Assembly: GCA_902826835.1 (NCBI GenBank)
Contig: CADEGH010000010.1
Coordinates: forward strand, 62,001 to 126,000
Reading direction: 5' to 3'
Length of the DNA: 64,000 nucleotides
Source of the DNA: an uncultured bacterium
Lineage (GTDB): Bacteria > Planctomycetota > GCA-002687715
The notes beneath the pieces were generated by a model that saw nothing but the letters and a program-made list of their open reading frames with translations, was not told the DNA's origin and did not search any database. Position numbers and translations under genes: made by a program. The stretch's first letter is position 1. Every line of letters starts with the position of its first letter. This document shows, in pieces, positions 1-64,000 of this stretch.

Positions 1-910
1 CGTCGGTGGTTGCGACTTCGGGGGAGTTCGTCGAAGGCTCGTCTTCGTGCCACCGTGTCTCGAGGGTGGCTGACGCCCCTTCGTCGTGAATCAGAATTCG
101 GGCCCCTTCGATGGGCTGACCTGTTTCGTCGCGGACCACACCTTGCCGCGAAGTCGGGGAGGCATCGAGCGGAGAGAACCCCCGGACCGACAGTTCGGGT
201 TCGGCGGTGGCTGGGTCGGGCGCCGCGTCCACGCGCGGCGCGGGCTGCTCACGCGGATGGAGATTTTCGAGCTCGGATTCCGTCGGCCGCGTCGCGACGA
301 AGACGCCGGCCGCCAGCCCGAGCAGCAGCAGGGCGGCGACGGCACCCACCGTGACCAGCGAGGCTTTGGCCCCGCCAAGGCCATAGACACCCGCGTAGAG
401 GGCCTTCCACTGCGATCTTCCTTGATGCTTCTCATCGAGAGCGGCCCGGAGTTGATCGAGAGCGCGGGAGAGCCGGTTGCTCACGGTCGTCACCGGCAGC
501 CCCTCCTTGGCCGCGATCTCCTTGGGCGTCAGTCCCTCGTAGAAACGCAGGAAGACGAGGCGGCGATACGAAGACTCCAGGCTCAATACCGCTTGAGTGA
601 GTTCCTGCTGGAGCTCGAGACGTTCCGCGATGACATCCGGTTCGAGGGCGGCATCCCTGGTCACCAGCTCACCCGGCTCCATCGGCAACGGCTGCTTGCG
701 CCGTGCCGACTGCCAGGCGAAGCGTCGCGTGACTTCGTGGAGCCAACCTCGGGGCGCGTGGACGGCGGTTCCAGGGTGCTTCAGGGCGGCCAGCCAGGTT
801 TCCTGCACGAGGTCGTCGGCCGTGTTGGCATCGCGCACGAGGCGCTGGGCCAAAAGGCGGACCCAGTCGGCGTGGGTCAGGAGATCTTGGATCGTCAGGC
901 GCTCGGGCAT
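1..910 (-). CDS. ECF-type RNA polymerase sigma factor with membrane segment and extracytoplasmic domain (partial, 3' end outside window)
   Basis: Read from ATG at 910; 303 codons stay open to the window edge, so the C-terminus is missing. Residues about 15-75 match sigma region 2 (DDLVQETWL at 32-40). Residues about 92-160 match sigma region 4 with its helix-turn-helix (LTPKEIAAKEGLPVTTVSNRLSRA at 127-150, in part). Unlike a normal sigma factor of about 180 residues, the chain continues with a hydrophobic segment (about 184-206), a proline-rich linker, and from about 257 a carboxypeptidase-regulatory-like beta motif (GVVRDETGQPIEGARILI). Sigma factors with C-terminal membrane and sensory extensions are known in Planctomycetota. 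The inference is a sigma factor held at the membrane and controlled by its own external domain. No separate anti-sigma gene is visible in the window. Confidence 0.85.
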   Translation of the reverse strand, partial: MPERLTIQDLLTHADWVRLLAQRLVRDANTADDLVQETWLAALKHPGTAVHAPRGWLHEVTRRFAWQSARRKQPLPMEPGELVTRDAALEPDVIAERLELQQELTQAVLSLESSYRRLVFLRFYEGLTPKEIAAKEGLPVTTVSNRLSRALDQLRAALDEKHQGRSQWKALYAGVYGLGGAKASLVTVGAVAALLLLGLAAGVFVATRPTESELENLHPREQPAPRVDAAPDPATAEPELSVRGFSPLDASPTSRQGVVRDETGQPIEGARILIHDEGASATLETRWHEDEPSTNSPEVATTD

Positions 911-1026
911 GGGCAAAGCTTCGCATCCTGGATGCACGAGATGGCCGACTCTCTGATCGAATCCCGGCGAATTGCGAAACTTTCGGATTGGGCGGAGAAG
1001 CGCGCCTCACTGGGCGGACGGAAGCC

Positions 1027-1422
1027 TCAGGCAACCTTGGCCGCGCCCCGAGACAGTCTCCAGGCGACGAAGCCCACTACCGTCAACGTGATTTCGGTGG
1101 CAAAGAGCGCGATGACGGTATTGGTAGTGATCCAGCCCTGGAGGAAGGTCCACCCTCGACAACTCGCGAGCAAAAGGCTCGAGACGAAGGCCAGGCCGGC
1201 TGCGGGTTCGGTGCGGCGGGGATTCAGGGCACCGAGGAGGAAACAGATCCCGAGCGCGAGGTCGAGCCCGACGTAGACCGTGAAGTACTCCGAGCGTCCG
1301 GAGCTCGTCCTGAGTTCGTATCCGAGCGCGGTCGCGGTGGTCTCGGCGGCCACGGCGCACCAAATGCCGAGGCCGATGTAAATCAACGCAAAGAGCGCGA
1401 GGAGGGCACGGGCCGCGTTCAT
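1027..1422 (-). CDS. small four-helix membrane protein, DUF4345-like
   Basis: 131 residues with four hydrophobic segments (about 4-24, 48-66, 74-91, 100-124), so an integral membrane protein. The central GRSEYFTVYVGLDLALGICFL pattern and the overall size resemble the DUF4345 family of unknown function, but this assignment is by eye. Its ATG overlaps the stop codon of the upstream C25 peptidase gene by four bases (TCAT on the plus strand at 1419-1422), so the two are translationally coupled. No catalytic motif is visible. Confidence 0.6.
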   Translation of the reverse strand: MNAARALLALFALIYIGLGIWCAVAAETTATALGYELRTSSGRSEYFTVYVGLDLALGICFLLGALNPRRTEPAAGLAFVSSLLLASCRGWTFLQGWITTNTVIALFATEITLTVVGFVAWRLSRGAAKVA

Positions 1423-2723
1423 GGGAGCCTCAAAGTGGGATCACCCAAGAGCACGAATTTCATGCCCTGGAAGAAGATGCTCGGGGGATACCAGCTCTCG
1501 GTCGGCTGGAGTTCGAAGAGCCGCTCGCGATCGACGTAGCTCACGAGCGCGGCTCGCCAGGCTTCCCCGACGGTGCAGGGTCCTTGGGCAAGGTGCTCGG
1601 CGAAACCGTTGGCGAGCGAGAGCCCGCAGGGTTGGGCGCCCGTGGTGCAGCCGACGTAGGCCATGAACCCGCCCGGGCCCAGCACCGCTTCGGCGCCGAA
1701 GCTCGTGCGCGCCAGATCCGTGGGTTGCAAGCAGCGAGGCGGCGGAGGAAGGTCGGAGAAGACCTGGCCCTCGTTGGTGCCCGGGTGGCGCTGACCGGCC
1801 GAGTCCACATAGGGATCGTAGGGCGGTTGCACCGCGATCACCGCCGTCGAACAACCCACCGAAAATCCGAGACGATGCGGTTTTTCGAAGTTCCGGGAGG
1901 TCAGGGACTTCGTCGAGAGGGAGTGGTCCCATCCCTTCTCGTTGCCGTGCCCGGAGTGGAAGAGGATGGTCCTCGCCGCATCGTCTTCGGACAAAAGTGG
2001 CGTCAGCACATTGGCCGCCTTCTCGGGCTGGTGCAGGCAGCGGGCGGAGTAGCGGGCACTCAGGCGTTGCGCCATCGCGGCCTGATGGCTGCGGGCATCG
2101 ACCCAGCCGTCGACGTGAACGAAGTGCGCGCGGGGACGCTCGTCGACGGCGGATGCCGCTTCGAAGTGCAGCGTCTTCTCCACCAAGGCACGCGTGTCCT
2201 CGGTCGAACGACTGGGCCACCTTCCGACGCACAGCTCGGGGCGGTAGCTCACGCCGTCCCGATTGATGGGTCCGTGTTTGTGGGCCTCTCCCCACACCTC
2301 GCCGTAGAGCCGTTGGCTCGGTCCGTCTTGGTAAGCGTTCCAATCGTCGAAGCTGCCGTCGGGTTTGGCGACATCCGCGTAGTAGAGATCGCTCGGATAG
2401 AACGCCAGATCCCGGGCGGGCGCGTGCTTCCGGTCCAATGCCATGTAGCGAACGGGGAAGCGGGTCGAATCGCCGACCAAGAGCACATGCGTCGTGCCGT
2501 TTTTCCAAGCTTCGTACAGAAAGAGCTTGACCGATTCGGCGGCATCGAGGCCAAGGGAGGTAGTGATCACCTCTTCGACACTCACCAGGCGGGGCGACCA
2601 GGTGGCCCGTCGATGTTCGACGTAGGCGGCGAGCGCGGGGAGGTCCTCCTTCGGAGCGAGGATGACCAAGGGATGGCTTTCCGCGGAGGCCACCACCAAG
2701 AGGGTGCAGAGGAGGAGGTTCAT
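1419..2723 (-). CDS. C25 (gingipain-like) cysteine peptidase, secreted
   Basis: 434 residues with a short hydrophobic N-terminus ending around Ala14, consistent with export. The caspase-like fold of peptidase family C25 is recognisable: HVLLVGD at 79-85, DLYYAD at 112-117, VGRWPS at 166-171, then the catalytic pair His259 in HSGHGNE and Cys291 in SVGCSTA. C25 enzymes are endopeptidases whose best-studied members are gingipains. No propeptide, immunoglobulin-like domain or C-terminal sorting domain is present, so this is the bare catalytic unit. Its start overlaps the stop of the upstream pseudouridine synthase (ATGA, 2720-2723), and its end overlaps the small membrane protein. Substrate unknown. 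Confidence 0.85.
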   Translation of the reverse strand: MNLLLCTLLVVASAESHPLVILAPKEDLPALAAYVEHRRATWSPRLVSVEEVITTSLGLDAAESVKLFLYEAWKNGTTHVLLVGDSTRFPVRYMALDRKHAPARDLAFYPSDLYYADVAKPDGSFDDWNAYQDGPSQRLYGEVWGEAHKHGPINRDGVSYRPELCVGRWPSRSTEDTRALVEKTLHFEAASAVDERPRAHFVHVDGWVDARSHQAAMAQRLSARYSARCLHQPEKAANVLTPLLSEDDAARTILFHSGHGNEKGWDHSLSTKSLTSRNFEKPHRLGFSVGCSTAVIAVQPPYDPYVDSAGQRHPGTNEGQVFSDLPPPPRCLQPTDLARTSFGAEAVLGPGGFMAYVGCTTGAQPCGLSLANGFAEHLAQGPCTVGEAWRAALVSYVDRERLFELQPTESWYPPSIFFQGMKFVLLGDPTLRLP

Positions 2724-3505
2724 GGGGCTGGCACGGGAACGAGAGGATGGCCGTCCGGACCGACGGGCGGACCGGGCTCGATCATGAGGGCGAGTTCATT
2801 CGGGGTCGCGTCGCGCGTCTCGCCGGGCACGAGGTCGGAGGGGAGGAGCAGCGCGCCGATCGAGACGCGGTGCAGGGCCGTCACCGTCGCACCCTGCAAT
2901 TCGAACATCCGACGGACTTGGTGGTAGCGCCCCTCGCGGATGCCAATGCGGGCGGTTCCACCCTGTGGATTGCGCGTGCCGACGGTGAGAAAGGCGGGCA
3001 ACGTCGGCTCCGGATCCGGCGGTAGCACGACTCCCGCGCGGAAGGTGGCTTCGGTGGCCGGATGGAGTCTCCCGGCGAAGCTCACCTCGTAGACTTTCCA
3101 CACGTGGCGGCGGGGATGGGTCAAGCGCTGCAGGAGATCCCCGTCGTTGGTGATCACGAGCAGTCCGGAGGTCTCCCGGTCGAGCCGACCCACCGCCTCG
3201 AGGTGGGCCGCCAGCTCTTGCGAGTTCAAGAGGTCGTAGAGGAGAGGGGCCTCGCGAGGATCATGGCTGCAGGCCACTCCGAGAGGTTTGTGAATCAACC
3301 GAGTCCATCGCGGGGGTGGGGCCCAGAGCTTCTCGCCGTCGAAGGTGATCTCGGCGGGCGCGACCTTGGCTCCCGGGTCTTTGGTGACCTTGCCACCGAC
3401 TTGGACGCGACCCCGACGCACAAAACCCTTGGCCTCGGAGCGGGTGCAGGGAATGGCCTGCGCCAAAAACGAGTCGAGGCGAACCAGGGGCGTGGCGTCT
3501 GTCAT
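2720..3505 (-). CDS. RsuA/RluB-family rRNA pseudouridine synthase
   Basis: 261 residues. The N-terminus (about 8-55) is an S4 RNA-binding domain (LDSFLAQA...TRSEAKGFVRRGRVQVGG). The catalytic signature GRLDRETSGLLV lies at 106-117, with Asp109 the expected nucleophile. The later GRYHQVRRMF block is typical of the RsuA/RluB/RluE/RluF group, which isomerise uridines in rRNA. Which rRNA position is modified cannot be told from sequence alone. It is first in a tightly coupled run with the C25 peptidase and the DUF4345-like protein, an odd pairing for a housekeeping RNA modifier. Confidence 0.93.
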   Translation of the reverse strand: MTDATPLVRLDSFLAQAIPCTRSEAKGFVRRGRVQVGGKVTKDPGAKVAPAEITFDGEKLWAPPPRWTRLIHKPLGVACSHDPREAPLLYDLLNSQELAAHLEAVGRLDRETSGLLVITNDGDLLQRLTHPRRHVWKVYEVSFAGRLHPATEATFRAGVVLPPDPEPTLPAFLTVGTRNPQGGTARIGIREGRYHQVRRMFELQGATVTALHRVSIGALLLPSDLVPGETRDATPNELALMIEPGPPVGPDGHPLVPVPAP

Positions 3506-3535
3506 GGGGAGAGGGGGCCCGAGTCCGGGAGTAGC

Positions 3536-4774
3536 TTAAGGCCGAGGCTGATCGGTGATGATAGCCGCGAGGCTTTTGCCGAGGCGCAGCACAAACAGGA
3601 CGAGCGGACGAGTGCCCGTGCCTTGGAGCCGGGGCGTCCACTGGGCAGGGTCGATGGCGCCGCCTCGTGTTTTGATCGTGACCTCGCCGCCTTCGAGTCC
3701 CATGATGGCCTCGCGGACGCGGCGCTCGTGGAACGAGCAGCGGGCCAAGACGCGATAGGCCCGTAGCCACGGCGACGGGGGCGGCTCCTCGCTCAGATAC
3801 CAGCCGAGACCCGGGGCGATCACTTCGACCGGGTGGTTCAAGGAAGCGAACAGCGATCCGACGAGTTCGAGTCGTTCCAGCGCGGGGTGGGGCAGGACCA
3901 ACCACGCTCCCGAGCAGGAGTCCACCGTCGGGAGTTCGTCCGGAATTCCCGCGAACGCGAGGGGTGGGGCGAGGTCGCCGTGCCGACGCGAGCTCGTCCA
4001 AAGCGTGGCGCGGCGCTGACCGTGACCCGTTCGCAGTTGCCCGCCCCACGCGAGGGCTTGCAGCAGCCCTCCGGGGTGGGCGAGCACCTCGATTTCGGCG
4101 TCCGCGGGGAGCTCGGAGAAATCCTGGCTGGGCGGAAGCTTGAGCACGCCGCCTGCTGCCTTGGACCACAGAGCGAGGCAGGTCGACAGCGGTGGCGCGA
4201 ACTGATCGGACTCCCGCTGCCGCCGACCGGCCACACCGTGGACGCGGTTCTCGCGGCGACCGGGATCGATATGGACGAGACTTGCCGTGAGTTTGGGATC
4301 GGACAAGAGGGCGGCTGCATCGTCGGTCGACACGCGGACCCCGGTGTTGCGTTCGGTCATCCACGCCCGAGTGGGCGAGGAGTCGACGGCGGACACACGT
4401 TCAACCCCGAGGACCTTCTTCAACTCGAGGGTGTCGCCTCCGAGGCCGGAGCACAGGTCGAGAATCGGAGCCCGGTTTGCCACGGCCGCGATTCGCGAGG
4501 CCTTGTAGTGCGCCACCCGCTCATCGCTCGCCTGTTCCACCGCGTCCCGATCGGCGATGATGCGTTCCCACCACGAGAACTTGGTCTCGGCTCGTGCCCG
4601 CGCCACGACCCACTCGAAAGCGACGGCAATTTCTGCAGCCGACCAAGACTTCCGCAGGCTCGCCACTTCGGAAGGCGAAGGCGCGGCCGGGTCCCTGAGC
4701 GCCAAGACCGCACCCCTGAGCGATTCCCGCTCCGGATCGAAGAGGGCTTGCCAAGCACAAAGATCTTCGATCAT
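3536..4774 (-). CDS. class I SAM methyltransferase with C-terminal THUMP-like domain
   Basis: 412 residues from ATG at 4774. The frame is open 90 bases further upstream, but that extension is unlike the family. A helical N-terminal part is followed by the SAM-binding motif LDLCSGLGGDTLEL, an acidic motif II (AVDSSP) and HIDPGRR in the post-motif region. The C-terminus (REAIMGLEGGEVTIKTRGG, then the GTRPLVLFVLRLG block) fits the THUMP-like domain found at the end of these bacterial methyltransferases. The family is annotated as probable RNA methyltransferases with uncharacterised substrates. It ends 30 bases before the pseudouridine synthase start and probably shares its transcript, making a small RNA-modification pair. 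Confidence 0.85.
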   Translation of the reverse strand: MIEDLCAWQALFDPERESLRGAVLALRDPAAPSPSEVASLRKSWSAAEIAVAFEWVVARARAETKFSWWERIIADRDAVEQASDERVAHYKASRIAAVANRAPILDLCSGLGGDTLELKKVLGVERVSAVDSSPTRAWMTERNTGVRVSTDDAAALLSDPKLTASLVHIDPGRRENRVHGVAGRRQRESDQFAPPLSTCLALWSKAAGGVLKLPPSQDFSELPADAEIEVLAHPGGLLQALAWGGQLRTGHGQRRATLWTSSRRHGDLAPPLAFAGIPDELPTVDSCSGAWLVLPHPALERLELVGSLFASLNHPVEVIAPGLGWYLSEEPPPSPWLRAYRVLARCSFHERRVREAIMGLEGGEVTIKTRGGAIDPAQWTPRLQGTGTRPLVLFVLRLGKSLAAIITDQPRP

Positions 4775-5181
4775 TCCCCCAAATTGGCACCCCCACGGCG
4801 CGGCCCAAGCCCCCAAAGAGCACTCGCGACATCTCAAGGCGGCCGTGGAGGGAGACCTGGACAACTCGTCTCCACGGGCTGCGCAGGTGCGGCAAGTCGA
4901 TTGGCTCGGTGCCGGTCACGCTTTCCCTATGACCGGTCCCAAAGTTCAGACGTCGATGGGCCCGGTCCCCACCCAGGGTGCCGATAAAGTTTGGTCGGCC
5001 GACCTGGGGCGACACCAGGAGTGCGCGGAGGGGAGGAGGCTTTGATGCCCGGCGAAGCCTACCGCGGCACTGACGGCAGCGCTTGCCCAATGGCACCTTC
5101 AAGCGAGTGTACCCCCCGGGAGCGACGGCCGTTGATTGCCTTCCCTGGCGATCCCTTGAGAGTCGGTGCATCACCCTTACC
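4775..5181. other. divergent intergenic region, no gene seen
   Basis: About 400 bases between the divergent methyltransferase and HEPN-like genes. Open frames here run against codon preference and have no recognisable product. It must hold promoters for both sides; I cannot pick convincing -35/-10 pairs. Confidence 0.5.
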
Positions 5182-5850
5182 ATGGCAATTTCTCACTCCG
5201 TAACACTCAATGAATGCTTCGAAATGGCACTAGACCTGAGCCTGCTACAGGGCTTCGATCCACCTGGAGTCTTTACCCGGGTTGCGCGCGACGTCGAGCG
5301 CAGGGTGACACCATTCGAAGAGCTCACGGAGCGGCTCGAAGGAGTGGTGTACTTCTGTCACCAACTCGGTCGCGTCAGCGAGCAGGAGGAGGGTGATCAG
5401 AAGCACGAGGCCATGAGGGCCGGAAGGAAATTTCTTCGTGCGGCGTTGGCGGAGTTCGCGTCTCTCGAAGACGCGGCGGTGCGGCTGGACCGCACCGGGC
5501 TTGCGCGGAGTGCCCCACGTATGCGCGACGTTCGTGACCCACGAATCCATGTTGTCCGACTCCTGCGGCACAGCAATGTTCACCTGACATTGACCGCCCT
5601 TCGTTCATCAAGTCGGCCCGCAGTCTGGCCTCGGCAAGACGGCGACGTGCCATTCTCGTATGGTCTGGTTCTGGGAGAAGGCCTTCAGGAAGCCGTTCAA
5701 GCAACCAAGGACTCAAGCCGGTACAGTTCAGACGAACTGCGAGCCATGACAGATTGGCTTGTGCGAGAGCAAGAGGAGTGGGGCCTGAATCACCTGGTTC
5801 TTCGTACTGCCGAGAGTTATGTCCGAATCGTGCTGGACAATGAGGCCTAA
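5182..5850 (+). CDS. hypothetical all-helical protein with HEPN-like R-x4-H motif
   Basis: 222 residues from the ATG at 5182; an upstream in-frame ATG at 5083 gives a poor extension. No family is recognised with certainty. The sequence looks all-helical, with heptad-like stretches at about 40-100. Residues 121-137 read PRIHVVRLLRHSNVHLT, in which Arg129-His130-x3-His134 fits the R-x4-6-H active-site motif of HEPN RNases, with a polar residue right after the arginine as is usual. HEPN proteins occur in toxin-antitoxin, abortive-infection and CRISPR-associated systems. Base composition is lower than the neighbours: two 60-base lines counted by hand are 57% and 53% G+C. It stands alone, with no visible antitoxin partner. 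The HEPN call is inference from a short motif. Confidence 0.6.
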   Translation: MAISHSVTLNECFEMALDLSLLQGFDPPGVFTRVARDVERRVTPFEELTERLEGVVYFCHQLGRVSEQEEGDQKHEAMRAGRKFLRAALAEFASLEDAAVRLDRTGLARSAPRMRDVRDPRIHVVRLLRHSNVHLTLTALRSSSRPAVWPRQDGDVPFSYGLVLGEGLQEAVQATKDSSRYSSDELRAMTDWLVREQEEWGLNHLVLRTAESYVRIVLDNEA

Positions 5851-6332
5851 GAGATCGCTGCTGCAGTCGCCGCGTGGAGTTATTCGGGCCACCGTAGGCT
5901 GCGCGACAGCGGCCGATTTCGTTAGCGCGGCGGGCTCAAATGGTGCAGCCGCGCTGTGCCACGATAGTTGCAGCTTGCTCCTCGGAGGCCATGACGCCAG
6001 GGGGATTGCGTAGCGATCACCCTGGGGTCCAGCTCCTCGGTGAGGGAGCGAGGCGCAAAATCCTGGCCAGGGGGCGAAGGTGCTTTTCCTCAAGCCCAGA
6101 TAATCCGAGGGCCTCAAGGGCCGCATGGTTCAGCGAGTCGCCAGACCTGCCAATCCGATTGGCTTCTTCCAGGTGCCTGAGGATAAATCTGGCGGGCGGT
6201 CTACGCCCTGACGAGGAAAGGGCGGCAGGATCGAAATCTAATTTCTGCTGGCGCCGGGCAGAGGCGAGGGGGGCGCTTGGTGTTTGCCGCGGGTCCTGGG
6301 CCTGTGGCTCCAGGACTCGCGGGAGAGGGGGA
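5851..6332. other. intergenic region, possible degraded gene on minus strand
   Basis: About 480 bases between the HEPN-like gene and the end of the secreted nidogen-like gene. On the minus strand, about 6290 to 6017 reads as a helix-rich peptide (ARFILRHLEEANRIG, then ALEALGLSGLEEKHLRPL) ending at a stop. No start codon with a ribosome site precedes it, and its N-terminal side becomes low-complexity antisense sequence. It could be the tail of a broken gene. Nothing else is visible. Confidence 0.35.
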
Positions 6333-8096
6333 TCAGAGGCCGATCCAGGTGTAGTTGCCGGCGTTGGGGCCGCTTTCGATGGGGATGAAGCGGAGGGTGT
6401 TGACTCCGGCGCCCGCGAGGCTCGGGTTGGTGAGGCCGTGATTGTAGATGGCCGTCGCCGGGCCGAGGGGGGCATTGGGGCCGCCGAGGCTGAAGGCGGT
6501 GACGCCGGCGTCGACGACATTGCCGACGCCCGCGCTCACGCCCACGAGCCCGTTGTCACCGGCGTCGGGGAGCGCGGCCGGGTGGGGTTGGATGCCGAGA
6601 ATGCCGTCGAGGATGACTTCGCCGGTTGCGGAGTTGATCTCGCAGGCGAAGGTGTTCGTGATCGCCGTGCTCTCCCCGAAGTAGGGGATGCCGCCGTAGC
6701 TCACGCGGAAGGTGTCCGGAGTGGGGCTCGAGACGGTGATCAGGCCGCTGCCGACCGCAGCCGGGTCCAGGTCACACCAGAAGCCGAAGAAGGGATTGTC
6801 GAACAATATCTCGCCGGCGGTTTCCGGGCCGGAATTGGAGTCACCACCCGCAAGCATGACTCGGCCGTTCGAGGTGGGGAAGATCTGGGTGAAGGTGCGG
6901 CCGTAGAACCGCACACAGCCCACCGAGACCGTGGTAAAGCTGTCGTCGCTCAGAGGCCCGCCAATGGCCATCGGCAGTGGCGCAGGTGCGGTGTATTCGA
7001 TGCGCGCCGGCGCCGACAGCCTCACTCCGTCCGGGTGAGTGGGGTCGACCACGAAGAACTGGCCCGTGTAGGCGAGCGGCACGAAGGACTGGAAGGGAAT
7101 GAAAATCTTGCCCGACCAGATGTTCGTGAACTCCAGTCCATTGACGAACCCGAGATCCATCGCGGCGAGATCGAGGTTGATCTTCTGACCATTGGGAGTG
7201 ACGACACCGGTACCCGCCGAAAGGCAGGTCGGCGCGGCTACGGGTGGAGCCGTGGTGAGTGCCAGATCCCACGCGACGGGGAATGCGGTGATTTGCGTGT
7301 CGATACAGATGCGGGTGAAGTTGCCGGTGCACTTGCGCACGATGAGCGGCGCGATTGCCGTGCCCTGCTGACCATCCAACACGATCGAGGCGAAGGGGTC
7401 GTTGGTTTCGTAGGGCTCGGAGGCGGGACCAGTCGGGGTGTAGTCGATTTGCAACACGGGCGCAAAGCCGGCACCGGTCGAATTGGAAGTCAGGTTCAGA
7501 CAATTCGTGGTGTGTCCGATGCGGTGGAGGAGCGCGGTGACGCCGGTAACGCCGTCAAGATTGGTGGCACCCCACTGAGTGACCAGCCCGCACTTCCTCA
7601 CCTGCACGATGAGGTCACCCATGCACGGGTTGTAGTTGAAGGGCGTGGTGAGTCCGACCGCGATGAACGGCGATGGTCCGAGCGGATTCGCCGGCGTGCC
7701 TGGTCCGGTGAGCGGAGTTGCTCCACGCACGACGGTCGCGTCGCCGCCGAGGTTCGTGGCGAAGGTCGTGCTCAGGGCGCCGACCCCGGTTGGGCTCGTC
7801 GACATGACGATCTCGACGCTCGGGAAGTCGAAGGCGGGTACGGCCCCACCCACGTTGCCCCGAATGCGCATCTCGGTGATGGTCATCGGCCCCCGGTGAG
7901 CAAAGAGGGTCGAGTCGTAGCACCACTGCCAGATCACACTGGTAGCCGTGGCTACCGAGAAGGGAGAGTTGGTGGAACTGTTGCCGTCCAGATTCTCGAG
8001 TCCGGGGGGCAGGGTCTGCGATTGGGCCGCGAGGGTCAAAGCCAGGAGGCTGGCGGCGGCGATTGTTCGAAGGGGGAGGGCAAATCGGTGGTCCAT
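6333..8096 (-). CDS. large secreted protein with nidogen (NIDO)-like region
   Basis: 587 residues from ATG at 8096, chosen because TTGGAGT precedes it at normal spacing and it starts a clear signal peptide (basic start, hydrophobic AAASLLALTLAAQSQ, cleavage near AQS). The mature part is rich in Gly, Thr, Pro and Asn with few charged residues, as in extracellular beta-rich proteins. The last third (GRTFTQIFPTSNGRVMLAGG, then FFGFWCDLDP, VSYGGIPYFG and FACEINSATGEV) has the layout of a NIDO domain, seen in nidogen, alpha-tectorin and some bacterial surface proteins. Several cysteines could form disulfides. No sortase or Por-type sorting signal is seen. A surface or matrix role is likely but unproven. 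Confidence 0.75.
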   Translation of the reverse strand: MDHRFALPLRTIAAASLLALTLAAQSQTLPPGLENLDGNSSTNSPFSVATATSVIWQWCYDSTLFAHRGPMTITEMRIRGNVGGAVPAFDFPSVEIVMSTSPTGVGALSTTFATNLGGDATVVRGATPLTGPGTPANPLGPSPFIAVGLTTPFNYNPCMGDLIVQVRKCGLVTQWGATNLDGVTGVTALLHRIGHTTNCLNLTSNSTGAGFAPVLQIDYTPTGPASEPYETNDPFASIVLDGQQGTAIAPLIVRKCTGNFTRICIDTQITAFPVAWDLALTTAPPVAAPTCLSAGTGVVTPNGQKINLDLAAMDLGFVNGLEFTNIWSGKIFIPFQSFVPLAYTGQFFVVDPTHPDGVRLSAPARIEYTAPAPLPMAIGGPLSDDSFTTVSVGCVRFYGRTFTQIFPTSNGRVMLAGGDSNSGPETAGEILFDNPFFGFWCDLDPAAVGSGLITVSSPTPDTFRVSYGGIPYFGESTAITNTFACEINSATGEVILDGILGIQPHPAALPDAGDNGLVGVSAGVGNVVDAGVTAFSLGGPNAPLGPATAIYNHGLTNPSLAGAGVNTLRFIPIESGPNAGNYTWIGL

Positions 8097-8246
8097 GATC
8101 ACTCCAAGGTTCGGCCTCGGTGGGCCGAGGCCAATCCAGTACGACGATTCAGAAGCCAATGGATGGTGCGAGGATAGCGGAGGTGGCGTCGGACAGTCCA
8201 GCCGGACTTGAGTGATCTTGGTTTTTTCCGAAGGACCGGGCCCGCA

Positions 8247-8262
8247 ATCTCGATCGCGAGAT
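8247..8262. repeat. perfect inverted repeat between pepQ and the nidogen-like gene
   Basis: Arms ATCTCG and CGAGAT with loop ATCG lie 23 bases after the pepQ stop (minus-strand direction). An A/T run follows about 15 bases later but not directly on the stem, so it is at best a weak terminator. It may also be an operator-like palindrome. Confidence 0.35.
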
Positions 8263-8284
8263 GTCGAGAGGGGCCTGATTTCGT

Positions 8285-9613
8285 TCAGTTTTGAAGGAAT
8301 CGGCGAGTGAGGTTGTGGACGGAGGTCTCGCTCACGGCGAGATCGTCCTCGATCCGAACTCCGCCAAAACTGCGGAGTGAGTCGACGAGTTTCCAGTCCA
8401 CGAGCGGACTGGCGCTAGAGCTGCGCAGTTCGTCCAGGAGTGGCTCGATGAAGTAGCAGCCGGGCTCGATCGTGAAGACTTGGCCGGGCTCGATGCGGCG
8501 GGTGTTCCGGAGGAACGGATTCTCGGGGCGGGGTTTGATCCGAGCGCAACCGACATCGTGGGTTTGGAGCCCGAGAGAGTGTCCGAGCCCGTGCGGGAGA
8601 AACTTGCGGGTCACGCCTTGCGCCACCAATTCGGAGGCGGAGCCGCGGGCGATTCCGACCTCGCGCAGCACCTCGGCGAGGAGCGCGTGAGTGCGGTCGT
8701 GGAGATCCTCGAACATCACGTGGGTGCGAGCCTCGGCGCAGAGCGTGGTTTGGAGAGTCTCCATCTTCGCGATCAACGCGCGGAAGACGGTGGCGGCTTC
8801 GCCGGTGCCTTTTACGGCCGTCCGGGTGATGTCGCTGTCGTAGCCGAGGAAGCGGGCCCCCGCGTCGAGCAGGAGGGATTGGGCTCGTTCTCGCGAACGG
8901 CCGTAGCTCACGTGATGCAAGGTCGCGGCGTGGCGGTCCAACGCGACGATATTCTTGTAGGGAGTGTCCGCATCGTCCTGTTCGGTGGCCCGCAGGTAGA
9001 TGAGATGCAGGTCGAGCTCGGAGTGTTCCCCGGTGCGAAACGCGGCCAGCACCGCCGCGTGACCAAGGCACGCCCGACGATTTGCCTCGGCCAGGCAAAT
9101 CCGCTCGTACTCACTCTTGAAGACCCGCAACTCGTCGAGCTTCGCGAGCAAGCCCACGGGGTTTCGCGAGGCGCCGAGTCCGAAGGTCGCCGCATCGGCC
9201 TCGGAGTCACCGATGTAGGCGACGCGACCGAGGCCTCGCATGTGGTCCGGGACTTGTTCCGGGAGCACTCCCTCGGCCACCTCGATCAGGGCCCAGAAAT
9301 GGGGGCTCTCCGGCTCAGCGGGCCCTTCCCAGAAATCGACGTGGTTGTTCCAAAGGAGTTTGGCCGGATGCCCCTTGCGAATCAGGAGCGCCGAGCGGGG
9401 AGTGACCAAGGGAATCCAGTGCTGAAAGTGCGGGGTGGCGCGCAGCGGGTGGTACTGATCGTCGAAGAGGCTCTTCTTGAGCGGGGCCCCGGAATGGACC
9501 ACCACCGCATCGAACTGTTCCTCGTCCATGGCTCGCTCGTAGGCGGCTTGGAGGCTTCGAAGGTGCTGAGCGTGGGCGGCGGCAAGCGCACGCGGGTCGA
9601 GAGCGTGGTTCAC
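8285..9613 (-). CDS. pepQ: Xaa-Pro dipeptidase (prolidase, PepQ type)
   Basis: 442 residues from a GTG at 9613 whose bases overlap the stop of the mutarotase gene (GTGA). The E. coli enzyme is 443 residues. A longer frame from 9706 adds only antisense-like sequence. The N-terminal domain keeps the PepQ pattern (DAVVVHSG, then LWNNHVDFWEGPAEPESPHFW). The C-terminal pita-bread metallopeptidase fold has the expected metal ligands in FLGYDSDITRT, LPHGLGHSLGLQTHD, FTIEPGCYF and GGVRIEDD. It hydrolyses dipeptides with C-terminal proline in the cytoplasm using two Mn ions. It is translationally coupled to galM, although the two have no obvious common pathway. Confidence 0.93.
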   Translation of the reverse strand: MNHALDPRALAAAHAQHLRSLQAAYERAMDEEQFDAVVVHSGAPLKKSLFDDQYHPLRATPHFQHWIPLVTPRSALLIRKGHPAKLLWNNHVDFWEGPAEPESPHFWALIEVAEGVLPEQVPDHMRGLGRVAYIGDSEADAATFGLGASRNPVGLLAKLDELRVFKSEYERICLAEANRRACLGHAAVLAAFRTGEHSELDLHLIYLRATEQDDADTPYKNIVALDRHAATLHHVSYGRSRERAQSLLLDAGARFLGYDSDITRTAVKGTGEAATVFRALIAKMETLQTTLCAEARTHVMFEDLHDRTHALLAEVLREVGIARGSASELVAQGVTRKFLPHGLGHSLGLQTHDVGCARIKPRPENPFLRNTRRIEPGQVFTIEPGCYFIEPLLDELRSSSASPLVDWKLVDSLRSFGGVRIEDDLAVSETSVHNLTRRFLQN

Positions 9614-10662
9614 GAGCGATCTCCAGCGGGGCCGACGGTATCGAAGCGCCAACCAATCGTTTGGGAGTAGCGCGTTCCGGGCAGGAGCGTAGCAAGCCGC
9701 GACCATGGCTGATGGGGCGCATCCGGCGGGACCCCGGGTTCGAGACAGAGGCCGGAGTGCGGTTCGAATCGGCGATTCCGATTGCCCAGGGTGCCGTCTA
9801 AGAAATTGCCGCTGTAGACCTGAATTGCCGGAGCGTCGGAGAAGACTCGGAGCCGACGACCGGTCGGTGGGTGAACGAGTTCCGCGGCGAGTCGAGGATG
9901 CGAAACGGCATCGGCGAGCTGGAAGGTGTGATCGAGTCCCCCCACGATGTGATCAATGACCTCGTGAAGGCGGCGGGGGCTGCGCAGGTCGAAAGCTGTT
10001 CCGGCTACCGACGCGAGATGACCTGCGGGAATGAGCTCGTGATCGACGGGGACGTACTGCTCGGCCGGCACTCTCAGGGTGTGATCGCGAATCGAGCCCG
10101 CGCCCGCGAGGTTGAAGTATGCATGCTGCGTCGTCGCAAAAATCGTCGGACGATCGGTGGTGGCTTCGACCTCGAAGTGCAAGTCGGACTCGAAGCCGAC
10201 CCAGTAGCGCGCGCGGACCGACACCTCTCCCGGAAAGCCCTGATCGCCAGCGAGGCTGGTCATCGAGAATTCCACGCCGACCCGACCCTCGGAGCGGAAC
10301 GTCTGACTGGCGAAGAGGTGCTGATGGAAGCCGCCGCTGCCGCCGTGGAGGTGGTGTCGCCCGTGGTTGCGATCGATCGCGTACCGAATTCCATCCAATT
10401 CGAACGCCGCGTCGGCGATGCGGTTGGCGTAGCGGCCGACGAAGGAGCCGAGGTAGGGGTGGGGAGCGCGGTAGGCGGCAATCGTGTCGAGACCGAGCAC
10501 GAGGTTTTCGGTCGGGCCGGAGGCTTCCTGCAACTGAAGGTGGAGGAGCGTCGCCCCGTAGGCGCTGACTTCGGCGCGCAGGCCGCGGTCGCTCGTCAAG
10601 ATGAACCGGGGCGCATGGCGGCCGTCTCCGAGTTCATCCTCGATGGTGGTGATTTCCGGCAT
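9610..10662 (-). CDS. galM: aldose 1-epimerase (galactose mutarotase)
   Basis: 350 residues, normal family length. The expected catalytic residues are present: His106 in HHLHGG, His180 in TQHAYFNLAG and Glu308 in CLEPGVPPDAPH. It interconverts alpha and beta anomers of hexoses, supplying the correct anomer for sugar phosphorylation. The start overlaps the end of the flippase gene by 29 bases and its stop overlaps the pepQ GTG. It therefore lies in one minus-strand run with the flippase, SDR and AMP ligase, at the left edge of the polysaccharide region. Confidence 0.93.
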   Translation of the reverse strand: MPEITTIEDELGDGRHAPRFILTSDRGLRAEVSAYGATLLHLQLQEASGPTENLVLGLDTIAAYRAPHPYLGSFVGRYANRIADAAFELDGIRYAIDRNHGRHHLHGGSGGFHQHLFASQTFRSEGRVGVEFSMTSLAGDQGFPGEVSVRARYWVGFESDLHFEVEATTDRPTIFATTQHAYFNLAGAGSIRDHTLRVPAEQYVPVDHELIPAGHLASVAGTAFDLRSPRRLHEVIDHIVGGLDHTFQLADAVSHPRLAAELVHPPTGRRLRVFSDAPAIQVYSGNFLDGTLGNRNRRFEPHSGLCLEPGVPPDAPHQPWSRLATLLPGTRYSQTIGWRFDTVGPAGDRS

Positions 10663-11980
10663 GCATCGATTCCGAGGTGAGCGCGAGCTTCGGGTCTGAT
10701 TTTGCCTTCCGCCGAACGTCCAGTGCGGCTCTCGCGAGAGGCCAGCACGCGACGGCGGCGCCGAGGAGGACGGCGGTTTCGGTCAGGGCGGTCACGAGGC
10801 CGGCGGCGGTGAATCCAAGGCGGGGGAGGAGCAGCGCATTGAGGCCGACGTTCAGCACCAAGCCGAGGAGGCCGAGTCGCAAGAGGACGGAAACCCTCCC
10901 CTCTGCCACCAGCGTCATCGTGAGCGCCGAGGTTGCGCACACGGAAAAGAACGCCCCGCACAACCAGCGCAGGGCGGGAACCGCGGAGAGGGTTCCGTCG
11001 GTGTAACGACCGCCATACAAAAACCCGAGCAGGGTCGGCGCGAGCCCCGCGCCGATGACCAGACCCACGGCTCCAAGGGCGGTGAGTGCCGCCGTGGCTT
11101 TCAACATGAGGCGACCGAGCCCGGCGCGGTCCTTCGCGGCGAGCGACGACAGAATCGGAAGCAAGGGGATCGTGAAGATGCTCGGCAAGACCAGCAGCGT
11201 GTTGACCGGACGGAGCGCCGCCGCGTAGGCGCCGAGCTCCGCTTCGCCGCGGAAAAAGCGGACCAAGAACACGTCCGCGTGGAAGTAGAGCGCCTTCGCG
11301 AGCACCGCCGCGCCCATGATTCCCGCGGTGCGAAATCCCAAGGACGATGCGGACCTCGACCAGCGGGGGAAGGTCGAATAACGCGTGAGTCGGGTGGCGA
11401 GCCACCAGATGCAGAGCAGGCTCAGCAATTCGCGCCCCACCACCACGAGCCCAAACGCCGCCCCGGGGGCCTCGACTTTCAACAGCCAGAGCGTGGCGAT
11501 GATGGTGAGGAGTTGATTGACCATCCCGACCAGGGCGGGCGCGGTCTGCCGCTGGCGCATTGAGAACACCGCCCCGAGGGCGCTCGGGGCCATGAGCGAG
11601 AGGACCACCGCGGTGGCGAGCAGAACTTGGCGCCGCAGCGAGTCGGTCTCGAAGATCGCCAAGACGACGGTGGCGGCGCCACAGGCCAGGCCCGCGAAGA
11701 GGCGCCACGCCATGAGGGCCTCGAGGCAGGCACGTTCACGGTCCGGGGCTTGGGCGACCGCGCGCACCGCGAGCCCTTCCGTGCCGAGATCAAGCACGAT
11801 CGTGGCGAGGGCGAAGATCGTCCCGACGAGGAGGAAGAAGCCGAAGTCCTCGGGGCAGAGGGAACTCCCGACGATCATCGTGACGACCAGCGCAGTCAGG
11901 ATCCGCGCCGCGTAGGCGCCGAGCAGGAGCGCTTGGTTCTTGCGCAGGGGGGCGCGTTGACCCTCAGCTTCCGGTGGCAT
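10634..11980 (-). CDS. polysaccharide flippase (Wzx/MATE-like membrane protein)
   Basis: 448 residues from ATG at 11980, which overlaps the end of the SDR gene by 17 bases. About 12-14 hydrophobic helices with short charged loops fill the length, as in oligosaccharide flippases of the polysaccharide biosynthesis (Wzx/RfbX) family. Conserved-looking features include FGFFLLVGTIFALATIVLDLG near the N-terminus and the RPVNTLLVLPSIFTIPLLPILS helix. It would move lipid-linked repeat units across the inner membrane, which suits the glycosyltransferase and O-antigen ligase genes nearby. Substrate cannot be predicted. Confidence 0.87.
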   Translation of the reverse strand: MPPEAEGQRAPLRKNQALLLGAYAARILTALVVTMIVGSSLCPEDFGFFLLVGTIFALATIVLDLGTEGLAVRAVAQAPDRERACLEALMAWRLFAGLACGAATVVLAIFETDSLRRQVLLATAVVLSLMAPSALGAVFSMRQRQTAPALVGMVNQLLTIIATLWLLKVEAPGAAFGLVVVGRELLSLLCIWWLATRLTRYSTFPRWSRSASSLGFRTAGIMGAAVLAKALYFHADVFLVRFFRGEAELGAYAAALRPVNTLLVLPSIFTIPLLPILSSLAAKDRAGLGRLMLKATAALTALGAVGLVIGAGLAPTLLGFLYGGRYTDGTLSAVPALRWLCGAFFSVCATSALTMTLVAEGRVSVLLRLGLLGLVLNVGLNALLLPRLGFTAAGLVTALTETAVLLGAAVACWPLARAALDVRRKAKSDPKLALTSESMHAGNHHHRG

Positions 11981-12680
11981 CGGAAGGGGTGTTGTCGAGA
12001 GTGATTTCGGAGAGGCCGGTGTTGCGGCCCAAGCGGAGCGCAAAGAGCACGGCGGCGGCAATGTCCTTCGGAGGAATGAGAGAGGGGCGGTCCGCCTCGG
12101 GTTGGAGTCGCGAATCGACCCGAGCTGGGCAAATGCTCACGACGCGCACTCCGTGGCGCTGCGCCTCGTGGCGGAGGGAATCGAGGTAGGCCCGCTGCGC
12201 CCCCTTGGATGCGGAGTAGGAGGCTCGACCCGCCACTCCCTCCTTCCCGGCCGTGGACACGATGCTGATCAGCGACGACCCGGGCGACTTTCTGAGCACG
12301 GCTATGCCAGCAGAGCACAGTTCGGCCAGCGCGCGAACGTTGATGTCGAACGCTCGCTGCCACACGTCCCACTTGGGGCGCACCGCGAGATCGGCCTCGG
12401 CGACGCCGAACGCACTGACCACAGCATCGAGTCCGCCCCAGGCTTCGGGGACACTTTGCAGGAGGGATTTCGCGCTGCCCGGGCCGGTCAAGTCTCCGGC
12501 CCAGACGGGAATGGGGGACGTGTCTCCTCCGAGTTCCCGAGTGAGGGCGGCGAGCTTGTCCGCGTTCCTCCCAGCGAGATAGACGCGGCTTCCGGCTTCG
12601 TGCAACTCCTTCGCGATCGCTTGACCGATGTCTCCGGTGGCGCCCACGATCAAGATGCGACGGTCCTTCAGTTCATTCAT
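11964..12680 (-). CDS. short-chain dehydrogenase/reductase
   Basis: 238 residues from ATG at 12680, the start that overlaps the end of the AMP-ligase gene by eight bases. A longer frame to 12701 is possible. The classical SDR elements are in order: nucleotide-binding VGATGDIGQAIA at the N-terminus, the NVRALAE helix, an active-site Ser in SIVSTAG, and YSASK giving the Tyr-x3-Lys pair. The family oxidises or reduces alcohols/ketones on varied substrates. Coupling to an acyl/AMP ligase and a flippase suggests that it modifies a lipid or sugar intermediate for surface glycan assembly, which is inference. Confidence 0.88.
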   Translation of the reverse strand: MNELKDRRILIVGATGDIGQAIAKELHEAGSRVYLAGRNADKLAALTRELGGDTSPIPVWAGDLTGPGSAKSLLQSVPEAWGGLDAVVSAFGVAEADLAVRPKWDVWQRAFDINVRALAELCSAGIAVLRKSPGSSLISIVSTAGKEGVAGRASYSASKGAQRAYLDSLRHEAQRHGVRVVSICPARVDSRLQPEADRPSLIPPKDIAAAVLFALRLGRNTGLSEITLDNTPSDATGS

Positions 12681-14205
12681 GGGGTTTGGGCCTTGGGACA
12701 CCGGAAGCGCGCGATTCTATGAGCTCGCGGCGCAGGAGCTTCCCGGATGCGGAGCGGGGCAGGTTCGGCCGGAAGTGGATCTCACGGGGCACAAAATGAG
12801 GGGGCAGCTTCTTGGCGAGCTGCGCGCGCAGCAAGACGGCACTCGGAGGGCTTTCGTTCTTCGCGACGATCCACGCGATGACACACTGACCCCGCACCGG
12901 GTCGGGAACACCTGCGACCGCGGCGTCAGCGACCCCGGGCAGGCTGCGCAGGAGATCTTCGATCGCCGACGGGTAGATCTTGTCGCCGGAGACGTTGATC
13001 CGATCGTCCTTCCGTCCGACGAGGACAATTTCGTTGTGTTCGGTCAGGAAACCCATGTCGCCCGTCGCGAGCCAGCCAGAAGTCAAGGGCGCGACCGGGC
13101 CATTCCCGCCACTCCAGTATGCGGTGATGACATTGGGGCCCCGGCACTGGATTTCTCCGGTTGCGCCCGCGCTTACCGGCTGCCCCGCATCGTCGACGAT
13201 GCGCACCTGGACTTCGGGATGCGGGCTGCCCACGCACCCCGCCGGGCGTTCGGTCGGGTTGGGCCCGCGCACGCTGACCGCCGAGGCCGTTTCGGTGAGC
13301 CCGTAACAGTCGAACACGCGGGCCCCCGGAAAGGCCTGGTGGAGTGCCTGCCTTTGGGCCTCCGGCATCGGCGCGGCGCCGTGGATGAGGGTGAGTCCGG
13401 GCGAACTCGGAGGCGGACGTCTCCCGTGCAGTAGCGATTGAAAGAACCCCGGTGTGCCCATGACCGCGTTGGGGTGAAGTTCCTGCCAAGCCCGCGCCGC
13501 GCTCCGCACCTGCAGGTCCGGCGGCAACACCACGCAGGCGCCACGCCACAGGGTCCCCATCACTAACGGGTGGTACACGACGTGGTGGAGCGGGGCGAAC
13601 ATCAGCGCTGCCGTCGTCGGGCTGAATCCCCAGGCGTCCATCCACAATTCGACCCCGCGGAGGACTTGGGCGGCCGTGAGGCCGATGGCCTTCGGACGAC
13701 CGGTGGTCCCGGAGGAGCAGAGAATGACGGCCGGGCGACCAAGGTCGGGGGCGGCCGTCGACCCGTCCGCAACCGGGTGCCAGCGCCAGTGGCAACGGGG
13801 CCCGGGGAGGGAGCCAGGGCTCACCGCGACCCTTGACCCCTCGCTTGAGGGAAGACCCTCCGAGGCGCGAAGGATCCAGTGCGGCCGCAGGGTTTCCAGG
13901 AGCCCGGCGTTGGCCTCGATTTCGGAAGAATCCGGAACCGGGGCCGCGACGCCCCCGACCAGGAGAACGGCGGTGTGGGCGAGGATGAAGGGGAGACCGT
14001 GGCCTCCCACGATCACGACGCGTTGCCCCGGGCAAAGCCCTCCGGCCGCCAGAGCCGCCGCCAACGATTCGGTCGCGATTCGGAACTCGGTATGGGTCCA
14101 TTCCTGGTCGATAGACCGGATGGCGAGGCGATCCCGACCCGTTTGGGCACCTTGCCAGAAGGCCTGCGCGAGGGGAGAGGGGATTTCGTGGACCATCATG
14201 GACAA
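12673..14205 (-). CDS. AMP-forming acyl-CoA synthetase / ligase (ANL superfamily)
   Basis: 510 residues; Met1, Met3 and Met4 are all possible starts. All ANL core motifs are readable: CSSGTTGRPK at 163-172 (phosphate loop), YGLTE at 301-305, TGD at 381-383, VGRKDDRI at 396-403 and the catalytic lysine 489 in SASGKLLRRE. The enzyme would adenylate a carboxylic acid and pass it to CoA or a carrier protein. The acid cannot be predicted, and no carrier-protein gene is visible nearby. It is first in the run AMP ligase, SDR, flippase, mutarotase, pepQ, all with overlapping ends, and is divergent from the sugar-transferase operon. Confidence 0.88.
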   Translation of the reverse strand: MSMMVHEIPSPLAQAFWQGAQTGRDRLAIRSIDQEWTHTEFRIATESLAAALAAGGLCPGQRVVIVGGHGLPFILAHTAVLLVGGVAAPVPDSSEIEANAGLLETLRPHWILRASEGLPSSEGSRVAVSPGSLPGPRCHWRWHPVADGSTAAPDLGRPAVILCSSGTTGRPKAIGLTAAQVLRGVELWMDAWGFSPTTAALMFAPLHHVVYHPLVMGTLWRGACVVLPPDLQVRSAARAWQELHPNAVMGTPGFFQSLLHGRRPPPSSPGLTLIHGAAPMPEAQRQALHQAFPGARVFDCYGLTETASAVSVRGPNPTERPAGCVGSPHPEVQVRIVDDAGQPVSAGATGEIQCRGPNVITAYWSGGNGPVAPLTSGWLATGDMGFLTEHNEIVLVGRKDDRINVSGDKIYPSAIEDLLRSLPGVADAAVAGVPDPVRGQCVIAWIVAKNESPPSAVLLRAQLAKKLPPHFVPREIHFRPNLPRSASGKLLRRELIESRASGVPRPKPHE

Positions 14206-14457
14206 AGCGGTGCGGTGGCGCGGGTTACGACGGGGAGTCAGACTCCGGCGAAACCAGCCGCCGAGATTACCGCCCGGGACCGATTGGAGTGGACAAGACC
14301 GCTCGAAGCTGCGTACCGTGGGTCGGGAACGCCGCCGGATTCAGCCCCGGTCTCCGCTCCTGCCTTGTCGGCATTTTCCCGTCACCAGAACGCCAGCGCT
14401 GCCGCTCCCGATAATGAGGGGTTATGCGCTCCTCGTTCCGATTCGCTCCTGCCCACC
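14206..14457. promoter_or_regulatory. divergent promoter region of the two glycan operons
   Basis: This 252-base spacer separates the minus-strand AMP-ligase run from the plus-strand sugar-transferase run, so promoters for both must lie here. No confident -35/-10 pair could be assigned by eye. The extended reading frame that crosses it lacks coding character. Confidence 0.4.
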
Positions 14458-15222
14458 ATGAATCCCCGGACCCTCCCCGCCGCTAACGGTGTCACACCTG
14501 CTTCCGTACGGCCCCGGGAGGCCGGAATTCCCCTCGGCAAGCGAGTCTTCGACTTGGCCGTGGTCGCGCTCGTGGCCCCGATCTGGATCCCCACCTTGCT
14601 CTTCTGTTCCCTCCTGGTTTTGATCCTGACCGGCTGGCCGGTGCTCTACATCTCGAAGCGCCGTGTGGCTCGCCACGAAAATCGGCGGATCGCCAAGTTT
14701 CGAGCGATGGTGCGCAACGCCGAGCGCCTCGTGAACCGCGACACCGTGCCGGTCTCCGATCAAGCCTTCCTGAACGTGACCCTCGATTCCCCGGTCTACA
14801 CCGGAGTCGGGCGCCTGCTCGAACGGGCTTCCTTGACCGAACTGCCGCAGCTCTTCCACGTTCTCTCGGGCAAGATGACGTTGGTCGGAAACCGACCCTT
14901 GCCGGAAAACGTGATCGCGGCGCTCAAAACCCGCCATCCCGAGGTCGAGGAGCGATTTGCCTCCCGCACCGGCATGACCGGTCCCGTCCAACTCGCGGGG
15001 CGCGATCGGGTCAGCGACGGCGAGCGGCTGCGCCTCGAAATCGCGTACTCGCGGCGGGTGATGGAAAACTACTCGCCGATCTTGGATCTGAAGATCCTGG
15101 TCTTCACGGTCCTGCGCTGCGTGGGCTTGATGCGGCCCCGCTCGATCGATGAACTTCTGACTTTCCTCGGGCTCGACGCCTACCGAACCGCCACGGTCTC
15201 GCAGCCCGGCAGTCCGGTCTGA
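14458..15222 (+). CDS. undecaprenyl-phosphate sugar phosphotransferase (PssZ/WcaJ-type initiating transferase)
   Basis: 254 residues from ATG at 14458. After a short polar head, KRVFDLAVVALVAPIWIPTLLFCSLLVLI forms the single N-terminal membrane helix usual for short bacterial-sugar-transferase proteins. The cytoplasmic catalytic part has KFRAMVRNAE, then LLERASLTELPQLFHVLSGKM, TLVGNRPLP and the R-x-GMTG-x-VQ block. These are the PF02397 signatures. It transfers a sugar-1-phosphate from a nucleotide sugar to undecaprenyl phosphate, the first membrane step of repeat-unit synthesis. It heads a plus-strand run with a GT2 and two acetyltransferases. Confidence 0.92.
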   Translation: MNPRTLPAANGVTPASVRPREAGIPLGKRVFDLAVVALVAPIWIPTLLFCSLLVLILTGWPVLYISKRRVARHENRRIAKFRAMVRNAERLVNRDTVPVSDQAFLNVTLDSPVYTGVGRLLERASLTELPQLFHVLSGKMTLVGNRPLPENVIAALKTRHPEVEERFASRTGMTGPVQLAGRDRVSDGERLRLEIAYSRRVMENYSPILDLKILVFTVLRCVGLMRPRSIDELLTFLGLDAYRTATVSQPGSPV

Positions 15223-15241
15223 TCCCCCCATCTCCTCACCC

Positions 15242-16240
15242 ATGACCAGCTCTCCTCGCTCTTCCTCGCCGCGTTTGAGCGTGGTCATGAATGTCTGGAA
15301 TGGCGAGCGGTTTCTCGAGCTGGCCATCGACAGCGTCCTGAACCAGACCTATCGCGACTTCGAGTTTCTGATCATCGACGATGCGTCGACGGACGGGAGC
15401 TCGGCCATCTTGGGTCGGCTCACCGATCCTCGTGTCCGCGTGGTTCGCCTTCCCGAGCGGGTGCCGCTCGGAGCTGCCCGCAACCACGGAGTGGAGGCCG
15501 CACGCGGCGAGTGGATCGCGTGGATCGATCAAGACGATTTGTGGATGCCCGACAAACTGAGCCGCCAGATGGAGCTCATCGACCAACACGGCGGGCCTGA
15601 CCTCGGCCTGGTGTTCGGCCGCACCCTCTATCTCCGTGGGAACAAGTCCGGGCCGGATGTCGCATCGCAGTGCGAGTACGAAGATTTGCCGACCGGCTCG
15701 ATCCACCGCCCCCTGCTCGAACTCGGTTGCTTCATTTCGATGAGCTCCCTGCTCGTGCGCAAAGCGGCCTGGATGCAGGTCGGCAACATTCCCGACCGTT
15801 ATCAGGTGGCCGTCGACTACTGGTTGGCGGCGGCCGTTTCCAAGTCTTGGCAGGCCTTGGCGGTGCAAGACGCCTGTGCGTGGTACCGCCAGCACGAAGC
15901 GAACATGACGTGGTCGTTCGGCTTTCGAGCCTACGAAGAAGCCCACGCCATCGTGGAGGAGTTCGCGGACGCTCTGCCGGCGGCGCTCGCGCGTCGCCGC
16001 CAGCGAGTGTGGCAGACGCTGATGAGTGTCGAGCAGTTTCGGACTCCCGGCCAGCGCGGGGCGGCGGTGGCCCGACTGCTTTCCCGCGGCTCTTTGACGT
16101 ACCTCTTGAGCCGACCCCTCGCCTGGCTCAGTCGTCGGCTGCGCCGCCAATGTGCCGGGGGTTCCCCCGCGCTGCGGCGGTACGAGGCGGAGCGGCGAGA
16201 ACCGCGGCCTTCGAACGAAGCGGTGTCGAGACTCGCCTGA
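15242..16240 (+). CDS. family 2 glycosyltransferase
   Basis: 332 residues. The GT-A fold is clear: LSVVMNVWNGERFLELAIDSVLNQT at the N-terminus, FEFLIIDDASTDGS, the sugar-nucleotide region GAARNHGVEAARGEW, and the metal-binding DQDDLWMPDKL. The C-terminal third is basic and arginine-rich. It should add one sugar to the lipid-linked intermediate. It starts 19 bases after the sugar phosphotransferase, and its TGA shares bases with the ATG of the next gene (TGATG). Confidence 0.9.
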   Translation: MTSSPRSSSPRLSVVMNVWNGERFLELAIDSVLNQTYRDFEFLIIDDASTDGSSAILGRLTDPRVRVVRLPERVPLGAARNHGVEAARGEWIAWIDQDDLWMPDKLSRQMELIDQHGGPDLGLVFGRTLYLRGNKSGPDVASQCEYEDLPTGSIHRPLLELGCFISMSSLLVRKAAWMQVGNIPDRYQVAVDYWLAAAVSKSWQALAVQDACAWYRQHEANMTWSFGFRAYEEAHAIVEEFADALPAALARRRQRVWQTLMSVEQFRTPGQRGAAVARLLSRGSLTYLLSRPLAWLSRRLRRQCAGGSPALRRYEAERREPRPSNEAVSRLA

Positions 16241-16794
16241 TGCTGACGCGGCGCGAGACCCGGGCTCGGCTGCGCTGCGATTGGGAGCGCATCGAGGCGT
16301 ATCGATCGCAGATCGGCCTTCCGACGCCGGTCACTCGCTGGGTGGTCCCTTCGTGGCTCGCAGTGTGGTGCTACCGGTGGGCTCGCCATCACCACCTGCG
16401 GGGCCGCGGGCTCCGGGGGCGACTGTGGGCGCACCTCGGTCTTTGGCTTACCGGCGCGGATCTTCCTGCGGGCGTCGATCTCGGGCCGGGTCTGCTGCTC
16501 ACCGCGCCCGCGGCCATTTCCCTCTGCGGTCGGGCCGGGCGCAATTTGACCGTGCACGCTTTGTCGGGCTTGGGCGGCGAACTGGGAGCGGCGGACGTGG
16601 GAGCCGGTCCTGGTATGCCCTGGCTGGGGGATGACGTCACCCTCGAACCCCACGCGGGGGTGCTGGGGGCGGTGCGGATCGGCGACCGCGTGCGGATTCG
16701 GTCGGGGGCGATCGTGACCGAGGATGTGCCCGCGGATGGTGTCGTCGAACCCTCCGCGCCTCGTGTGCTGAGGGCACCCGGGGGGCGGACATGA
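16240..16794 (+). CDS. CysE-like hexapeptide acyltransferase, first of a tandem pair
   Basis: 184 residues from the ATG at 16240, inside the stop of the GT2 gene. The N-terminal half is helical and basic. The C-terminal half has hexapeptide-type beta-helix turns (VDLGPGLLLTAPAAISLCGRA, then VTLEPHAGVLGAVRIGDRVRIR) resembling serine O-acetyltransferase. The family's usual catalytic histidine context (HxTG) is changed, and the protein is shorter than CysE (about 270). In this setting an O-acetyl or other acyl transfer onto the polysaccharide is more likely than cysteine synthesis, by inference from neighbours. Confidence 0.72.
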   Translation: MLTRRETRARLRCDWERIEAYRSQIGLPTPVTRWVVPSWLAVWCYRWARHHHLRGRGLRGRLWAHLGLWLTGADLPAGVDLGPGLLLTAPAAISLCGRAGRNLTVHALSGLGGELGAADVGAGPGMPWLGDDVTLEPHAGVLGAVRIGDRVRIRSGAIVTEDVPADGVVEPSAPRVLRAPGGRT

Positions 16795-17390
16795 CGGCCT
16801 CATCGCAAGCCTGTCCGCACCGCGACCTGCGAGAGGCATGGCGAGACTGGTGTGCCGATCTCGATCGGCACCTCGAGGCGACTTCCCCCTACTCGGCTCG
16901 ACGCGGACGGTGGCGAGGGCGGCTCTCGGTGGCGTTCGCTCCGTCGCTGCTCGCGCTTCTCGGACATAGGTTGGCGCACGCGGCCGGTTGTCTCGGGCTT
17001 GGGTGGTTGGCCGCGCTGCTCTCCGCGTTCAACCGCTGGATGTGGCGCGTGGACTTTACTCCCCGAAGCTGCCTCGGAGGCGGGACATTTCTGCCCCATC
17101 CGGTGGGAGTCTCGTTCGATGCCGATGCCGGACCTGCCCTCACGCTCTACTCTCAGGTGGTTTGTGGGCCGAACGACGCCTCCGGACGGCCGCGCCTTGG
17201 TCGGGGCGTGACCCTCGGAGTGCATTCGGTCGTGATGGGAGCGGTGGACGTCGGCGACGGGGCCACCATCGGCTTCCGTGGCGTCCTCACGAAGAATCTC
17301 GACGCGGGGGCGGTGCTCGTGTCCGGCCGACGCCCTAAGATCAGCCTTCCCGGTTCGCCTGACCATCTCTCGGAGGAAATTGCGCCATGA
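16791..17390 (+). CDS. CysE-like hexapeptide acyltransferase, second of a tandem pair
   Basis: 199 residues, starting with a four-base ATGA overlap with the preceding acyltransferase. The hexapeptide-type turns are clearer here: FLPHPVGVSFDADA, then RLGRGVTLGVHSVVMGAVDVGDGATIGFRGVL. The histidine in the FLPHPVG context is where serine acetyltransferases have their catalytic histidine. Similar size and order to its neighbour suggest a tandem duplication with divergence, or a heteromeric pair. The probable role is acylation of the repeat unit. Confidence 0.75.
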   Translation: MTASSQACPHRDLREAWRDWCADLDRHLEATSPYSARRGRWRGRLSVAFAPSLLALLGHRLAHAAGCLGLGWLAALLSAFNRWMWRVDFTPRSCLGGGTFLPHPVGVSFDADAGPALTLYSQVVCGPNDASGRPRLGRGVTLGVHSVVMGAVDVGDGATIGFRGVLTKNLDAGAVLVSGRRPKISLPGSPDHLSEEIAP

Positions 17391-20300
17391 GGGAACCCAC
17401 CACTCCGACGCGATCGCGCGCCAGGCTCTTGAGTCTCGGAGCCTTTGGCCTCGCCGCCCTCTTCAATCGTCGCGCTGTGGAGCGCTTTGTCGCGCCCGAC
17501 GAAGTGTTTCAGAGTTCCGCGCCAGTCATGGGCGTGTACGCCATTCAGGTCGGGCTCGTGCTGGTGGGGCTTTGGTTACTCCGTTGGCCGCCCCGGTCCG
17601 TGACGACGCGTCGCCTCCTTGGGGCCTCGATGGCGCTGGGGCTGGCCCTCGGAGTCGCCGCGAACTTGGTCGCGTTTCGGATCGTGGAACCCAAGCCGGA
17701 AGTCGCGAAGGCAGTTCGGACCATGATCGCCTCCGAGAACCTGCTCCTCGACCTCAAGCTGCGCTTGAAGAGTCTGTCCAAGGCGGCCCTCGATCTGGAT
17801 CTCAGTGGTCCGGAATCGCAACCCTTGTTTGCGGCGGAAGTGGAGATCTGGGACCTGGACGATGCTTCGCCGCCCGCCCGGGCCACCGCGTTGGAGGCTA
17901 GTGCGATCGAGAAACTCACCTTCCCACTGGCCGCGGCGCCCCATCTCCGGCCGCGAGAGGATCTGCGCCTGTGGGCACCCCTGTGGCGCAACCTGCGCTA
18001 CTTCCGACACGGCGGGTTCGGAATCGTGCGCGGCGACTACGTCGATGCGGATCACCGCCGTTGGGAGTGCGAGGCGACCTTCGATGGAGTCGCCCGCACA
18101 GGGGGTGGCAACCTCTGCCAACTTTCGCTGGTCGCGATGGTGACCTTCAGCCGCGAAGGGGTGGCCGGGGAGCGCGAAGATCACGCCCCGGACTGGAGCA
18201 TCGTGAAGTGGCGCACGACGAAGTGCACGATGATCGAAAGCCCCTCCTCCCTGTTCAGCGATGTCACGTCCCGAGTCCTGCTTGAGGAGAAGACCCGACG
18301 CCGAGCGATCTCTTCGCCGCATCAAGAGCAGGTGCTGGCCTCCTATCTCGACCCCGATTTCGAACCGCCCTACCCGTACTGGTCGCGTCCGGCCTACGAC
18401 GACCATCCGGGAATCGCGGCTACCGACATCGATCAGGACGGATTCGACGACCTCTACATCGTCGATCGTGCGGGCAAGCATCTACTCCTCCGTAACCGGG
18501 GCGACGGGAGCTTCGAGGAGTGCGCGGAGAAGTACGGCCTGGACCTCGAAGGACACGGCAACGCGGCCTTGTTCGCGGACTTGGACAACGACGGCGACGC
18601 GGATCTCGTGCTCGCCCGCGGCCTTCGCCCGAGCCTCATCCTGACGCGCGAGGGCGATCGTTTCGTGGATCGTTCGGTGGAAGTCTCGGATCGCCCGCTG
18701 CCCGCCCTCGTCAGTTCCGTGGTGGCCGCGGATGTGAATCGGGACGGTCTCCTCGATCTGTATTTCTCGACCTACGCACGTGACAAAGTCTCGGCCGCCT
18801 ACGAGCAGAAGCGACTCGATCCGGATCAGCCGGTATTGGCCGAATTCTTGCCGGAGAGCGAAGCGAAGGCGTTGACGCAGCGGCTGCTCGCCGCGTCGAC
18901 CAACATCATTTTGGACTGCCCGGGGCCGCGCAACGTGCTTCTCGTCAATCGGGGAGGGGGACGTTTCTCGGACGACGGCGGCGCCTCCGGGCTCGATGTG
19001 GGACGCAACACCTACCAATCCACCTTCGTCGATTTGGACGGAGACGGCGACCAGGATGTCTACTGCGCCAACGACTTCGCCCCGAACAACCTCTTCCTGA
19101 ACGACGGCAAGGGACAATTCCGGGACGTGAGCCGCGATAGTGGCACCGAGGATTTGGGATTCGGCATGGGCGCGAGCTTCGGCGACTACGACGACGACGG
19201 CGACCCCGATCTCTACGTCTCGAACATGTTTTCGAAGGCGGGCCGGCGCATGACCGTGCAGGTCCCCGGCATCGACCCGCGCTTCACCGCGATGGCCGGA
19301 GGGAACTCGCTCTTTCAAAACAACGGCCAGACCTTCGCCAAGGTCTCCGGAATGTCCGAACCGGCGCAACTCGTCGAAAAGTCGGGTTGGGCGTGGGGTG
19401 GCCAGTTCCAGGACTTCGATGCCGACGGCGATCTCGACCTCTACGCGGTCAGCGGCTACGAAACCGCCCCGCTCGGAGTCGAAGGTCCGGTGGACCGGTG
19501 AAGTGACTTTTGGCGCACGGTCGTGTGCCATGACCAAGGGCTCGATCTTCGTGGACGGGACCTTTCGCAAGGCCGCTTCGGCGGCGAAGTCGGCAACAAG
19601 AACTCGCTCAGCGGGCATGAACGCAATCACCTCTTCCTGCGGGACGAGACCCGGAAGAACTACGTCGACGTCGCCGGCGTGGCGCTGGTCGACAGCGAAG
19701 CGGATGGACGGACCTTTGCGGTGCTCGACTGGGACAAGGACGGGGCGCAAGACCTGGTGCTCGTGAACGCGAACAACCCGACGATCCAGATGTTCCGCAA
19801 TCGGAAGAACGAAGTCTCCGGACCCGCAAACGTGATCGGAGTCAAGCTCGTGGGTGGCCAGAAGTCCGGCGCTCCGTCTACGCAGTGGAGTGCTCGCGAC
19901 CCGTTTGGCGCTCGAATCGAGATCGAGTTCTCCGGACGAAAAATCGTGCGGTTCCTGCACGGGGGAGAGGGCTTCGCGGCCCAAAACTCCGGCACTCTCT
20001 GCATCGGGATCGGAGGCGCGACCGGCGTCGATTCGCTCCGCGTCCTCTGGCCCTCGGGAAAGGTCACCGCGCTTTCCGCGATCCGTGCGGGAACACTGGT
20101 CCGCATTCACGAGGATCCGGCGGACGTGAACTCCGCCGACGGCAGCGTGGCTTCCCCCTATTCACCTCCGGTGCCGCTGCCCGTGCCACCGGCATCGGCC
20201 GGCGGGGCGCGCTTCGACCTGTCCGAAGTCTCGCTTCCGGAGAAGACCCGGTTGGTCGTTCTCACAACCTTCGCGACGTGGTGCGAGAGCTGCAAGAAAG

Positions 20301-20608
20301 AGCTACCGAGACAGAAGCGACTGGCCCAGGCTCTTCTGGACCAGGGCGTGGCGTGGATCGGGGTCCCGGTCGACCCTGCCGACCAAGGTGCGAAGCTCCT
20401 CGCCTTTGAGAGTGCAAAGCGCCCGGGGTGGACGACCATGGGGGCTCCGAGTGCCGCGTTCCTCGAGCGATTGCGGGCCGCCCTGCTCGAGCGATTGAAC
20501 GTCGACCAGTTGCCGTCGTCCCTCGTGCTTGATCGGGAGGGGAGAGTGCTCTCCGCCCACTTCGGCTTGCCCTACCTCTCGAAGCTCAAGTCGCTCTTGG
20601 ATTCGTGA
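17387..20608 (+). CDS. membrane-anchored FG-GAP/UnbV (CRTAC1-type) protein fused to TlpA-like thioredoxin domain; one in-frame TGA, candidate selenoprotein
   Basis: A 1073-codon frame from ATG at 17387, four-base overlapped with the acyltransferase, is interrupted only by TGA at 19499-19501 (codon 705). Two hydrophobic segments (about 46-65, 80-100) anchor it. From about 345 there are six D-x-D/N-x-D-G metal-binding FG-GAP loops before the TGA (such as DIDQDGFDD and DLDGDGDQD), and a seventh (DWDKDGAQD) after it. The UnbV/ASPIC module, with IEIEFSGRKI and SLRVLWPSG, follows. A TlpA-like domain with Cys966-x2-Cys969 in TWCESC ends the protein. Domains on both sides make sense only as one protein, and residues after the TGA (SDFWRTVV) look like the same conserved segment. 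The alternative start at 19523 is a GTG inside a hairpin with no ribosome site. Explanations are selenocysteine insertion, a recent nonsense mutation, or a sequence error. Confidence 0.75.
19499..19530 (+). promoter_or_regulatory. SECIS-like hairpin directly after in-frame TGA
   Basis: TGA at 19499-19501 is followed by nine bases and then a stem of eight pairs: 19511-19518 (TGGCGCAC) with 19523-19530 (GTGTGCCA), containing one G-U pair, around loop GGTC at 19519-19522. Bacterial SECIS elements sit just after the UGA, with the loop roughly 16-37 bases downstream and a G early in the loop. E. coli fdhF has GGUCU in its loop. Here the loop starts 18 bases after the UGA. No selA, selB, selC or selD gene lies in this window, so the decoding machinery is unseen. 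Confidence 0.5.
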
Positions 20609-22109
20609 GCGCTGGCGCGGTCGCGGGCCGCGGGAGCGCCGCCCGATCGAGACGAGGCGCGAGTGCGGCGGCGGCGTAGACAACCGCCGCGAGCGACCAG
20701 AACACCCGCATGATCCCGTTCCACCAAAAGACCCAGTCGGCGAGTCCGTGGATGAGGATCGCGAGCACTCCGGCGGCCGCGCCGAGGTTGGCCAAAAAGA
20801 GGGTGTCGTCCTGGATCTTCCGGTTGCGCCAGGCGCGTCCGAGAATCAGCGTCAGCAGATAGAGAAACGCGATGAACCCGACCGTGCCCTGCTCGACCCA
20901 TTGCTGCAGGTAGATGTTGTGGATCGGGGGAACGCTCCGAGGATCACCGTACACCTCTTCGCGGTAGACCGAGGCGCGGCCCGGCCGAAACTCCCGTTCC
21001 GAGGCCATGACGTAGGCGTAACTGTTCTTGCCGAACCCGAAGGCCGGTTTCGCCTGCACCATTTCGAGTGCATTGGTGTACATCTGGAAGCGGGTCCGCA
21101 CGTTGGTGGGATCGCTGCGCAGAAATCGATCGATGATGACCTTCGAAGCGCCGAGGAGGATGACAAACCCGAACGCGATGAGCAGTCCTCGGAGCATGGC
21201 GGTGCGCATCCGCAGGGGGCGGTGCAGGGTCGTTCCGACCACCACGATTCCGGCGGCCGCGGCAAACGCCAACCAGCCGTTGCGGGAGAGGGTCAGGATG
21301 AGGGTGACGGCGCTGGCGGTGAGTGCGATGAGCGCAAAGAGCTTCGGGTAAAGCCGATCCCGCATGAACAGGAAAGCCAAGGGGATCGGCATCGCCATGG
21401 CCAAAAACCCAGACAAGAGATTCGGATGCCCGAGCAGCGCCGACACTCGGCTGAGTGCCCGGCCGCCCACGCTCTCCATCATGGCCGTGTTTTCCCCGAG
21501 GCGCTGGAGGCCGAGATCCAAGTCGAAGAAGTACTGGAGGATCCCGTAGAAGCCCTGCAAAAACAGGCTGCCCGCGAAGGCGAGGAAGAAATGCCGGAAG
21601 TCGCCCCGGGTGCGCAGGGTGTTGACGACGAGCACGAACAAGACCAAGGCCTTGCCCATGCGGATCACTTCCATGGCGGCGGCGCGTTTCCATTCCCGAA
21701 TGCCGACGTCCACGACGGTGAGCGCGATCAGGAATACCCAGGGCCACACCACCTTGGGGATCCACAGGCGCGGCGCCTGACCCCGCAGTCGGTCGATCCA
21801 AAACACGAAGGCCAGCGCCACCATGAACGCGTCCGACAGCTCGACGCGGAACGCGTACTCGCCACCCATGTGAGGGAGGGTGCCGAAGAACTTGCTGAAT
21901 TCGAGCGGGAGCGCAAAGCCGAGTCCCCACAGGAACAGGAGCCTCGGATTGCCCGACATCGTGACCAGGAGCGGAAGCAGGAGCGTGACCACGAGGGCCG
22001 CGACGATGATGGGCCGCTGCCCGATGAACGAGATCGAGATTGCGGCGGCCAACGCCGCCACCATCACGATGCCGAGCGCGGACCACACCGTGCGCAAGAC
22101 CGCTCCCAC
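20586..22109 (-). CDS. O-antigen ligase / polymerase family membrane protein
   Basis: 507 residues with about 11-12 membrane helices. A large loop between late helices contains RFQMYTNALEMVQAKPAFGFGKNSYAYV and PPIHNIYLQQWVEQGTVGF, the pattern of the Wzy_C (O-antigen ligase) family, whose H-N-x-Y/L motif is visible. It would polymerise repeat units or attach the finished chain to a carrier on the periplasmic side. Its 3' end overlaps the convergent FG-GAP/TlpA gene by 23 bases. It starts four bases after the BY-kinase-like gene ends, so it belongs to the minus-strand run of export genes. Confidence 0.88.
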   Translation of the reverse strand: MGAVLRTVWSALGIVMVAALAAAISISFIGQRPIIVAALVVTLLLPLLVTMSGNPRLLFLWGLGFALPLEFSKFFGTLPHMGGEYAFRVELSDAFMVALAFVFWIDRLRGQAPRLWIPKVVWPWVFLIALTVVDVGIREWKRAAAMEVIRMGKALVLFVLVVNTLRTRGDFRHFFLAFAGSLFLQGFYGILQYFFDLDLGLQRLGENTAMMESVGGRALSRVSALLGHPNLLSGFLAMAMPIPLAFLFMRDRLYPKLFALIALTASAVTLILTLSRNGWLAFAAAAGIVVVGTTLHRPLRMRTAMLRGLLIAFGFVILLGASKVIIDRFLRSDPTNVRTRFQMYTNALEMVQAKPAFGFGKNSYAYVMASEREFRPGRASVYREEVYGDPRSVPPIHNIYLQQWVEQGTVGFIAFLYLLTLILGRAWRNRKIQDDTLFLANLGAAAGVLAILIHGLADWVFWWNGIMRVFWSLAAVVYAAAALAPRLDRAALPRPATAPALTNPRAT

Positions 22110-22112
22110 GGA

Positions 22113-22766
22113 TCAGCTCCCGGTCGCCAGAATGAGGCCGAGCCGATCCTTGGGAACCGCCCGGACCACGTCCAGGGCCCGATGCATTTCGCGGCTCCTC
22201 GTCGTGTTCTCTTCGGCGAGAAGGAGGCAGCGATCGGCGGCGAGCGCCCATGCCAATGCGGTGTCGTCCTGCAGGAAGCCGCCGGCGGAGACCAAGAGGT
22301 CGACGCCCTGCAATTCTTCTTGGGCAAAAAACGCCCGGAGCCGGTCGGGGGAGAGCAGGCCACTCTGCCCCGAGACTCGATTGCCGATCGTGAGCAGTTG
22401 GAGACCAGGCGCCACCGATTGCAGATGGCGGCGAGGCGAATTCCGGTCGCTCAGACTGTCCAAGAGACCACCGCTCGAGGCCTTGCCTTCGAGCAGTGGC
22501 ATGACCCCAGGTAGCGTGCCTTCAACCAGGATCACCTCGCGGCCGTGGTCATCGGCGAGGAGGCGGGCGAGCAGAACGGTGGTTGCCGCGGCGTGGGCGG
22601 AGCGGCGAGGGCTTCCCACCACCACCCGGCAGCCGGAGCGCGGGTTCGCCGAGAGGGTCAATTCTCGAGCGAGCTGTTGCCAGTTGGCTTCGCCGGAGGC
22701 CCGGCGGGTCGCGCGGTTCAACACTGCCTCCAGGGAGGCCGAACGATTTTCGACGACGTCTCTCAT
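22113..22766 (-). CDS. BY-kinase/CpsD-like protein lacking the Walker A lysine
   Basis: 217 residues. Position after a Wzz-type gene, length and secondary-structure pattern fit the cytoplasmic kinase half of capsular tyrosine kinases (CpsD/Wzc C-terminus): CRVVVGSPRRSAHAAATTVLLARLLA, an acidic strand VILVEGTLPGVMPLL, and GVDLLVSAGGFLQDD. The phosphate-binding loop is degenerate: where kinases have G-x4-GK-S/T this has SPRRSAHAAATT. The C-terminal tyrosine cluster is absent. It may be a non-catalytic partner of the chain-length protein. It starts within the Wzz stop (ATGA). Confidence 0.7.
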   Translation of the reverse strand: MRDVVENRSASLEAVLNRATRRASGEANWQQLARELTLSANPRSGCRVVVGSPRRSAHAAATTVLLARLLADDHGREVILVEGTLPGVMPLLEGKASSGGLLDSLSDRNSPRRHLQSVAPGLQLLTIGNRVSGQSGLLSPDRLRAFFAQEELQGVDLLVSAGGFLQDDTALAWALAADRCLLLAEENTTRSREMHRALDVVRAVPKDRLGLILATGS

Positions 22767-24388
22767 GGCGACCCCCTCTCGACGCGCGCAGCGTCTCCGA
22801 GTTCACGAAGGGCCGCGCGAGCGTGGCCGGAGCTCAGGACGAGGGTTGCGGTGCTTCCCCCGAACTCGGCGAAGTCCTTCCATCCCTCGCGGCGAACGCG
22901 GCCCTGGATGGCCTCGACCAGGAACGCGGCAAGCGTCCCGAAGATCAGCCCCACGATGAGGGCCGCCGCCACCATCAATTTGGTGTTCGGCCACTTCGGA
23001 TCCTGGGGCGGGCGCGCGACGTCGACTTGGCGGAGGCTCGGCTGGGTCAGTCCGGCAGTGGCCTGCGACACGGTCGCCTGAGCCTTGCGATCGAGCAGAA
23101 CCCCGTATTCCGCGCGGACCTCGGAGAGCCTTCGGATCAGCGTCTGGACGGTGGACTGCTTCTCGGAGAGGCCTTCCAGGCGCGTTTTGAAGACGGATTC
23201 GGACTCCGCGAGCTTGGCGATTTCGGCCCGAAGGCCGCTCGACTGGGCCGAGAGTTCGCCGACCCGTTTGCGCAGCGCTTCCCTCATCTGATTGAGGGCG
23301 GTCGCTTCCGAACTGAGCACCATCTGCGAGGCAGCGGCAATGTTCCGCTCCAGAGTCGCGATCACGACCTCGACTTCCTTGATCTCGGGGGCGTCGGCCG
23401 GGAAACGTTGGAGCTTGGTTTCGCGGTCGAGCTTGACGCCGAGGACTTGGCCTTCCATGGCCTGGCGCAGGGTGTTGAGTTCTTCGACCCGCTGCGTCAC
23501 CTGTTCTTTTTCTTCCGCCTGCATCAACGATTCAAGCTGGCGGGTTTCTTCTTCCTGGCGGGCGAGCTCGGCGCGGCGGGCCACGAGATCCGCCTCGATC
23601 TTGGACCAGTGCGTGACCATCGCCTGTTCGCGCTCGAAATCGAAGTAGACCCCGTGCTTCTCGCGGTACTCCTTGAGCTGGTTCTCGATGTCCATCATGC
23701 GGCCGTGGGCATCGTTGACGGAGGCCTCGAGGGCTTTCACCGCATTGGCGGCTTCCGCTTGGTGGCGATCAGCGCGCTGCTTGATGTACGTCTGCGCCAC
23801 CCGGTTGGCGATTTCGGCCACCCGCGGGCTCGGACCCTGCACGATCAGCTTTCCGACGTGGGTGCCTTCCGCCACTTCGAAGCGGATGCCCTTTTTCATC
23901 TCGAGGAGAACATCGATCTTCTCTTTTTCCTCGGGCGTGAGGTCCCAGGGCGATTTTTCCGGCGGGAACCACTGGTGCTTGACCGAGCGGTACCAGTTGC
24001 CGAGGTCGGAGAATTGCCACCAACGGCGGACCAAACTGCCGAGCGGATGGTGGACATCGTCCCACTTGAGATCGAGCTCGCGCTGGACCGCTTCGAGCAC
24101 CGCGCCCCCAGTCAGGAGTTCGACTTCACTCTCCGCCTCGTCTTTGCGGAAGAGATTCCACTGGTCATAGAAGCGGTCGCGGGTCAGGTCGTCCTTTGGC
24201 TCGGCGAGCAACACCGCTTCCGATTCGTAGATGGGAGGACGGAGTTTCGAGTAACCGACGACCAAGCCAACGCTCATGATGACGACCGCCAAGATGAGCA
24301 GCGGATGGCGGCGCACGACCGCCAGGAGTCGCTTCACGGGCGAAAGAAAATCGAAGGTCTCTCGAGGACCGGTGGATTCTGGATACAC
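22763..24388 (-). CDS. Wzz/GumC-type polysaccharide co-polymerase (chain-length determinant)
   Basis: 541 residues. Layout is typical: a membrane helix at about 28-46 (HPLLILAVVIMSVGLVVGY), a Wzz periplasmic head starting with RPPIYESEAVLLAEP, a long coiled coil (about 195-420, rich in Glu, Gln and Arg) and a second membrane helix (TKLMVAAALIVGLIFGTLAAFLVEA) preceded by the proline-rich ARPPQDPKWPN motif. Such proteins regulate polymer length and link synthesis to export. A short cytoplasmic tail follows. The kinase domain found fused in some relatives is here the separate, degenerate neighbour. Confidence 0.92.
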   Translation of the reverse strand: MYPESTGPRETFDFLSPVKRLLAVVRRHPLLILAVVIMSVGLVVGYSKLRPPIYESEAVLLAEPKDDLTRDRFYDQWNLFRKDEAESEVELLTGGAVLEAVQRELDLKWDDVHHPLGSLVRRWWQFSDLGNWYRSVKHQWFPPEKSPWDLTPEEKEKIDVLLEMKKGIRFEVAEGTHVGKLIVQGPSPRVAEIANRVAQTYIKQRADRHQAEAANAVKALEASVNDAHGRMMDIENQLKEYREKHGVYFDFEREQAMVTHWSKIEADLVARRAELARQEEETRQLESLMQAEEKEQVTQRVEELNTLRQAMEGQVLGVKLDRETKLQRFPADAPEIKEVEVVIATLERNIAAASQMVLSSEATALNQMREALRKRVGELSAQSSGLRAEIAKLAESESVFKTRLEGLSEKQSTVQTLIRRLSEVRAEYGVLLDRKAQATVSQATAGLTQPSLRQVDVARPPQDPKWPNTKLMVAAALIVGLIFGTLAAFLVEAIQGRVRREGWKDFAEFGGSTATLVLSSGHARAALRELGDAARVERGSP

Positions 24389-24397
24389 GGTGAATCC

Positions 24398-25153
24398 TCA
24401 GGAGTCGTCGCTCAACTCTTGGATGAGCTTGTAGTTGACATAGGTGCCGAGAATCGCGTTCACGCCCGACAGAGGCTCGTTCACGAACTGTTTCATGTAG
24501 AAGTTGAACTGCCCAATGCCCGACTTCGGAACGAAGACGATGTCACCCGCTTCGAGCGGGAAATTCTGGAGGGAGAGCAGTGCGGCCGGTTGGCCTTCTC
24601 CGCGGAAGGGGATGATGATGGCCCGGAGGAATCCGTCCGCTCCGAGGCGGATGACGGAGATTTCCTCGTCGTTGGCGCTGTCCTTGAGGCCGCCCGAAAG
24701 CACGATGGCCTGCGCGGCGGTGGGGGCCTCACGCAGGGGCTTGGGTCCCACCGATCCCACTTCACCGGCGATGAACACGGAAGCGGGCCGGATCTCGGAG
24801 GCGATCACGGTGACTTCCGGATCTTTGATCTTGGAAGCGAGCGCCGCGGTGATGCCCGCGTCGATCTCGGGGAAGGTCTTGCCGGCGACCGGGAAGTCGT
24901 CCAAGTACGGCAGCGAGATCATGCCGTCAGGCCGCACCCCGTAGCTGCGGTTGAGCTCGGGGTGGAGGCGAACGAACAGGTCGATGACGTCCCCGGCGAC
25001 CACGACGTACTCCTTCCGCCAGCGGACGGTGGAGTCGATGACCTCGGGGCGGGCCTCGATCTCTTCGTAGGTGACCGGAGCGGTGCAGGCCCCGAGGCCG
25101 ACCAGGAGCAAAAGAATAAAACCCGCAAAGGGTTGGCGCATGGGAGAGTTCAC
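24398..25153 (-). CDS. Wza-type polysaccharide export lipoprotein
   Basis: 251 residues. The N-terminal signal ends in a lipobox (LLLVGLGAC) with the acylated cysteine near residue 23. The Poly_export motif follows (YVVVAGDVIDLFVRLHPELN and GVRPDGMISLPYLDDF), then a SLBB-like region (VFIAGEV, APTAAQAIVLSGGLKDSAN, LEAGDIVFVPKS). It should form or contact the outer-membrane export channel. It is short compared with E. coli Wza (379) because the C-terminal outer-membrane helix part is reduced to about 30 residues. It lies nine bases upstream of the Wzz-type gene in the same run. Confidence 0.92.
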   Translation of the reverse strand: MNSPMRQPFAGFILLLLVGLGACTAPVTYEEIEARPEVIDSTVRWRKEYVVVAGDVIDLFVRLHPELNRSYGVRPDGMISLPYLDDFPVAGKTFPEIDAGITAALASKIKDPEVTVIASEIRPASVFIAGEVGSVGPKPLREAPTAAQAIVLSGGLKDSANDEEISVIRLGADGFLRAIIIPFRGEGQPAALLSLQNFPLEAGDIVFVPKSGIGQFNFYMKQFVNEPLSGVNAILGTYVNYKLIQELSDDS

Positions 25154-25180
25154 GGGCAGGATCCTACGCGGATTTTTCCG

Positions 25181-26470
25181 TTATCGGGAGCGATGACGGG
25201 TTAACTCGAGGTCCACCCGCGCCTTATCGGCAAAGCGGCCCCAGGAAGCCGATTCCAAAATGAAGGATTCCAAGGCCCGGCCACGGCGTTCTCCTTGAGT
25301 CGGATTCCCGAGGACTTCCGCCAAGGTGCTGGCCATGGCGGCATCGTCGCTCGGGGGAACCAACCACCCGGTCCGACCCGGGGCGATCACCTCGGGGTTG
25401 CTGCCGACGGCGGTGGCCACCACCGCGCAACGGTGGGTGGCCGCTCGCACCAGGACGTCGCTCTGGTAGAGGTGTGAGTAAGCGATGACGACCAGGTCGG
25501 CGGCTTCGAACCACTTGGGAACGACCGCGGCGTCGACCCACTGATCGAAGAACGTGACGCGCGGGCCGAGTGCGAGTTGGTCGACGAGCCGACGCTCCAG
25601 GTCGAGCGTCCGGTGCCAGGGCCGCCCGACGATGCGCAGATGGGCGGAGGGGAAACGGGCCGCGATCTCGGCAAAGGCTCGGATCAGGGTCGGAAGGTCC
25701 TTGTTGCGCTTGATCTGACCGAAGCAGAGCAGGGTCTGCTCCTGCGCTGGGATCCCCAAGTGTTCGCGGGCGGCGGCTTTGCCCACGCGCTCCTGCGGCT
25801 CCAGGGGGGCGGCTCCGAGGTGCGCGACACCGATCCGCTCCTCCGGGATCCGAAACTGGTTCGCCAATCGTTGCTTCGCGAAGTGGCTCATCACCATGAG
25901 GCGGCTCGCGCTGCGGTAGATCCGCGCGTAGGCCTGGCGGCGGTCGGCATCCCAGTGCAGCGGCAAGACATCGTGGGCCACGAGCAAGACCGGAATGCCC
26001 GCGCGCTCGAGCCGGCGGATGAGCCAGCGATCGAACTCCGGCTGGAGGATGTAGTACCAGCAGACGACATCGTGGCGGCGCGCCAAGTCGACCAGGGCAC
26101 GGCCGGCCCGCAGGTAGTTCCAAGTCTTGCGGAGGCGACCCACATCCCCGACGATTCTCCGGAACACGATCTCGCGGGGGAACGGGGCGGCCCCGGGAAG
26201 GGGCGGAGCGAGATCATTGGTGGCGAGGGTCACCGCGACCCCCCTCTCCACTAAAGCGGTGGCGATGGCGACGTCGTGACGATCCAAAAGATGGCCGATC
26301 GAGTCGACGAGCAAGACCCGCAAGGGAGATCCGCACGACTCAGGAGCGGGGGGAAGTGACGGGAGTTCGGCCGGAGGAGGAGCTTCGCTCAAGATCGGTG
26401 CTCGCAAGGGGTCGGCGGGCGCTTCGGGAGAACGCCCAGCGGAGGCCCTCGAGGCCGAACTCCAGAGCAT
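25181..26470 (-). CDS. family 4-type glycosyltransferase (GT-B fold)
   Basis: Up to 429 residues. The start is uncertain: the frame runs to ATG 26470, inside the upstream GT2 gene, but conserved sequence begins with LRVLLVDSIGHLLDRHDV, and a TTG at 26323 lies just after the GT2 stop. The first 49 residues are proline-rich and antisense-like. The C-terminal domain has the nucleotide-sugar region of GT4 enzymes: LLCFGQIKRNKDLPTLIRAF, RIVGRPW, and a late ADLVVIAYSHLYQSDVL...GSNPEVI block in place of the usual E-x7-E. Predicted role: one sugar addition in glycan assembly. Confidence 0.85.
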   Translation of the reverse strand: MLWSSASRASAGRSPEAPADPLRAPILSEAPPPAELPSLPPAPESCGSPLRVLLVDSIGHLLDRHDVAIATALVERGVAVTLATNDLAPPLPGAAPFPREIVFRRIVGDVGRLRKTWNYLRAGRALVDLARRHDVVCWYYILQPEFDRWLIRRLERAGIPVLLVAHDVLPLHWDADRRQAYARIYRSASRLMVMSHFAKQRLANQFRIPEERIGVAHLGAAPLEPQERVGKAAAREHLGIPAQEQTLLCFGQIKRNKDLPTLIRAFAEIAARFPSAHLRIVGRPWHRTLDLERRLVDQLALGPRVTFFDQWVDAAVVPKWFEAADLVVIAYSHLYQSDVLVRAATHRCAVVATAVGSNPEVIAPGRTGWLVPPSDDAAMASTLAEVLGNPTQGERRGRALESFILESASWGRFADKARVDLELTRHRSR

Positions 26471-27398
26471 CGAGGCCGCGGGCGTGCCGCGACGGAATTA
26501 GCATCTGCAAGAGGCCGGCCAGAGTCCGAAGGAGGGCGGCGGCCGCACAGAGGAGAACAAATCCGGCGGCCGAGGCTCGTCCGTACTGGCTGCGGAAGAA
26601 CGCATGGATACCGGCGCGACGAGCCCGCGCAAGTTCGATGGGGCCCAGGGTCCAGCTTCCCGATCCGATGTGCACGACCTCGGGGCCCGGGTCGTGGAGG
26701 ATCTTGAGGCCGAGGCGCTGGAAGCGCAGGCACCACTCCCACTCCTCGGCGAAGAGGAAAATTTTCTCGTCGAGGTTGCCGACCTTTTCCCACGCGTGGC
26801 GCGAGAAGAGCATGACGGCTCCCGCGACCCAGTCGACCGCATGGAGTTCTTGGTGCCGGGCGAGCGAATGGAAGGGATATTGGAAGCGCTGGCCGGTGGC
26901 GTCCCGCTCCTTCGGTCGGCGGGCGAACTTGGCGCGGATGTTGCCCATGACGGTCGGGAAGTCGCCGCAGGAAGGCTGGGCACTCCCATCCGCGTAGACC
27001 AACCGGCAGCTCACGAGGCTCGTATCCGGATTGGCTCGGAGCGACGCGAGCAGCGCGGAGACTGCGTCCTCCCGGAGCACGGTGTCACTGTTGAGCAGGA
27101 GGATGTTCGGGCCTCGGGCAACCGCCATCCCGAGGTTGCAGCCCGCGGCGAACCCGACGTTGGTGGGACTGGCAATCCAGCGTACCGCCGGATGTTCCTC
27201 CGCCACCATCGCGGCACTGCCATCGGTCGAAGCGTTGTCGACGACGATGACCTCGATGGTGCATCCGCGAGTGTGGGCCTCAAGACTCCGCAGGCAGTCC
27301 GCAAGCAGCTTGCAGGTGTTCCAGTTGACGATGACGACGGAGACGTCGGGAGTCGAACTCGGGTCAGCCGGGCGCGGCGGGAGCGAGGGATCTGGCAC
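26340..27398 (-). CDS. family 2 glycosyltransferase (rhamnosyl-transferase-like)
   Basis: 352 residues. After a proline-rich start, VSVVIVNWNTCKLLADCL, IEVIVVDNASTDGS, the NVGFAAGCNLGM segment and LLLNSDT give the GT-A nucleotide-sugar site. The AEEWEWCLRFQRLGLKILHDP block is the ED-x-E-W-C/D-like acceptor-side motif of rhamnosyl- and related transferases. One hydrophobic stretch near 275-305 may be a membrane helix. It precedes the GT4 gene on the same strand and follows the radical SAM gene with 16 bases between. Confidence 0.9.
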   Translation of the reverse strand: MPDPSLPPRPADPSSTPDVSVVIVNWNTCKLLADCLRSLEAHTRGCTIEVIVVDNASTDGSAAMVAEEHPAVRWIASPTNVGFAAGCNLGMAVARGPNILLLNSDTVLREDAVSALLASLRANPDTSLVSCRLVYADGSAQPSCGDFPTVMGNIRAKFARRPKERDATGQRFQYPFHSLARHQELHAVDWVAGAVMLFSRHAWEKVGNLDEKIFLFAEEWEWCLRFQRLGLKILHDPGPEVVHIGSGSWTLGPIELARARRAGIHAFFRSQYGRASAAGFVLLCAAAALLRTLAGLLQMLIPSRHARGLDALEFGLEGLRWAFSRSARRPLASTDLERSSSSGRTPVTSPRS

Positions 27399-27414
27399 GG
27401 TGGCGCCGCGCGGA

Positions 27415-28890
27415 TCAGGCGCGCTGGAGGGCGCGCGCGGCCTTGATCAGGCCGAGTTCGGGCATGAAGTGGTACGACTTCTTGTCGATGCGGTACTGGG
27501 CCACCCGCGAGTAGGCTCGGGCCACCGGCTTCATGAGGCCGGTTGCTTTGCCGTCGACATCGATGAAGGCGCTGATTTCTTCCGCGCGATGGAGGAACTT
27601 CTTGAACGAGGGAGTGAGGTAGCTCAGGTTCACTCGGTTGTAGTCGTGATTGCCCCAGCCTTCGAAGGTCTCGGGGAAAACACAGCCCATTTCCTTGGCC
27701 CGATTGAAGTATTCGGTCCCGGGGAAGGGCACGAACAAACACACCTTGTAGAGCATGGCGCCGGGGTTTTCGCGCTTCAGCCGGAGCATGAAGGCGAGGG
27801 TCTCCATGACCTGCTCTTCGCTCTCACCCGGCATCCCGGCCATGAAGCTGTAGACCGCCTTGATACCGATTGCGGCGAGGCGTCGGTTCACATCCAAGAC
27901 CTGCTCGGTGGTGATGTCTTTGAGCATCTCCTTCAGGGTGAGATCGCTGCCCGCCTCGGTGCCCACGAACAAAGTCTTGATGCCGGCGTCGTGCATCAGC
28001 TTCAGGTAGGCGTCGTCGCTGCGGTACAGGAAGTCGGCGCGGCAGTTGGCGTTGTAGAGATTGAGTTTGATGTTGTGGTCGATCAAACCCTGGAGGATGT
28101 CGGCGGCACGTTTGCGGTTCTGGAAGAAGAAGTCGTCGAGGAGGAAGACTCCCTCGGCGCCGAACTCGTCGCGCAGCCGCAGGAACTCGGCGATCACTTT
28201 GTCCGGCGAGAGGCCGCGCCACGTCCGCTTGAAGAACTCTTGGATGTAGCAGTAGGCGCAGCGGAAGCGGCAGCCTCGGCTGGTCACCATCGGCAGACTC
28301 GGTCCGCTGCGGAGGGCGCTGACCTTGTAGTGATCGAGGTCGAAGATCTTGTAGGGCAGCGGCGGGATCTGATCGAGATCGGGAGCGTCGGGCTCGGAGG
28401 TTTTCCGGATCTTCCCGTCTTCACCGCGGTAGCAGAGGCCGGGCAGATCGTGCCAGGGCTTGCCTTCCGCCAGAGCTTCCACGAGGGCCGGGAACACCGC
28501 TTCACCCTCGCCAAAACAGGCGATGTCGACGAGAGGGTGTTCGGCGGTCTGCTCGGGCAAGAGACTCGGGTGCACTCCACCCCAAATGATTTTCAAATCA
28601 GGAGCGGCTTCGCGCACCACCTTCGCCATGTCGATGCCGTGGGCGATCTGTGGGCCGGTCATCGTGGAGATGCCGACGCAGATGGTGCCGGGCCGCTGCA
28701 CCATGGCCCGCAGGGTCGACCGCCAGTCCGAATCCTTGCGCTGGTCCAAGGCCGAGACCTCGTAGCCGCGAGCGACCAGCGGGGCCGCGACGTAGAGGAT
28801 GCCCAGAGGCAGGATGTGGCAGTCTTTGTCCTTCGGCCCCGGGTGCGGGTGAAGGAGAACGACGTGACCGGTGGCAGTGGAAGTGAGCAC
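27415..28890 (-). CDS. B12-binding-domain radical SAM enzyme (first of two in the glycan region)
   Basis: 491 residues. The N-terminal half (about 8-145) is a cobalamin-binding-like Rossmann domain: LPLGILYVAAPL, CVGISTMTG, IIWGGVHPSLLPE and ACFGEGE. The radical SAM domain has the iron-sulfur cysteines Cys207, Cys211 and Cys214 in CRFRCAYC, then DDFFFQN and GTEAGSD. The canonical D-x-H-x-x-G cobalt-ligand motif is not evident, as in many members of this class. Related enzymes do methylations, cyclisations and rearrangements. Location among glycosyltransferases suggests a carrier-lipid or sugar modification, but no substrate is known. Confidence 0.87.
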   Translation of the reverse strand: MLTSTATGHVVLLHPHPGPKDKDCHILPLGILYVAAPLVARGYEVSALDQRKDSDWRSTLRAMVQRPGTICVGISTMTGPQIAHGIDMAKVVREAAPDLKIIWGGVHPSLLPEQTAEHPLVDIACFGEGEAVFPALVEALAEGKPWHDLPGLCYRGEDGKIRKTSEPDAPDLDQIPPLPYKIFDLDHYKVSALRSGPSLPMVTSRGCRFRCAYCYIQEFFKRTWRGLSPDKVIAEFLRLRDEFGAEGVFLLDDFFFQNRKRAADILQGLIDHNIKLNLYNANCRADFLYRSDDAYLKLMHDAGIKTLFVGTEAGSDLTLKEMLKDITTEQVLDVNRRLAAIGIKAVYSFMAGMPGESEEQVMETLAFMLRLKRENPGAMLYKVCLFVPFPGTEYFNRAKEMGCVFPETFEGWGNHDYNRVNLSYLTPSFKKFLHRAEEISAFIDVDGKATGLMKPVARAYSRVAQYRIDKKSYHFMPELGLIKAARALQRA

Positions 28891-29000
28891 TCGGGGTCTC
28901 GTTACGAGAGAATCGACCGCCGGGTTTCCCCGGACGGTGGCTGAGCACGCAATCTATCAGGAGAGCGTCGACCTAATCCCTAAGATGACTGAAGCTGCGC

Positions 29001-29333
29001 CTATTTCGAGAAATTCCGAAGTGCGTCGAGGGCTCGTCCGAGCTGGCTTGCCAGGTCGGAGGCCTCCTTCTGACCGAGGGCCCCGCGGGCGAGGACGGCC
29101 TGGGCTTGACCCATCGCCGCCACCGCCTCCGGAAGGGCCGCTGGGTCCAATCCGGTGCACCCGTTCACGCAGGCAACGATGCGCTCGGCGTTGGCCTCGG
29201 GGTCGAGGGTGTCCTCGAGCTTGGCGATGAACCAGTCCTGGGCGTTCACGATCGATCCCCAGCCCTCCTCCTTTTTGATGAAGAGCTTGCCTTCCACGGA
29301 CTTCCACGGCTCAGCCGCCCACTTGGGTTTCAC
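29001..29333 (-). CDS. small hypothetical acidic protein
   Basis: 110 residues. I chose the GTG at 29333 because AAGGAG lies exactly six bases upstream, and coding character begins there (VKPKWAAEPWKSVEGKLFIK). Further upstream the same frame is antisense of the neighbouring glycosyltransferase. No family is recognised. Two cysteines (ACVNGCTG) and a helical alanine-rich C-terminus are visible; there is no signal peptide. It ends about 110 bases before the radical SAM start on the same strand and is divergent from the GT4 gene. Confidence 0.6.
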   Translation of the reverse strand: MKPKWAAEPWKSVEGKLFIKKEEGWGSIVNAQDWFIAKLEDTLDPEANAERIVACVNGCTGLDPAALPEAVAAMGQAQAVLARGALGQKEASDLASQLGRALDALRNFSK

Positions 29334-29339
29334 GTCGCA

Positions 29340-29345
29340 CTCCTT
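29340..29345 (-). promoter_or_regulatory. ribosome binding site fixing a GTG start
   Basis: AAGGAG on the minus strand, six bases before the GTG of the small hypothetical gene. It decides the start of that gene, which is otherwise hidden in a much longer frame. Confidence 0.65.
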
Positions 29346-29450
29346 CGAGGTTCGGCACCAACCAAAAGCGCACTCCCGAGGATGGTACGGCAGCGGCGCG
29401 TGGACAAGGGTCGCTTGTGGGGAGGGGGTGGGCGTTGCATCCTCGGCCCC

Positions 29451-30617
29451 GTGTCCACCGAGTCGAAGCGGAGCGAACCGAGCATTGCGGAGCGGCCGGC
29501 TGAGGCCCAGGAGTCGCCGGCCAAAATCGCCCTCGCCTGCAGCGGGGTCGGGCGGGTGCAACGAGGCTTCGAACGGTTGATGCTCGACATCCTGGACCTC
29601 GTGCGGGCGGACTTGGATATCACGTTGTTCAAGGGCGGAGGCGAGGAGCGACCGGGGGAGAGGGTGGTCTGGAATGCGGGGCGGCACGGCCGACTCGCCA
29701 AGGTCTTGCCGGTCCACCGACTGTTCGGGCGGCCTTCCTATTGGACTGAGTGCTGGACCTATGCGGTAGCCCTGTTCCCGAAACTCGTGGCGGGCCGGTA
29801 CGACTTGGTGCACTACATCGACATCCCGGTTGGACAGGCGCTGGCGCGTCTCCGCTCCCTGTTTCGCGCCCGCTTCAAGCTCTTGTACACCCAAGGCGTC
29901 GTGATCGATCCCCGCTACTACCCCCGCGCCGACTACATCCATCAGGTAGCCCAAACGCTGCACGACGATGCGGTTCGCGCGGGATACGCGGAATCGACCA
30001 TGCGGATGGTTCCGTGTGGCGTGCACTCCCAGCGGTTTTCCGAAGGGGCGAGTCGGGCGGACCTGCGGAAAAAACACGGCATTCCCGAGGACACCTTCGT
30101 GGTCCTTTCGGTCGCGGCGCTGAATCGGGTTCAGAAGCGAATCGACCACGTGATCGAAGAGGTGGCGGGGCTCTCCGATCAGAGTTTTCTCTGGCTGGAT
30201 GGCCAGGCCGAAGAGGCGGATCTCCGCGATCTGGCCCTGGCTCGCTTGGGAGCTCGGGTGCGCATCACGCAGGTTCCGTCCGTGCAGGTGGCGGAGCTCT
30301 ACCGACTGGCCGATGTGTTTGTGCTCGGCTCGCTCCAAGAGTCCTTCGGGCTCTCTGCCGTCGAAGCGATGTGTGCGGGCTTGCCGGTGCTCTTGCACCG
30401 CTCCCCGCACTTCGAGTGGCTATCGGGAGGGACCGAGAACTTGGTGCCCATGAACGAGCCAGGGGCTTTGACCGCAGCGCTTCGCTCGCTCCGCGATGAC
30501 GGAGACCGGCGGAGCGACCTCGGTCGGAAGCTCCAAGCGCAGGCCACATCCCGTTACGACTGGTCCGCTCTCAAGCACCCCTATCTCGAGGTCTATCGCG
30601 CCGCTCTGCGCGCCTGA
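29451..30617 (+). CDS. family 4 glycosyltransferase
   Basis: 388 residues from a GTG at 29451; the frame is open further upstream but that part is antisense to the small hypothetical gene. The N-terminal domain carries IALACSGVGRVQRGFERLM. The C-terminal GT-B domain has VVLSVAALNRVQKRIDHVIEEV, the DVFVLGSLQESFGLSAVEAMCAGLPVL region with the E-x7-E signature, and a final basic helix. It transfers a sugar from a nucleotide donor with retention. It is isolated on the plus strand between two minus-strand runs, so it has its own promoter in the 117-base divergent gap. Confidence 0.88.
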   Translation: MSTESKRSEPSIAERPAEAQESPAKIALACSGVGRVQRGFERLMLDILDLVRADLDITLFKGGGEERPGERVVWNAGRHGRLAKVLPVHRLFGRPSYWTECWTYAVALFPKLVAGRYDLVHYIDIPVGQALARLRSLFRARFKLLYTQGVVIDPRYYPRADYIHQVAQTLHDDAVRAGYAESTMRMVPCGVHSQRFSEGASRADLRKKHGIPEDTFVVLSVAALNRVQKRIDHVIEEVAGLSDQSFLWLDGQAEEADLRDLALARLGARVRITQVPSVQVAELYRLADVFVLGSLQESFGLSAVEAMCAGLPVLLHRSPHFEWLSGGTENLVPMNEPGALTAALRSLRDDGDRRSDLGRKLQAQATSRYDWSALKHPYLEVYRAALRA

Positions 30618-30626
30618 GATCCGGGC

Positions 30627-31619
30627 TCAACGCCACGATGCCGGCAGGTTCTCGTAGATCTCGATCGCCTGGAATTTCGGGGTTTCACGAGCACCGACGC
30701 GCCGGGCCCACGCCGCCATCTTCCGGAGTCCCTCCTCGAGCGAGGTCGTCGGATGATCGCCGAACACGGCGCGGATCTTCTCGTGATCGGCGAAGGCGTG
30801 TTTGACCTCGTGGCGCTCTTCGTGGTGGATCACCGGATGGCCCGGCGACCCCATCGCCGCCCCGACCTCGCGGGCGAGGTCGAGAACGCTGACCGGAGTG
30901 TCCGCCCCGATGTTGAAGATCTGGTTGCGAGCTCCCGGCACTTGCGGCGCGGAGGCGATGAGGGGAGCCAAGTCGCCGATGTAGCTGAACGCCCGGGTCT
31001 GGCGGCCGTCTCCGAAGATCGAGAGCGGCTTACCCTGCATCACCTGGTTCATGAAGATGCCGACGACGTTGCGGTAGCGGTCCCCGATGTTCTGCAATTC
31101 GCCGTAGACGTTGTGCGGGCGGAAAATCACGTAGTCGAGGCCGAAAATCCGCTGCGAGGCGGCGAGTTCGAGCTCCACCGAGTACTTGGCGATGCCGTAG
31201 CTGTCCTCGGGAAGGGGCTGGACATCTTCCCGCATCGGCACTTGGCCAGGCCCGTAGACCGCGATCGACGAGGTGAAGACAAAGCACTTCACCTTGTTCA
31301 GCACCGCGGCGTTGATCAGGTTCACGCTGCCGATGACGTTGTTCGTGGTGTTGAAGCGCTTGATGAAGTGGCTCAGGCCTTCGGCCGCGTAGGCTGCGAG
31401 GTGATAGATCCGGTCGAACCGCTCGGCCGCACAGAGCCGCAGCACGAGTTCGTGGTCGACCACGGAGCCTTGGACGAACTTCGCCCGCGGGTCGACGTTT
31501 TCCACAAAGCCGCCGGAGAGATCATCCAAGACGACCACCGAGTGGCCCTGGTCGAGGAGTGACTTGGCGACGTGCGCGCCGATGAAGCCGGCGCCGCCGG
31601 TGACGAGACACTTCTGCAT
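30627..31619 (-). CDS. NAD-dependent nucleotide-sugar epimerase/dehydratase (UDP-glucose 4-epimerase-like)
   Basis: 330 residues from ATG at 31619, sharing a base with the stop of the DUF1972 glycosyltransferase. The extended SDR signatures are present: TGGAGFIGAHVA for NAD binding, LAAYAAEG, the catalytic FTSSIAVYG serine region and YGIAKYSVE with Tyr-x3-Lys, then RPHNVYGE. Members convert UDP- or other nucleotide sugars at C4 or dehydrate them. The exact reaction cannot be assigned. The gene is part of the minus-strand run that also contains two glycosyltransferases and the CDP-glucose pair. Confidence 0.88.
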   Translation of the reverse strand: MQKCLVTGGAGFIGAHVAKSLLDQGHSVVVLDDLSGGFVENVDPRAKFVQGSVVDHELVLRLCAAERFDRIYHLAAYAAEGLSHFIKRFNTTNNVIGSVNLINAAVLNKVKCFVFTSSIAVYGPGQVPMREDVQPLPEDSYGIAKYSVELELAASQRIFGLDYVIFRPHNVYGELQNIGDRYRNVVGIFMNQVMQGKPLSIFGDGRQTRAFSYIGDLAPLIASAPQVPGARNQIFNIGADTPVSVLDLAREVGAAMGSPGHPVIHHEERHEVKHAFADHEKIRAVFGDHPTTSLEEGLRKMAAWARRVGARETPKFQAIEIYENLPASWR

Positions 31620-32743
31620 CAGTCGTTCTCCGGATGCGACTTGTAATGGCCACTCACGATGTTCTTGAAGAGGCGCTCGTGGTCGTTGGTGATCATGTCC
31701 CAGCGGTAGGCCTGCCGAATCCGCTCGACCGCCATCTTCCGCTTCTTTGCGACCTCCTCGGGGTGGTCCAGGACCCAGCGCATTTGCTCGGCCAAGGCGT
31801 CGTCGTTTTTGTCCCAAAGCACGCCGGCGCCGGCCAAGACCTCGGCGTTGAAGTCGACGTTTAGGCTGAGCACGCAGTTGCCGTAACCCATCGCCTTGAG
31901 CAGCGCCGGATTCGTGCCGCCGACCTCGTTGCCGTGCACGTAGGCGTAGCAGTGGCAATGCAGCTCGCGGATGTGGCCCGGGGTGTAGACGGGTCCGAGG
32001 AACTGGATGCGCGGATCCTTGGTTTCCTTGATCTTCTTGATGAACGGACTGTCCCAGTTCGCGCCGCCCGCGATGACCAGCTTCTTGTTCGTCTTCACCT
32101 TCTCGAAGGCGCGGACGGTGTAGTCGGCGTGGTTTTCGGGCTCGAGGCGTGATGCCTGGAGGAAAAACTCGCCGGACTCGAGCCCGTACTCCTTCAAGAT
32201 CTCCGGCTTGACGCTGCCTTCGATGTTGCCGCCGTACGCGATGAAGGTGGTGGGAGTCTTGAACTTCGTTTCGTAGTAGGCCTGGATCGCCCGGGAGTCG
32301 GAGATGATGCGATGAGCGACCTTGGTCGAGACCCACTCCGCGAACTTGTAGTACTTCTTGGCGAACCAGCCCCACTTCTTGCGCCGCCACTCGAGGCCGT
32401 CCACGTTGAGGGCGATCTTCTCGCCGCGCAGTCTCGGGATGAGCAGCAGGGGGGCGTTCGCGGCGTTGAAGATCATGAGCACGTCGAACTTCTGTTTGCG
32501 CGCGTCCCGGAGGCAGTTGAAGGTGTGGGAAAAAGTGCCGGTGACCTTGGAATCCCAGTGTTTGCAATAGCGGAGCTTGACGCCTTTGTACTCGCTCGGG
32601 TTTCCGGGGGCGTTCCCGAATCGGCAATAGGCGGTCACGTCGTGCCCCTTTTCCACGAGGCCGACCGCAATCTCCTCCGCGCAGGTCTCGAAACCTCCGT
32701 AGTTGGCGGGAACTCCACGGGTACCGATCAGGGCAATCTTCAA
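31619..32743 (-). CDS. DUF1972-type glycosyltransferase (GT4, rhamnosyltransferase-like)
   Basis: 374 residues. The opening MKIALIGTRGVPANYGGFETCAEEIA is the hallmark of the DUF1972 N-terminal domain of GT4 enzymes such as rhamnosyltransferases. NVDGLEWRRKKW follows at about 113-124. The C-terminal domain has FFLQASRLEPENHADYTVRAFEKV and the donor-site HGNEVGGTNPALLKAMGYG. It is lysine-rich compared with its neighbours. It sits upstream of the epimerase with a TGATG overlap. Confidence 0.9.
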   Translation of the reverse strand: MKIALIGTRGVPANYGGFETCAEEIAVGLVEKGHDVTAYCRFGNAPGNPSEYKGVKLRYCKHWDSKVTGTFSHTFNCLRDARKQKFDVLMIFNAANAPLLLIPRLRGEKIALNVDGLEWRRKKWGWFAKKYYKFAEWVSTKVAHRIISDSRAIQAYYETKFKTPTTFIAYGGNIEGSVKPEILKEYGLESGEFFLQASRLEPENHADYTVRAFEKVKTNKKLVIAGGANWDSPFIKKIKETKDPRIQFLGPVYTPGHIRELHCHCYAYVHGNEVGGTNPALLKAMGYGNCVLSLNVDFNAEVLAGAGVLWDKNDDALAEQMRWVLDHPEEVAKKRKMAVERIRQAYRWDMITNDHERLFKNIVSGHYKSHPEND

Positions 32744-32765
32744 GGCAGGTTCTTTCGATCGAGGG

Positions 32766-33830
32766 TCAAAGGGTGGTGCCGGGGCGGATGCTACGCAGCG
32801 CGTTCTCCCGGGCGGGAGACTCCGCCGGGCGGCCTCGCGCGCGTTCCGCCAAGACTCGCCGCGACAAAAACGGGCGGGTCAACCCGGGCGCCAGCGTGAT
32901 GCAAGGCCAGAGCGCGAGGTTTTTCCAGGAGATCGCGTTGGTGCGGACGGCGCTCGTGATCTCCCGGCGGGCGGCCGCGTTTTCCCCGTCCGTCAACTGG
33001 ATCGCCGCGAGGCGACGGTGATTGAATCCGAGGAGCTTCTTGCGTCTCCGCTCGAACTTTCCCTCGAATCGGAACTTCCGCAGCAGCCGAATGAGGTTTT
33101 CGATGATGCTGCGGTTGAACCAGAGCCGATTCCGCAGGGACTCGTCGTGGTAGCGAAATCGGATCAGGCGCTCCGAGTGCAGGTAGCCGGAATGGCCGGC
33201 CGCGCCGAGCCGCATGAGCAAATCGAGTTCGAACGGGAAATTGCCCTCGATGTCCGGCGACACGAATCCGACTTCTTCGAGGCAGCGTCGGCGAAACACC
33301 GTGCCGGAGATCGGAAACAGCCCCGACTCCATCAAGGGACCCAAGATCGGGAGCTTCCCCGCAGGGAAGCGCTGGCGACCGTGCTCGAGGTCGTACCGGG
33401 CACTCATCGAGTCCGAGTCTTTTCCCTCGGCATCGATGATCCCGGCTTGGGTGATGAAACACGCGAGAGAGGGGTCGGCCTGAAGGGTGGCGACCGCGAC
33501 TTGGAGATAGCTCGGCGCAAGCAGGTCGTCGTCGTGCAGGATCACGAAGTAGTCGGAGCCTTTCGAAGCTTCGAAGAGGAATCTCCCCTGGCCGTACTCG
33601 AACGCCGGCTTCGGCTGAGCGTGGAAATGGCAATGGGCGAGAGACAAGGACCGCACGAACGCTGAGACTTCGTCTCTCACCGGTTCGCTCGATCCGTCGT
33701 CGCTCACCAAGACCCGGTCCGGGGCTCGAGTCTGATGCACCAGACTCTCCAACGTCTGGCGGACGAGTCCGGGGCGGCGCAGCGTGGGCACGCCCACAAA
33801 AACCGTGGGGGAGGACGCCTCAGCCACCAT
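32766..33830 (-). CDS. family 2 glycosyltransferase
   Basis: 354 residues from ATG at 33830, which overlaps the end of the dehydratase gene by 11 bases; a start at 33899 would overlap by 80. The GT-A core reads [36 protein letters not shown], and [12 protein letters not shown] with the metal-binding aspartates. A basic C-terminal region ([13 protein letters not shown]) may touch the membrane. Predicted to add one sugar of the repeat unit. It is followed 22 bases later by the DUF1972 gene. Confidence 0.9.
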
Positions 33831-34803
33831 GGCGCGCCAAACCCAGGTGAGTGCGATACCAGGCGACGGATTCGGCGAGCCGATTGGCCACGGGTGCACC
33901 AGGCTTCCATCCCAAACGGAGCCGCGCGCGCTCGGACGAGAGATACTGATGGTTGATCTCGCCCTTGGCCTCGTTGAGCACTCGCGGTGACAGATCGCTG
34001 CGTCCGGCCGCCTTCAGGATCAGCTTGGTGAGATCCAAGACCGAGAGGGGCTCCCCGGTGCCGAAGTTGAAGGCCAGGCCGTGGAGGGAGCGGTCCTCCA
34101 TTTTCTCGGCGAGGAGGAGGTAGGCCTCGGCGATGTCCTGCACGTGAACGTAGTCGCGAATCGGGCTGCCATCGCTGCGGATGATCGGCGATTCGCCCAG
34201 GAGCGTCGAGCGGATGGTGCCGGGCACGATCCGACTCCAGTTGAGATCGCCGGGCCCGAAGAGATTCCCGCAGCGGGTGATGCACACCGGCGTGCCGTAG
34301 GTCTTGAAGTAGGTGGCGGCGATCAGGTCGGCGCAGCTCTTCGAGACGTCGTAGGGATGACTGCCCTGGAGCGCGCAGTCCTCGTCGTAAGGGAGCACCT
34401 TGTGGATGCCGTAGGCCTTGTCGCTCGACGCGACCACGATGCGAGTGACCAAGGGCGAGCGGCGGGCGGCTTCCATCAGCAACCAAGTGCCGCGGATATT
34501 CGTTTCAAAGGTGGCCACCGGATTGCGGTTGGCGACTTGGACGATGGCCTGAGCGCCGAGGTGGAGGACGGTGTCGATCTCGTACTCGCCCAACGCTCGC
34601 TCGAGCACCGCCTGGTCCTCGAGGCAGCCGTAGACGAGGTTCACCCGACTCGCACAATCCTGGAAAAACGGCGACCTCGGGACAATGTCCCGCACGAGCG
34701 CGGTGACCTCGGCGCCACGGCGCAAGAGTTCGCGCACTAAGCTCGAGCCCAAAAACCCGGTCCCCCCGGTGACAAAGGCCCGACGGTTCTGCCAGAAGCT
34801 CAT
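33820..34803 (-). CDS. rfbG: CDP-glucose 4,6-dehydratase-like extended SDR
   Basis: 327 residues from ATG at 34803, with a four-base overlap (ATGA) with the cytidylyltransferase. NAD-binding [20 protein letters not shown] and [10 protein letters not shown] (Tyr-x3-Lys) mark an extended SDR. The stretches [20 protein letters not shown] and [26 protein letters not shown] are characteristic of CDP-glucose 4,6-dehydratases. With the preceding nucleotidyltransferase it should make CDP-4-keto-6-deoxyglucose. The symbol rests on similarity plus that pairing. No RfbH-type dehydrase follows. Confidence 0.85.
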
Positions 34804-35507
34804 GCGCTGCCCCCATCGCGACGCCAGGGCCGCTGGCCGCGGGCGATCAGGGCTTCGAATTCCTGCTGGTCTTTGTAGCTGTCCATCGACTTGAAGAACC
34901 CGTCGTGGCGGTAGGCGAACACTTGGCCGGCTTCGGCCAAGCGAGGCAGGACGTCCCGTTCGAGATTGGCGCCCTGCCAGTTCTGGAACACGCGCTTTTC
35001 GAACACGAAGAAGCCGGCGTTGATCCAGTGCTCCCGCATCACGGGCTTCTCGCGGAACTGACGCACGCAGCCGCGCTCGTCGGTGACCAGAGTCCCGTAC
35101 TGCGAAATCAGGGGCACGCTCGTGATCGTGACCAGGCCGCCGTGGGACCGGTGGAAGGCGAGAAGCTGCTTGAGATCGACGTCGCAAAGACCGTCCGCGT
35201 AGGTGGCAAAGAAGGTGTCCCCGACGGAGTCGCGGCATCCGAGAATGCGCCCCCCGGTGTCGGTTTCGTCACCGGTGTCGACGATCTCCACCTGCCAGTC
35301 CCGCGACTTGCCTTCGAAGTAGTCGACGATCACTCCCTTTTTGTGACCGACCGACAACACGAAGGAGGGATAACCCTGGGCGACGTAGAGGCGCATCACC
35401 TGGACGAGGATCGGGGATCCGTCGACCGGCACCATGGGCTTGGGCAGGTACTCCGTGAAGGGGTAAGCCCGAGTTCCTTTTCCGCCGCAGAGAATGATGG
35501 TCTTCAT
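34800..35507 (-). CDS. rfbF: glucose-1-phosphate cytidylyltransferase-like nucleotidyltransferase
   Basis: 235 residues. The nucleotide-binding start [25 protein letters not shown], the [13 protein letters not shown] segment and [13 protein letters not shown] match RfbF-type enzymes, which join CTP and glucose-1-phosphate to give CDP-glucose. [12 protein letters not shown] and FKSMDSYKD complete the fold. It is about 20 residues shorter than characterised RfbF. It is transcribed first in the minus-strand run that continues with the dehydratase, two glycosyltransferases and an epimerase, so regulation of CDP-sugar supply and use is probably shared. Confidence 0.85.
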
Positions 35508-35668
35508 GGCTGAGAGCGCTCTTTGGATTCTTCGGCAAAAGGTGGGGAGAAAAAGTACGCGGACGTACCGATCTCCAAAGTTGTGCCGAACCGGGCCGGT
35601 CGTTCAGGCACGGAGGGTTGCGAGCCTCGTTCCGGGGGAGGTCGGCGGGCGCGCCGATTCGCGAACGA

Positions 35669-37711
35669 TCAGGGCGCGAGCATCGCGGTGCGAACCTGGG
35701 ACTGCACCCGGATTCGGGTCACCAGCTTGGAGAGTCCGATGAGCTCGGACGACCAAACCTGGAACGCCGAGGACAATTCTTTGGCTCCTTCATCGCTGAG
35801 CTGGAAGTGGCAGGCGCGGGCCGTAGCGAGCGCGTAGGGGCGGAAATCCGCCGGCCGGCCGTCCGCCACCCAGGCCGGGAGGTCGTGGGACAGCGTCAGG
35901 GAAACCGGTTTCACGATCTCAGCGGCAGTCCCGCCGGCGGCGTGGCGGGCTTCGATCCAGCCGTGAAGGTCCGTCCAAAACGACTCGAAGGCCGGCCCTT
36001 CGGTCACGAGTTGGCGCGAGAGGAGGAGGCGCTTCGTGGCGGCAGACGCCAGGCGGCAGACTTCCTTCCAGTCAAAGAAGGAGGCGCGGGCCCGGTACTT
36101 GTACATGAGGTTGTCGCCGATCCGGCCCGCGAGCAGCTTGTCGAAGTTTTCGGGGCGGCCGTAAAACTCCGCGCAGGCTTCGTAGGTCGGGAACAGTTCG
36201 CCGACGGTTTCGCTCACGAACTCGTCGAGCAGGGCGCGGGCCGCCCCGGTGTCGGCCTCCATCGCTTCGAGCATGGCGGTGAGCCATTCGGAGCGACGAA
36301 TTCCGAGGTTGCCGGCGAAGGCCACCAAGTCTTGGAACCAGGAGTCGTTCCAAAAAATGCTGAAAGTCAAATGGTGCTTGCGGGCCTGCACGTAGTCGTC
36401 GAAGGGGAGGGTGTCGGTGGCGACGATGATCTCCTCGATGTCGAAGACCTTTTCGCCGGAGTAGATCCCGAAGTTCTTGGGGAGAATGCGGAACCGGGTG
36501 GTGAACTGGTACTTCTCCCGCGTGCTCTGGGCTTCGAGGTCGGCTCCCTTGAGCATCATGGCCTGGAAGCAATGGGCCTGATCGGTGCCGGCGTCGATGA
36601 GCTGGTGCATGCCGATCAAGTGCGAGCGCAAAGTCTCGCCGGGAAGGCCCAAAATCAGGTCGGAAGTGGACCGCAGGCCCCGCCCGCGGACGTGCACCAT
36701 CAACTTCTCGTAGGCCTCGAGTTTGATGTTCGAGCGCGAGATGTTGCGCAGCACCTCTTCGTCCAGCGACTGCACCGCTTGGTACAGCACCAAGGCCCCG
36801 TTCACCTTCTCCATCGAAGCGATGATGCGGTCCGGGCGGTTTTTGCCGGTCGTGGCGTCGATGAACGTCGGCCAGCCATACTGCTTCTGGGCCTCACCGA
36901 TCATCGCCGAGATTTCGATGTCCCGTTCGAACATCCCGTAGTTGGGGTCCGCGATGCGCAGGGTGCCGACTTGGGGCGAACGCTCGTGGATCATCCGGGC
37001 GATGTAGGCGATCTCGGCCCGCAGGCGATCCATCGAGAAGTAGTTGACCTTCGTGTAGTACTCGGTCCCCTGCACGCAGAAGGAACATTTGAACGGGCAG
37101 CCGCGGTTGGTTTCGATGATCGGGGCGAGCTTGCCGTCGAAGAACTCGTCCATGATGCCGGTGAGCCACGGCGAGGGGATCTCGTCGAGCTCATGAGGGC
37201 GCCCGGGGACCGCTTGCTGGACGAACCGATCGCCGCGTCGGTAGAGAGAAGAAGGGATGTCCTTGTCCTGGAGCGCGGCCACGGAGTGGGCGGAGTTGCG
37301 GAACTCGGAAACCAGCGTGGACGCCAAGAAGTCGCCCTCGCCCAAGACATACCAGTCGAGCTCGGGCCGCTTCTCCATGAACTCGATGCGGCGGTCGTCG
37401 TCGACGGGAATGTTGGGGCCGCCCATCACGGTGAGGGCGCGCGGGTTCCTGCGCTTGACCTCGCGGGCGAAATGGAGGCTCAAGGCCTCGTTCCAAACGT
37501 AGTTGCTCACCATGAGCACGTCTGGAACCTGGGCGTCGATCGCCTCTTGGAGCTTGTTCGGGTATGCAAAGATGCGGGTCTGCACGTCCTCGCCAGCGAG
37601 GTCGCGGCCGATGACGGCCTTCATGTACCCGACGCTGAGCGGCATGCAGTCGGTGGCCAAGACGCCGCGGTAGTTGTGGCGAAGGTCCGCGAGGTAGACG
37701 ACGGTTTTCAT
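35669..37711 (-). CDS. B12-binding-domain radical SAM enzyme (second of two in the glycan region)
   Basis: 680 residues from ATG at 37711; an upstream ATG at 37753 adds only 14 poor residues. The N-terminal part is a cobalamin-binding-like domain (LSVGYMKAVIG, DVLMVSNYVWNE, TVMGGPN, YVLGEGDF). The radical SAM cluster cysteines are Cys205, Cys209 and Cys212 in RGCPFKCSFCVQG. A helical C-terminal domain of about 250 residues has no recognised function. It is separated by 161 bases from the CDP-glucose run and by an inverted repeat from the upstream epimerase, so it may be its own transcript. Substrate unknown. Confidence 0.85.
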   Translation of the reverse strand: MKTVVYLADLRHNYRGVLATDCMPLSVGYMKAVIGRDLAGEDVQTRIFAYPNKLQEAIDAQVPDVLMVSNYVWNEALSLHFAREVKRRNPRALTVMGGPNIPVDDDRRIEFMEKRPELDWYVLGEGDFLASTLVSEFRNSAHSVAALQDKDIPSSLYRRGDRFVQQAVPGRPHELDEIPSPWLTGIMDEFFDGKLAPIIETNRGCPFKCSFCVQGTEYYTKVNYFSMDRLRAEIAYIARMIHERSPQVGTLRIADPNYGMFERDIEISAMIGEAQKQYGWPTFIDATTGKNRPDRIIASMEKVNGALVLYQAVQSLDEEVLRNISRSNIKLEAYEKLMVHVRGRGLRSTSDLILGLPGETLRSHLIGMHQLIDAGTDQAHCFQAMMLKGADLEAQSTREKYQFTTRFRILPKNFGIYSGEKVFDIEEIIVATDTLPFDDYVQARKHHLTFSIFWNDSWFQDLVAFAGNLGIRRSEWLTAMLEAMEADTGAARALLDEFVSETVGELFPTYEACAEFYGRPENFDKLLAGRIGDNLMYKYRARASFFDWKEVCRLASAATKRLLLSRQLVTEGPAFESFWTDLHGWIEARHAAGGTAAEIVKPVSLTLSHDLPAWVADGRPADFRPYALATARACHFQLSDEGAKELSSAFQVWSSELIGLSKLVTRIRVQSQVRTAMLAP

Positions 37712-37773
37712 GGCGGCTGACTGGGGTGCAGGATGGGAAACTTCGCCACGCACCCTAAGGCAAGCGGCATCCT

Positions 37774-37791
37774 GGCGTCAAAAATGACGCC
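37774..37791 (-). repeat. perfect 7-bp inverted repeat, possible terminator
   Basis: Arms GGCGTCA and TGACGCC around loop AAAA (plus-strand reading), about 45 bases past the stop of the minus-strand epimerase at 37835 and 63 bases before the radical SAM start. There is no T-run directly after the stem on the minus strand, so it may be a Rho-assisted terminator or a regulatory palindrome. Confidence 0.4.
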
Positions 37792-37834
37792 GCGGATCAC
37801 CGTAACCGCAAAAAAAGGTGCGAAAGCGAGGAAT

Positions 37835-38851
37835 TTATTTGGACAGTTCGATGGTCGGCGCAGCCTCGGCCAGCCGAAGCTCGATCGAGCGTCGGTCGTA
37901 TCCTGGCAGGGGCTCGCGCGGCGGTGAGGCCAAAAGCCCTTGCAGAGCCCCGCTCAGGCTCTCCCTCAACGGCTCGTGGACAAACCCGATTTCCCTTTCG
38001 GCCAGCGTGGGGTCGAGACACGACATCCACCGCGAACTCAGCGGGGAGACCTCTTTCGGAACCAGGCCGGCGTCGACCAGCGTTTCCGCCGCGACCTCCC
38101 GGAGCTCGGGCCTTGCCCCGAGCAGTTCGCCCAGGTGGCGCACCAGGTCCGCGACCGACGGACTCTCCTGGATCGACAAATTGAAAGCCTTGCCGATCGA
38201 GGCGGGGTTCTGGATGGCGAGTACGACCGCACGCGCGACGGCGGGACTGAACACGTGGCGGGCGATGCGCTCGTGGCCAGGAGGCAGGAGGATCGGGCCC
38301 CCGTCCAAGAGTCGGCGCACATAGCTCTCCAGGCGGCGAAAGTAGTCGCGCGCCCCGTGCACCATCGGGAGGCGGAGCCGGGTCGAGGGGAAATCGGCGT
38401 TGGCTAGGAGGACCGACTCGGCGTGGCGTTTGCCGACGCCGTACTCCCACTGGGCAAGATCGTCCGCATATTCAGGGCGTGCCATGAGGGCACCGTCATA
38501 CTCGGACTCTCGCATGCCGGGGCGATAGCCCTCCCGGACCAAGTAAACCTGGCCGGTGCTGATCAGGAAGTAGTGCCCGGTACGGCCGCGCAGGGCCGCC
38601 ACTGCGGCCGCGACGTCGGTGGCCGAGTACGCGCACAGGTCAATGGTCGCGTCGAAGTGGTACCCGCGCAGCGCCTCCCCGAATTCTGGCTGGCGACGAT
38701 CCTGGCGAATGCGCCGGATCAAATCTCCGAAGGGATCGGGCGATTGGCCGCGGTTCAAGTGCCAGACCTCGTAGCCCGCGGCCAGTAGGCGGTAGCTGAG
38801 ATCGATCCCCAAGAATCGGGATCCGCCGAGGAGGAGCGCGCGTCGGGTCAA
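37835..38851 (-). CDS. NAD-dependent epimerase/dehydratase family protein
   Basis: 338 residues. The N-terminus ALLLGGSRFLGIDLSYRL is a Rossmann nucleotide site. FLISTGQVY supplies a Ser/Thr region and WEYGVGKRHAE a Tyr-x3-Lys pair. It resembles the atypical extended SDRs of the 'isoflavone-reductase/epimerase' type more than UDP-galactose epimerases, so a sugar-nucleotide substrate is likely but not certain. It is the last gene at the right edge of the polysaccharide region and reads toward the second radical SAM gene. Confidence 0.8.
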   Translation of the reverse strand: MTRRALLLGGSRFLGIDLSYRLLAAGYEVWHLNRGQSPDPFGDLIRRIRQDRRQPEFGEALRGYHFDATIDLCAYSATDVAAAVAALRGRTGHYFLISTGQVYLVREGYRPGMRESEYDGALMARPEYADDLAQWEYGVGKRHAESVLLANADFPSTRLRLPMVHGARDYFRRLESYVRRLLDGGPILLPPGHERIARHVFSPAVARAVVLAIQNPASIGKAFNLSIQESPSVADLVRHLGELLGARPELREVAAETLVDAGLVPKEVSPLSSRWMSCLDPTLAEREIGFVHEPLRESLSGALQGLLASPPREPLPGYDRRSIELRLAEAAPTIELSK

Positions 38852-38905
38852 GGGAGGCCTCCGAAAGTGCCCGCGAAGATAGCGAGCCGCGCGCGTGGGC
38901 TTAGG

Positions 38906-39925
38906 TCAGCTCCCGAGGATCTCTTCGAGCATCTTGAGCATGCGCTCGTTTTCAGGCTTCAGATCCTTGGCCTTCTGTGCCCATTTCTTCGCGTTCGCCG
39001 AGTCCTGGAGCGGACCTTGGCACCACATTGCCGCGTTGGAGAGGAGGCGGACGCCCAGTTCTTTGTCCTTCGCACCGCCCAAACCGTCGAGTTCCTCAAG
39101 CGCCTTGATCGCGGCCTTGCAGGTGTCTTCGTCGTTCACGCGGCCGAACACCGATTCGACGTACCGCTCGAAGAGCCCGTTTTCATTCTTGGGGTCGAGT
39201 TCCTTCGCCATGCCCACGACGGCGTCGTCACCCTGCCCGGCGGCGAGGATCGCCTTCAGGGCTTGAGCCTTCAGACCCATCTTGTTGTCGGCATCGAGAG
39301 TGAGGGCTTCCTTCACGACCTTGGCCAACGCCGGCGCCGCGACGGAATCGCCGCCTGCCTTGCCGAGGGCCTCGATCGCCTTTTCGATCACCACCTTCTT
39401 GGCGGCAGCATCGGCGGCTTTGGCCAGTTCCCCCGAAAACGTGGAGACACTCGCCAATGCGTCCTTGCCCTTCTTGGCCTCAGCCTCGATGTAGGTGAGG
39501 TACTTCTCGGGGCCACCCGGCTGGTAGCTGGCTTTCGCGTAGACCTCGCCCTCGGGGTTCATGAGCAGGATGGTCGGGAATCCCTGGATCCCGTACTTCT
39601 GCTGCAGCTCTTCGTTGCGAGCGGGGTTCGGCACCTTGGCCTTGATGGCGTCGTCCTGAGGAAAGTCGAGAGCCACCAGCACGTACTGCTTCTGCGCACC
39701 CTCGAGGAAAGAGACGTGCTGGAAGACCTCTTCGTGCAACTTGATGCACCAGCCGCACCAGTCGGAGCCGGTGAAGTCGACCAAAAGGTCCTTCTTCGCT
39801 TCCTTAGCGGCGAGGACGGCCTTGTCGAAATCGGCGAACCAAACGTCGGCCTTGGCCGTGTCTTGAGCGAGCAACGAACCGGAGAGCGAGATCAGAGCCG
39901 CTAGGGCGAGATGCGAGTGAGACAT
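38906..39925 (-). CDS. secreted thioredoxin-like protein with helical C-terminal domain
   Basis: 339 residues. AAAGGA lies just before the ATG. A signal peptide (LALAALISLSGSLLAQ) precedes a thioredoxin fold with the redox pair Cys57-x2-Cys60 in SDWCGWC and the cis-proline region GIQGFPTILLM. From about 150 the protein becomes an alanine- and lysine-rich series of helices resembling TPR-type repeats. It probably reduces or isomerises disulfides in the periplasm, with the repeats as a partner-binding arm. It is divergent from the pseudopilin operon across 347 bases. Confidence 0.87.
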   Translation of the reverse strand: MSHSHLALAALISLSGSLLAQDTAKADVWFADFDKAVLAAKEAKKDLLVDFTGSDWCGWCIKLHEEVFQHVSFLEGAQKQYVLVALDFPQDDAIKAKVPNPARNEELQQKYGIQGFPTILLMNPEGEVYAKASYQPGGPEKYLTYIEAEAKKGKDALASVSTFSGELAKAADAAAKKVVIEKAIEALGKAGGDSVAAPALAKVVKEALTLDADNKMGLKAQALKAILAAGQGDDAVVGMAKELDPKNENGLFERYVESVFGRVNDEDTCKAAIKALEELDGLGGAKDKELGVRLLSNAAMWCQGPLQDSANAKKWAQKAKDLKPENERMLKMLEEILGS

Positions 39926-40272
39926 TTTTTCCTTTCAGGCAGAGTCCGCCTTCGGTGCAAGAACCCCACCCGGAGCGCGGTGATTCCCCGAGGGTCTCGG
40001 CCCAGGCCGAGCGGGGCGCGGACGCTATCAAAGCCCGCTCCCACGGCGGCAATGAGGAATCGGAAGCCACTTTTGCAAACCGGCGCGGGTGGCGCGGCTT
40101 TCTTCACGAAAAGCCGAGCTCTCCGTCGGTCTTCGACTTCTAATCGGAAAACTCGGGGCTACTGGATCCCCCCTCTAGCAAGTCGGAAGAAGGACGAACC
40201 GAGAAAGGAGGCTGAGGACTCGTCCCCCGAGTCCGTCTTCCGAGCCCCGTTCTCCCTCTCGGACCCCCAACC
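39926..40272. promoter_or_regulatory. divergent promoter region, thioredoxin-like gene / pseudopilin operon
   Basis: 347 bases without a convincing gene. Apart from the AAAGGA ribosome site for the minus-strand gene (39930-39935), nothing specific is recognised. It must hold promoters for both directions; an A/G-rich stretch at 40185-40215 is the least GC-rich part. Confidence 0.4.
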
Positions 40273-40827
40273 ATGTCGAATCCGTCCCCAAGTCGAGCTC
40301 TTTCGCCACCGCCCGGTGCTCACGCACGCAGGGGCGAGGGCGGGATGTCTCTTCTCGAAATCACCATCGCCTTCGGCGTGCTTTCATTCGCCGCCTTCGC
40401 GACTCTGGGTTCCATGGAGACCACGCTCCATCTGGACAAATCCAACTCTGAACGCGCCATCGCGCTGCGCGCCGCGGTCGGAGTGATCGAGCGGGTGCGG
40501 GCCTACGACTACGGTGCGGACTTCCAAGACTTCATCGATCACTGGAGCAATCCGGCCAACTCCGGCTTCGACATCGATGGTCTGGAGGCGCCCGAGCCCG
40601 AGTCCAGCTACGGTGGTACCACCGCCGGTTCCCAGACCGGGACCCAGGGCTATACCCAAGGTGGGACTACGAGCTATGGAACCACGACCAGCCGTCGCGG
40701 CGGTTCCATTGCCATCGACACCTCCGACCCGCTCCGCACTCGGGTCAACGTGGAAGTGAGCTGGAAGGGTCAGAAGGGCAACGAGCGCATTGTGCTGCCC
40801 ATGACCTTCACGGGGATCAACCCATGA
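40273..40827 (+). CDS. prepilin-like protein (PilV/GspI-type)
   Basis: 184 residues. A basic leader ends in the prepilin peptidase site GEGG|MSLLEITIAFGVL, cut after Gly24 with Glu at position +5 of the mature protein, followed by the hydrophobic assembly helix. The middle (about 105-140) is a low-complexity Gly/Thr/Ser/Tyr/Gln stretch, then a short beta region. It is first of a five-gene operon with ATGA overlaps or short gaps. No pilus or type II secretion ATPase, platform or secretin gene is nearby, so it would depend on machinery encoded elsewhere. Confidence 0.85.
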   Translation: MSNPSPSRALSPPPGAHARRGEGGMSLLEITIAFGVLSFAAFATLGSMETTLHLDKSNSERAIALRAAVGVIERVRAYDYGADFQDFIDHWSNPANSGFDIDGLEAPEPESSYGGTTAGSQTGTQGYTQGGTTSYGTTTSRRGGSIAIDTSDPLRTRVNVEVSWKGQKGNERIVLPMTFTGINP

Positions 40828-42032
40828 TCCGCCGAACCCCCATGAACCGAGGCTTCACCATCCTCGAGATGACGGTCAGCGTTTCGGTGTTGACCATCAT
40901 GATGGGTGGCTTTTTCGTGCTCGCGTCGACCGGCACCAAGCTGGCCGGCGAGTCCGCCACCTCCGTCGAGAGCCAAAAGGCCGCGCACCGCTCGCTCGTG
41001 GGAGTGTTCGATTCCCTCAACGAGACCGCGATGAGTAGCGTGGACACGACCTCGAGGGTGTTCCAGTACGGCGTGAGCTCGAGCTACCGCTCCGATCGAT
41101 TCCAGATCTCGGGCGGCCAGCTCCGCCAATGCACCTCTCCGCTTTGTCGCTTCCACACTCGCGAAGATCTCTCGATCAAACGTGATCACTACTGGTGCGG
41201 ATCCGAATTCCGCTCCCCGCTCTTCCCGACGGTGATGCGCGGGAAGATATGGCCGGAAGAAGCGGAGACTTGCCCCCTCGACGGCGCCTACACCACGACC
41301 ACCACGACCATGGACGTCGTGAAGTTCATGACCGCGCGGGACGCCACGGGGGACTTTGTCACCTCGAGCGGGGCGAGCGCCGGCCCGAGATGGGGCGGCC
41401 TTGTCTTTTTGGCGCCCGGCCCCGGGGCCGACGGCCTTCCCGAGCTGCGGGAGTACCGGATCTATGCCTCCGACTTGATGGAGGGGACGGTCACCTACTC
41501 GCAGGGCTACAACCACTTTCCCGCCACCTCCCCGACGATGGTCCATCTTCTGGACTTCGGCACCGACGGAACGATCAACGGAGTGCGGGACAACAAGGTC
41601 CCGGCTTCTCCCACCATCTCGGACGCCTCGATCGAGGCCTTCTACACCGGAACGAGTGGGGGCCGCCGCACCGTCACCTTCTACAAGAGCCTGTACGGGC
41701 CGAACGGGGGCTATCCGCAGCGCCTGTTCCACCTCACGATTTATCTCGACAACGGCGAGACCAACTGGCAGGTCCGGCACATCGAGTCCTTGCTCGTGAA
41801 TTGGAACGCTCAGCGCACCTTCGTGCGCGAGCCGAAGACTCTCGTTCCCAACCTCACCGAGTTTGCCGCCTCGACCCAAGTCTCGAACCCGTGGAGCGCC
41901 ACCAATCCCGATGGCGTCCAAGAGTCGAGTGTCGTACGCCTCGTGGTTGGGACCTCCCAGCCGAACTTCGATCAGGGCGAAAAGACCTGGAAACACTCCG
42001 TCGACGTCGTGACGGTGACTCCCAAGAACTGA
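40824..42032 (+). CDS. prepilin-like protein (PilW/GspJ-type)
   Basis: 402 residues, beginning with a four-base ATGA overlap with the preceding pseudopilin. The leader is short: NRG|FTILEMTVSVSVLTIMMGG, cut after Gly10 with Glu at +5. A long periplasmic domain follows, with cysteines in the CTSPLCRFH and WCGSEF contexts that could form disulfides. Larger minor pilins with this layout usually cap or prime the fibre. A TTTTTT run of threonines (YTTTTTTMD) is present near 155. Confidence 0.85.
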   Translation: MIRRTPMNRGFTILEMTVSVSVLTIMMGGFFVLASTGTKLAGESATSVESQKAAHRSLVGVFDSLNETAMSSVDTTSRVFQYGVSSSYRSDRFQISGGQLRQCTSPLCRFHTREDLSIKRDHYWCGSEFRSPLFPTVMRGKIWPEEAETCPLDGAYTTTTTTMDVVKFMTARDATGDFVTSSGASAGPRWGGLVFLAPGPGADGLPELREYRIYASDLMEGTVTYSQGYNHFPATSPTMVHLLDFGTDGTINGVRDNKVPASPTISDASIEAFYTGTSGGRRTVTFYKSLYGPNGGYPQRLFHLTIYLDNGETNWQVRHIESLLVNWNAQRTFVREPKTLVPNLTEFAASTQVSNPWSATNPDGVQESSVVRLVVGTSQPNFDQGEKTWKHSVDVVTVTPKN

Positions 42033-42039
42033 GGCTCCC

Positions 42040-42507
42040 ATGAAATCGATGATCGGGCGACCCTGCGGAGGAATCGCCCTCGCCATTTTGCTCACGGCTT
42101 GTAAACCCGACGCGGTCGCGCCTCCGGCGGCAGCCGCCCTCCCTCCCGAAGAATGGGAGGCGGTGGTGTTGGAACTGGAGGAACAACTCGCGGCGGACGT
42201 GCTGTTGGGTTCGAGTTCGCACGAAGTCCTGACCCGAGCCCTGGCCGCCCGCGGACTGAGCCTCGAGTCGTTCCGCGCCGCTGCCAAGGAGGCACAAAGC
42301 GCGGTGATCCAGCGCGCGTCCTTCGAGGAACCGGCCCAAGAATTGGCCGATGCCATCAGTGAACTGGATGTCCCCGAGGCCGCGGAGTTGTCGACGGTCC
42401 CCGTGGAAGATTCCCCGCGCATTCTTGCAGAACCGGATCCGTGGCTCGCCACGGCGAGCCGCCTGGTCCACTCTCTCAGAACCCCCCACGTTGGAGGTAT
42501 GCCATGA
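42040..42507 (+). CDS. small lipoprotein of the pseudopilin operon
   Basis: 155 residues. MKSMIGRPCGGIALAILLTAC gives a lipobox (LLTAC) with the acylated Cys21. The mature part is helical and very acidic (EEWEAVVLELEEQLAADVLL), proline-rich at both ends. No family recognised. Start lies seven bases after the GspJ-type gene, and its end overlaps the PilX-like start (ATGA at 42504-42507), so it is a genuine part of the operon, perhaps a pilotin-like or assembly partner, by position only. Confidence 0.75.
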   Translation: MKSMIGRPCGGIALAILLTACKPDAVAPPAAAALPPEEWEAVVLELEEQLAADVLLGSSSHEVLTRALAARGLSLESFRAAAKEAQSAVIQRASFEEPAQELADAISELDVPEAAELSTVPVEDSPRILAEPDPWLATASRLVHSLRTPHVGGMP

Positions 42508-43715
42508 GTCCCCGTTCCCGTTGTTCCGAACGTGGCGTCGCCCTGGTGACCGCCATCTTCACCATCACTGTTCTGGTGGGGGTTTCGGCCCTCTACCTTT
42601 CTTTGTCCTGGGACGGACGCGAGTCCGAACGACGAGCCGAGGCCGCGGTGCGCGCCCGGCTCGGGGCCGATGAGGCCATCGCGCTCGCGGTCGCCGAACT
42701 CAAATCGGGCGTCGACTCGGGCGGCGATGGTCTTGGGACCATCACCTTCTCCGGCGACGACGATCGTGAGCTGAGCGCGGCGGCCACGGCCCTTGGCGGC
42801 AACCTCTTCCGCATTCACGGCGAGGGGGTTGTCCCGCGAGCTCGCTCCGCCGCCGATGTCTTGGCCGAGGTGATTCCCTCGGACCCGCTGACCGCGACCC
42901 TGCGGGCGGCGATCACTGCGGAAGGCCCGGTTTCGACGCTGGGAAACATCAGCGTCGACGGCCGTGACTGGAGCGCCAACGGGACGACGCTGGTCGGTCC
43001 CGGCACCTTCGGCATTTCCTCCCGCGGCGCGATTTCCAACGGCGGATCCTCGACGGTCGGCGGCAACGGTCGGCCGCCCGCCCGGCCGGCGCCCATCGGA
43101 GCGAACGAGCCTTTGGCCACGTGGCGCGACCTGACTGACAACGACGGCGACTTCACCATCGACGAAGAGGCCTTCGACGGCATCGACAACGATGGCGACG
43201 GTAGGATCGACGAAGACACCAACGATTACCCCGACACTCCGGACATCATGTTCAAGCTGCCCAACGGCACCTTGAAGGACATCGCGATTGCTCGTGGAAC
43301 TTACTTCTCGACCCAGACCGCCTACGAGTCCTACCGTGCCGCCAACGGGGGCATCCTCCCCGGGGGGCAGATCTACTTTCTCGACTTCAGTTTGTGGCAG
43401 CCCGCCAATCTCGGCGCGGACATGAATGCTCCGTCCTCGATCGTGGTCCACCACAATTCCACCGCGAACGCCCTGATGAAAAACGTGCACGGCAACTTCC
43501 GCGGCATCATCCTCGCGGACTTCGTGCAGCACATCAACGGGGACTTCTTCGTGGCCGGCGGGTTCATGTCCTTCGGTGACAAGTCCATCGGAAACGCCTA
43601 CGGCAATGGAAACGCGATCGTGCGCTTCAGTTCGTCGGCCTTGAGCGGGCTCCCCTCGTCGAGTGCGACGCAGAGTGTTCGAATTCTGTCCTGGCAACGG
43701 GCGGCAATGGAGTAA
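42504..43715 (+). CDS. PilX-like pilus assembly protein with DNDGD calcium-type repeats
   Basis: 403 residues from ATG at 42504. SERG|VALVTAIFTITVLVGVSALYL is the leader and helix of PilX-type minor pilins, which lack the +5 Glu. The large outer part contains two acidic loops at about residues 212-240 (LTDNDGDFTIDEEAF and IDNDGDGRIDED) like thrombospondin-type-3/dockerin calcium sites. A beta-rich region (HGNFRGIILADFVQHINGDFFVAGGFMSFG) resembles repeats of surface beta-helix proteins. It probably sits at the fibre tip with calcium-dependent structure, by inference. Confidence 0.8.
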   Translation: MSPRSRCSERGVALVTAIFTITVLVGVSALYLSLSWDGRESERRAEAAVRARLGADEAIALAVAELKSGVDSGGDGLGTITFSGDDDRELSAAATALGGNLFRIHGEGVVPRARSAADVLAEVIPSDPLTATLRAAITAEGPVSTLGNISVDGRDWSANGTTLVGPGTFGISSRGAISNGGSSTVGGNGRPPARPAPIGANEPLATWRDLTDNDGDFTIDEEAFDGIDNDGDGRIDEDTNDYPDTPDIMFKLPNGTLKDIAIARGTYFSTQTAYESYRAANGGILPGGQIYFLDFSLWQPANLGADMNAPSSIVVHHNSTANALMKNVHGNFRGIILADFVQHINGDFFVAGGFMSFGDKSIGNAYGNGNAIVRFSSSALSGLPSSSATQSVRILSWQRAAME

Positions 43716-43727
43716 GGGACGATATCC

Positions 43728-44741
43728 ATGACGAAGATCGGGTGGATGTGTTCATGGGTCGCCGTGGTCGCCGTTCTGGGCGCCCCGGCGAACAGCCTCG
43801 CACAGGAAGACTCCGCGGTGTCGCGCGCCATCGCCGACCTGCGGAGTGCCTGTGCCGCGCAGAATGACGAAAAACTCCAGACGGCGTCGGATGCGATCAC
43901 CGGCTTGGGGGGGGCGGCGAAGGAGGCTTTGTCCCTTCTGACCAAGACCGGCACCGAGGCAGAAATCTGCCTCGCGCTTCGCTGCCTACGGGCGATCGAT
44001 CGCAGCTTCGACTGCGGCCTCGAGGCGCTGCTTGGGCACCGCGCCGCCGCAGTTCGAGCGGACGCCGTGGTGTCGCTCTCCATGGTCCATCAGGAAAAAG
44101 CGGCGCCGCTGCTCGAGAAGGCCTTCGGGGACGTGGACGTGATGGTGCAGAGGCGGGCCTTGGACGGGCTCTGCGAGTATGCCCCGCACACTCCGGCGGC
44201 GGCCGAGATTATCGCGGCCGGTCTTTTGTCTCGGGATTTTTGGATCGAACAGCGGGTGCTCGAACTCCTGAGCCAACAGGACTCGAAGCGGCCAGGCGCG
44301 GTGGAAGCGCTGACCCGCAAACTGCGTGGACAACTCCTGCGTCTGCGCGCGGGGACCGCGGAGAAGCTCTATCTTCAACTCGCCCAAACTTGGGGGGAGG
44401 CCAGCGTCCCGCTCATCAAGGCCGGGCTCGAGTCCTCCAACGACGATGCCAAGTGGGGAGCGCTCGCGGCAGTTGAGATCCTCAAGCCGGAGAATCTCTT
44501 TTCACCGACTCTGTCCTTGCTCGACTGTCGCGACGAACGTGTGCACCTGCGCACCGTCACGGTGCTCGGGGTCTATGAAGATCGTCGGGCCTTCAAGGGA
44601 TTGGTGGCCGCCTTGGCAGCGGCCGATTCCCCGGCGGTGCGCGATGCGGCTGCGGTGGCGCTCCGGCGAATCACCGGCAAACTGCACGGCTTCGACGTCG
44701 GGGGCTGGAAGCGCGAGCTCGAAAACGCCGAGGACGTTTGA
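43728..44741 (+). CDS. secreted HEAT-repeat protein
   Basis: 337 residues. A signal peptide (WMCSWVAVVAVLGAPANSLAQ) is followed by about seven helical hairpins of the HEAT/PBS-lyase type (HRAAAVRADAVVSLSMV, DVMVQRRALDGLCEY, DAKWGALAAVEIL, DSPAVRDAAAVALRRITG). Such repeats act as protein-binding scaffolds. It follows the PilX-like gene by 12 bases and closes the pseudopilin operon, so a periplasmic scaffold role for the fibre or a co-secreted partner is plausible. Confidence 0.82.
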   Translation: MTKIGWMCSWVAVVAVLGAPANSLAQEDSAVSRAIADLRSACAAQNDEKLQTASDAITGLGGAAKEALSLLTKTGTEAEICLALRCLRAIDRSFDCGLEALLGHRAAAVRADAVVSLSMVHQEKAAPLLEKAFGDVDVMVQRRALDGLCEYAPHTPAAAEIIAAGLLSRDFWIEQRVLELLSQQDSKRPGAVEALTRKLRGQLLRLRAGTAEKLYLQLAQTWGEASVPLIKAGLESSNDDAKWGALAAVEILKPENLFSPTLSLLDCRDERVHLRTVTVLGVYEDRRAFKGLVAALAAADSPAVRDAAAVALRRITGKLHGFDVGGWKRELENAEDV

Positions 44742-44755
44742 TCCGGTAGCGCGGG

Positions 44756-46294
44756 TCAGACGCGAAGCTCGGCCCAGATTCGCTCAAGCCGACTTCGCTC
44801 CGCGGCGCTGATCTTGGTTGTCAACGCCAATGGCGTTCGTCGACGCAGAAAGTCCTCGAGAGTCTCCGCAAACTCGAAGCGGCGTGTGTAGAGCATCTCC
44901 GCCGGCGTCTCCAGCCAGCCAGGCAGGAGGGGAGTCCCCAGTTGGGGATGATCGCGAGCGATCTCCGCCACCTCCGCGGCTCGCGATCCGTACCGGCATT
45001 CGAGATGGGTTGCGACCTCCATCTCCAGGCGCCCGTGGCGGGCCAGTTCACGCGCGGCGAGTCCGCGGTCACTCGATAGGCCAAAGCACCCTCCGGGAAG
45101 CGGAGTGCGCCGACTCCGTTCGCCGTCGTCCACGCGCAGACCTCCGCCCGCGGCGGCGCGCCGCAGGATTGCGTGGGCAATCAGCCGCCAGGTCGTCAGC
45201 TTTCCACCGACGATGTGCCACACCCCGGCGGGAGATTCGAAAATGCACTTCTCCCGGGAGGCGTGCGAGGGATGGCCCTTGCCGCTGCGGACCAACGCCC
45301 GAAGACCGATGAACGAGCTGATGACGTCGGACTCGGTGAGTCGTCGATCCTGGAGATAGGCATTGGTCGCGCTCAGGAGGTACGCGACGTCCGCGGACTC
45401 CACCTGGGCTCGGTCGGGATCGCCCTCAAAATCGCGATCGGTGGTTCCGATGAGGGTCTGCCCAAAAAACGGGATGACGAAGAACACGCGGCCGTCACTC
45501 GGGGCCGTGATCAGCCAGGCCTGTTTGGGATCGATCTTGGGAACCACGATGTGCACGCCCGAAGTGAGTCGGGATCGTGGCGCCGCTTCGGGCCAGGTCC
45601 GGCTACGAAAGCGGTCGGTCCACGGTCCGGTAGTGGCCACGATGCACCGCGCCGTCCACTCCTGCACCTCGGTTCCCCGTGCACCCGTGGTCTGAGCCCG
45701 CACCCGGAAGAGATCGGGCGGCCCTCCCTGGATATCCACGACCTCCGTACGGGGGGCCACTTGCGCCCCATGTTGCGCTGCCTGCAGCGCACATTCGACC
45801 ACGAGCCGGCTGTCGTAAGTTTGCCAGTCGAAGTACCGCCCGGCGCCGCGGCTGCCTGTCTGCACCAGTGCGGGCGCGGCGGAGGCGAGTTCCTCCGGAC
45901 TGAGGAATCCCGGGCGGAAGCCGGCCGGTCGACCGGCCAACCAGTCGTAGAGCCAAAGACCGAGCTTGAGCTTCCAGGGTCGCAGTCGCGACCCTTCCCC
46001 GAGCGGCACCAAGAAGGGGAGAGGCGAAGCCAAGTGGGGTGCCAGCTCCGCCTGCACGGCCCGTTCGCGCAGCGATTCGCGAACCAGCGAGAATTGCCCG
46101 TGCTCGAGATAGCGAAGGCCGCCGTGGAGGAGTTTCGTCGACTGGCTCGAGGTGCCCTGAGCGAGGTCCCCCTTCTCGAGCAGGGCCACGCGGTTTCCGA
46201 GGAGCGCGGCCTCGCGCGCCACTCCCGCCCCGAAGATTCCTCCGCCGATCACCAAGAGGTCGACGGCGCGGGAATCCCTCGGGTGGTCGGGCAT
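44756..46294 (-). CDS. glpD: glycerol-3-phosphate dehydrogenase, FAD-dependent
   Basis: 512 residues from ATG at 46294, within the stop of the DUF1579 gene (TGATG). FAD-binding VIGGGIFGAGVAREAALLG is at 15-33. TSSQSTKLLHGGLRYLEHGQF is the GlpD signature, then GVHIVVPK, FFGQTLIGTTDRD and IVGGKLTTWR. The C-terminal helical domain is present. It oxidises glycerol-3-phosphate to dihydroxyacetone phosphate at the membrane and passes electrons to quinone. No glycerol kinase or transporter gene is adjacent. Confidence 0.93.
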   Translation of the reverse strand: MPDHPRDSRAVDLLVIGGGIFGAGVAREAALLGNRVALLEKGDLAQGTSSQSTKLLHGGLRYLEHGQFSLVRESLRERAVQAELAPHLASPLPFLVPLGEGSRLRPWKLKLGLWLYDWLAGRPAGFRPGFLSPEELASAAPALVQTGSRGAGRYFDWQTYDSRLVVECALQAAQHGAQVAPRTEVVDIQGGPPDLFRVRAQTTGARGTEVQEWTARCIVATTGPWTDRFRSRTWPEAAPRSRLTSGVHIVVPKIDPKQAWLITAPSDGRVFFVIPFFGQTLIGTTDRDFEGDPDRAQVESADVAYLLSATNAYLQDRRLTESDVISSFIGLRALVRSGKGHPSHASREKCIFESPAGVWHIVGGKLTTWRLIAHAILRRAAAGGGLRVDDGERSRRTPLPGGCFGLSSDRGLAARELARHGRLEMEVATHLECRYGSRAAEVAEIARDHPQLGTPLLPGWLETPAEMLYTRRFEFAETLEDFLRRRTPLALTTKISAAERSRLERIWAELRV

Positions 46295-46764
46295 CAGGCC
46301 TTCACTTGTTTCTTGTAGTGGCCGGCCATGACCAAAGCCCAGTTGGTCCCGTCCTCCGACATCTCCATCATGAATCGGTAGGAGTCCGGCTTCGTGATCG
46401 AGAAGGTGTAGCGCGAGTGTCCCATGGGGCCTGCGGCCTGGAACACGAGTTTGGCGCCGTTCCAGGTGCCGTAGGCGGGCTCGGCACCCGAACCCATGTT
46501 GTCGAACCAGTTCATGGAGTACTGCTTCTTCTCCGGGTGGTAGCCGATGACCCCATGGCCGATGTGAGTCACCGTCTTGCCACGCTTCTGCTGGTACTCC
46601 ATGAGGAGGTGGAAGTCTCCGCCGACCAGTTTGCACTTGGAGACGCCGGTGGCGGGTCCACCTTTTGGGTCCCACGGCATCGGGTGGATCGACTCGTCCC
46701 CCTTCCAGTTTCCGACGAACTTGGCGAGCTTCTTATGCTGGGCGGTGAGTTTGGGCATGTCCAT
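46294..46764 (-). CDS. DUF1579 family protein
   Basis: 156 residues; Met1 and Met3 are both possible. The opening LTAQHKKLAKFVGNWKGDES, with His and the GxW motif, is the DUF1579 start. GDFHLLMEYQQ, HGVIGYHPEKKQYSMNWFDN and RFMMEMSEDGTNW are consistent with a lipocalin-like beta-barrel of unknown ligand. There is no signal peptide, so cytoplasmic. It is overlapped with glpD and 13 bases from the lactonase-like gene, suggesting a three-gene transcript. Confidence 0.82.
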   Translation of the reverse strand: MDMPKLTAQHKKLAKFVGNWKGDESIHPMPWDPKGGPATGVSKCKLVGGDFHLLMEYQQKRGKTVTHIGHGVIGYHPEKKQYSMNWFDNMGSGAEPAYGTWNGAKLVFQAAGPMGHSRYTFSITKPDSYRFMMEMSEDGTNWALVMAGHYKKQVKA

Positions 46765-46776
46765 GCGGCGAGCCTA

Positions 46777-47937
46777 TCAGGGTTTCGCGGGAGATTCGGG
46801 CGACACGAGCAAGAAGGCCAAGGTTCGGACTCCCGAGTGGGGTGCGGACGACTTCCGGAGGACGCCCGACTCCGTCTGCTCGTACACCGCGATTTGCCCA
46901 GCTTGGCTCTCAGCGACGAGTAGGAACCGCGGGTCGGGGGCAAACACCACGTCCCACGGAAAGGCCTCGGTGGCGGCCCGGTGCGGCACTCCGAACAAAC
47001 CGGTGGCCGGATCACGACGGTAGAGGAGGAGCTCGTTGGCGCCGCGGCTTGTCACGGCCAAGTGTTGACCATCGGGCGAAAAACGGATGGCGCCGGCAAA
47101 CGCAGGTTCGGTTCGGCCTGGGCTCACCGTCGGATGAGTCGCTACCTTCGTGAGCGTTCGGGAGGTCTCATCCCAGGCATAGTGCGTGAGGGTGTTGTCG
47201 AGTTCGTGCAGCACCACCAGGGCATCTCCGTCCGGGGACCAGGCCGCGTGGCGCGGACCGCTACCGGGTGGGCATGCAATCGAAGGGCCTTCGACCCATG
47301 GCGAGGCGTCGGACTGGCGATGGAGGATCCCGAGTTGATCGGTGCCGAGATCGGTGAAGACCGCGGTTCGCCCGCCCGGCGCGACGAAGGTGCCGTGGGC
47401 ATGCGGGCCGGTCTGGCGTTTCTGGTGGGGACCACGACCCTCACGCCGGAAAACCTGGCGTGGCCCCGAGTCTTCGCCCTGGAGATCGAAGCTGGCCACC
47501 ACGCCGTCCCCGTAGTGAGCGACGAGGGCAACCGTGGAAGTCGGATCCACGGCGACGTGGCATGCGCCCTCACCGCCGGAGTTCCACGTGCGGTTGAGGA
47601 TTAGGCCTCTCTCGGTGACTTGGAATCGCCACAGGCTCCCGGAACCGGAGCCGTACCGCTCGCTGACCGCGAGAATCTCCGAAGGAGAGGTGGTCAGGGC
47701 CACGATCGAGTGGGGGTTTTGGATTCCGACGTAGGCCGACTTGCGGGTCAATCGGCCCGATGCCGGGTCCATCTCGAAGATCAGAAGGGTCGGGGCCCGG
47801 TCGGAGCCCTGGCCTCCGCTGACCAAAGTCCAGGGTCGGGTGGGAGGTGACGACTCCGGTTTCGCGGGTTCGTGAGCACACCCCGAGATGGCGATTCCGA
47901 GGCCAAGGATCGTGATTCCGACTGTCCAGCGGCGCAT
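46777..47937 (-). CDS. lactonase-family beta-propeller lipoprotein (6-phosphogluconolactonase-like)
   Basis: 386 residues from ATG at 47937. The signal ends in a lipobox (LGIAISGC), giving a lipid-anchored protein. The body has repeated propeller blades of the lactonase (PF10282) type: GEGACHVAVDPTSTVALVAHYGDGVVASF, GPHAHGTFVAPGGRTAVFTDLGTDQLGIL, GPRHAAWSPDGDALVVLHEL, AIRFSPDGQHLAVTSRGANELLLY and PWDVVFAPDPRFLLVAESQAGQI. Cytoplasmic YbhE-type enzymes open 6-phosphogluconolactone. Being exported, this one more likely acts on another lactone or serves as a binding propeller. Confidence 0.83.
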   Translation of the reverse strand: MRRWTVGITILGLGIAISGCAHEPAKPESSPPTRPWTLVSGGQGSDRAPTLLIFEMDPASGRLTRKSAYVGIQNPHSIVALTTSPSEILAVSERYGSGSGSLWRFQVTERGLILNRTWNSGGEGACHVAVDPTSTVALVAHYGDGVVASFDLQGEDSGPRQVFRREGRGPHQKRQTGPHAHGTFVAPGGRTAVFTDLGTDQLGILHRQSDASPWVEGPSIACPPGSGPRHAAWSPDGDALVVLHELDNTLTHYAWDETSRTLTKVATHPTVSPGRTEPAFAGAIRFSPDGQHLAVTSRGANELLLYRRDPATGLFGVPHRAATEAFPWDVVFAPDPRFLLVAESQAGQIAVYEQTESGVLRKSSAPHSGVRTLAFLLVSPESPAKP

Positions 47938-48001
47938 GGCGGCATCGTAGTCGCCCGATCCTCGCCTTGAGAACCCGGCGGCCCCCCGCCATCCTGCTCC
48001 C

Positions 48002-51649
<3,648 letters not shown>

Positions 51650-51684
51650 GCCGGGGTGAGCTGAGCCCGCGCGTAGAGTGGCCC

Positions 51685-52896
51685 ATGTCGACCACGCTCC
51701 AGGATCTGCGCGCCGAATTCCCGGCCCTGGCGGGAGGCCTCTGCTTTTTGGATTGGGGGGCGACGGGACTGCTCGCGCGCTCCGCCAGAGCGGCCCTGAC
51801 CAGCTATCTCGACGAACTCGAATCCTGTCCGAGCGGGGAATCGACCTGGATGCACGCGCGCCACCACGAAACCCGGGAGGCGGCCCGGCGGGAGCTCGGC
51901 GCCCTCCTGAATGCGCCGGCCAACACGATCGGACTGCTCGAAAACACTACGGCGGGGTTGAACGCCGCGGTGTCTTCCATCCGGTTGCAGAAGGGAGAAA
52001 ACGTCCTTCTGGCCGCGAACGACTACCTAGCGGTGGCCACTCCGTGGAAACATCGGGCGGCTCGGGACCAGATCGAGCTGCGCTGGGTCGCCCCTCGGGA
52101 CGGGCGTATCGAGGTCGACGACCTCGTCTCGGCGCTGGATGAACGCACACGGGTGATCGCGATCTCCACCGTGGGGTGGACCACCGGGGCGTTACTCGAC
52201 CTCGAACGGCTCTCCGCCGAAGTCCGATCGAGGGGTATCCTGCTGGTCATTGATGCGATCCAGACTTTCGGAGTCGTACCGCTCGACCTCGAGGCTACGC
52301 CGGTGGCTTTCCTGGCAGTGGGCGGTCACAAGTGGCTGAATTCCACCCTCGGTGCCGGCTTCCTCTACGTGCACCCCAACATTGCTGCCCGACACCAACC
52401 TCCCTATCTCGGCTTCCTGAGCGGGCGGGCGCCCCGAGGTAACTGGGGGGACTGGTTTGCCGATCCGCGGAGTCGCCCGGACGAAAGCATCGTGTTTCCC
52501 AACTGCGGACGGAGCTTCGAAACCGGGGGAACCCCGTCGTACGTCGGGGCGATCGGGCTGCTCGAGAACGCCCGCCTTCTGCGAGCGGTCGGCTCCGAGG
52601 CCATCGGCCGCGCGGTTTCGCACCTCGGCGGACTACTCATCGCCGGTCTCGAGTCCCTCGGCCTCGCCGTGGTGACTCCCAAAGAGCAGCGTCGGCGGGC
52701 GGGAATCGTCGTGTTCAATGCCCCGGGGGGCCCGGAACAGGAGGCCGCCTGGATCGAGGCTCTGCGCACCCAGCGGATCATCGTGTCGCGGCGGTACTGC
52801 GCGGGGGTCGGCGGAATTCGGGTTTCCATCCACGGCATGAACACCGCGGAGGACCTCGAAAGGTTGCTCTCGGCCCTGCGAAGTTTACGGGGCTGA
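51685..52896 (+). CDS. class V aminotransferase (cysteine desulfurase/isopenicillin-epimerase-like)
   Basis: 403 residues from ATG at 51685, 35 bases after metH. Fold-type I PLP features of class V: LDWGATGLLARSA, TTAGLNAAVSS, ISTVGWTTGALLDLERLS, the cofactor aspartate in LLVIDAIQTFGVVPLDL, and lysine 216 in GGHKWLNS. Members include cysteine desulfurases, kynureninases and epimerases. The Cys loop of IscS-type desulfurases is not evident (the C-terminal CAGVGGIRVSIHGMN is the arginine region), so a Csd/SufS role is less likely. Probably transcribed with metH; substrate unknown. Confidence 0.82.
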   Translation: MSTTLQDLRAEFPALAGGLCFLDWGATGLLARSARAALTSYLDELESCPSGESTWMHARHHETREAARRELGALLNAPANTIGLLENTTAGLNAAVSSIRLQKGENVLLAANDYLAVATPWKHRAARDQIELRWVAPRDGRIEVDDLVSALDERTRVIAISTVGWTTGALLDLERLSAEVRSRGILLVIDAIQTFGVVPLDLEATPVAFLAVGGHKWLNSTLGAGFLYVHPNIAARHQPPYLGFLSGRAPRGNWGDWFADPRSRPDESIVFPNCGRSFETGGTPSYVGAIGLLENARLLRAVGSEAIGRAVSHLGGLLIAGLESLGLAVVTPKEQRRRAGIVVFNAPGGPEQEAAWIEALRTQRIIVSRRYCAGVGGIRVSIHGMNTAEDLERLLSALRSLRG

Positions 52897-53132
52897 CCAA
52901 CGCGGACGGGCGAGGGGGATGGAATCGATCGGGGGAAGCTGGTGATCCAAGTCCATGATGAGGCGGTCGTGCCCGCCGGCGAGCTCCGGGGCATCGAGGC
53001 TGAGTCGACCGGAAGGCCGACCCTTGGGCACGGGAGATCCGTCGCTGGGCGGGGGACTCGGATTCATCGAGGAGGGTACTCCACAAGTCGCGATGCGCAC
53101 CTTAGCGGCCAGGTTCGGAACTGGGAAGCCCC

Positions 53133-54176
53133 ATGAGGGAGGCTGCCCGGACCTCCGATCGCGCACCGTATCTCCTCCGCGCTCGGCTCCCGGGGTGGGA
53201 GGCACTCGGCCCCCCGGTACCACTCGGCCAATTCCCGACTCCGGTGACCGAGGCCCCCGAGCTGGCCCCGGCGCTGGGACTCCAGTCGCTCTGGATCAAA
53301 CGTGACGATTTGTCTTCGCCGATCTACGGCGGCACCAAAGTCCGAAGTCTTGAGTTTTTGTTCGGGGCGGCGCGGGCGGCCGGGGCGCGCGAAGTGGTGA
53401 CGCTCGGGGCGACCGGCAGCCACCACGTCTTGGCTACCGCGCTGTTCGCGGTCCAGGAGGGTCTCCGGGTGCGCGCGGTGCTCTTCCCGCAGCCGCCGAC
53501 CGAGGAAATCGGGCTGAATTCACGGGTTCTGCCCCGGATCGGGGTCCAGGTTCGGGCGGTGAGTTCCGTCGTGGGCGTGCCTTGGGCGTGGTGGCGGGAA
53601 AAGTCGCGTCAACCCAGGCCGTTCGTCATCCCTGCCGGAGGAAGCTCTCCGCTGGGGATTTTGGGATCCGTCGAGGGCTACTTGGAGCTCGATCAGGCGA
53701 TCCGATCCGGGAGCGCGCCACGGCCGGATTGCATCGTGGTGCCGGCCGGCTCTTGCGGAACCGCGGCTGGGCTTCTCTTGGGACGGGCTTTGGTGGGGGA
53801 GAACATCCCGATCGTGGCCGTACGAGTGGTGCCGAGAGTGGTTTCGAACGCGGGCCGAGCGATGCGGCTTGCGCGGGAGGGGGCGCGACTTCTCCGGTCG
53901 GCAGGAGCCGAATTCGGCGGACGGCTCGGGCCGCTCGAGTGGATTCATGACGCAGCCGGCCCCGGATACGCGCGTCCGACCGATGGCGCGCGCCGGATGG
54001 TGGAGACCGTCCGCAGGCTGGCGAATTTCCGCTGCGAAACCACCTACACCGGCAAGACGCTGGTCGCCCTGGAGCGCCCGCGATTCGCGGGGCGAAACGT
54101 GCTGTTTTGGAACACCTTCAGCGCGGTGGATCCGGGGCCGGTCGAGCGCGGGAACGAGGGCGGTCTCCATGGGTAA
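53133..54176 (+). CDS. ACC deaminase / D-cysteine desulfhydrase-like PLP enzyme
   Basis: 347 residues. Fold-type II PLP enzyme: an N-terminal FPTPVTEAPEL, then LWIKRDDLSSPIYGGTKVRSLEFL with the cofactor lysine 69. LGATGSHHVLATALFA takes the place of the usual G-x-x-SNH substrate loop, and VVPAGSCGTAAGLLLG is the phosphate-binding site. ACC deaminase and D-cysteine desulfhydrase share this layout. The exact substrate cannot be separated by eye. A 236-base gap precedes it. Its stop codon overlaps the start of the lipoprotein gene. Confidence 0.83.
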   Translation: MREAARTSDRAPYLLRARLPGWEALGPPVPLGQFPTPVTEAPELAPALGLQSLWIKRDDLSSPIYGGTKVRSLEFLFGAARAAGAREVVTLGATGSHHVLATALFAVQEGLRVRAVLFPQPPTEEIGLNSRVLPRIGVQVRAVSSVVGVPWAWWREKSRQPRPFVIPAGGSSPLGILGSVEGYLELDQAIRSGSAPRPDCIVVPAGSCGTAAGLLLGRALVGENIPIVAVRVVPRVVSNAGRAMRLAREGARLLRSAGAEFGGRLGPLEWIHDAAGPGYARPTDGARRMVETVRRLANFRCETTYTGKTLVALERPRFAGRNVLFWNTFSAVDPGPVERGNEGGLHG

Positions 54177-54702
54177 GCGCCATGTGATTGCCCTTCTTTC
54201 GCTGGCGTTGGCGCTCGGGTGCGGGCGCGCGACTTTGGTGGAGCTGCCGCGCGGCTCACCCCTCCCGGAAGGAACCCGCCTGCAACTTGGTCAGCTCCTG
54301 GGGTCCCGGGCGGAACAGCTCCTCCACCTCGACCGGGTTTCCCTAGTGACCAGCGCCGGGCGCGGAATCGAGGGTTTTGCCGCGGGCCCGCCCCGTTCGC
54401 TCGCGGAGGACATCGAGTCCAGGCTCGTCACCGGGGTGGTGGATCTGCCCGCAAACCGGGCCGCGGCGCTCCGCGATCTCCTCCTCGATCCTGCCAGTTA
54501 TCGCCAAGGGGTGGCGCTTCGATCGGGGATCGCCGAATCTGACCGAGTCTGGCTCCTTCACGCTGGCGAGTCGGTTTGGGTGCTGCGTCGTACCTCTTCA
54601 CCCGACGGGGTCCGGCTGGGCTCGCCCGGACTGGGGGAAACCACGCTCGAGCTCGCTCCGCCGGCTGCCCGGGTCCTGGACACCCTGCTTGCCCCCCCTT
54701 GA
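54169..54702 (+). CDS. small lipoprotein of unknown function
   Basis: 177 residues from ATG at 54169, which overlaps the PLP enzyme's end by eight bases. MGKRHVIALLSLALALGCG gives a lipobox (LALGC). The mature part alternates strand-like and helix-like segments (RGIEGFAAGPPRSLAEDIESR; DRVWLLHAGESVWVLRRTS) without a recognised family. Export to the membrane surface is the only supported statement. Followed by a 215-base gap before the HTH regulator. Confidence 0.75.
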   Translation: MGKRHVIALLSLALALGCGRATLVELPRGSPLPEGTRLQLGQLLGSRAEQLLHLDRVSLVTSAGRGIEGFAAGPPRSLAEDIESRLVTGVVDLPANRAAALRDLLLDPASYRQGVALRSGIAESDRVWLLHAGESVWVLRRTSSPDGVRLGSPGLGETTLELAPPAARVLDTLLAPP

Positions 54703-54917
54703 GAGTCGAATTTCTCGAAAATGCCTATGAGAGCGAAGGGCGCAACTTTCTATATTGGAGAAACCCTCAAGCCGAAGCACCCTCACCGACCGAAACGAGG
54801 TGAGCCACCGCCATCGGGTTCTAGGGCCCTGCGGGCTCGCCAGGTGAATTTCGAGTGGCACTGACCGGTCGGCGGGTTGCTCGTCGCTGACGTGTCTTGG
54901 GGGGAGGGATCGCAGCC

Positions 54918-55529
54918 GTGACAAGGTTCCTGACAACGAACCAAATTGCTCAGCTCGTCGGAGTGAGCGAACGGACCGTGGCCAACTGGGTCGACCGGGG
55001 TCACCTGGATGCCTTCCGCACGCCGGGGGGGCACCGTCGCATCAAGCCGGAGGCTCTTCGCACTTTCCTCGAGGCCCGCGGCCTCGAAGTTCCCCGCGCC
55101 CTGCGGGCCGGTGGCGCGGTCTTGATCTTCACCGAGGACGCCGGGTTGGCGATCAACGCGCGCAGCGCGTTGAACGGGCCGACCTCGCCCTTCGAAATCG
55201 CGGTGGTCCAGGATGCCGTCTTGGCCCTCCTGCACGTCGGCGAGCGCAAGCCAAACGTCGTCGTACTCGACTCGACGTGCCGTGGAGTCGATCCCCGGGT
55301 GGTCTGCCAACGGGTCAAAGCCCATCCCGACTACCAGGACGTCAAGGTGATCTACTTGGCCTCGGGGGATGCGATCACCGTGAAGCGCGAAACCGGGGCC
55401 GACATGGTCCTCGCCCGCTCGGTGCCCACCGCGACGCTGCGCCAAATGGTCGAACGGGTGCTCGGTCTCACTCCTGCGGCGCCCGCTCCGGTGGCAGCGC
55501 CCACGATCCCACCCTCACCTGCCCGCTGA
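54918..55529 (+). CDS. HTH (MerR/excisionase-type) regulator with receiver-like domain
   Basis: 203 residues from GTG at 54918, with GGGGAGGGA at good spacing. Residues 1-55 are a winged helix of the excisionase/MerR type (LTTNQIAQLVGVSERTVANWVDRGHL, then TPGGHRRI). Residues 66-185 resemble a response-regulator receiver: acidic pair Glu73-Asp74 and Asp118 in VVVLDS. The usual K-P signalling lysine is replaced (VLARS), and the order is reversed relative to most response regulators, where the receiver comes first. A DNA-binding protein with an atypical, perhaps phosphorylation-independent, receiver is likely. The 215-base upstream gap has an A/T-rich tract (54709-54760) with TATATT at about 54751. 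Confidence 0.8.
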   Translation: MTRFLTTNQIAQLVGVSERTVANWVDRGHLDAFRTPGGHRRIKPEALRTFLEARGLEVPRALRAGGAVLIFTEDAGLAINARSALNGPTSPFEIAVVQDAVLALLHVGERKPNVVVLDSTCRGVDPRVVCQRVKAHPDYQDVKVIYLASGDAITVKRETGADMVLARSVPTATLRQMVERVLGLTPAAPAPVAAPTIPPSPAR

Positions 55530-56276
55530 ACGTGGTCGGCTGTGGCCGGCCGCCCCACCCTGGAGGAGGGCGAGGACCTCGCTGAGCCCATCCAGTCGGT
55601 GGGCCAGATGCGCATCCTCTGTCGGCATCGATGTTCCGCGATGGAGCCACAGCGCTCTGATCCCGAGATCAGTGGCCCCGCGAACATCTTCGGGCCACGA
55701 ATCGCCCACGTGCCAGGCCCTATCCGCCGTGGCCCCGAGGGTGTTCAGCGCCCGAAGGAACATCTCCGGGTGCGGCTTTCGGTATCCCACTTCGGCCGAG
55801 ATGATCACCGCATCGAACGCGCGGTCGAGAGAGTGAGCGCCCAGAATCGTCCGCAGAACCGATCCCCAGTTGCTGACGAGCGCCGCCTTGATTCCGAGAT
55901 TGCGTACGGCCTCAAGCAGGTGATGAGCGCCATCGATGACCCGCCACGCTGCCGGGTCTTCGAACCTCCGGACCAGGGACGCGAGCCACGCCTCGTGCCG
56001 CGCCAACAAATCCGGGAACGGAGCCGCCACGCCGCGCGTGAACCGATGCCACAGCTCGAGTTCGTGGGCCTCCGAGGAGCGATGATCCGAATCTTCGGCG
56101 CGTCCCCGCGTCACGAGCGATTCCCAGGCTCGCCGGAGATGACGGGCGAGATCGGCGCGGGCAATATCGATCCCGAGGCGCACCGTCTCCTCCCAGTAAA
56201 CCGTCGGAACGTCGGTGACCGGTTCTAAGAGCGTGTTCCCGGCATCGAACAGGATTGCGTGGGGGCGTTCGACCAT
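55515..56276 (-). CDS. HAD-superfamily hydrolase
   Basis: 253 residues from ATG at 56276; the longer frame to 56366 overlaps the start of the divergent aminotransferase. HAD motifs: ILFDAGNTLLEP (motif I; the second aspartate is replaced by asparagine, as FDAGNT), ALVSNWGS (motif II), lysine in GYRKPHPEMF (motif III) and HVGDSWPEDV (motif IV). The motif I change D-x-D to D-x-G/N is seen in the dehalogenase-like REG-2/HDHD3 group. Its substrate is probably a phosphate ester or unknown. The 3' end overlaps the HTH regulator by 15 bases. Confidence 0.87.
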   Translation of the reverse strand: MVERPHAILFDAGNTLLEPVTDVPTVYWEETVRLGIDIARADLARHLRRAWESLVTRGRAEDSDHRSSEAHELELWHRFTRGVAAPFPDLLARHEAWLASLVRRFEDPAAWRVIDGAHHLLEAVRNLGIKAALVSNWGSVLRTILGAHSLDRAFDAVIISAEVGYRKPHPEMFLRALNTLGATADRAWHVGDSWPEDVRGATDLGIRALWLHRGTSMPTEDAHLAHRLDGLSEVLALLQGGAAGHSRPRSAGR

Positions 56277-56364
56277 GGGCCACGCTATCCGGCGAGCCTG
56301 GCTCACCCGCCGCGGGTCGGGTAGCTTTTGCACCCGCGCGAGGCTCCGCGCCAGGGTCATCACC

Positions 56365-57585
56365 ATGGATCACGCCAAAAAATCGTCCGGCCCGATTCGC
56401 CCCGCGGAACGTGTGCGCAACGTCCGGTATGCCGTCCGGGATGTCGTCGTGATGGCGGATCGCCTGCGCAAGCAGGGCAAGAAGATGTTCTATTTGAACA
56501 TCGGCGACCCGAATCCATTCGGGTTTCGCCCGCCCGCCCATCTGATCGAAGCGGTGCACCGGGCCATGCTCGACAACCGCAACGGTTACGCACCCTCGGA
56601 TGGGATCGAGGATGCGCTCGACGCCATCCGCGTGGATTCGAAACGGCGCGGCATCGGCAACATCGTCCACACTTGGATCGGCAACGGATGCAGCGAAGTC
56701 ATCGAAATGGCGATGTCGGCGCTGGTCAATCCGGGCGACAACGTGTTGGTCCCCTCGCCGGGTTATCCGCTCTACACTGCGCTCCTTGCCAAGCTCGAAG
56801 CGGAGGCGCGGCCTTACCAGTTGGACGAAGCGGCCGGATGGCAACCGGACATCCCTGACATTGCGCGCCAGATCGACGGCAGGACCCGGGCGATCGTCGT
56901 GATCAATCCCAACAACCCGACCGGGTCGGTCGCCTCCGAGTCCACCCTGCGCGCCATCGTCGACCTCGTGGCCGAGCACGACTTGCTGCTGTTTGCCGAC
57001 GAGATCTACGACCGACTCCTCTTCGACGGAGCGAAACACATCCCGATGGGTTCGTTGCGTCAGGACGCATCGGTGCTCACCCTCTGCGGGCTTTCGAAGA
57101 ACTGGCTCGTCCCCGGATTTCGCATCGGCTGGGGGGTCTTGTCAGGGCTTGCGGAGAAACTCGATCCATTCGCGGAAGCCACGCGGCAGCTCGGCCGAGC
57201 TCGCCTTTCCGCCAATCATCCGGAGCAGGCGGCGATACGGCCCGCCCTCGAAGGGGACCAGTCGCATATCGCCGCACTCAATCACGAACTCGTTCAGCGT
57301 CGCGACTTGGCCATGGGTCTCTTGAATCGCATCGACGGCATTTCCTGTGTGAAGCCCGAGGGAGCATTCTACGCGTTCGCGCGCTTGCACGATGTTCAAT
57401 CGGATGGCGATTGGTGCCGTGAGCTCATGCAGGAGACGGGGGTGGTCGTTGTACCGGGATCGGGATTCGGCCAGCGCCCGGGGACGCAGCACTTCCGACT
57501 CGTGCTCTTGCCGAGCCTCTCGATCATCGAAGAAGCTTGCAAGGCTATCGGTTCGTTTGTCGCCGCCTCGCGATCTCGCCGATGA
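56365..57585 (+). CDS. alaA: alanine aminotransferase-like class I aminotransferase (AlaA type)
   Basis: 406 residues from ATG at 56365 (E. coli AlaA 405). LNIGDPNPFGFRPPAHLIEAV, IGNGCSEVIEMAMSALVNPGDNVLVPSPGYPLYTA and VVINPNNPTGSV closely follow AlaA. ADEIYDRLLFDG holds the cofactor aspartate and tyrosine, and lysine 245 lies in LSKNWLVPGFRIGW. SCVKPEGAFY ends the substrate region. It would make alanine from pyruvate and glutamate. It is four-base coupled (ATGA) to the cystathionine synthase-like gene. Confidence 0.88.
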   Translation: MDHAKKSSGPIRPAERVRNVRYAVRDVVVMADRLRKQGKKMFYLNIGDPNPFGFRPPAHLIEAVHRAMLDNRNGYAPSDGIEDALDAIRVDSKRRGIGNIVHTWIGNGCSEVIEMAMSALVNPGDNVLVPSPGYPLYTALLAKLEAEARPYQLDEAAGWQPDIPDIARQIDGRTRAIVVINPNNPTGSVASESTLRAIVDLVAEHDLLLFADEIYDRLLFDGAKHIPMGSLRQDASVLTLCGLSKNWLVPGFRIGWGVLSGLAEKLDPFAEATRQLGRARLSANHPEQAAIRPALEGDQSHIAALNHELVQRRDLAMGLLNRIDGISCVKPEGAFYAFARLHDVQSDGDWCRELMQETGVVVVPGSGFGQRPGTQHFRLVLLPSLSIIEEACKAIGSFVAASRSRR

Positions 57586-58757
57586 ACTCCGAGACCGGGC
57601 CGACCGGACCAGAGTCGGAAGTCCGTCCGTGGCGGTCCCGCACGAGATTGATCCACGGGGACGGGCACGCAGCGGAGCCCCACGGCGCGGTCGCCGCGGG
57701 CATCCCCCTCTCGACGACCTTTCTCCGCGACGAGCGCGGGGAGCTGCGGTCGCCGTTTGTGTACGCCCGCACCAACAACCCCGCCCGGGCCGACTTGGAG
57801 CGCCGGCTCGCGGAGATTTCCGCGGGCACTGAAGCCGCTGCCTTTGCCTCGGGGCTGGCCGCGGCGAATGCCGTGTTGCAATCGCTCGATGCGGCAAGTC
57901 GCGTGTTGCTGGGCCGCGACCTCTACTTCGGTGTGAAGCAGTTGTTCCGAGTGGCAGGAACTCGCGCCGGTCACCGGATCGAGGAGGTCGACTGGTCCGA
58001 CTCCGCGGCGGCAAAGACGGCGCTCGCGAAGCCAGCCGCGCTCGTGTGGGCGGAATCCCCCTCGAATCCGGAGCTGAAAATCGTCGACCTTGCGCAACTC
58101 GCAACTCTGGCCCGAGGCGCCGGGGCGATTTTTGTGGTCGACAACACTCTGGCTACGCCGTTGGGCCAGGCCCCGTTGGCGCTCGGAGCCGATCTCGTGC
58201 TCGAAGCTTGCACCAAAGCGATCGGTGGACATTCCGATGTGACGGTGGGAGGCCTGATCGTCCGCGACCAATCCTTGCCGCTGTGGGCGCGCGTGCGGGA
58301 ACTGCAAAATCTCGCCGGCGCGGTGCCATCACCCTTCGACTGTTGGCTCGTGATTCGGGGGCTTTCGACACTGGCCGTACGTCAGCGCGAAGCGGTCGAA
58401 TCGGCCCTGGACCTGGCCACGCAGCTCGCGCGTAATCCCGCGGTCGAGCGTGTGCTCTATCCGGGCCTGCCGTCGCATCCCGGGCATGCGATTGCCGCGC
58501 GGCAGATGACACACTTCGGGAGTTTGCTTTCGATACTGGTCCGCGGCGGCGAATCGGCCGCGGCGCGCGTGATCGCGCGGGTTCGTCTGTGGTCGCGCGC
58601 TACCAGTTTCGGGGGAGTGCACTCCTTGATCGAGCATCGCTACTTGGTCGAGGGGGTCGGTTCCCGCACCCCGCCCAACCTGCTTCGCCTTTCGGTCGGT
58701 CTCGAGGACCCTCGCGATCTGCGGGAAGATCTCGAAGCCGCGCTCAGGTCCGATTGA
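57582..58757 (+). CDS. cystathionine gamma-synthase/lyase-like PLP enzyme (Cys/Met metabolism family)
   Basis: 391 residues from ATG at 57582. Family features: RLIHGDGHAAEPHGAVAAGIPLSTTF, YARTNNPARADLERRLAEI, ASGLAAANAVLQS, ESPSNPELKIVDL, VVDNTLATPL and lysine 212 in TKAIGGHSDVTVGG. The C-terminal SFGGVHSLIEHR fits as well. Gamma-synthases, gamma-lyases and O-acetylhomoserine sulfhydrylases share these, so the exact reaction is open. Near metH it could feed homocysteine synthesis. Its 3' end overlaps the convergent ATPase gene by 14 bases. Confidence 0.87.
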   Translation: MNSETGPTGPESEVRPWRSRTRLIHGDGHAAEPHGAVAAGIPLSTTFLRDERGELRSPFVYARTNNPARADLERRLAEISAGTEAAAFASGLAAANAVLQSLDAASRVLLGRDLYFGVKQLFRVAGTRAGHRIEEVDWSDSAAAKTALAKPAALVWAESPSNPELKIVDLAQLATLARGAGAIFVVDNTLATPLGQAPLALGADLVLEACTKAIGGHSDVTVGGLIVRDQSLPLWARVRELQNLAGAVPSPFDCWLVIRGLSTLAVRQREAVESALDLATQLARNPAVERVLYPGLPSHPGHAIAARQMTHFGSLLSILVRGGESAAARVIARVRLWSRATSFGGVHSLIEHRYLVEGVGSRTPPNLLRLSVGLEDPRDLREDLEAALRSD

Positions 58758-61206
58758 GGGTCGTCGGCACCCACGCCAGCGCAAGACCCTGCACGCGGAT
58801 GTTGGTCTTGGTCGGGCGCAATTCGAGCGTCTCGAAAATTTCGGTGGAGGGGTCGGTGCGCTGCGCGATGGCCAGGGCCGCCGCGGCGAACTCCCCCTCC
58901 AGTGCCGCCATCGCTTCCTTCACGGCACTCAGGTTGTCCTCGGCGCGTTCGACGTCCGACGATTCGCGCGACGAGCGGCCCAGGCCACGGATCGCGGTGC
59001 CAGCCTTGCCGACGTTGCCCGCCGTCATCGCCTTCTTTCCCAGCAGACCGCCCAAGACGGCGGACCCGATCGCAATGATCGAGGAGTTGCGGGCCTCTTT
59101 TGCCTGCGTCGCTTGCACTTCGACGGCCTGTTCGGCGCGGCGATAGCGTTCCTTCAGGGTTGCCACTTTGGGGGCCAGTTTTTGGCGTAGTTTTTCCACC
59201 TCGACGTCGCGTTGCTCGTGGGCTTTGGTTTGCAGGCGCGTGCGGAAATCGCCCTCGGTCTCGCCGGGTTCCGACACGATGCCGCCGGACGCGCTCTTCA
59301 TGAGGGTGAGGACGGTCGTCCTCGCGAGCGTCTCCGCGTAGTCTCGCTTCCAACTTTCGTAGGACTTCGGCTCGAGCGCCGGTTTGGGGGGCGCTGCGAA
59401 GCTGTGGCCGGCGACTGGCTCCTTCCTGAGCTGGCGTTCGTCGCAGCCGAGTTCCGAGGCGCCATCCCAATCCAGAGTGGCGAGACCGCTGCCAAACGGG
59501 ACGAGGTGCGTCAGCTTCGAATCGAGGCTGATCCCGGCCTTTGGGTGGCGGAACGACACGATGGCCTGGGCCAACAGATGCGGAACGTAGGTCGTGGACC
59601 CCGAGGGAGTGGGCAAGAAGAGCTCGGTGATGCCCGGAGGGAGCACCGGGCGTGTCTTGGTGGATTCCGAGGGACCACGGGGGGTGGGGGACTGCGGGGC
59701 AGGCGGCGGCGAATCGAACAGACCTCCGCCGGTAGGTGCCGCAGGGGCGGCCCCATCTCTCGTGGGAGCACTCGGCGCGGGCTTTCCGCCCAGGGCCACC
59801 GCGCGGCGATCGTGCATGAGCGTCTTCACTTGGTCACGGGTGAGCGGGCCCCGCAGGTACGACAAACACCAGCGAGTCTCGAACACCGTTGGGGCGTCGT
59901 CGTGCACGTTTTGGAGATAGAACACTCGCGAAGAGAGGCCGGAGAGCAGCTTGTCGATGGTGGCGCGATCGAAACCCTGTCCTGCGGCCCCCTCCAAACC
60001 GTCCAACACGCGTGCTTTGTCGCGCTCGGTCTGGAGTCGGCCGATGAACCAGGTGCCGGCATTCGAGAGCCCCTTGTAGTCGAGGTCGACGGGGTTCTGG
60101 GTCGCGAGGACGACGCCGACGCCAAAGGCCCGCGCTTGTTTCATCAGGGTGAGCAGCGGGAGTTTGGACGGCGGGTTCGCCACCGGCGGGCAGTACCCGG
60201 CAATTTCGTCCATGTAGAGGAGCGCGCGCAGGCTGGTCGTGCCCGATTGGGTCCGCGTCCACGCCAGGACTTCTCCCAAGAGCAGGGCGGAGAAAAACAT
60301 CCGCTCGGGGTCGCTCAAATGCGCGAGGTTGAAGATGGCGATCCTCGGTTTGCCCGCGGGGGTGCGGTAGAGGCGGCCGATGTCCAGCGCTTCCCCTTCC
60401 ATCCAAGCGGCAAACCCCGGGGATGCGAGCAGATTGTTCAGCCGCAGTGCCAGCGCGAAGCGATCCTTCGCGGGGTAGAAGGTCTCGATGTCCATCACCC
60501 CGACCCGGGAGAAGGGCGGGCTTTGGATGTGCGAGAGCACGGTGGTCAGGTCCAAGTCCTGCGCATTGCGCCACGCGGATTCGAAGATCGTGGAGAGGAG
60601 GGCGTGCTCCCTGCTCGTGAGGGGATCCCCTTCGACTCCGAGCAGGCTCAAGAGACTCGTGGCGGTGGTGCTGATGCGGGTGCGGAGGAGGTCGGCATCC
60701 TCGAGCAGATCCGGCGCGGGCGCCGCGAAGGACTTGAGAATCGAGACCGGGATTCCGGTGCGGCTGCCGGGGGTGTAGATCGCGATCTCGACCGCCCCGC
60801 GGAATCGTGCGATGCGCTCGCCGCTCTGCTGCCACGCCGCCAACCCGTTTTTCCAGAGTTCGGCCTGCTTGGCTGCGTACTCCGGCACGCTCAGGCCCTT
60901 TCTCGCGGCATCCTCCGGATGCACCCAGGGCTCGAAATCGGCCGGGCGCAATTCGGGGAAGGTGAGCAGGAGGTTGCCGAGGTCCCCTTTCGGATCGATG
61001 GCGATCGTGGGGATTCCGTCGATGGCCGCCTCCTCGATCAGTCCGAGGCATAGTCCGGTCTTGCCGCTGCCCGTCATGCCGACGCAGACCGCATGGGTCA
61101 CGAGGTCCTTGGCGTCGTAGAGGCAGAGTTCCTCCTTCCTCGTGCGCGTTTCCGGGTCATAGGCCTTGCCGAGGTAAAAAGCACCGAGTTTTTCGTAGTC
61201 CGTCAT
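58744..61206 (-). CDS. HerA/VirB4-like ATPase with C-terminal coiled-coil domain
   Basis: 820 residues. Walker A GMTGSGKT at 43-50 and Walker B LLYMDE at 329-334, with GVVLATQNPVDLDYKGLSNAGTWFIGRLQTERDKAR after it, place it with HerA/FtsK-type DUF87 ATPases. IAIDPKGDLGNLL after Walker A is typical of the bacterial 'DUF853-like' group. Residues about 460-530 are a proline-rich linker. The C-terminal part (about 640-760) is a coiled coil with a glycine/alanine-rich hydrophobic patch (IIAIGSAVLGGLLG). Classical HerA works with the nuclease NurA in DNA end processing; no nurA is nearby. The biological role is unknown. Confidence 0.82.
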   Translation of the reverse strand: MTDYEKLGAFYLGKAYDPETRTRKEELCLYDAKDLVTHAVCVGMTGSGKTGLCLGLIEEAAIDGIPTIAIDPKGDLGNLLLTFPELRPADFEPWVHPEDAARKGLSVPEYAAKQAELWKNGLAAWQQSGERIARFRGAVEIAIYTPGSRTGIPVSILKSFAAPAPDLLEDADLLRTRISTTATSLLSLLGVEGDPLTSREHALLSTIFESAWRNAQDLDLTTVLSHIQSPPFSRVGVMDIETFYPAKDRFALALRLNNLLASPGFAAWMEGEALDIGRLYRTPAGKPRIAIFNLAHLSDPERMFFSALLLGEVLAWTRTQSGTTSLRALLYMDEIAGYCPPVANPPSKLPLLTLMKQARAFGVGVVLATQNPVDLDYKGLSNAGTWFIGRLQTERDKARVLDGLEGAAGQGFDRATIDKLLSGLSSRVFYLQNVHDDAPTVFETRWCLSYLRGPLTRDQVKTLMHDRRAVALGGKPAPSAPTRDGAAPAAPTGGGLFDSPPPAPQSPTPRGPSESTKTRPVLPPGITELFLPTPSGSTTYVPHLLAQAIVSFRHPKAGISLDSKLTHLVPFGSGLATLDWDGASELGCDERQLRKEPVAGHSFAAPPKPALEPKSYESWKRDYAETLARTTVLTLMKSASGGIVSEPGETEGDFRTRLQTKAHEQRDVEVEKLRQKLAPKVATLKERYRRAEQAVEVQATQAKEARNSSIIAIGSAVLGGLLGKKAMTAGNVGKAGTAIRGLGRSSRESSDVERAEDNLSAVKEAMAALEGEFAAAALAIAQRTDPSTEIFETLELRPTKTNIRVQGLALAWVPTTLNRT

Positions 61207-61310
61207 GATGGCGACCCGCTCATTGGTGAGTGCGAATTGTATGCGGGAAACGGGGGCGCACCCGGAGCGGTATAACCACCGGCGCCGCCCCCGCGGCGGC
61301 GAGCCCGCGC

Positions 61311-62030
61311 ATGACCAAGAAACGCATCGACGAGATCCAGTGGTGGCACCGCGTCCCCCTCAAGGACGGACGGGTGACCCCCGGGGTGGTCGACCCCGTG
61401 CCCTACGAATCCTTGTACCTGTTCGATCGACTCGACTTCCGTGGCAAGAGTGTCCTCGACATCGGCTGTTGGGACGGCTACTTCAGCTTCCGCGCCGAAG
61501 CCCGCGGCGCATCCCGGGTGGTGGGCCTGGACGACCCGTCATTCCGATTCGGAGGGCTCGACGGCTGGGAGTTTCTCCACGAGCATTTCGAGAGTCGCGC
61601 GGAGTGGCGCAAGGGGACCCTCTACGATCCTCCGGCGGAGACTTTCGACATCGTTCTCTGCTTCGGGGTCCTCTACCACCTGAGCGACCCGTTGCTCGGT
61701 GCGACCAACGCGTTTCGGCTCGCCCGGGAACGGGTGGCGTTCGAGAGCCACTTCTTTCACTTTGCGGAGGCGGGCCTCTGGCTGATCGAGCCGGGGGTGA
61801 TCGGGGGCGACTTCAGCAACACCTTTGCCCTGTCGACCGGATTCCTGAAGACCCTCGCGCGGTACGAAGGATTCGAACTGCGCGAGGAGCGCGTGTTCAG
61901 CGAGCCGAGTCGGCCCAATCCGCTCCTCGATCGTGGGGCCATGGTCTTCGAACGGGTGGCGGCGCCTCGGACCGGCTATCTCCCGTTCTGTTTCCCCAAG
62001 CCCCCGCTCAACCACCCTCCCGCACGATGA
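61311..62030 (+). CDS. CmoB-like class I SAM methyltransferase
   Basis: 239 residues from ATG at 61311. The N-terminal WWHRVPLKDGRVTPGVVDP and LDFRGKSVLDIGCWDGYFSFRAEARGASRVVGLDD match the DUF1698/TIGR04290 group related to the tRNA carboxymethyl-uridine enzyme CmoB. FDIVLCFGVLYHLSDPL is the post-I/IV region. Its C-terminal part lacks the extended CmoB substrate domain, so the substrate may be a small molecule rather than tRNA. Its 3' end overlaps the CRTAC1 gene by 23 bases in convergent orientation. Confidence 0.83.
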   Translation: MTKKRIDEIQWWHRVPLKDGRVTPGVVDPVPYESLYLFDRLDFRGKSVLDIGCWDGYFSFRAEARGASRVVGLDDPSFRFGGLDGWEFLHEHFESRAEWRKGTLYDPPAETFDIVLCFGVLYHLSDPLLGATNAFRLARERVAFESHFFHFAEAGLWLIEPGVIGGDFSNTFALSTGFLKTLARYEGFELREERVFSEPSRPNPLLDRGAMVFERVAAPRTGYLPFCFPKPPLNHPPAR

Positions 62031-63801
62031 CGAGTGGGGACGCGCGCAGGTCGGCTTCCTTCAGAGTTCTTTCCTCCTTACGACCATCCGGCCAAATCAG
62101 GGCGAGTTTGGCCTCGGTGGTGTCGGGCGGGATTGCGAACAGGATCTCGAGCGAGGACTGGGACAGATAAGAAGATCCGGTGCGCACGAAGCGACTTTGC
62201 GTCTCCGCTCCTATCGTCAGGCGCGCGGATGCTCCGAGGGCGTCCCGGTTCTTGCCCACTCCCTTCAAGCGGATTCGCAGGCCTCGTCCCCGGGTCGGTC
62301 CGTCGTTGCGAAGCAAACGCAGTCCGCCGCCGTTGTCGGTGAGCACGAGGTCGGCATCGCCGTCCTGATCGAGGTCGGAGGTGGCGAGAGCGCGACCGAC
62401 CAAGGGCGAAGCGAATCCGGGCCCTGCAGTCCCGGTCACGTCCTCGAAGGTGCCGTCTCGTCGGTTCAGGAGGAGTTGGGGCCGCTGTCGGTAGGGGACT
62501 TCCTTCTGGACCTTCTGGATTTCCGGCTCGAGGTGCCCGTTGGCGAGCAGAAGATCGAGGTGCCCGTCGAGATCGACATCCACGAAGAGGCAACCGAAGG
62601 TCAAGGAGAGTTGGGTCGCGCCGGCGATGCGTGCTTCGGTGGTGACATCCCGGAAGAGGGCCGGACTTTCTTGGCGGTAGAGCGCGACGGGTTCGCCGGA
62701 AAAATTGCCGATCGGGATGCCCAGTCGTCCGTCGCCCCGGTAGTCGGCGATGTCGATTCCCATGCCGGCGCGGGTGCGGGCGTTTTCGTCGTAGGCGATT
62801 CCGTAGCGGATGGCGGCTTCTTGGAACTTCCCTCCGTCATTCAGGTAGAGAAAGTTCGGCTCTTTGTCATTGGCGACGACAAAGTCGGGAAATCCGTTGC
62901 CATCGATATCCGCCACCGCGATCCCGAGGGCCTTGGCTTTCGTCGAGAGCATTCCGACCTTCTCGGTGATCTCGGCAAAACGGCCCTGGCCGTCGTTCTC
63001 GAAGAGTCGGCAGGTCGAGCCTTCGTACTGGTCGGGGATGGTGTAACTCTTGGTCTTTCCGTCTAGGGTGGCAAAGACATCGACTTCGGGGGACCACTTG
63101 GCGTAGTTGGCGACCATCAGATCCAAGTCGCCGTCCTGGTCCGTGTCGGCGAACACCGCGGCGGTCGACCAGTCCGGGCCGGTGCGGCCTCGGGCATCGG
63201 TCCATCCGGCGGTCGCGAGCCCTCGCTCGAGCGTCTGCTCGGTGAATCGCATGGTGCCCAGGTCCCGTTCATTCAGGAAGAACCGCACCCCGCCCCAGGT
63301 GGTGACCACGAGGTCTTGGTCGGAATCGCCGTCGACATCGGCGGCGGCGCCGCCCATGCCGTAGGCCGCGAGGTCCAAGCCCACTTCGGCGCCACACTCG
63401 CGGAAGCGGAGGCCTCCCTGGTTGTGGAAGAAGTGCGCTTTGGACGAGGAGATGCCCCGTCCGGGGAAGGTGGTTCCGTTGGGCACGAACAGATCGTCCT
63501 TCCCGTCTCCGTCGGCGTCGAAGAGGATGGCGCCTGGCCCCATACACTCCGGTAGATAACGGGACGCGGTGCCGTCATCGAATTGGAACGCGCCGGTCTC
63601 GTGTCGGAAGTTCAGGCCGGCTTCCTCGGCCACCAGGGCAAAGGTCACCGGGGAGCGCGCGGCCTCCACCGGCGGCGGAGGGAGATAGCGCTCTTGTTTG
63701 TGCACCACCGGCTTTTCCGCGGGAGGGGTTTTGCGGACGAGCCACCATGTCAGGCCGCCGACGGCCAGGAGACTCAGAACGATCGCGATGGTGCGCTTCA
63801 C
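62008..63801 (-). CDS. FG-GAP/UnbV (CRTAC1 family) protein, membrane-anchored
   Basis: 597 residues from a GTG at 63801, overlapping the previous stop by four bases (GTGA). An N-terminal hydrophobic helix (AIVLSLLAVGGLTWWLV) anchors or exports it. The body has FG-GAP blades with D-x-D-x-D-G loops (FDADGDGKDD, DVDGDSDQD, DTDQDGDLD, DIDGNGFPD, DVDLDGHLD, DLDQDGDAD). It ends in an UnbV/ASPIC module (RIRLKGVGKNRDALGASARLT, LIWPDGRKEERTL). CRTAC1 proteins are surface or periplasmic binding propellers of unsettled function. It has no thioredoxin domain and no internal TGA, unlike the other CRTAC1 gene here. Confidence 0.88.
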   Translation of the reverse strand: MKRTIAIVLSLLAVGGLTWWLVRKTPPAEKPVVHKQERYLPPPPVEAARSPVTFALVAEEAGLNFRHETGAFQFDDGTASRYLPECMGPGAILFDADGDGKDDLFVPNGTTFPGRGISSSKAHFFHNQGGLRFRECGAEVGLDLAAYGMGGAAADVDGDSDQDLVVTTWGGVRFFLNERDLGTMRFTEQTLERGLATAGWTDARGRTGPDWSTAAVFADTDQDGDLDLMVANYAKWSPEVDVFATLDGKTKSYTIPDQYEGSTCRLFENDGQGRFAEITEKVGMLSTKAKALGIAVADIDGNGFPDFVVANDKEPNFLYLNDGGKFQEAAIRYGIAYDENARTRAGMGIDIADYRGDGRLGIPIGNFSGEPVALYRQESPALFRDVTTEARIAGATQLSLTFGCLFVDVDLDGHLDLLLANGHLEPEIQKVQKEVPYRQRPQLLLNRRDGTFEDVTGTAGPGFASPLVGRALATSDLDQDGDADLVLTDNGGGLRLLRNDGPTRGRGLRIRLKGVGKNRDALGASARLTIGAETQSRFVRTGSSYLSQSSLEILFAIPPDTTEAKLALIWPDGRKEERTLKEADLRASPLVIVREGG

Positions 63802-64000
63802 AGTCCGGCCTCGGAGTGGATGACGATGGACTGACTCATGAGGTTGTCCGCAGGGTGCTTCTGGCGGTATTGCTGAGTCTTCGCCGGGGCGTCTTCGTCG
63901 ATCTTGTACTTCGAGAACGCGGCCTCCGACGCTTGCACCGCGTGTTCGAGCTCGGCGCGGATGGCGGGATCCGGTTCCGTCGCGAGGAGCTTCTTGTAGG
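63798..64000 (-). CDS. C-terminal end of an unidentified protein (truncated by window edge)
   Basis: The last 66 codons of a gene starting beyond 64000. The readable part (YKKLLATEPDPAIRAELEHA, then ASEAAFSKYKIDEDAPAKTQQ) is helical and charged and ends MSQSIVIHSEAGL. It may be the end of a repeat-type helical protein; nothing more can be supported. Its TGA overlaps the CRTAC1 GTG, so the two are translationally coupled. Confidence 0.7.
   Translation of the reverse strand, partial: YKKLLATEPDPAIRAELEHAVQASEAAFSKYKIDEDAPAKTQQYRQKHPADNLMSQSIVIHSEAGL

Follow-up and report, generated by a model that had tools for sequence, protein, structure and literature searches.

The CRTAC1/UnbV-ASPIC family comprises vertebrate cartilage acidic protein 1 and the bacterial CRTAC1 proteins, in which an FG-GAP propeller is followed by an UnbV domain; the protein described here has the same order of domains. 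FG-GAP proteins annotated as members of the CRTAC1 family flank homologues of the hydrazine synthase genes in some bacteria (PMC12758564). The ResA/TlpA/DsbE oxidoreductases have their fold and their CxxC motif in common with the C-terminal domain of our protein. Selenocysteine (Sec), a bacterial SECIS (bSECIS) element, and a link to thiol chemistry are shared with the thioredoxin-fold selenoproteins of bacteria, e.g., the UGC-containing TlpA family, Prx-like proteins, and NF041054 with its WAxxUGC motif (PMC13188914).

The gene lies in a stretch of 64,000 nucleotides that was analysed as a whole and is referred to here as the window. Its frame (17387-20608) has 1073 codons and, as the preliminary description of this DNA had reported, a single internal stop, the TGA at 19499-19501 (codon 705); the terminator of the same gene is also TGA (20606-20608). 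The start is an ATG downstream of GGAGGAAA that overlaps the stop of the preceding ORF as ATGA, which suggests that the two may be co-translated. Residue 705 is located between the sixth and seventh DxDxDG loops of the propeller, and both the translation and Pfam bear out the earlier division of the protein into six FG-GAP loops before the UGA and one loop, UnbV, and a thioredoxin domain after it. The features are as follows.

17387..20608, plus strand: candidate selenoprotein gene encoding N-terminal hydrophobic helices, FG-GAP propeller, UnbV, and thioredoxin-like domain, 1073 residues with Sec705 (translation, Pfam, structure model)
18407..19870, plus strand: FG-GAP repeat propeller, about residues 341-828, with seven DxDxDG loops; borders approximate, taken from the strands of the structure model (Pfam FG-GAP_3, 124 bits; Foldseek CRTAC1 9etn)
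19499..19501, plus strand: in-frame UGA, codon 705, very probably read as Sec (TGA at this column in 102 homologues; invariant in the 36-row full-length alignment)
19511..19530, plus strand: bSECIS hairpin with an 8-bp stem, one G-U pair, and apical loop GGUC at 19519-19522 (fold and covariation)
19904..20098, plus strand: UnbV_ASPIC domain, residues 840-904 (Pfam, 51 bits; cut-off 23.4)
20198..20560, plus strand: ResA/TlpA-like thioredoxin domain, residues 938-1058 (Pfam AhpC-TSA, 28.8 bits; cut-off 26; Foldseek ResA 1st9)
20282..20293, plus strand: CxxC (C966, C969), putative redox partner for Sec705 (kept in 31/31 rows that have the domain; tied to Sec in the comparison of homologues)

The FG-GAP repeats, UnbV_ASPIC, and AhpC-TSA/redoxin all scored above their Pfam cut-offs, which places the protein in the CRTAC1/UnbV family, and the redoxin domain holds WCESC at residues 965-969. 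An AlphaFold model with Sec represented as Cys (pLDDT 88.3, pTM 0.87) has a helix (705-714) that begins at the Sec position. CRTAC1 9etn was the only PDB sequence match and the best fold match (Foldseek E 5.5e-28), and ResA 1st9 was matched with an E of 6e-7. Several homologues have N-termini that, judged by eye, resemble lipoprotein or signal sequences. Rfam gave no match in the window, and PADLOC gave no hit. Exopolysaccharide-type genes (sugar transferase, glycosyltransferases, hexapeptide transferase, and Wzz) flank the gene at 13879-17390 on the plus strand and 22763-26467 on the minus strand, and in the window the gene comes after exopolysaccharide genes. The gene neighbourhoods of the homologues showed no stable partner; the neighbours were further FG-GAP/UnbV genes, TPR proteins, and sulfatases, along with assorted other genes.

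A search of 59 relatives revealed exactly one TGA in most strong homologues, and in an HMM alignment TGA occupied the identical column in 102 homologous sequences, the recurrence at codon 705 that had been named beforehand as support for Sec. These sequences come from MAGs labelled Planctomycetota, Verrucomicrobiota, Acidobacteriota, Gemmatimonadota, Deltaproteobacteria/Myxococcales, Aminicenantes, and Latescibacterota. The loop around the codon has the motif D-x-U-S-x-(F/L/Y)-W-R-x-V-V, from which some members depart further (e.g., DDLULSLIENVG); in a 36-row full-length alignment, the Sec column was conserved in 36/36 rows, S706 in 33/36, W709 in 36/36, and R710 in 36/36. On a 120-row tree, the U/non-U label required three changes (0 of 500 shuffles were as low), and the window sequence fell in a supported 33-row clade that consists of U rows throughout. 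Between related sequence pairs, dN/dS was 0.06-0.29 before the UGA and 0.09-0.46 after it, and such low downstream values indicate that the part behind the UGA is translated under purifying selection.

Copy number and distribution vary. When matches with exactly one TGA each were counted, without column-by-column calls, the Akkermansiaceae MAG ANT-87 (G085; 4.3 Mb; the genome of L066) had 13 and the Verrucomicrobiales MAG SP164 (G103) had 8. Among 195 sampled genomes of the phylum of SP164, only SP164 itself matched at E<=1e-60, so the family is patchy in that phylum. One Planctomycetota MAG carries three UGA-bearing copies in tandem (L075:2-7776). A further UGA copy (L136:774-2594) has another stop 20 codons on and three TGA within the match, and it is probably decayed or an assembly fault. 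A copy from a MAG labelled Gammaproteobacteria (L060) clusters tightly with copies from Gemmatimonadetes MAGs, which may reflect a misnamed bin, contamination, or transfer.

The preliminary description had also pointed to a SECIS-like hairpin behind the UGA, with an 8-bp stem, one G-U pair, and a GGUC loop starting at the 18th base. The hairpin was confirmed, with compensatory changes in addition. Its fold energy is -12.6 to -13.2 kcal/mol, and 17 nt separate the UGA from the loop, which begins at the 18th base after it (19519). The published bSECIS model specifies a loop of 3-9 nt, a stem of 4-16 bp, a G at loop position 1 or 2, a spacing of 16-37 nt, and an MFE <= -7.5 (PMC13188914). The window hairpin agrees with every one of these constraints: its loop has 4 nt and opens with G, its stem has 8 bp, the spacing is 17 nt, and the energy is about -13 kcal/mol. 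Hairpins with the loop at or beside base 21 recur in the homologues in two registers. For covariation analysis, groups A and B were defined by protein motif, and permuted 3' halves served as the control. In group A (55 sequences), 93.9% of the positions were paired versus 83.4% after permutation (maximum 87.6%, P<=2e-4), and the wobble base of the Arg codon tracked the base that opens the codon ten bases downstream: CGC accompanied Ala in 11/13 cases, CGT accompanied Thr in 6/6, CGG accompanied Pro in 4/4, and CGG/CGA accompanied Ser in 24/27. We saw no protein constraint that would predict this coupling. Group B, which includes the window, was 94.4% paired versus 92.1% permuted (P=0.002), and both L066 and L069 carry double changes, whereas the non-UGA homologues had no pairing excess (57% versus 56%). 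Alignments with groups chosen by register gave the same picture more strongly, this grouping being partly circular. A stem of at least 6 bp was observed in 82/102 sequences versus a mean of 56/102 under synonymous shuffling (maximum 68).

The machinery for Sec insertion, whose absence from the genome would have spoken against Sec, is present in full in the genome of the window (6.09 Mb, 94 contigs, 94% complete): SelA (TIGR00474, 500 bits), SelB (344 bits, contig C17), SelD (345 bits), and a tRNA-Sec with anticodon TCA, the genes for SelA, SelD, and tRNA-Sec lying no more than 3 kb apart on contig C5. The selD gene (G000:C5:258282-259205, L044) carries one in-frame TGA of its own, in GSGGUAAK, and SelD is probably itself a selenoprotein in this genome. 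The phylum of the window is Planctomycetota, judging by genomes of the same phylum whose SelA coordinates and scores coincide with those of named Planctomycetota MAGs. Across 392 genomes of this phylum, SelA was found in 70 of the 72 with a TGA copy among the matches listed (best matches, with at most four candidates scored per genome, so that 72 is a lower bound) versus 171/320 of the others (Fisher P=9.5e-15). Among the named UGA-bearing genomes, the count was 33/34. SelA was not detected in the UGA-bearing G008, G203, and G329 (77-87% complete), nor in G106. In Acidobacteria, SelA was also present in 15/16 genomes with a non-UGA copy and does not separate UGA from non-UGA there, which indicates that the loss of Sec in this phylum did not follow a loss of the machinery.

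Cys homologues at the Sec column are usual for selenoproteins, although not obligatory. A conserved Cys at codon 705 had been named as the other possible support for Sec, but this expectation failed: homologues that lack the UGA and keep the loop have S, M, Q, G, A, E, D, R, or N at this column, and the sole Cys belongs to a very divergent sequence (L018, branch length about 3) from a genome (G015) in which SelA was not found. The Sec reading survives this variety of residues, since the codon, the covarying SECIS, and the machinery all point the same way. According to the deep-Sep study, Cys homologues are now on record for every known selenoprotein, and the filter of that study demands either homologues with Cys or a known one with Sec (PMC12013277). 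Since Cys counterparts are nearly absent here, a CRTAC1-type Sec family would fail a filter of that type, and this near-absence probably explains why searches based on Cys/Sec pairs missed the family.

Collectively, the TGA shared by 102 homologues, the covariation of the SECIS, and the presence of SelA, SelB, SelD, and tRNA-Sec support the original proposal, and we have little doubt that the UGA at 19499-19501 is decoded as Sec, as far as sequence evidence can tell. One rival is that the UGA is a genuine stop, arising from a nonsense mutation or sequencing error, and leaves a pseudogene or truncated protein, perhaps with a separate ORF from GTG 19523. The TGA does break the frame, and GTG 19523 opens an ORF of 361 codons; however, TGA recurs in the 102 homologues, the part after it retains a dN/dS of 0.09-0.46, and the hairpin covaries, findings that ruled out a sequencing error or pseudogene. 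An error is not credible because the TGA is repeated in so many genomes. A restart at GTG 19523 was ruled out as well, since S706, W709, and R710, which lie between the UGA and this GTG, are conserved, and we regard the whole account as extremely improbable. Scarcely better placed is a UGA read as something other than Sec, either in a reassigned code or by programmed readthrough inserting Trp, Arg, or Gly. The assorted residues of the non-UGA homologues, none of the usual Cys kind, mean that homology alone does not name Sec. Against such decoding, the hairpin satisfies the bSECIS constraints, the complete set of Sec factors is present with SelA associated with UGA copies, and UGA also terminates the same gene, which ruled out reassignment of the code.

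The role of Sec705 is a separate matter, and here the preliminary description had noted as its weak point that the residues around the UGA form no obvious redox site. There is no local CxxU or UxxC motif, but a likely partner exists in the C-terminal CxxC, which is almost always absent where Sec is absent. In the 36-row full-length alignment, Sec (36/36) and the CxxC (31/31 where the domain is present) are the only broadly conserved chalcogen columns, and the L061 and L076 proteins have no Cys besides those of the CxxC. Many members have the thioredoxin-like domain directly after UnbV, others add TPRs, and others end after UnbV; 29 UGA members in the set show no such domain, and contig ends truncate a few of these. 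Where the tail is of sufficient length to hold the domain, CxxC was found in 68/72 members with Sec versus 1/29 without Sec, the exceptions being four UGA members that lack it and one non-UGA member that retains it. In several non-UGA Acidobacteria, the domain sequence is still recognisable, e.g., LLLNFWATASPPCREQ, with its cysteines eroded. A phylogenetic sign test of the co-loss did not reach significance, with only 2-3 independent contrasts in the tree. These data suggest that Sec and CxxC may form one redox unit, with few independent events behind the association.

Sec could instead be inserted for metal binding, a structural purpose, or selenium sensing, and not as a redox centre recycled by CxxC. 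The lack of a local motif, the assorted non-Cys replacements, and the 29 members without the domain would fit such a role; set against them are the invariance of Sec within the UGA clades, its predicted position at the start of a helix in the model, the fusion to a CxxC-bearing thioredoxin-like domain, and the parallel absence of Sec and CxxC. We consider a non-redox role doubtful, although a serious candidate, and we lean towards a catalytic redox role of Sec705. Under the overall explanation, which appears very likely to us, the protein is a selenoprotein on a CRTAC1 scaffold, directed by a bSECIS, that would act as an exported or membrane-anchored oxidoreductase with recycling by CxxC. SelB and tRNA-Sec would decode the in-frame UGA under the direction of the hairpin with its loop 17 nt downstream, and the product would presumably be exported or anchored in the membrane. 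Sec, predicted to open a short helix within a propeller loop, would then react with a substrate such as a peroxide or an oxidised thiol. In fused members, the oxidised Sec would be reduced by the CxxC of the ResA/TlpA-like domain of the same chain, an in-cis relay for which the chances seem about even; in members without the domain, a separate thioredoxin-like protein would presumably serve.

A family of this kind apparently has not been described so far, large as it is. The 2026 catalogue of 119 prokaryotic selenoprotein families, in which those of Haft and Tolstoy 2025 are included, has no FG-GAP, UnbV, or CRTAC1 entry (PMC13188914). NCBIfam gave no match above cut-off for the protein. Full-text literature in which selenocysteine, selenoprotein, or selenium is joined with CRTAC1, FG-GAP, UnbV, or VCBS repeat contained nothing relevant; the coverage is that of article texts, as distinct from supplementary material such as Table S9 of PMC4807772, which concerns selenoproteins of planctomycetes. 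We regard as evenly balanced the wider proposal that a selenoprotein family common in Planctomycetota and some marine Verrucomicrobiota has gone unnoticed for want of a Cys counterpart to its Sec, that a propeller Sec and a CxxC about 260 residues off would form in it an extracytoplasmic in-cis seleno-thiol relay, and that its paralogues, on losing one centre, generally lost the other and kept the scaffold. With this family, the selenoproteome of bacteria would gain a broad member in phyla seldom associated with selenium, and truncated or split annotations probably affect many genes of the CRTAC1 family. Because the selenoprotein family appears to break the rule of Cys homologues, other families may be hidden likewise. 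A widespread but obscure scaffold would also gain a testable redox role tied to selenium supply.

Glycine reductase selenoprotein A (GrdA) was long cited as the one selenoprotein thought to be without Cys homologues, which have since been reported (PMC12013277); GrdA and the window protein are unrelated, and their likeness is limited to this supposed lack. Compared with CRTAC1, to which the profile match contains no counterpart of the Sec loop, the window protein adds a Sec-bearing loop (D-x-U-S-x-x-W-R), and its family often adds a fused thioredoxin-like domain. That domain is ResA-like in fold but scored far below the NCBIfam subfamily cut-offs (ResA, 27.8 versus 170 bits; DsbE, 22.6 versus 123 bits), and, unlike the ResA/TlpA/DsbE oxidoreductases, it forms the C-terminal end of a propeller protein. 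In the thioredoxin-fold selenoproteins, Sec lies inside the thioredoxin-like domain, whereas here the domain keeps its CxxC and the predicted Sec is in the propeller, about 260 residues away.
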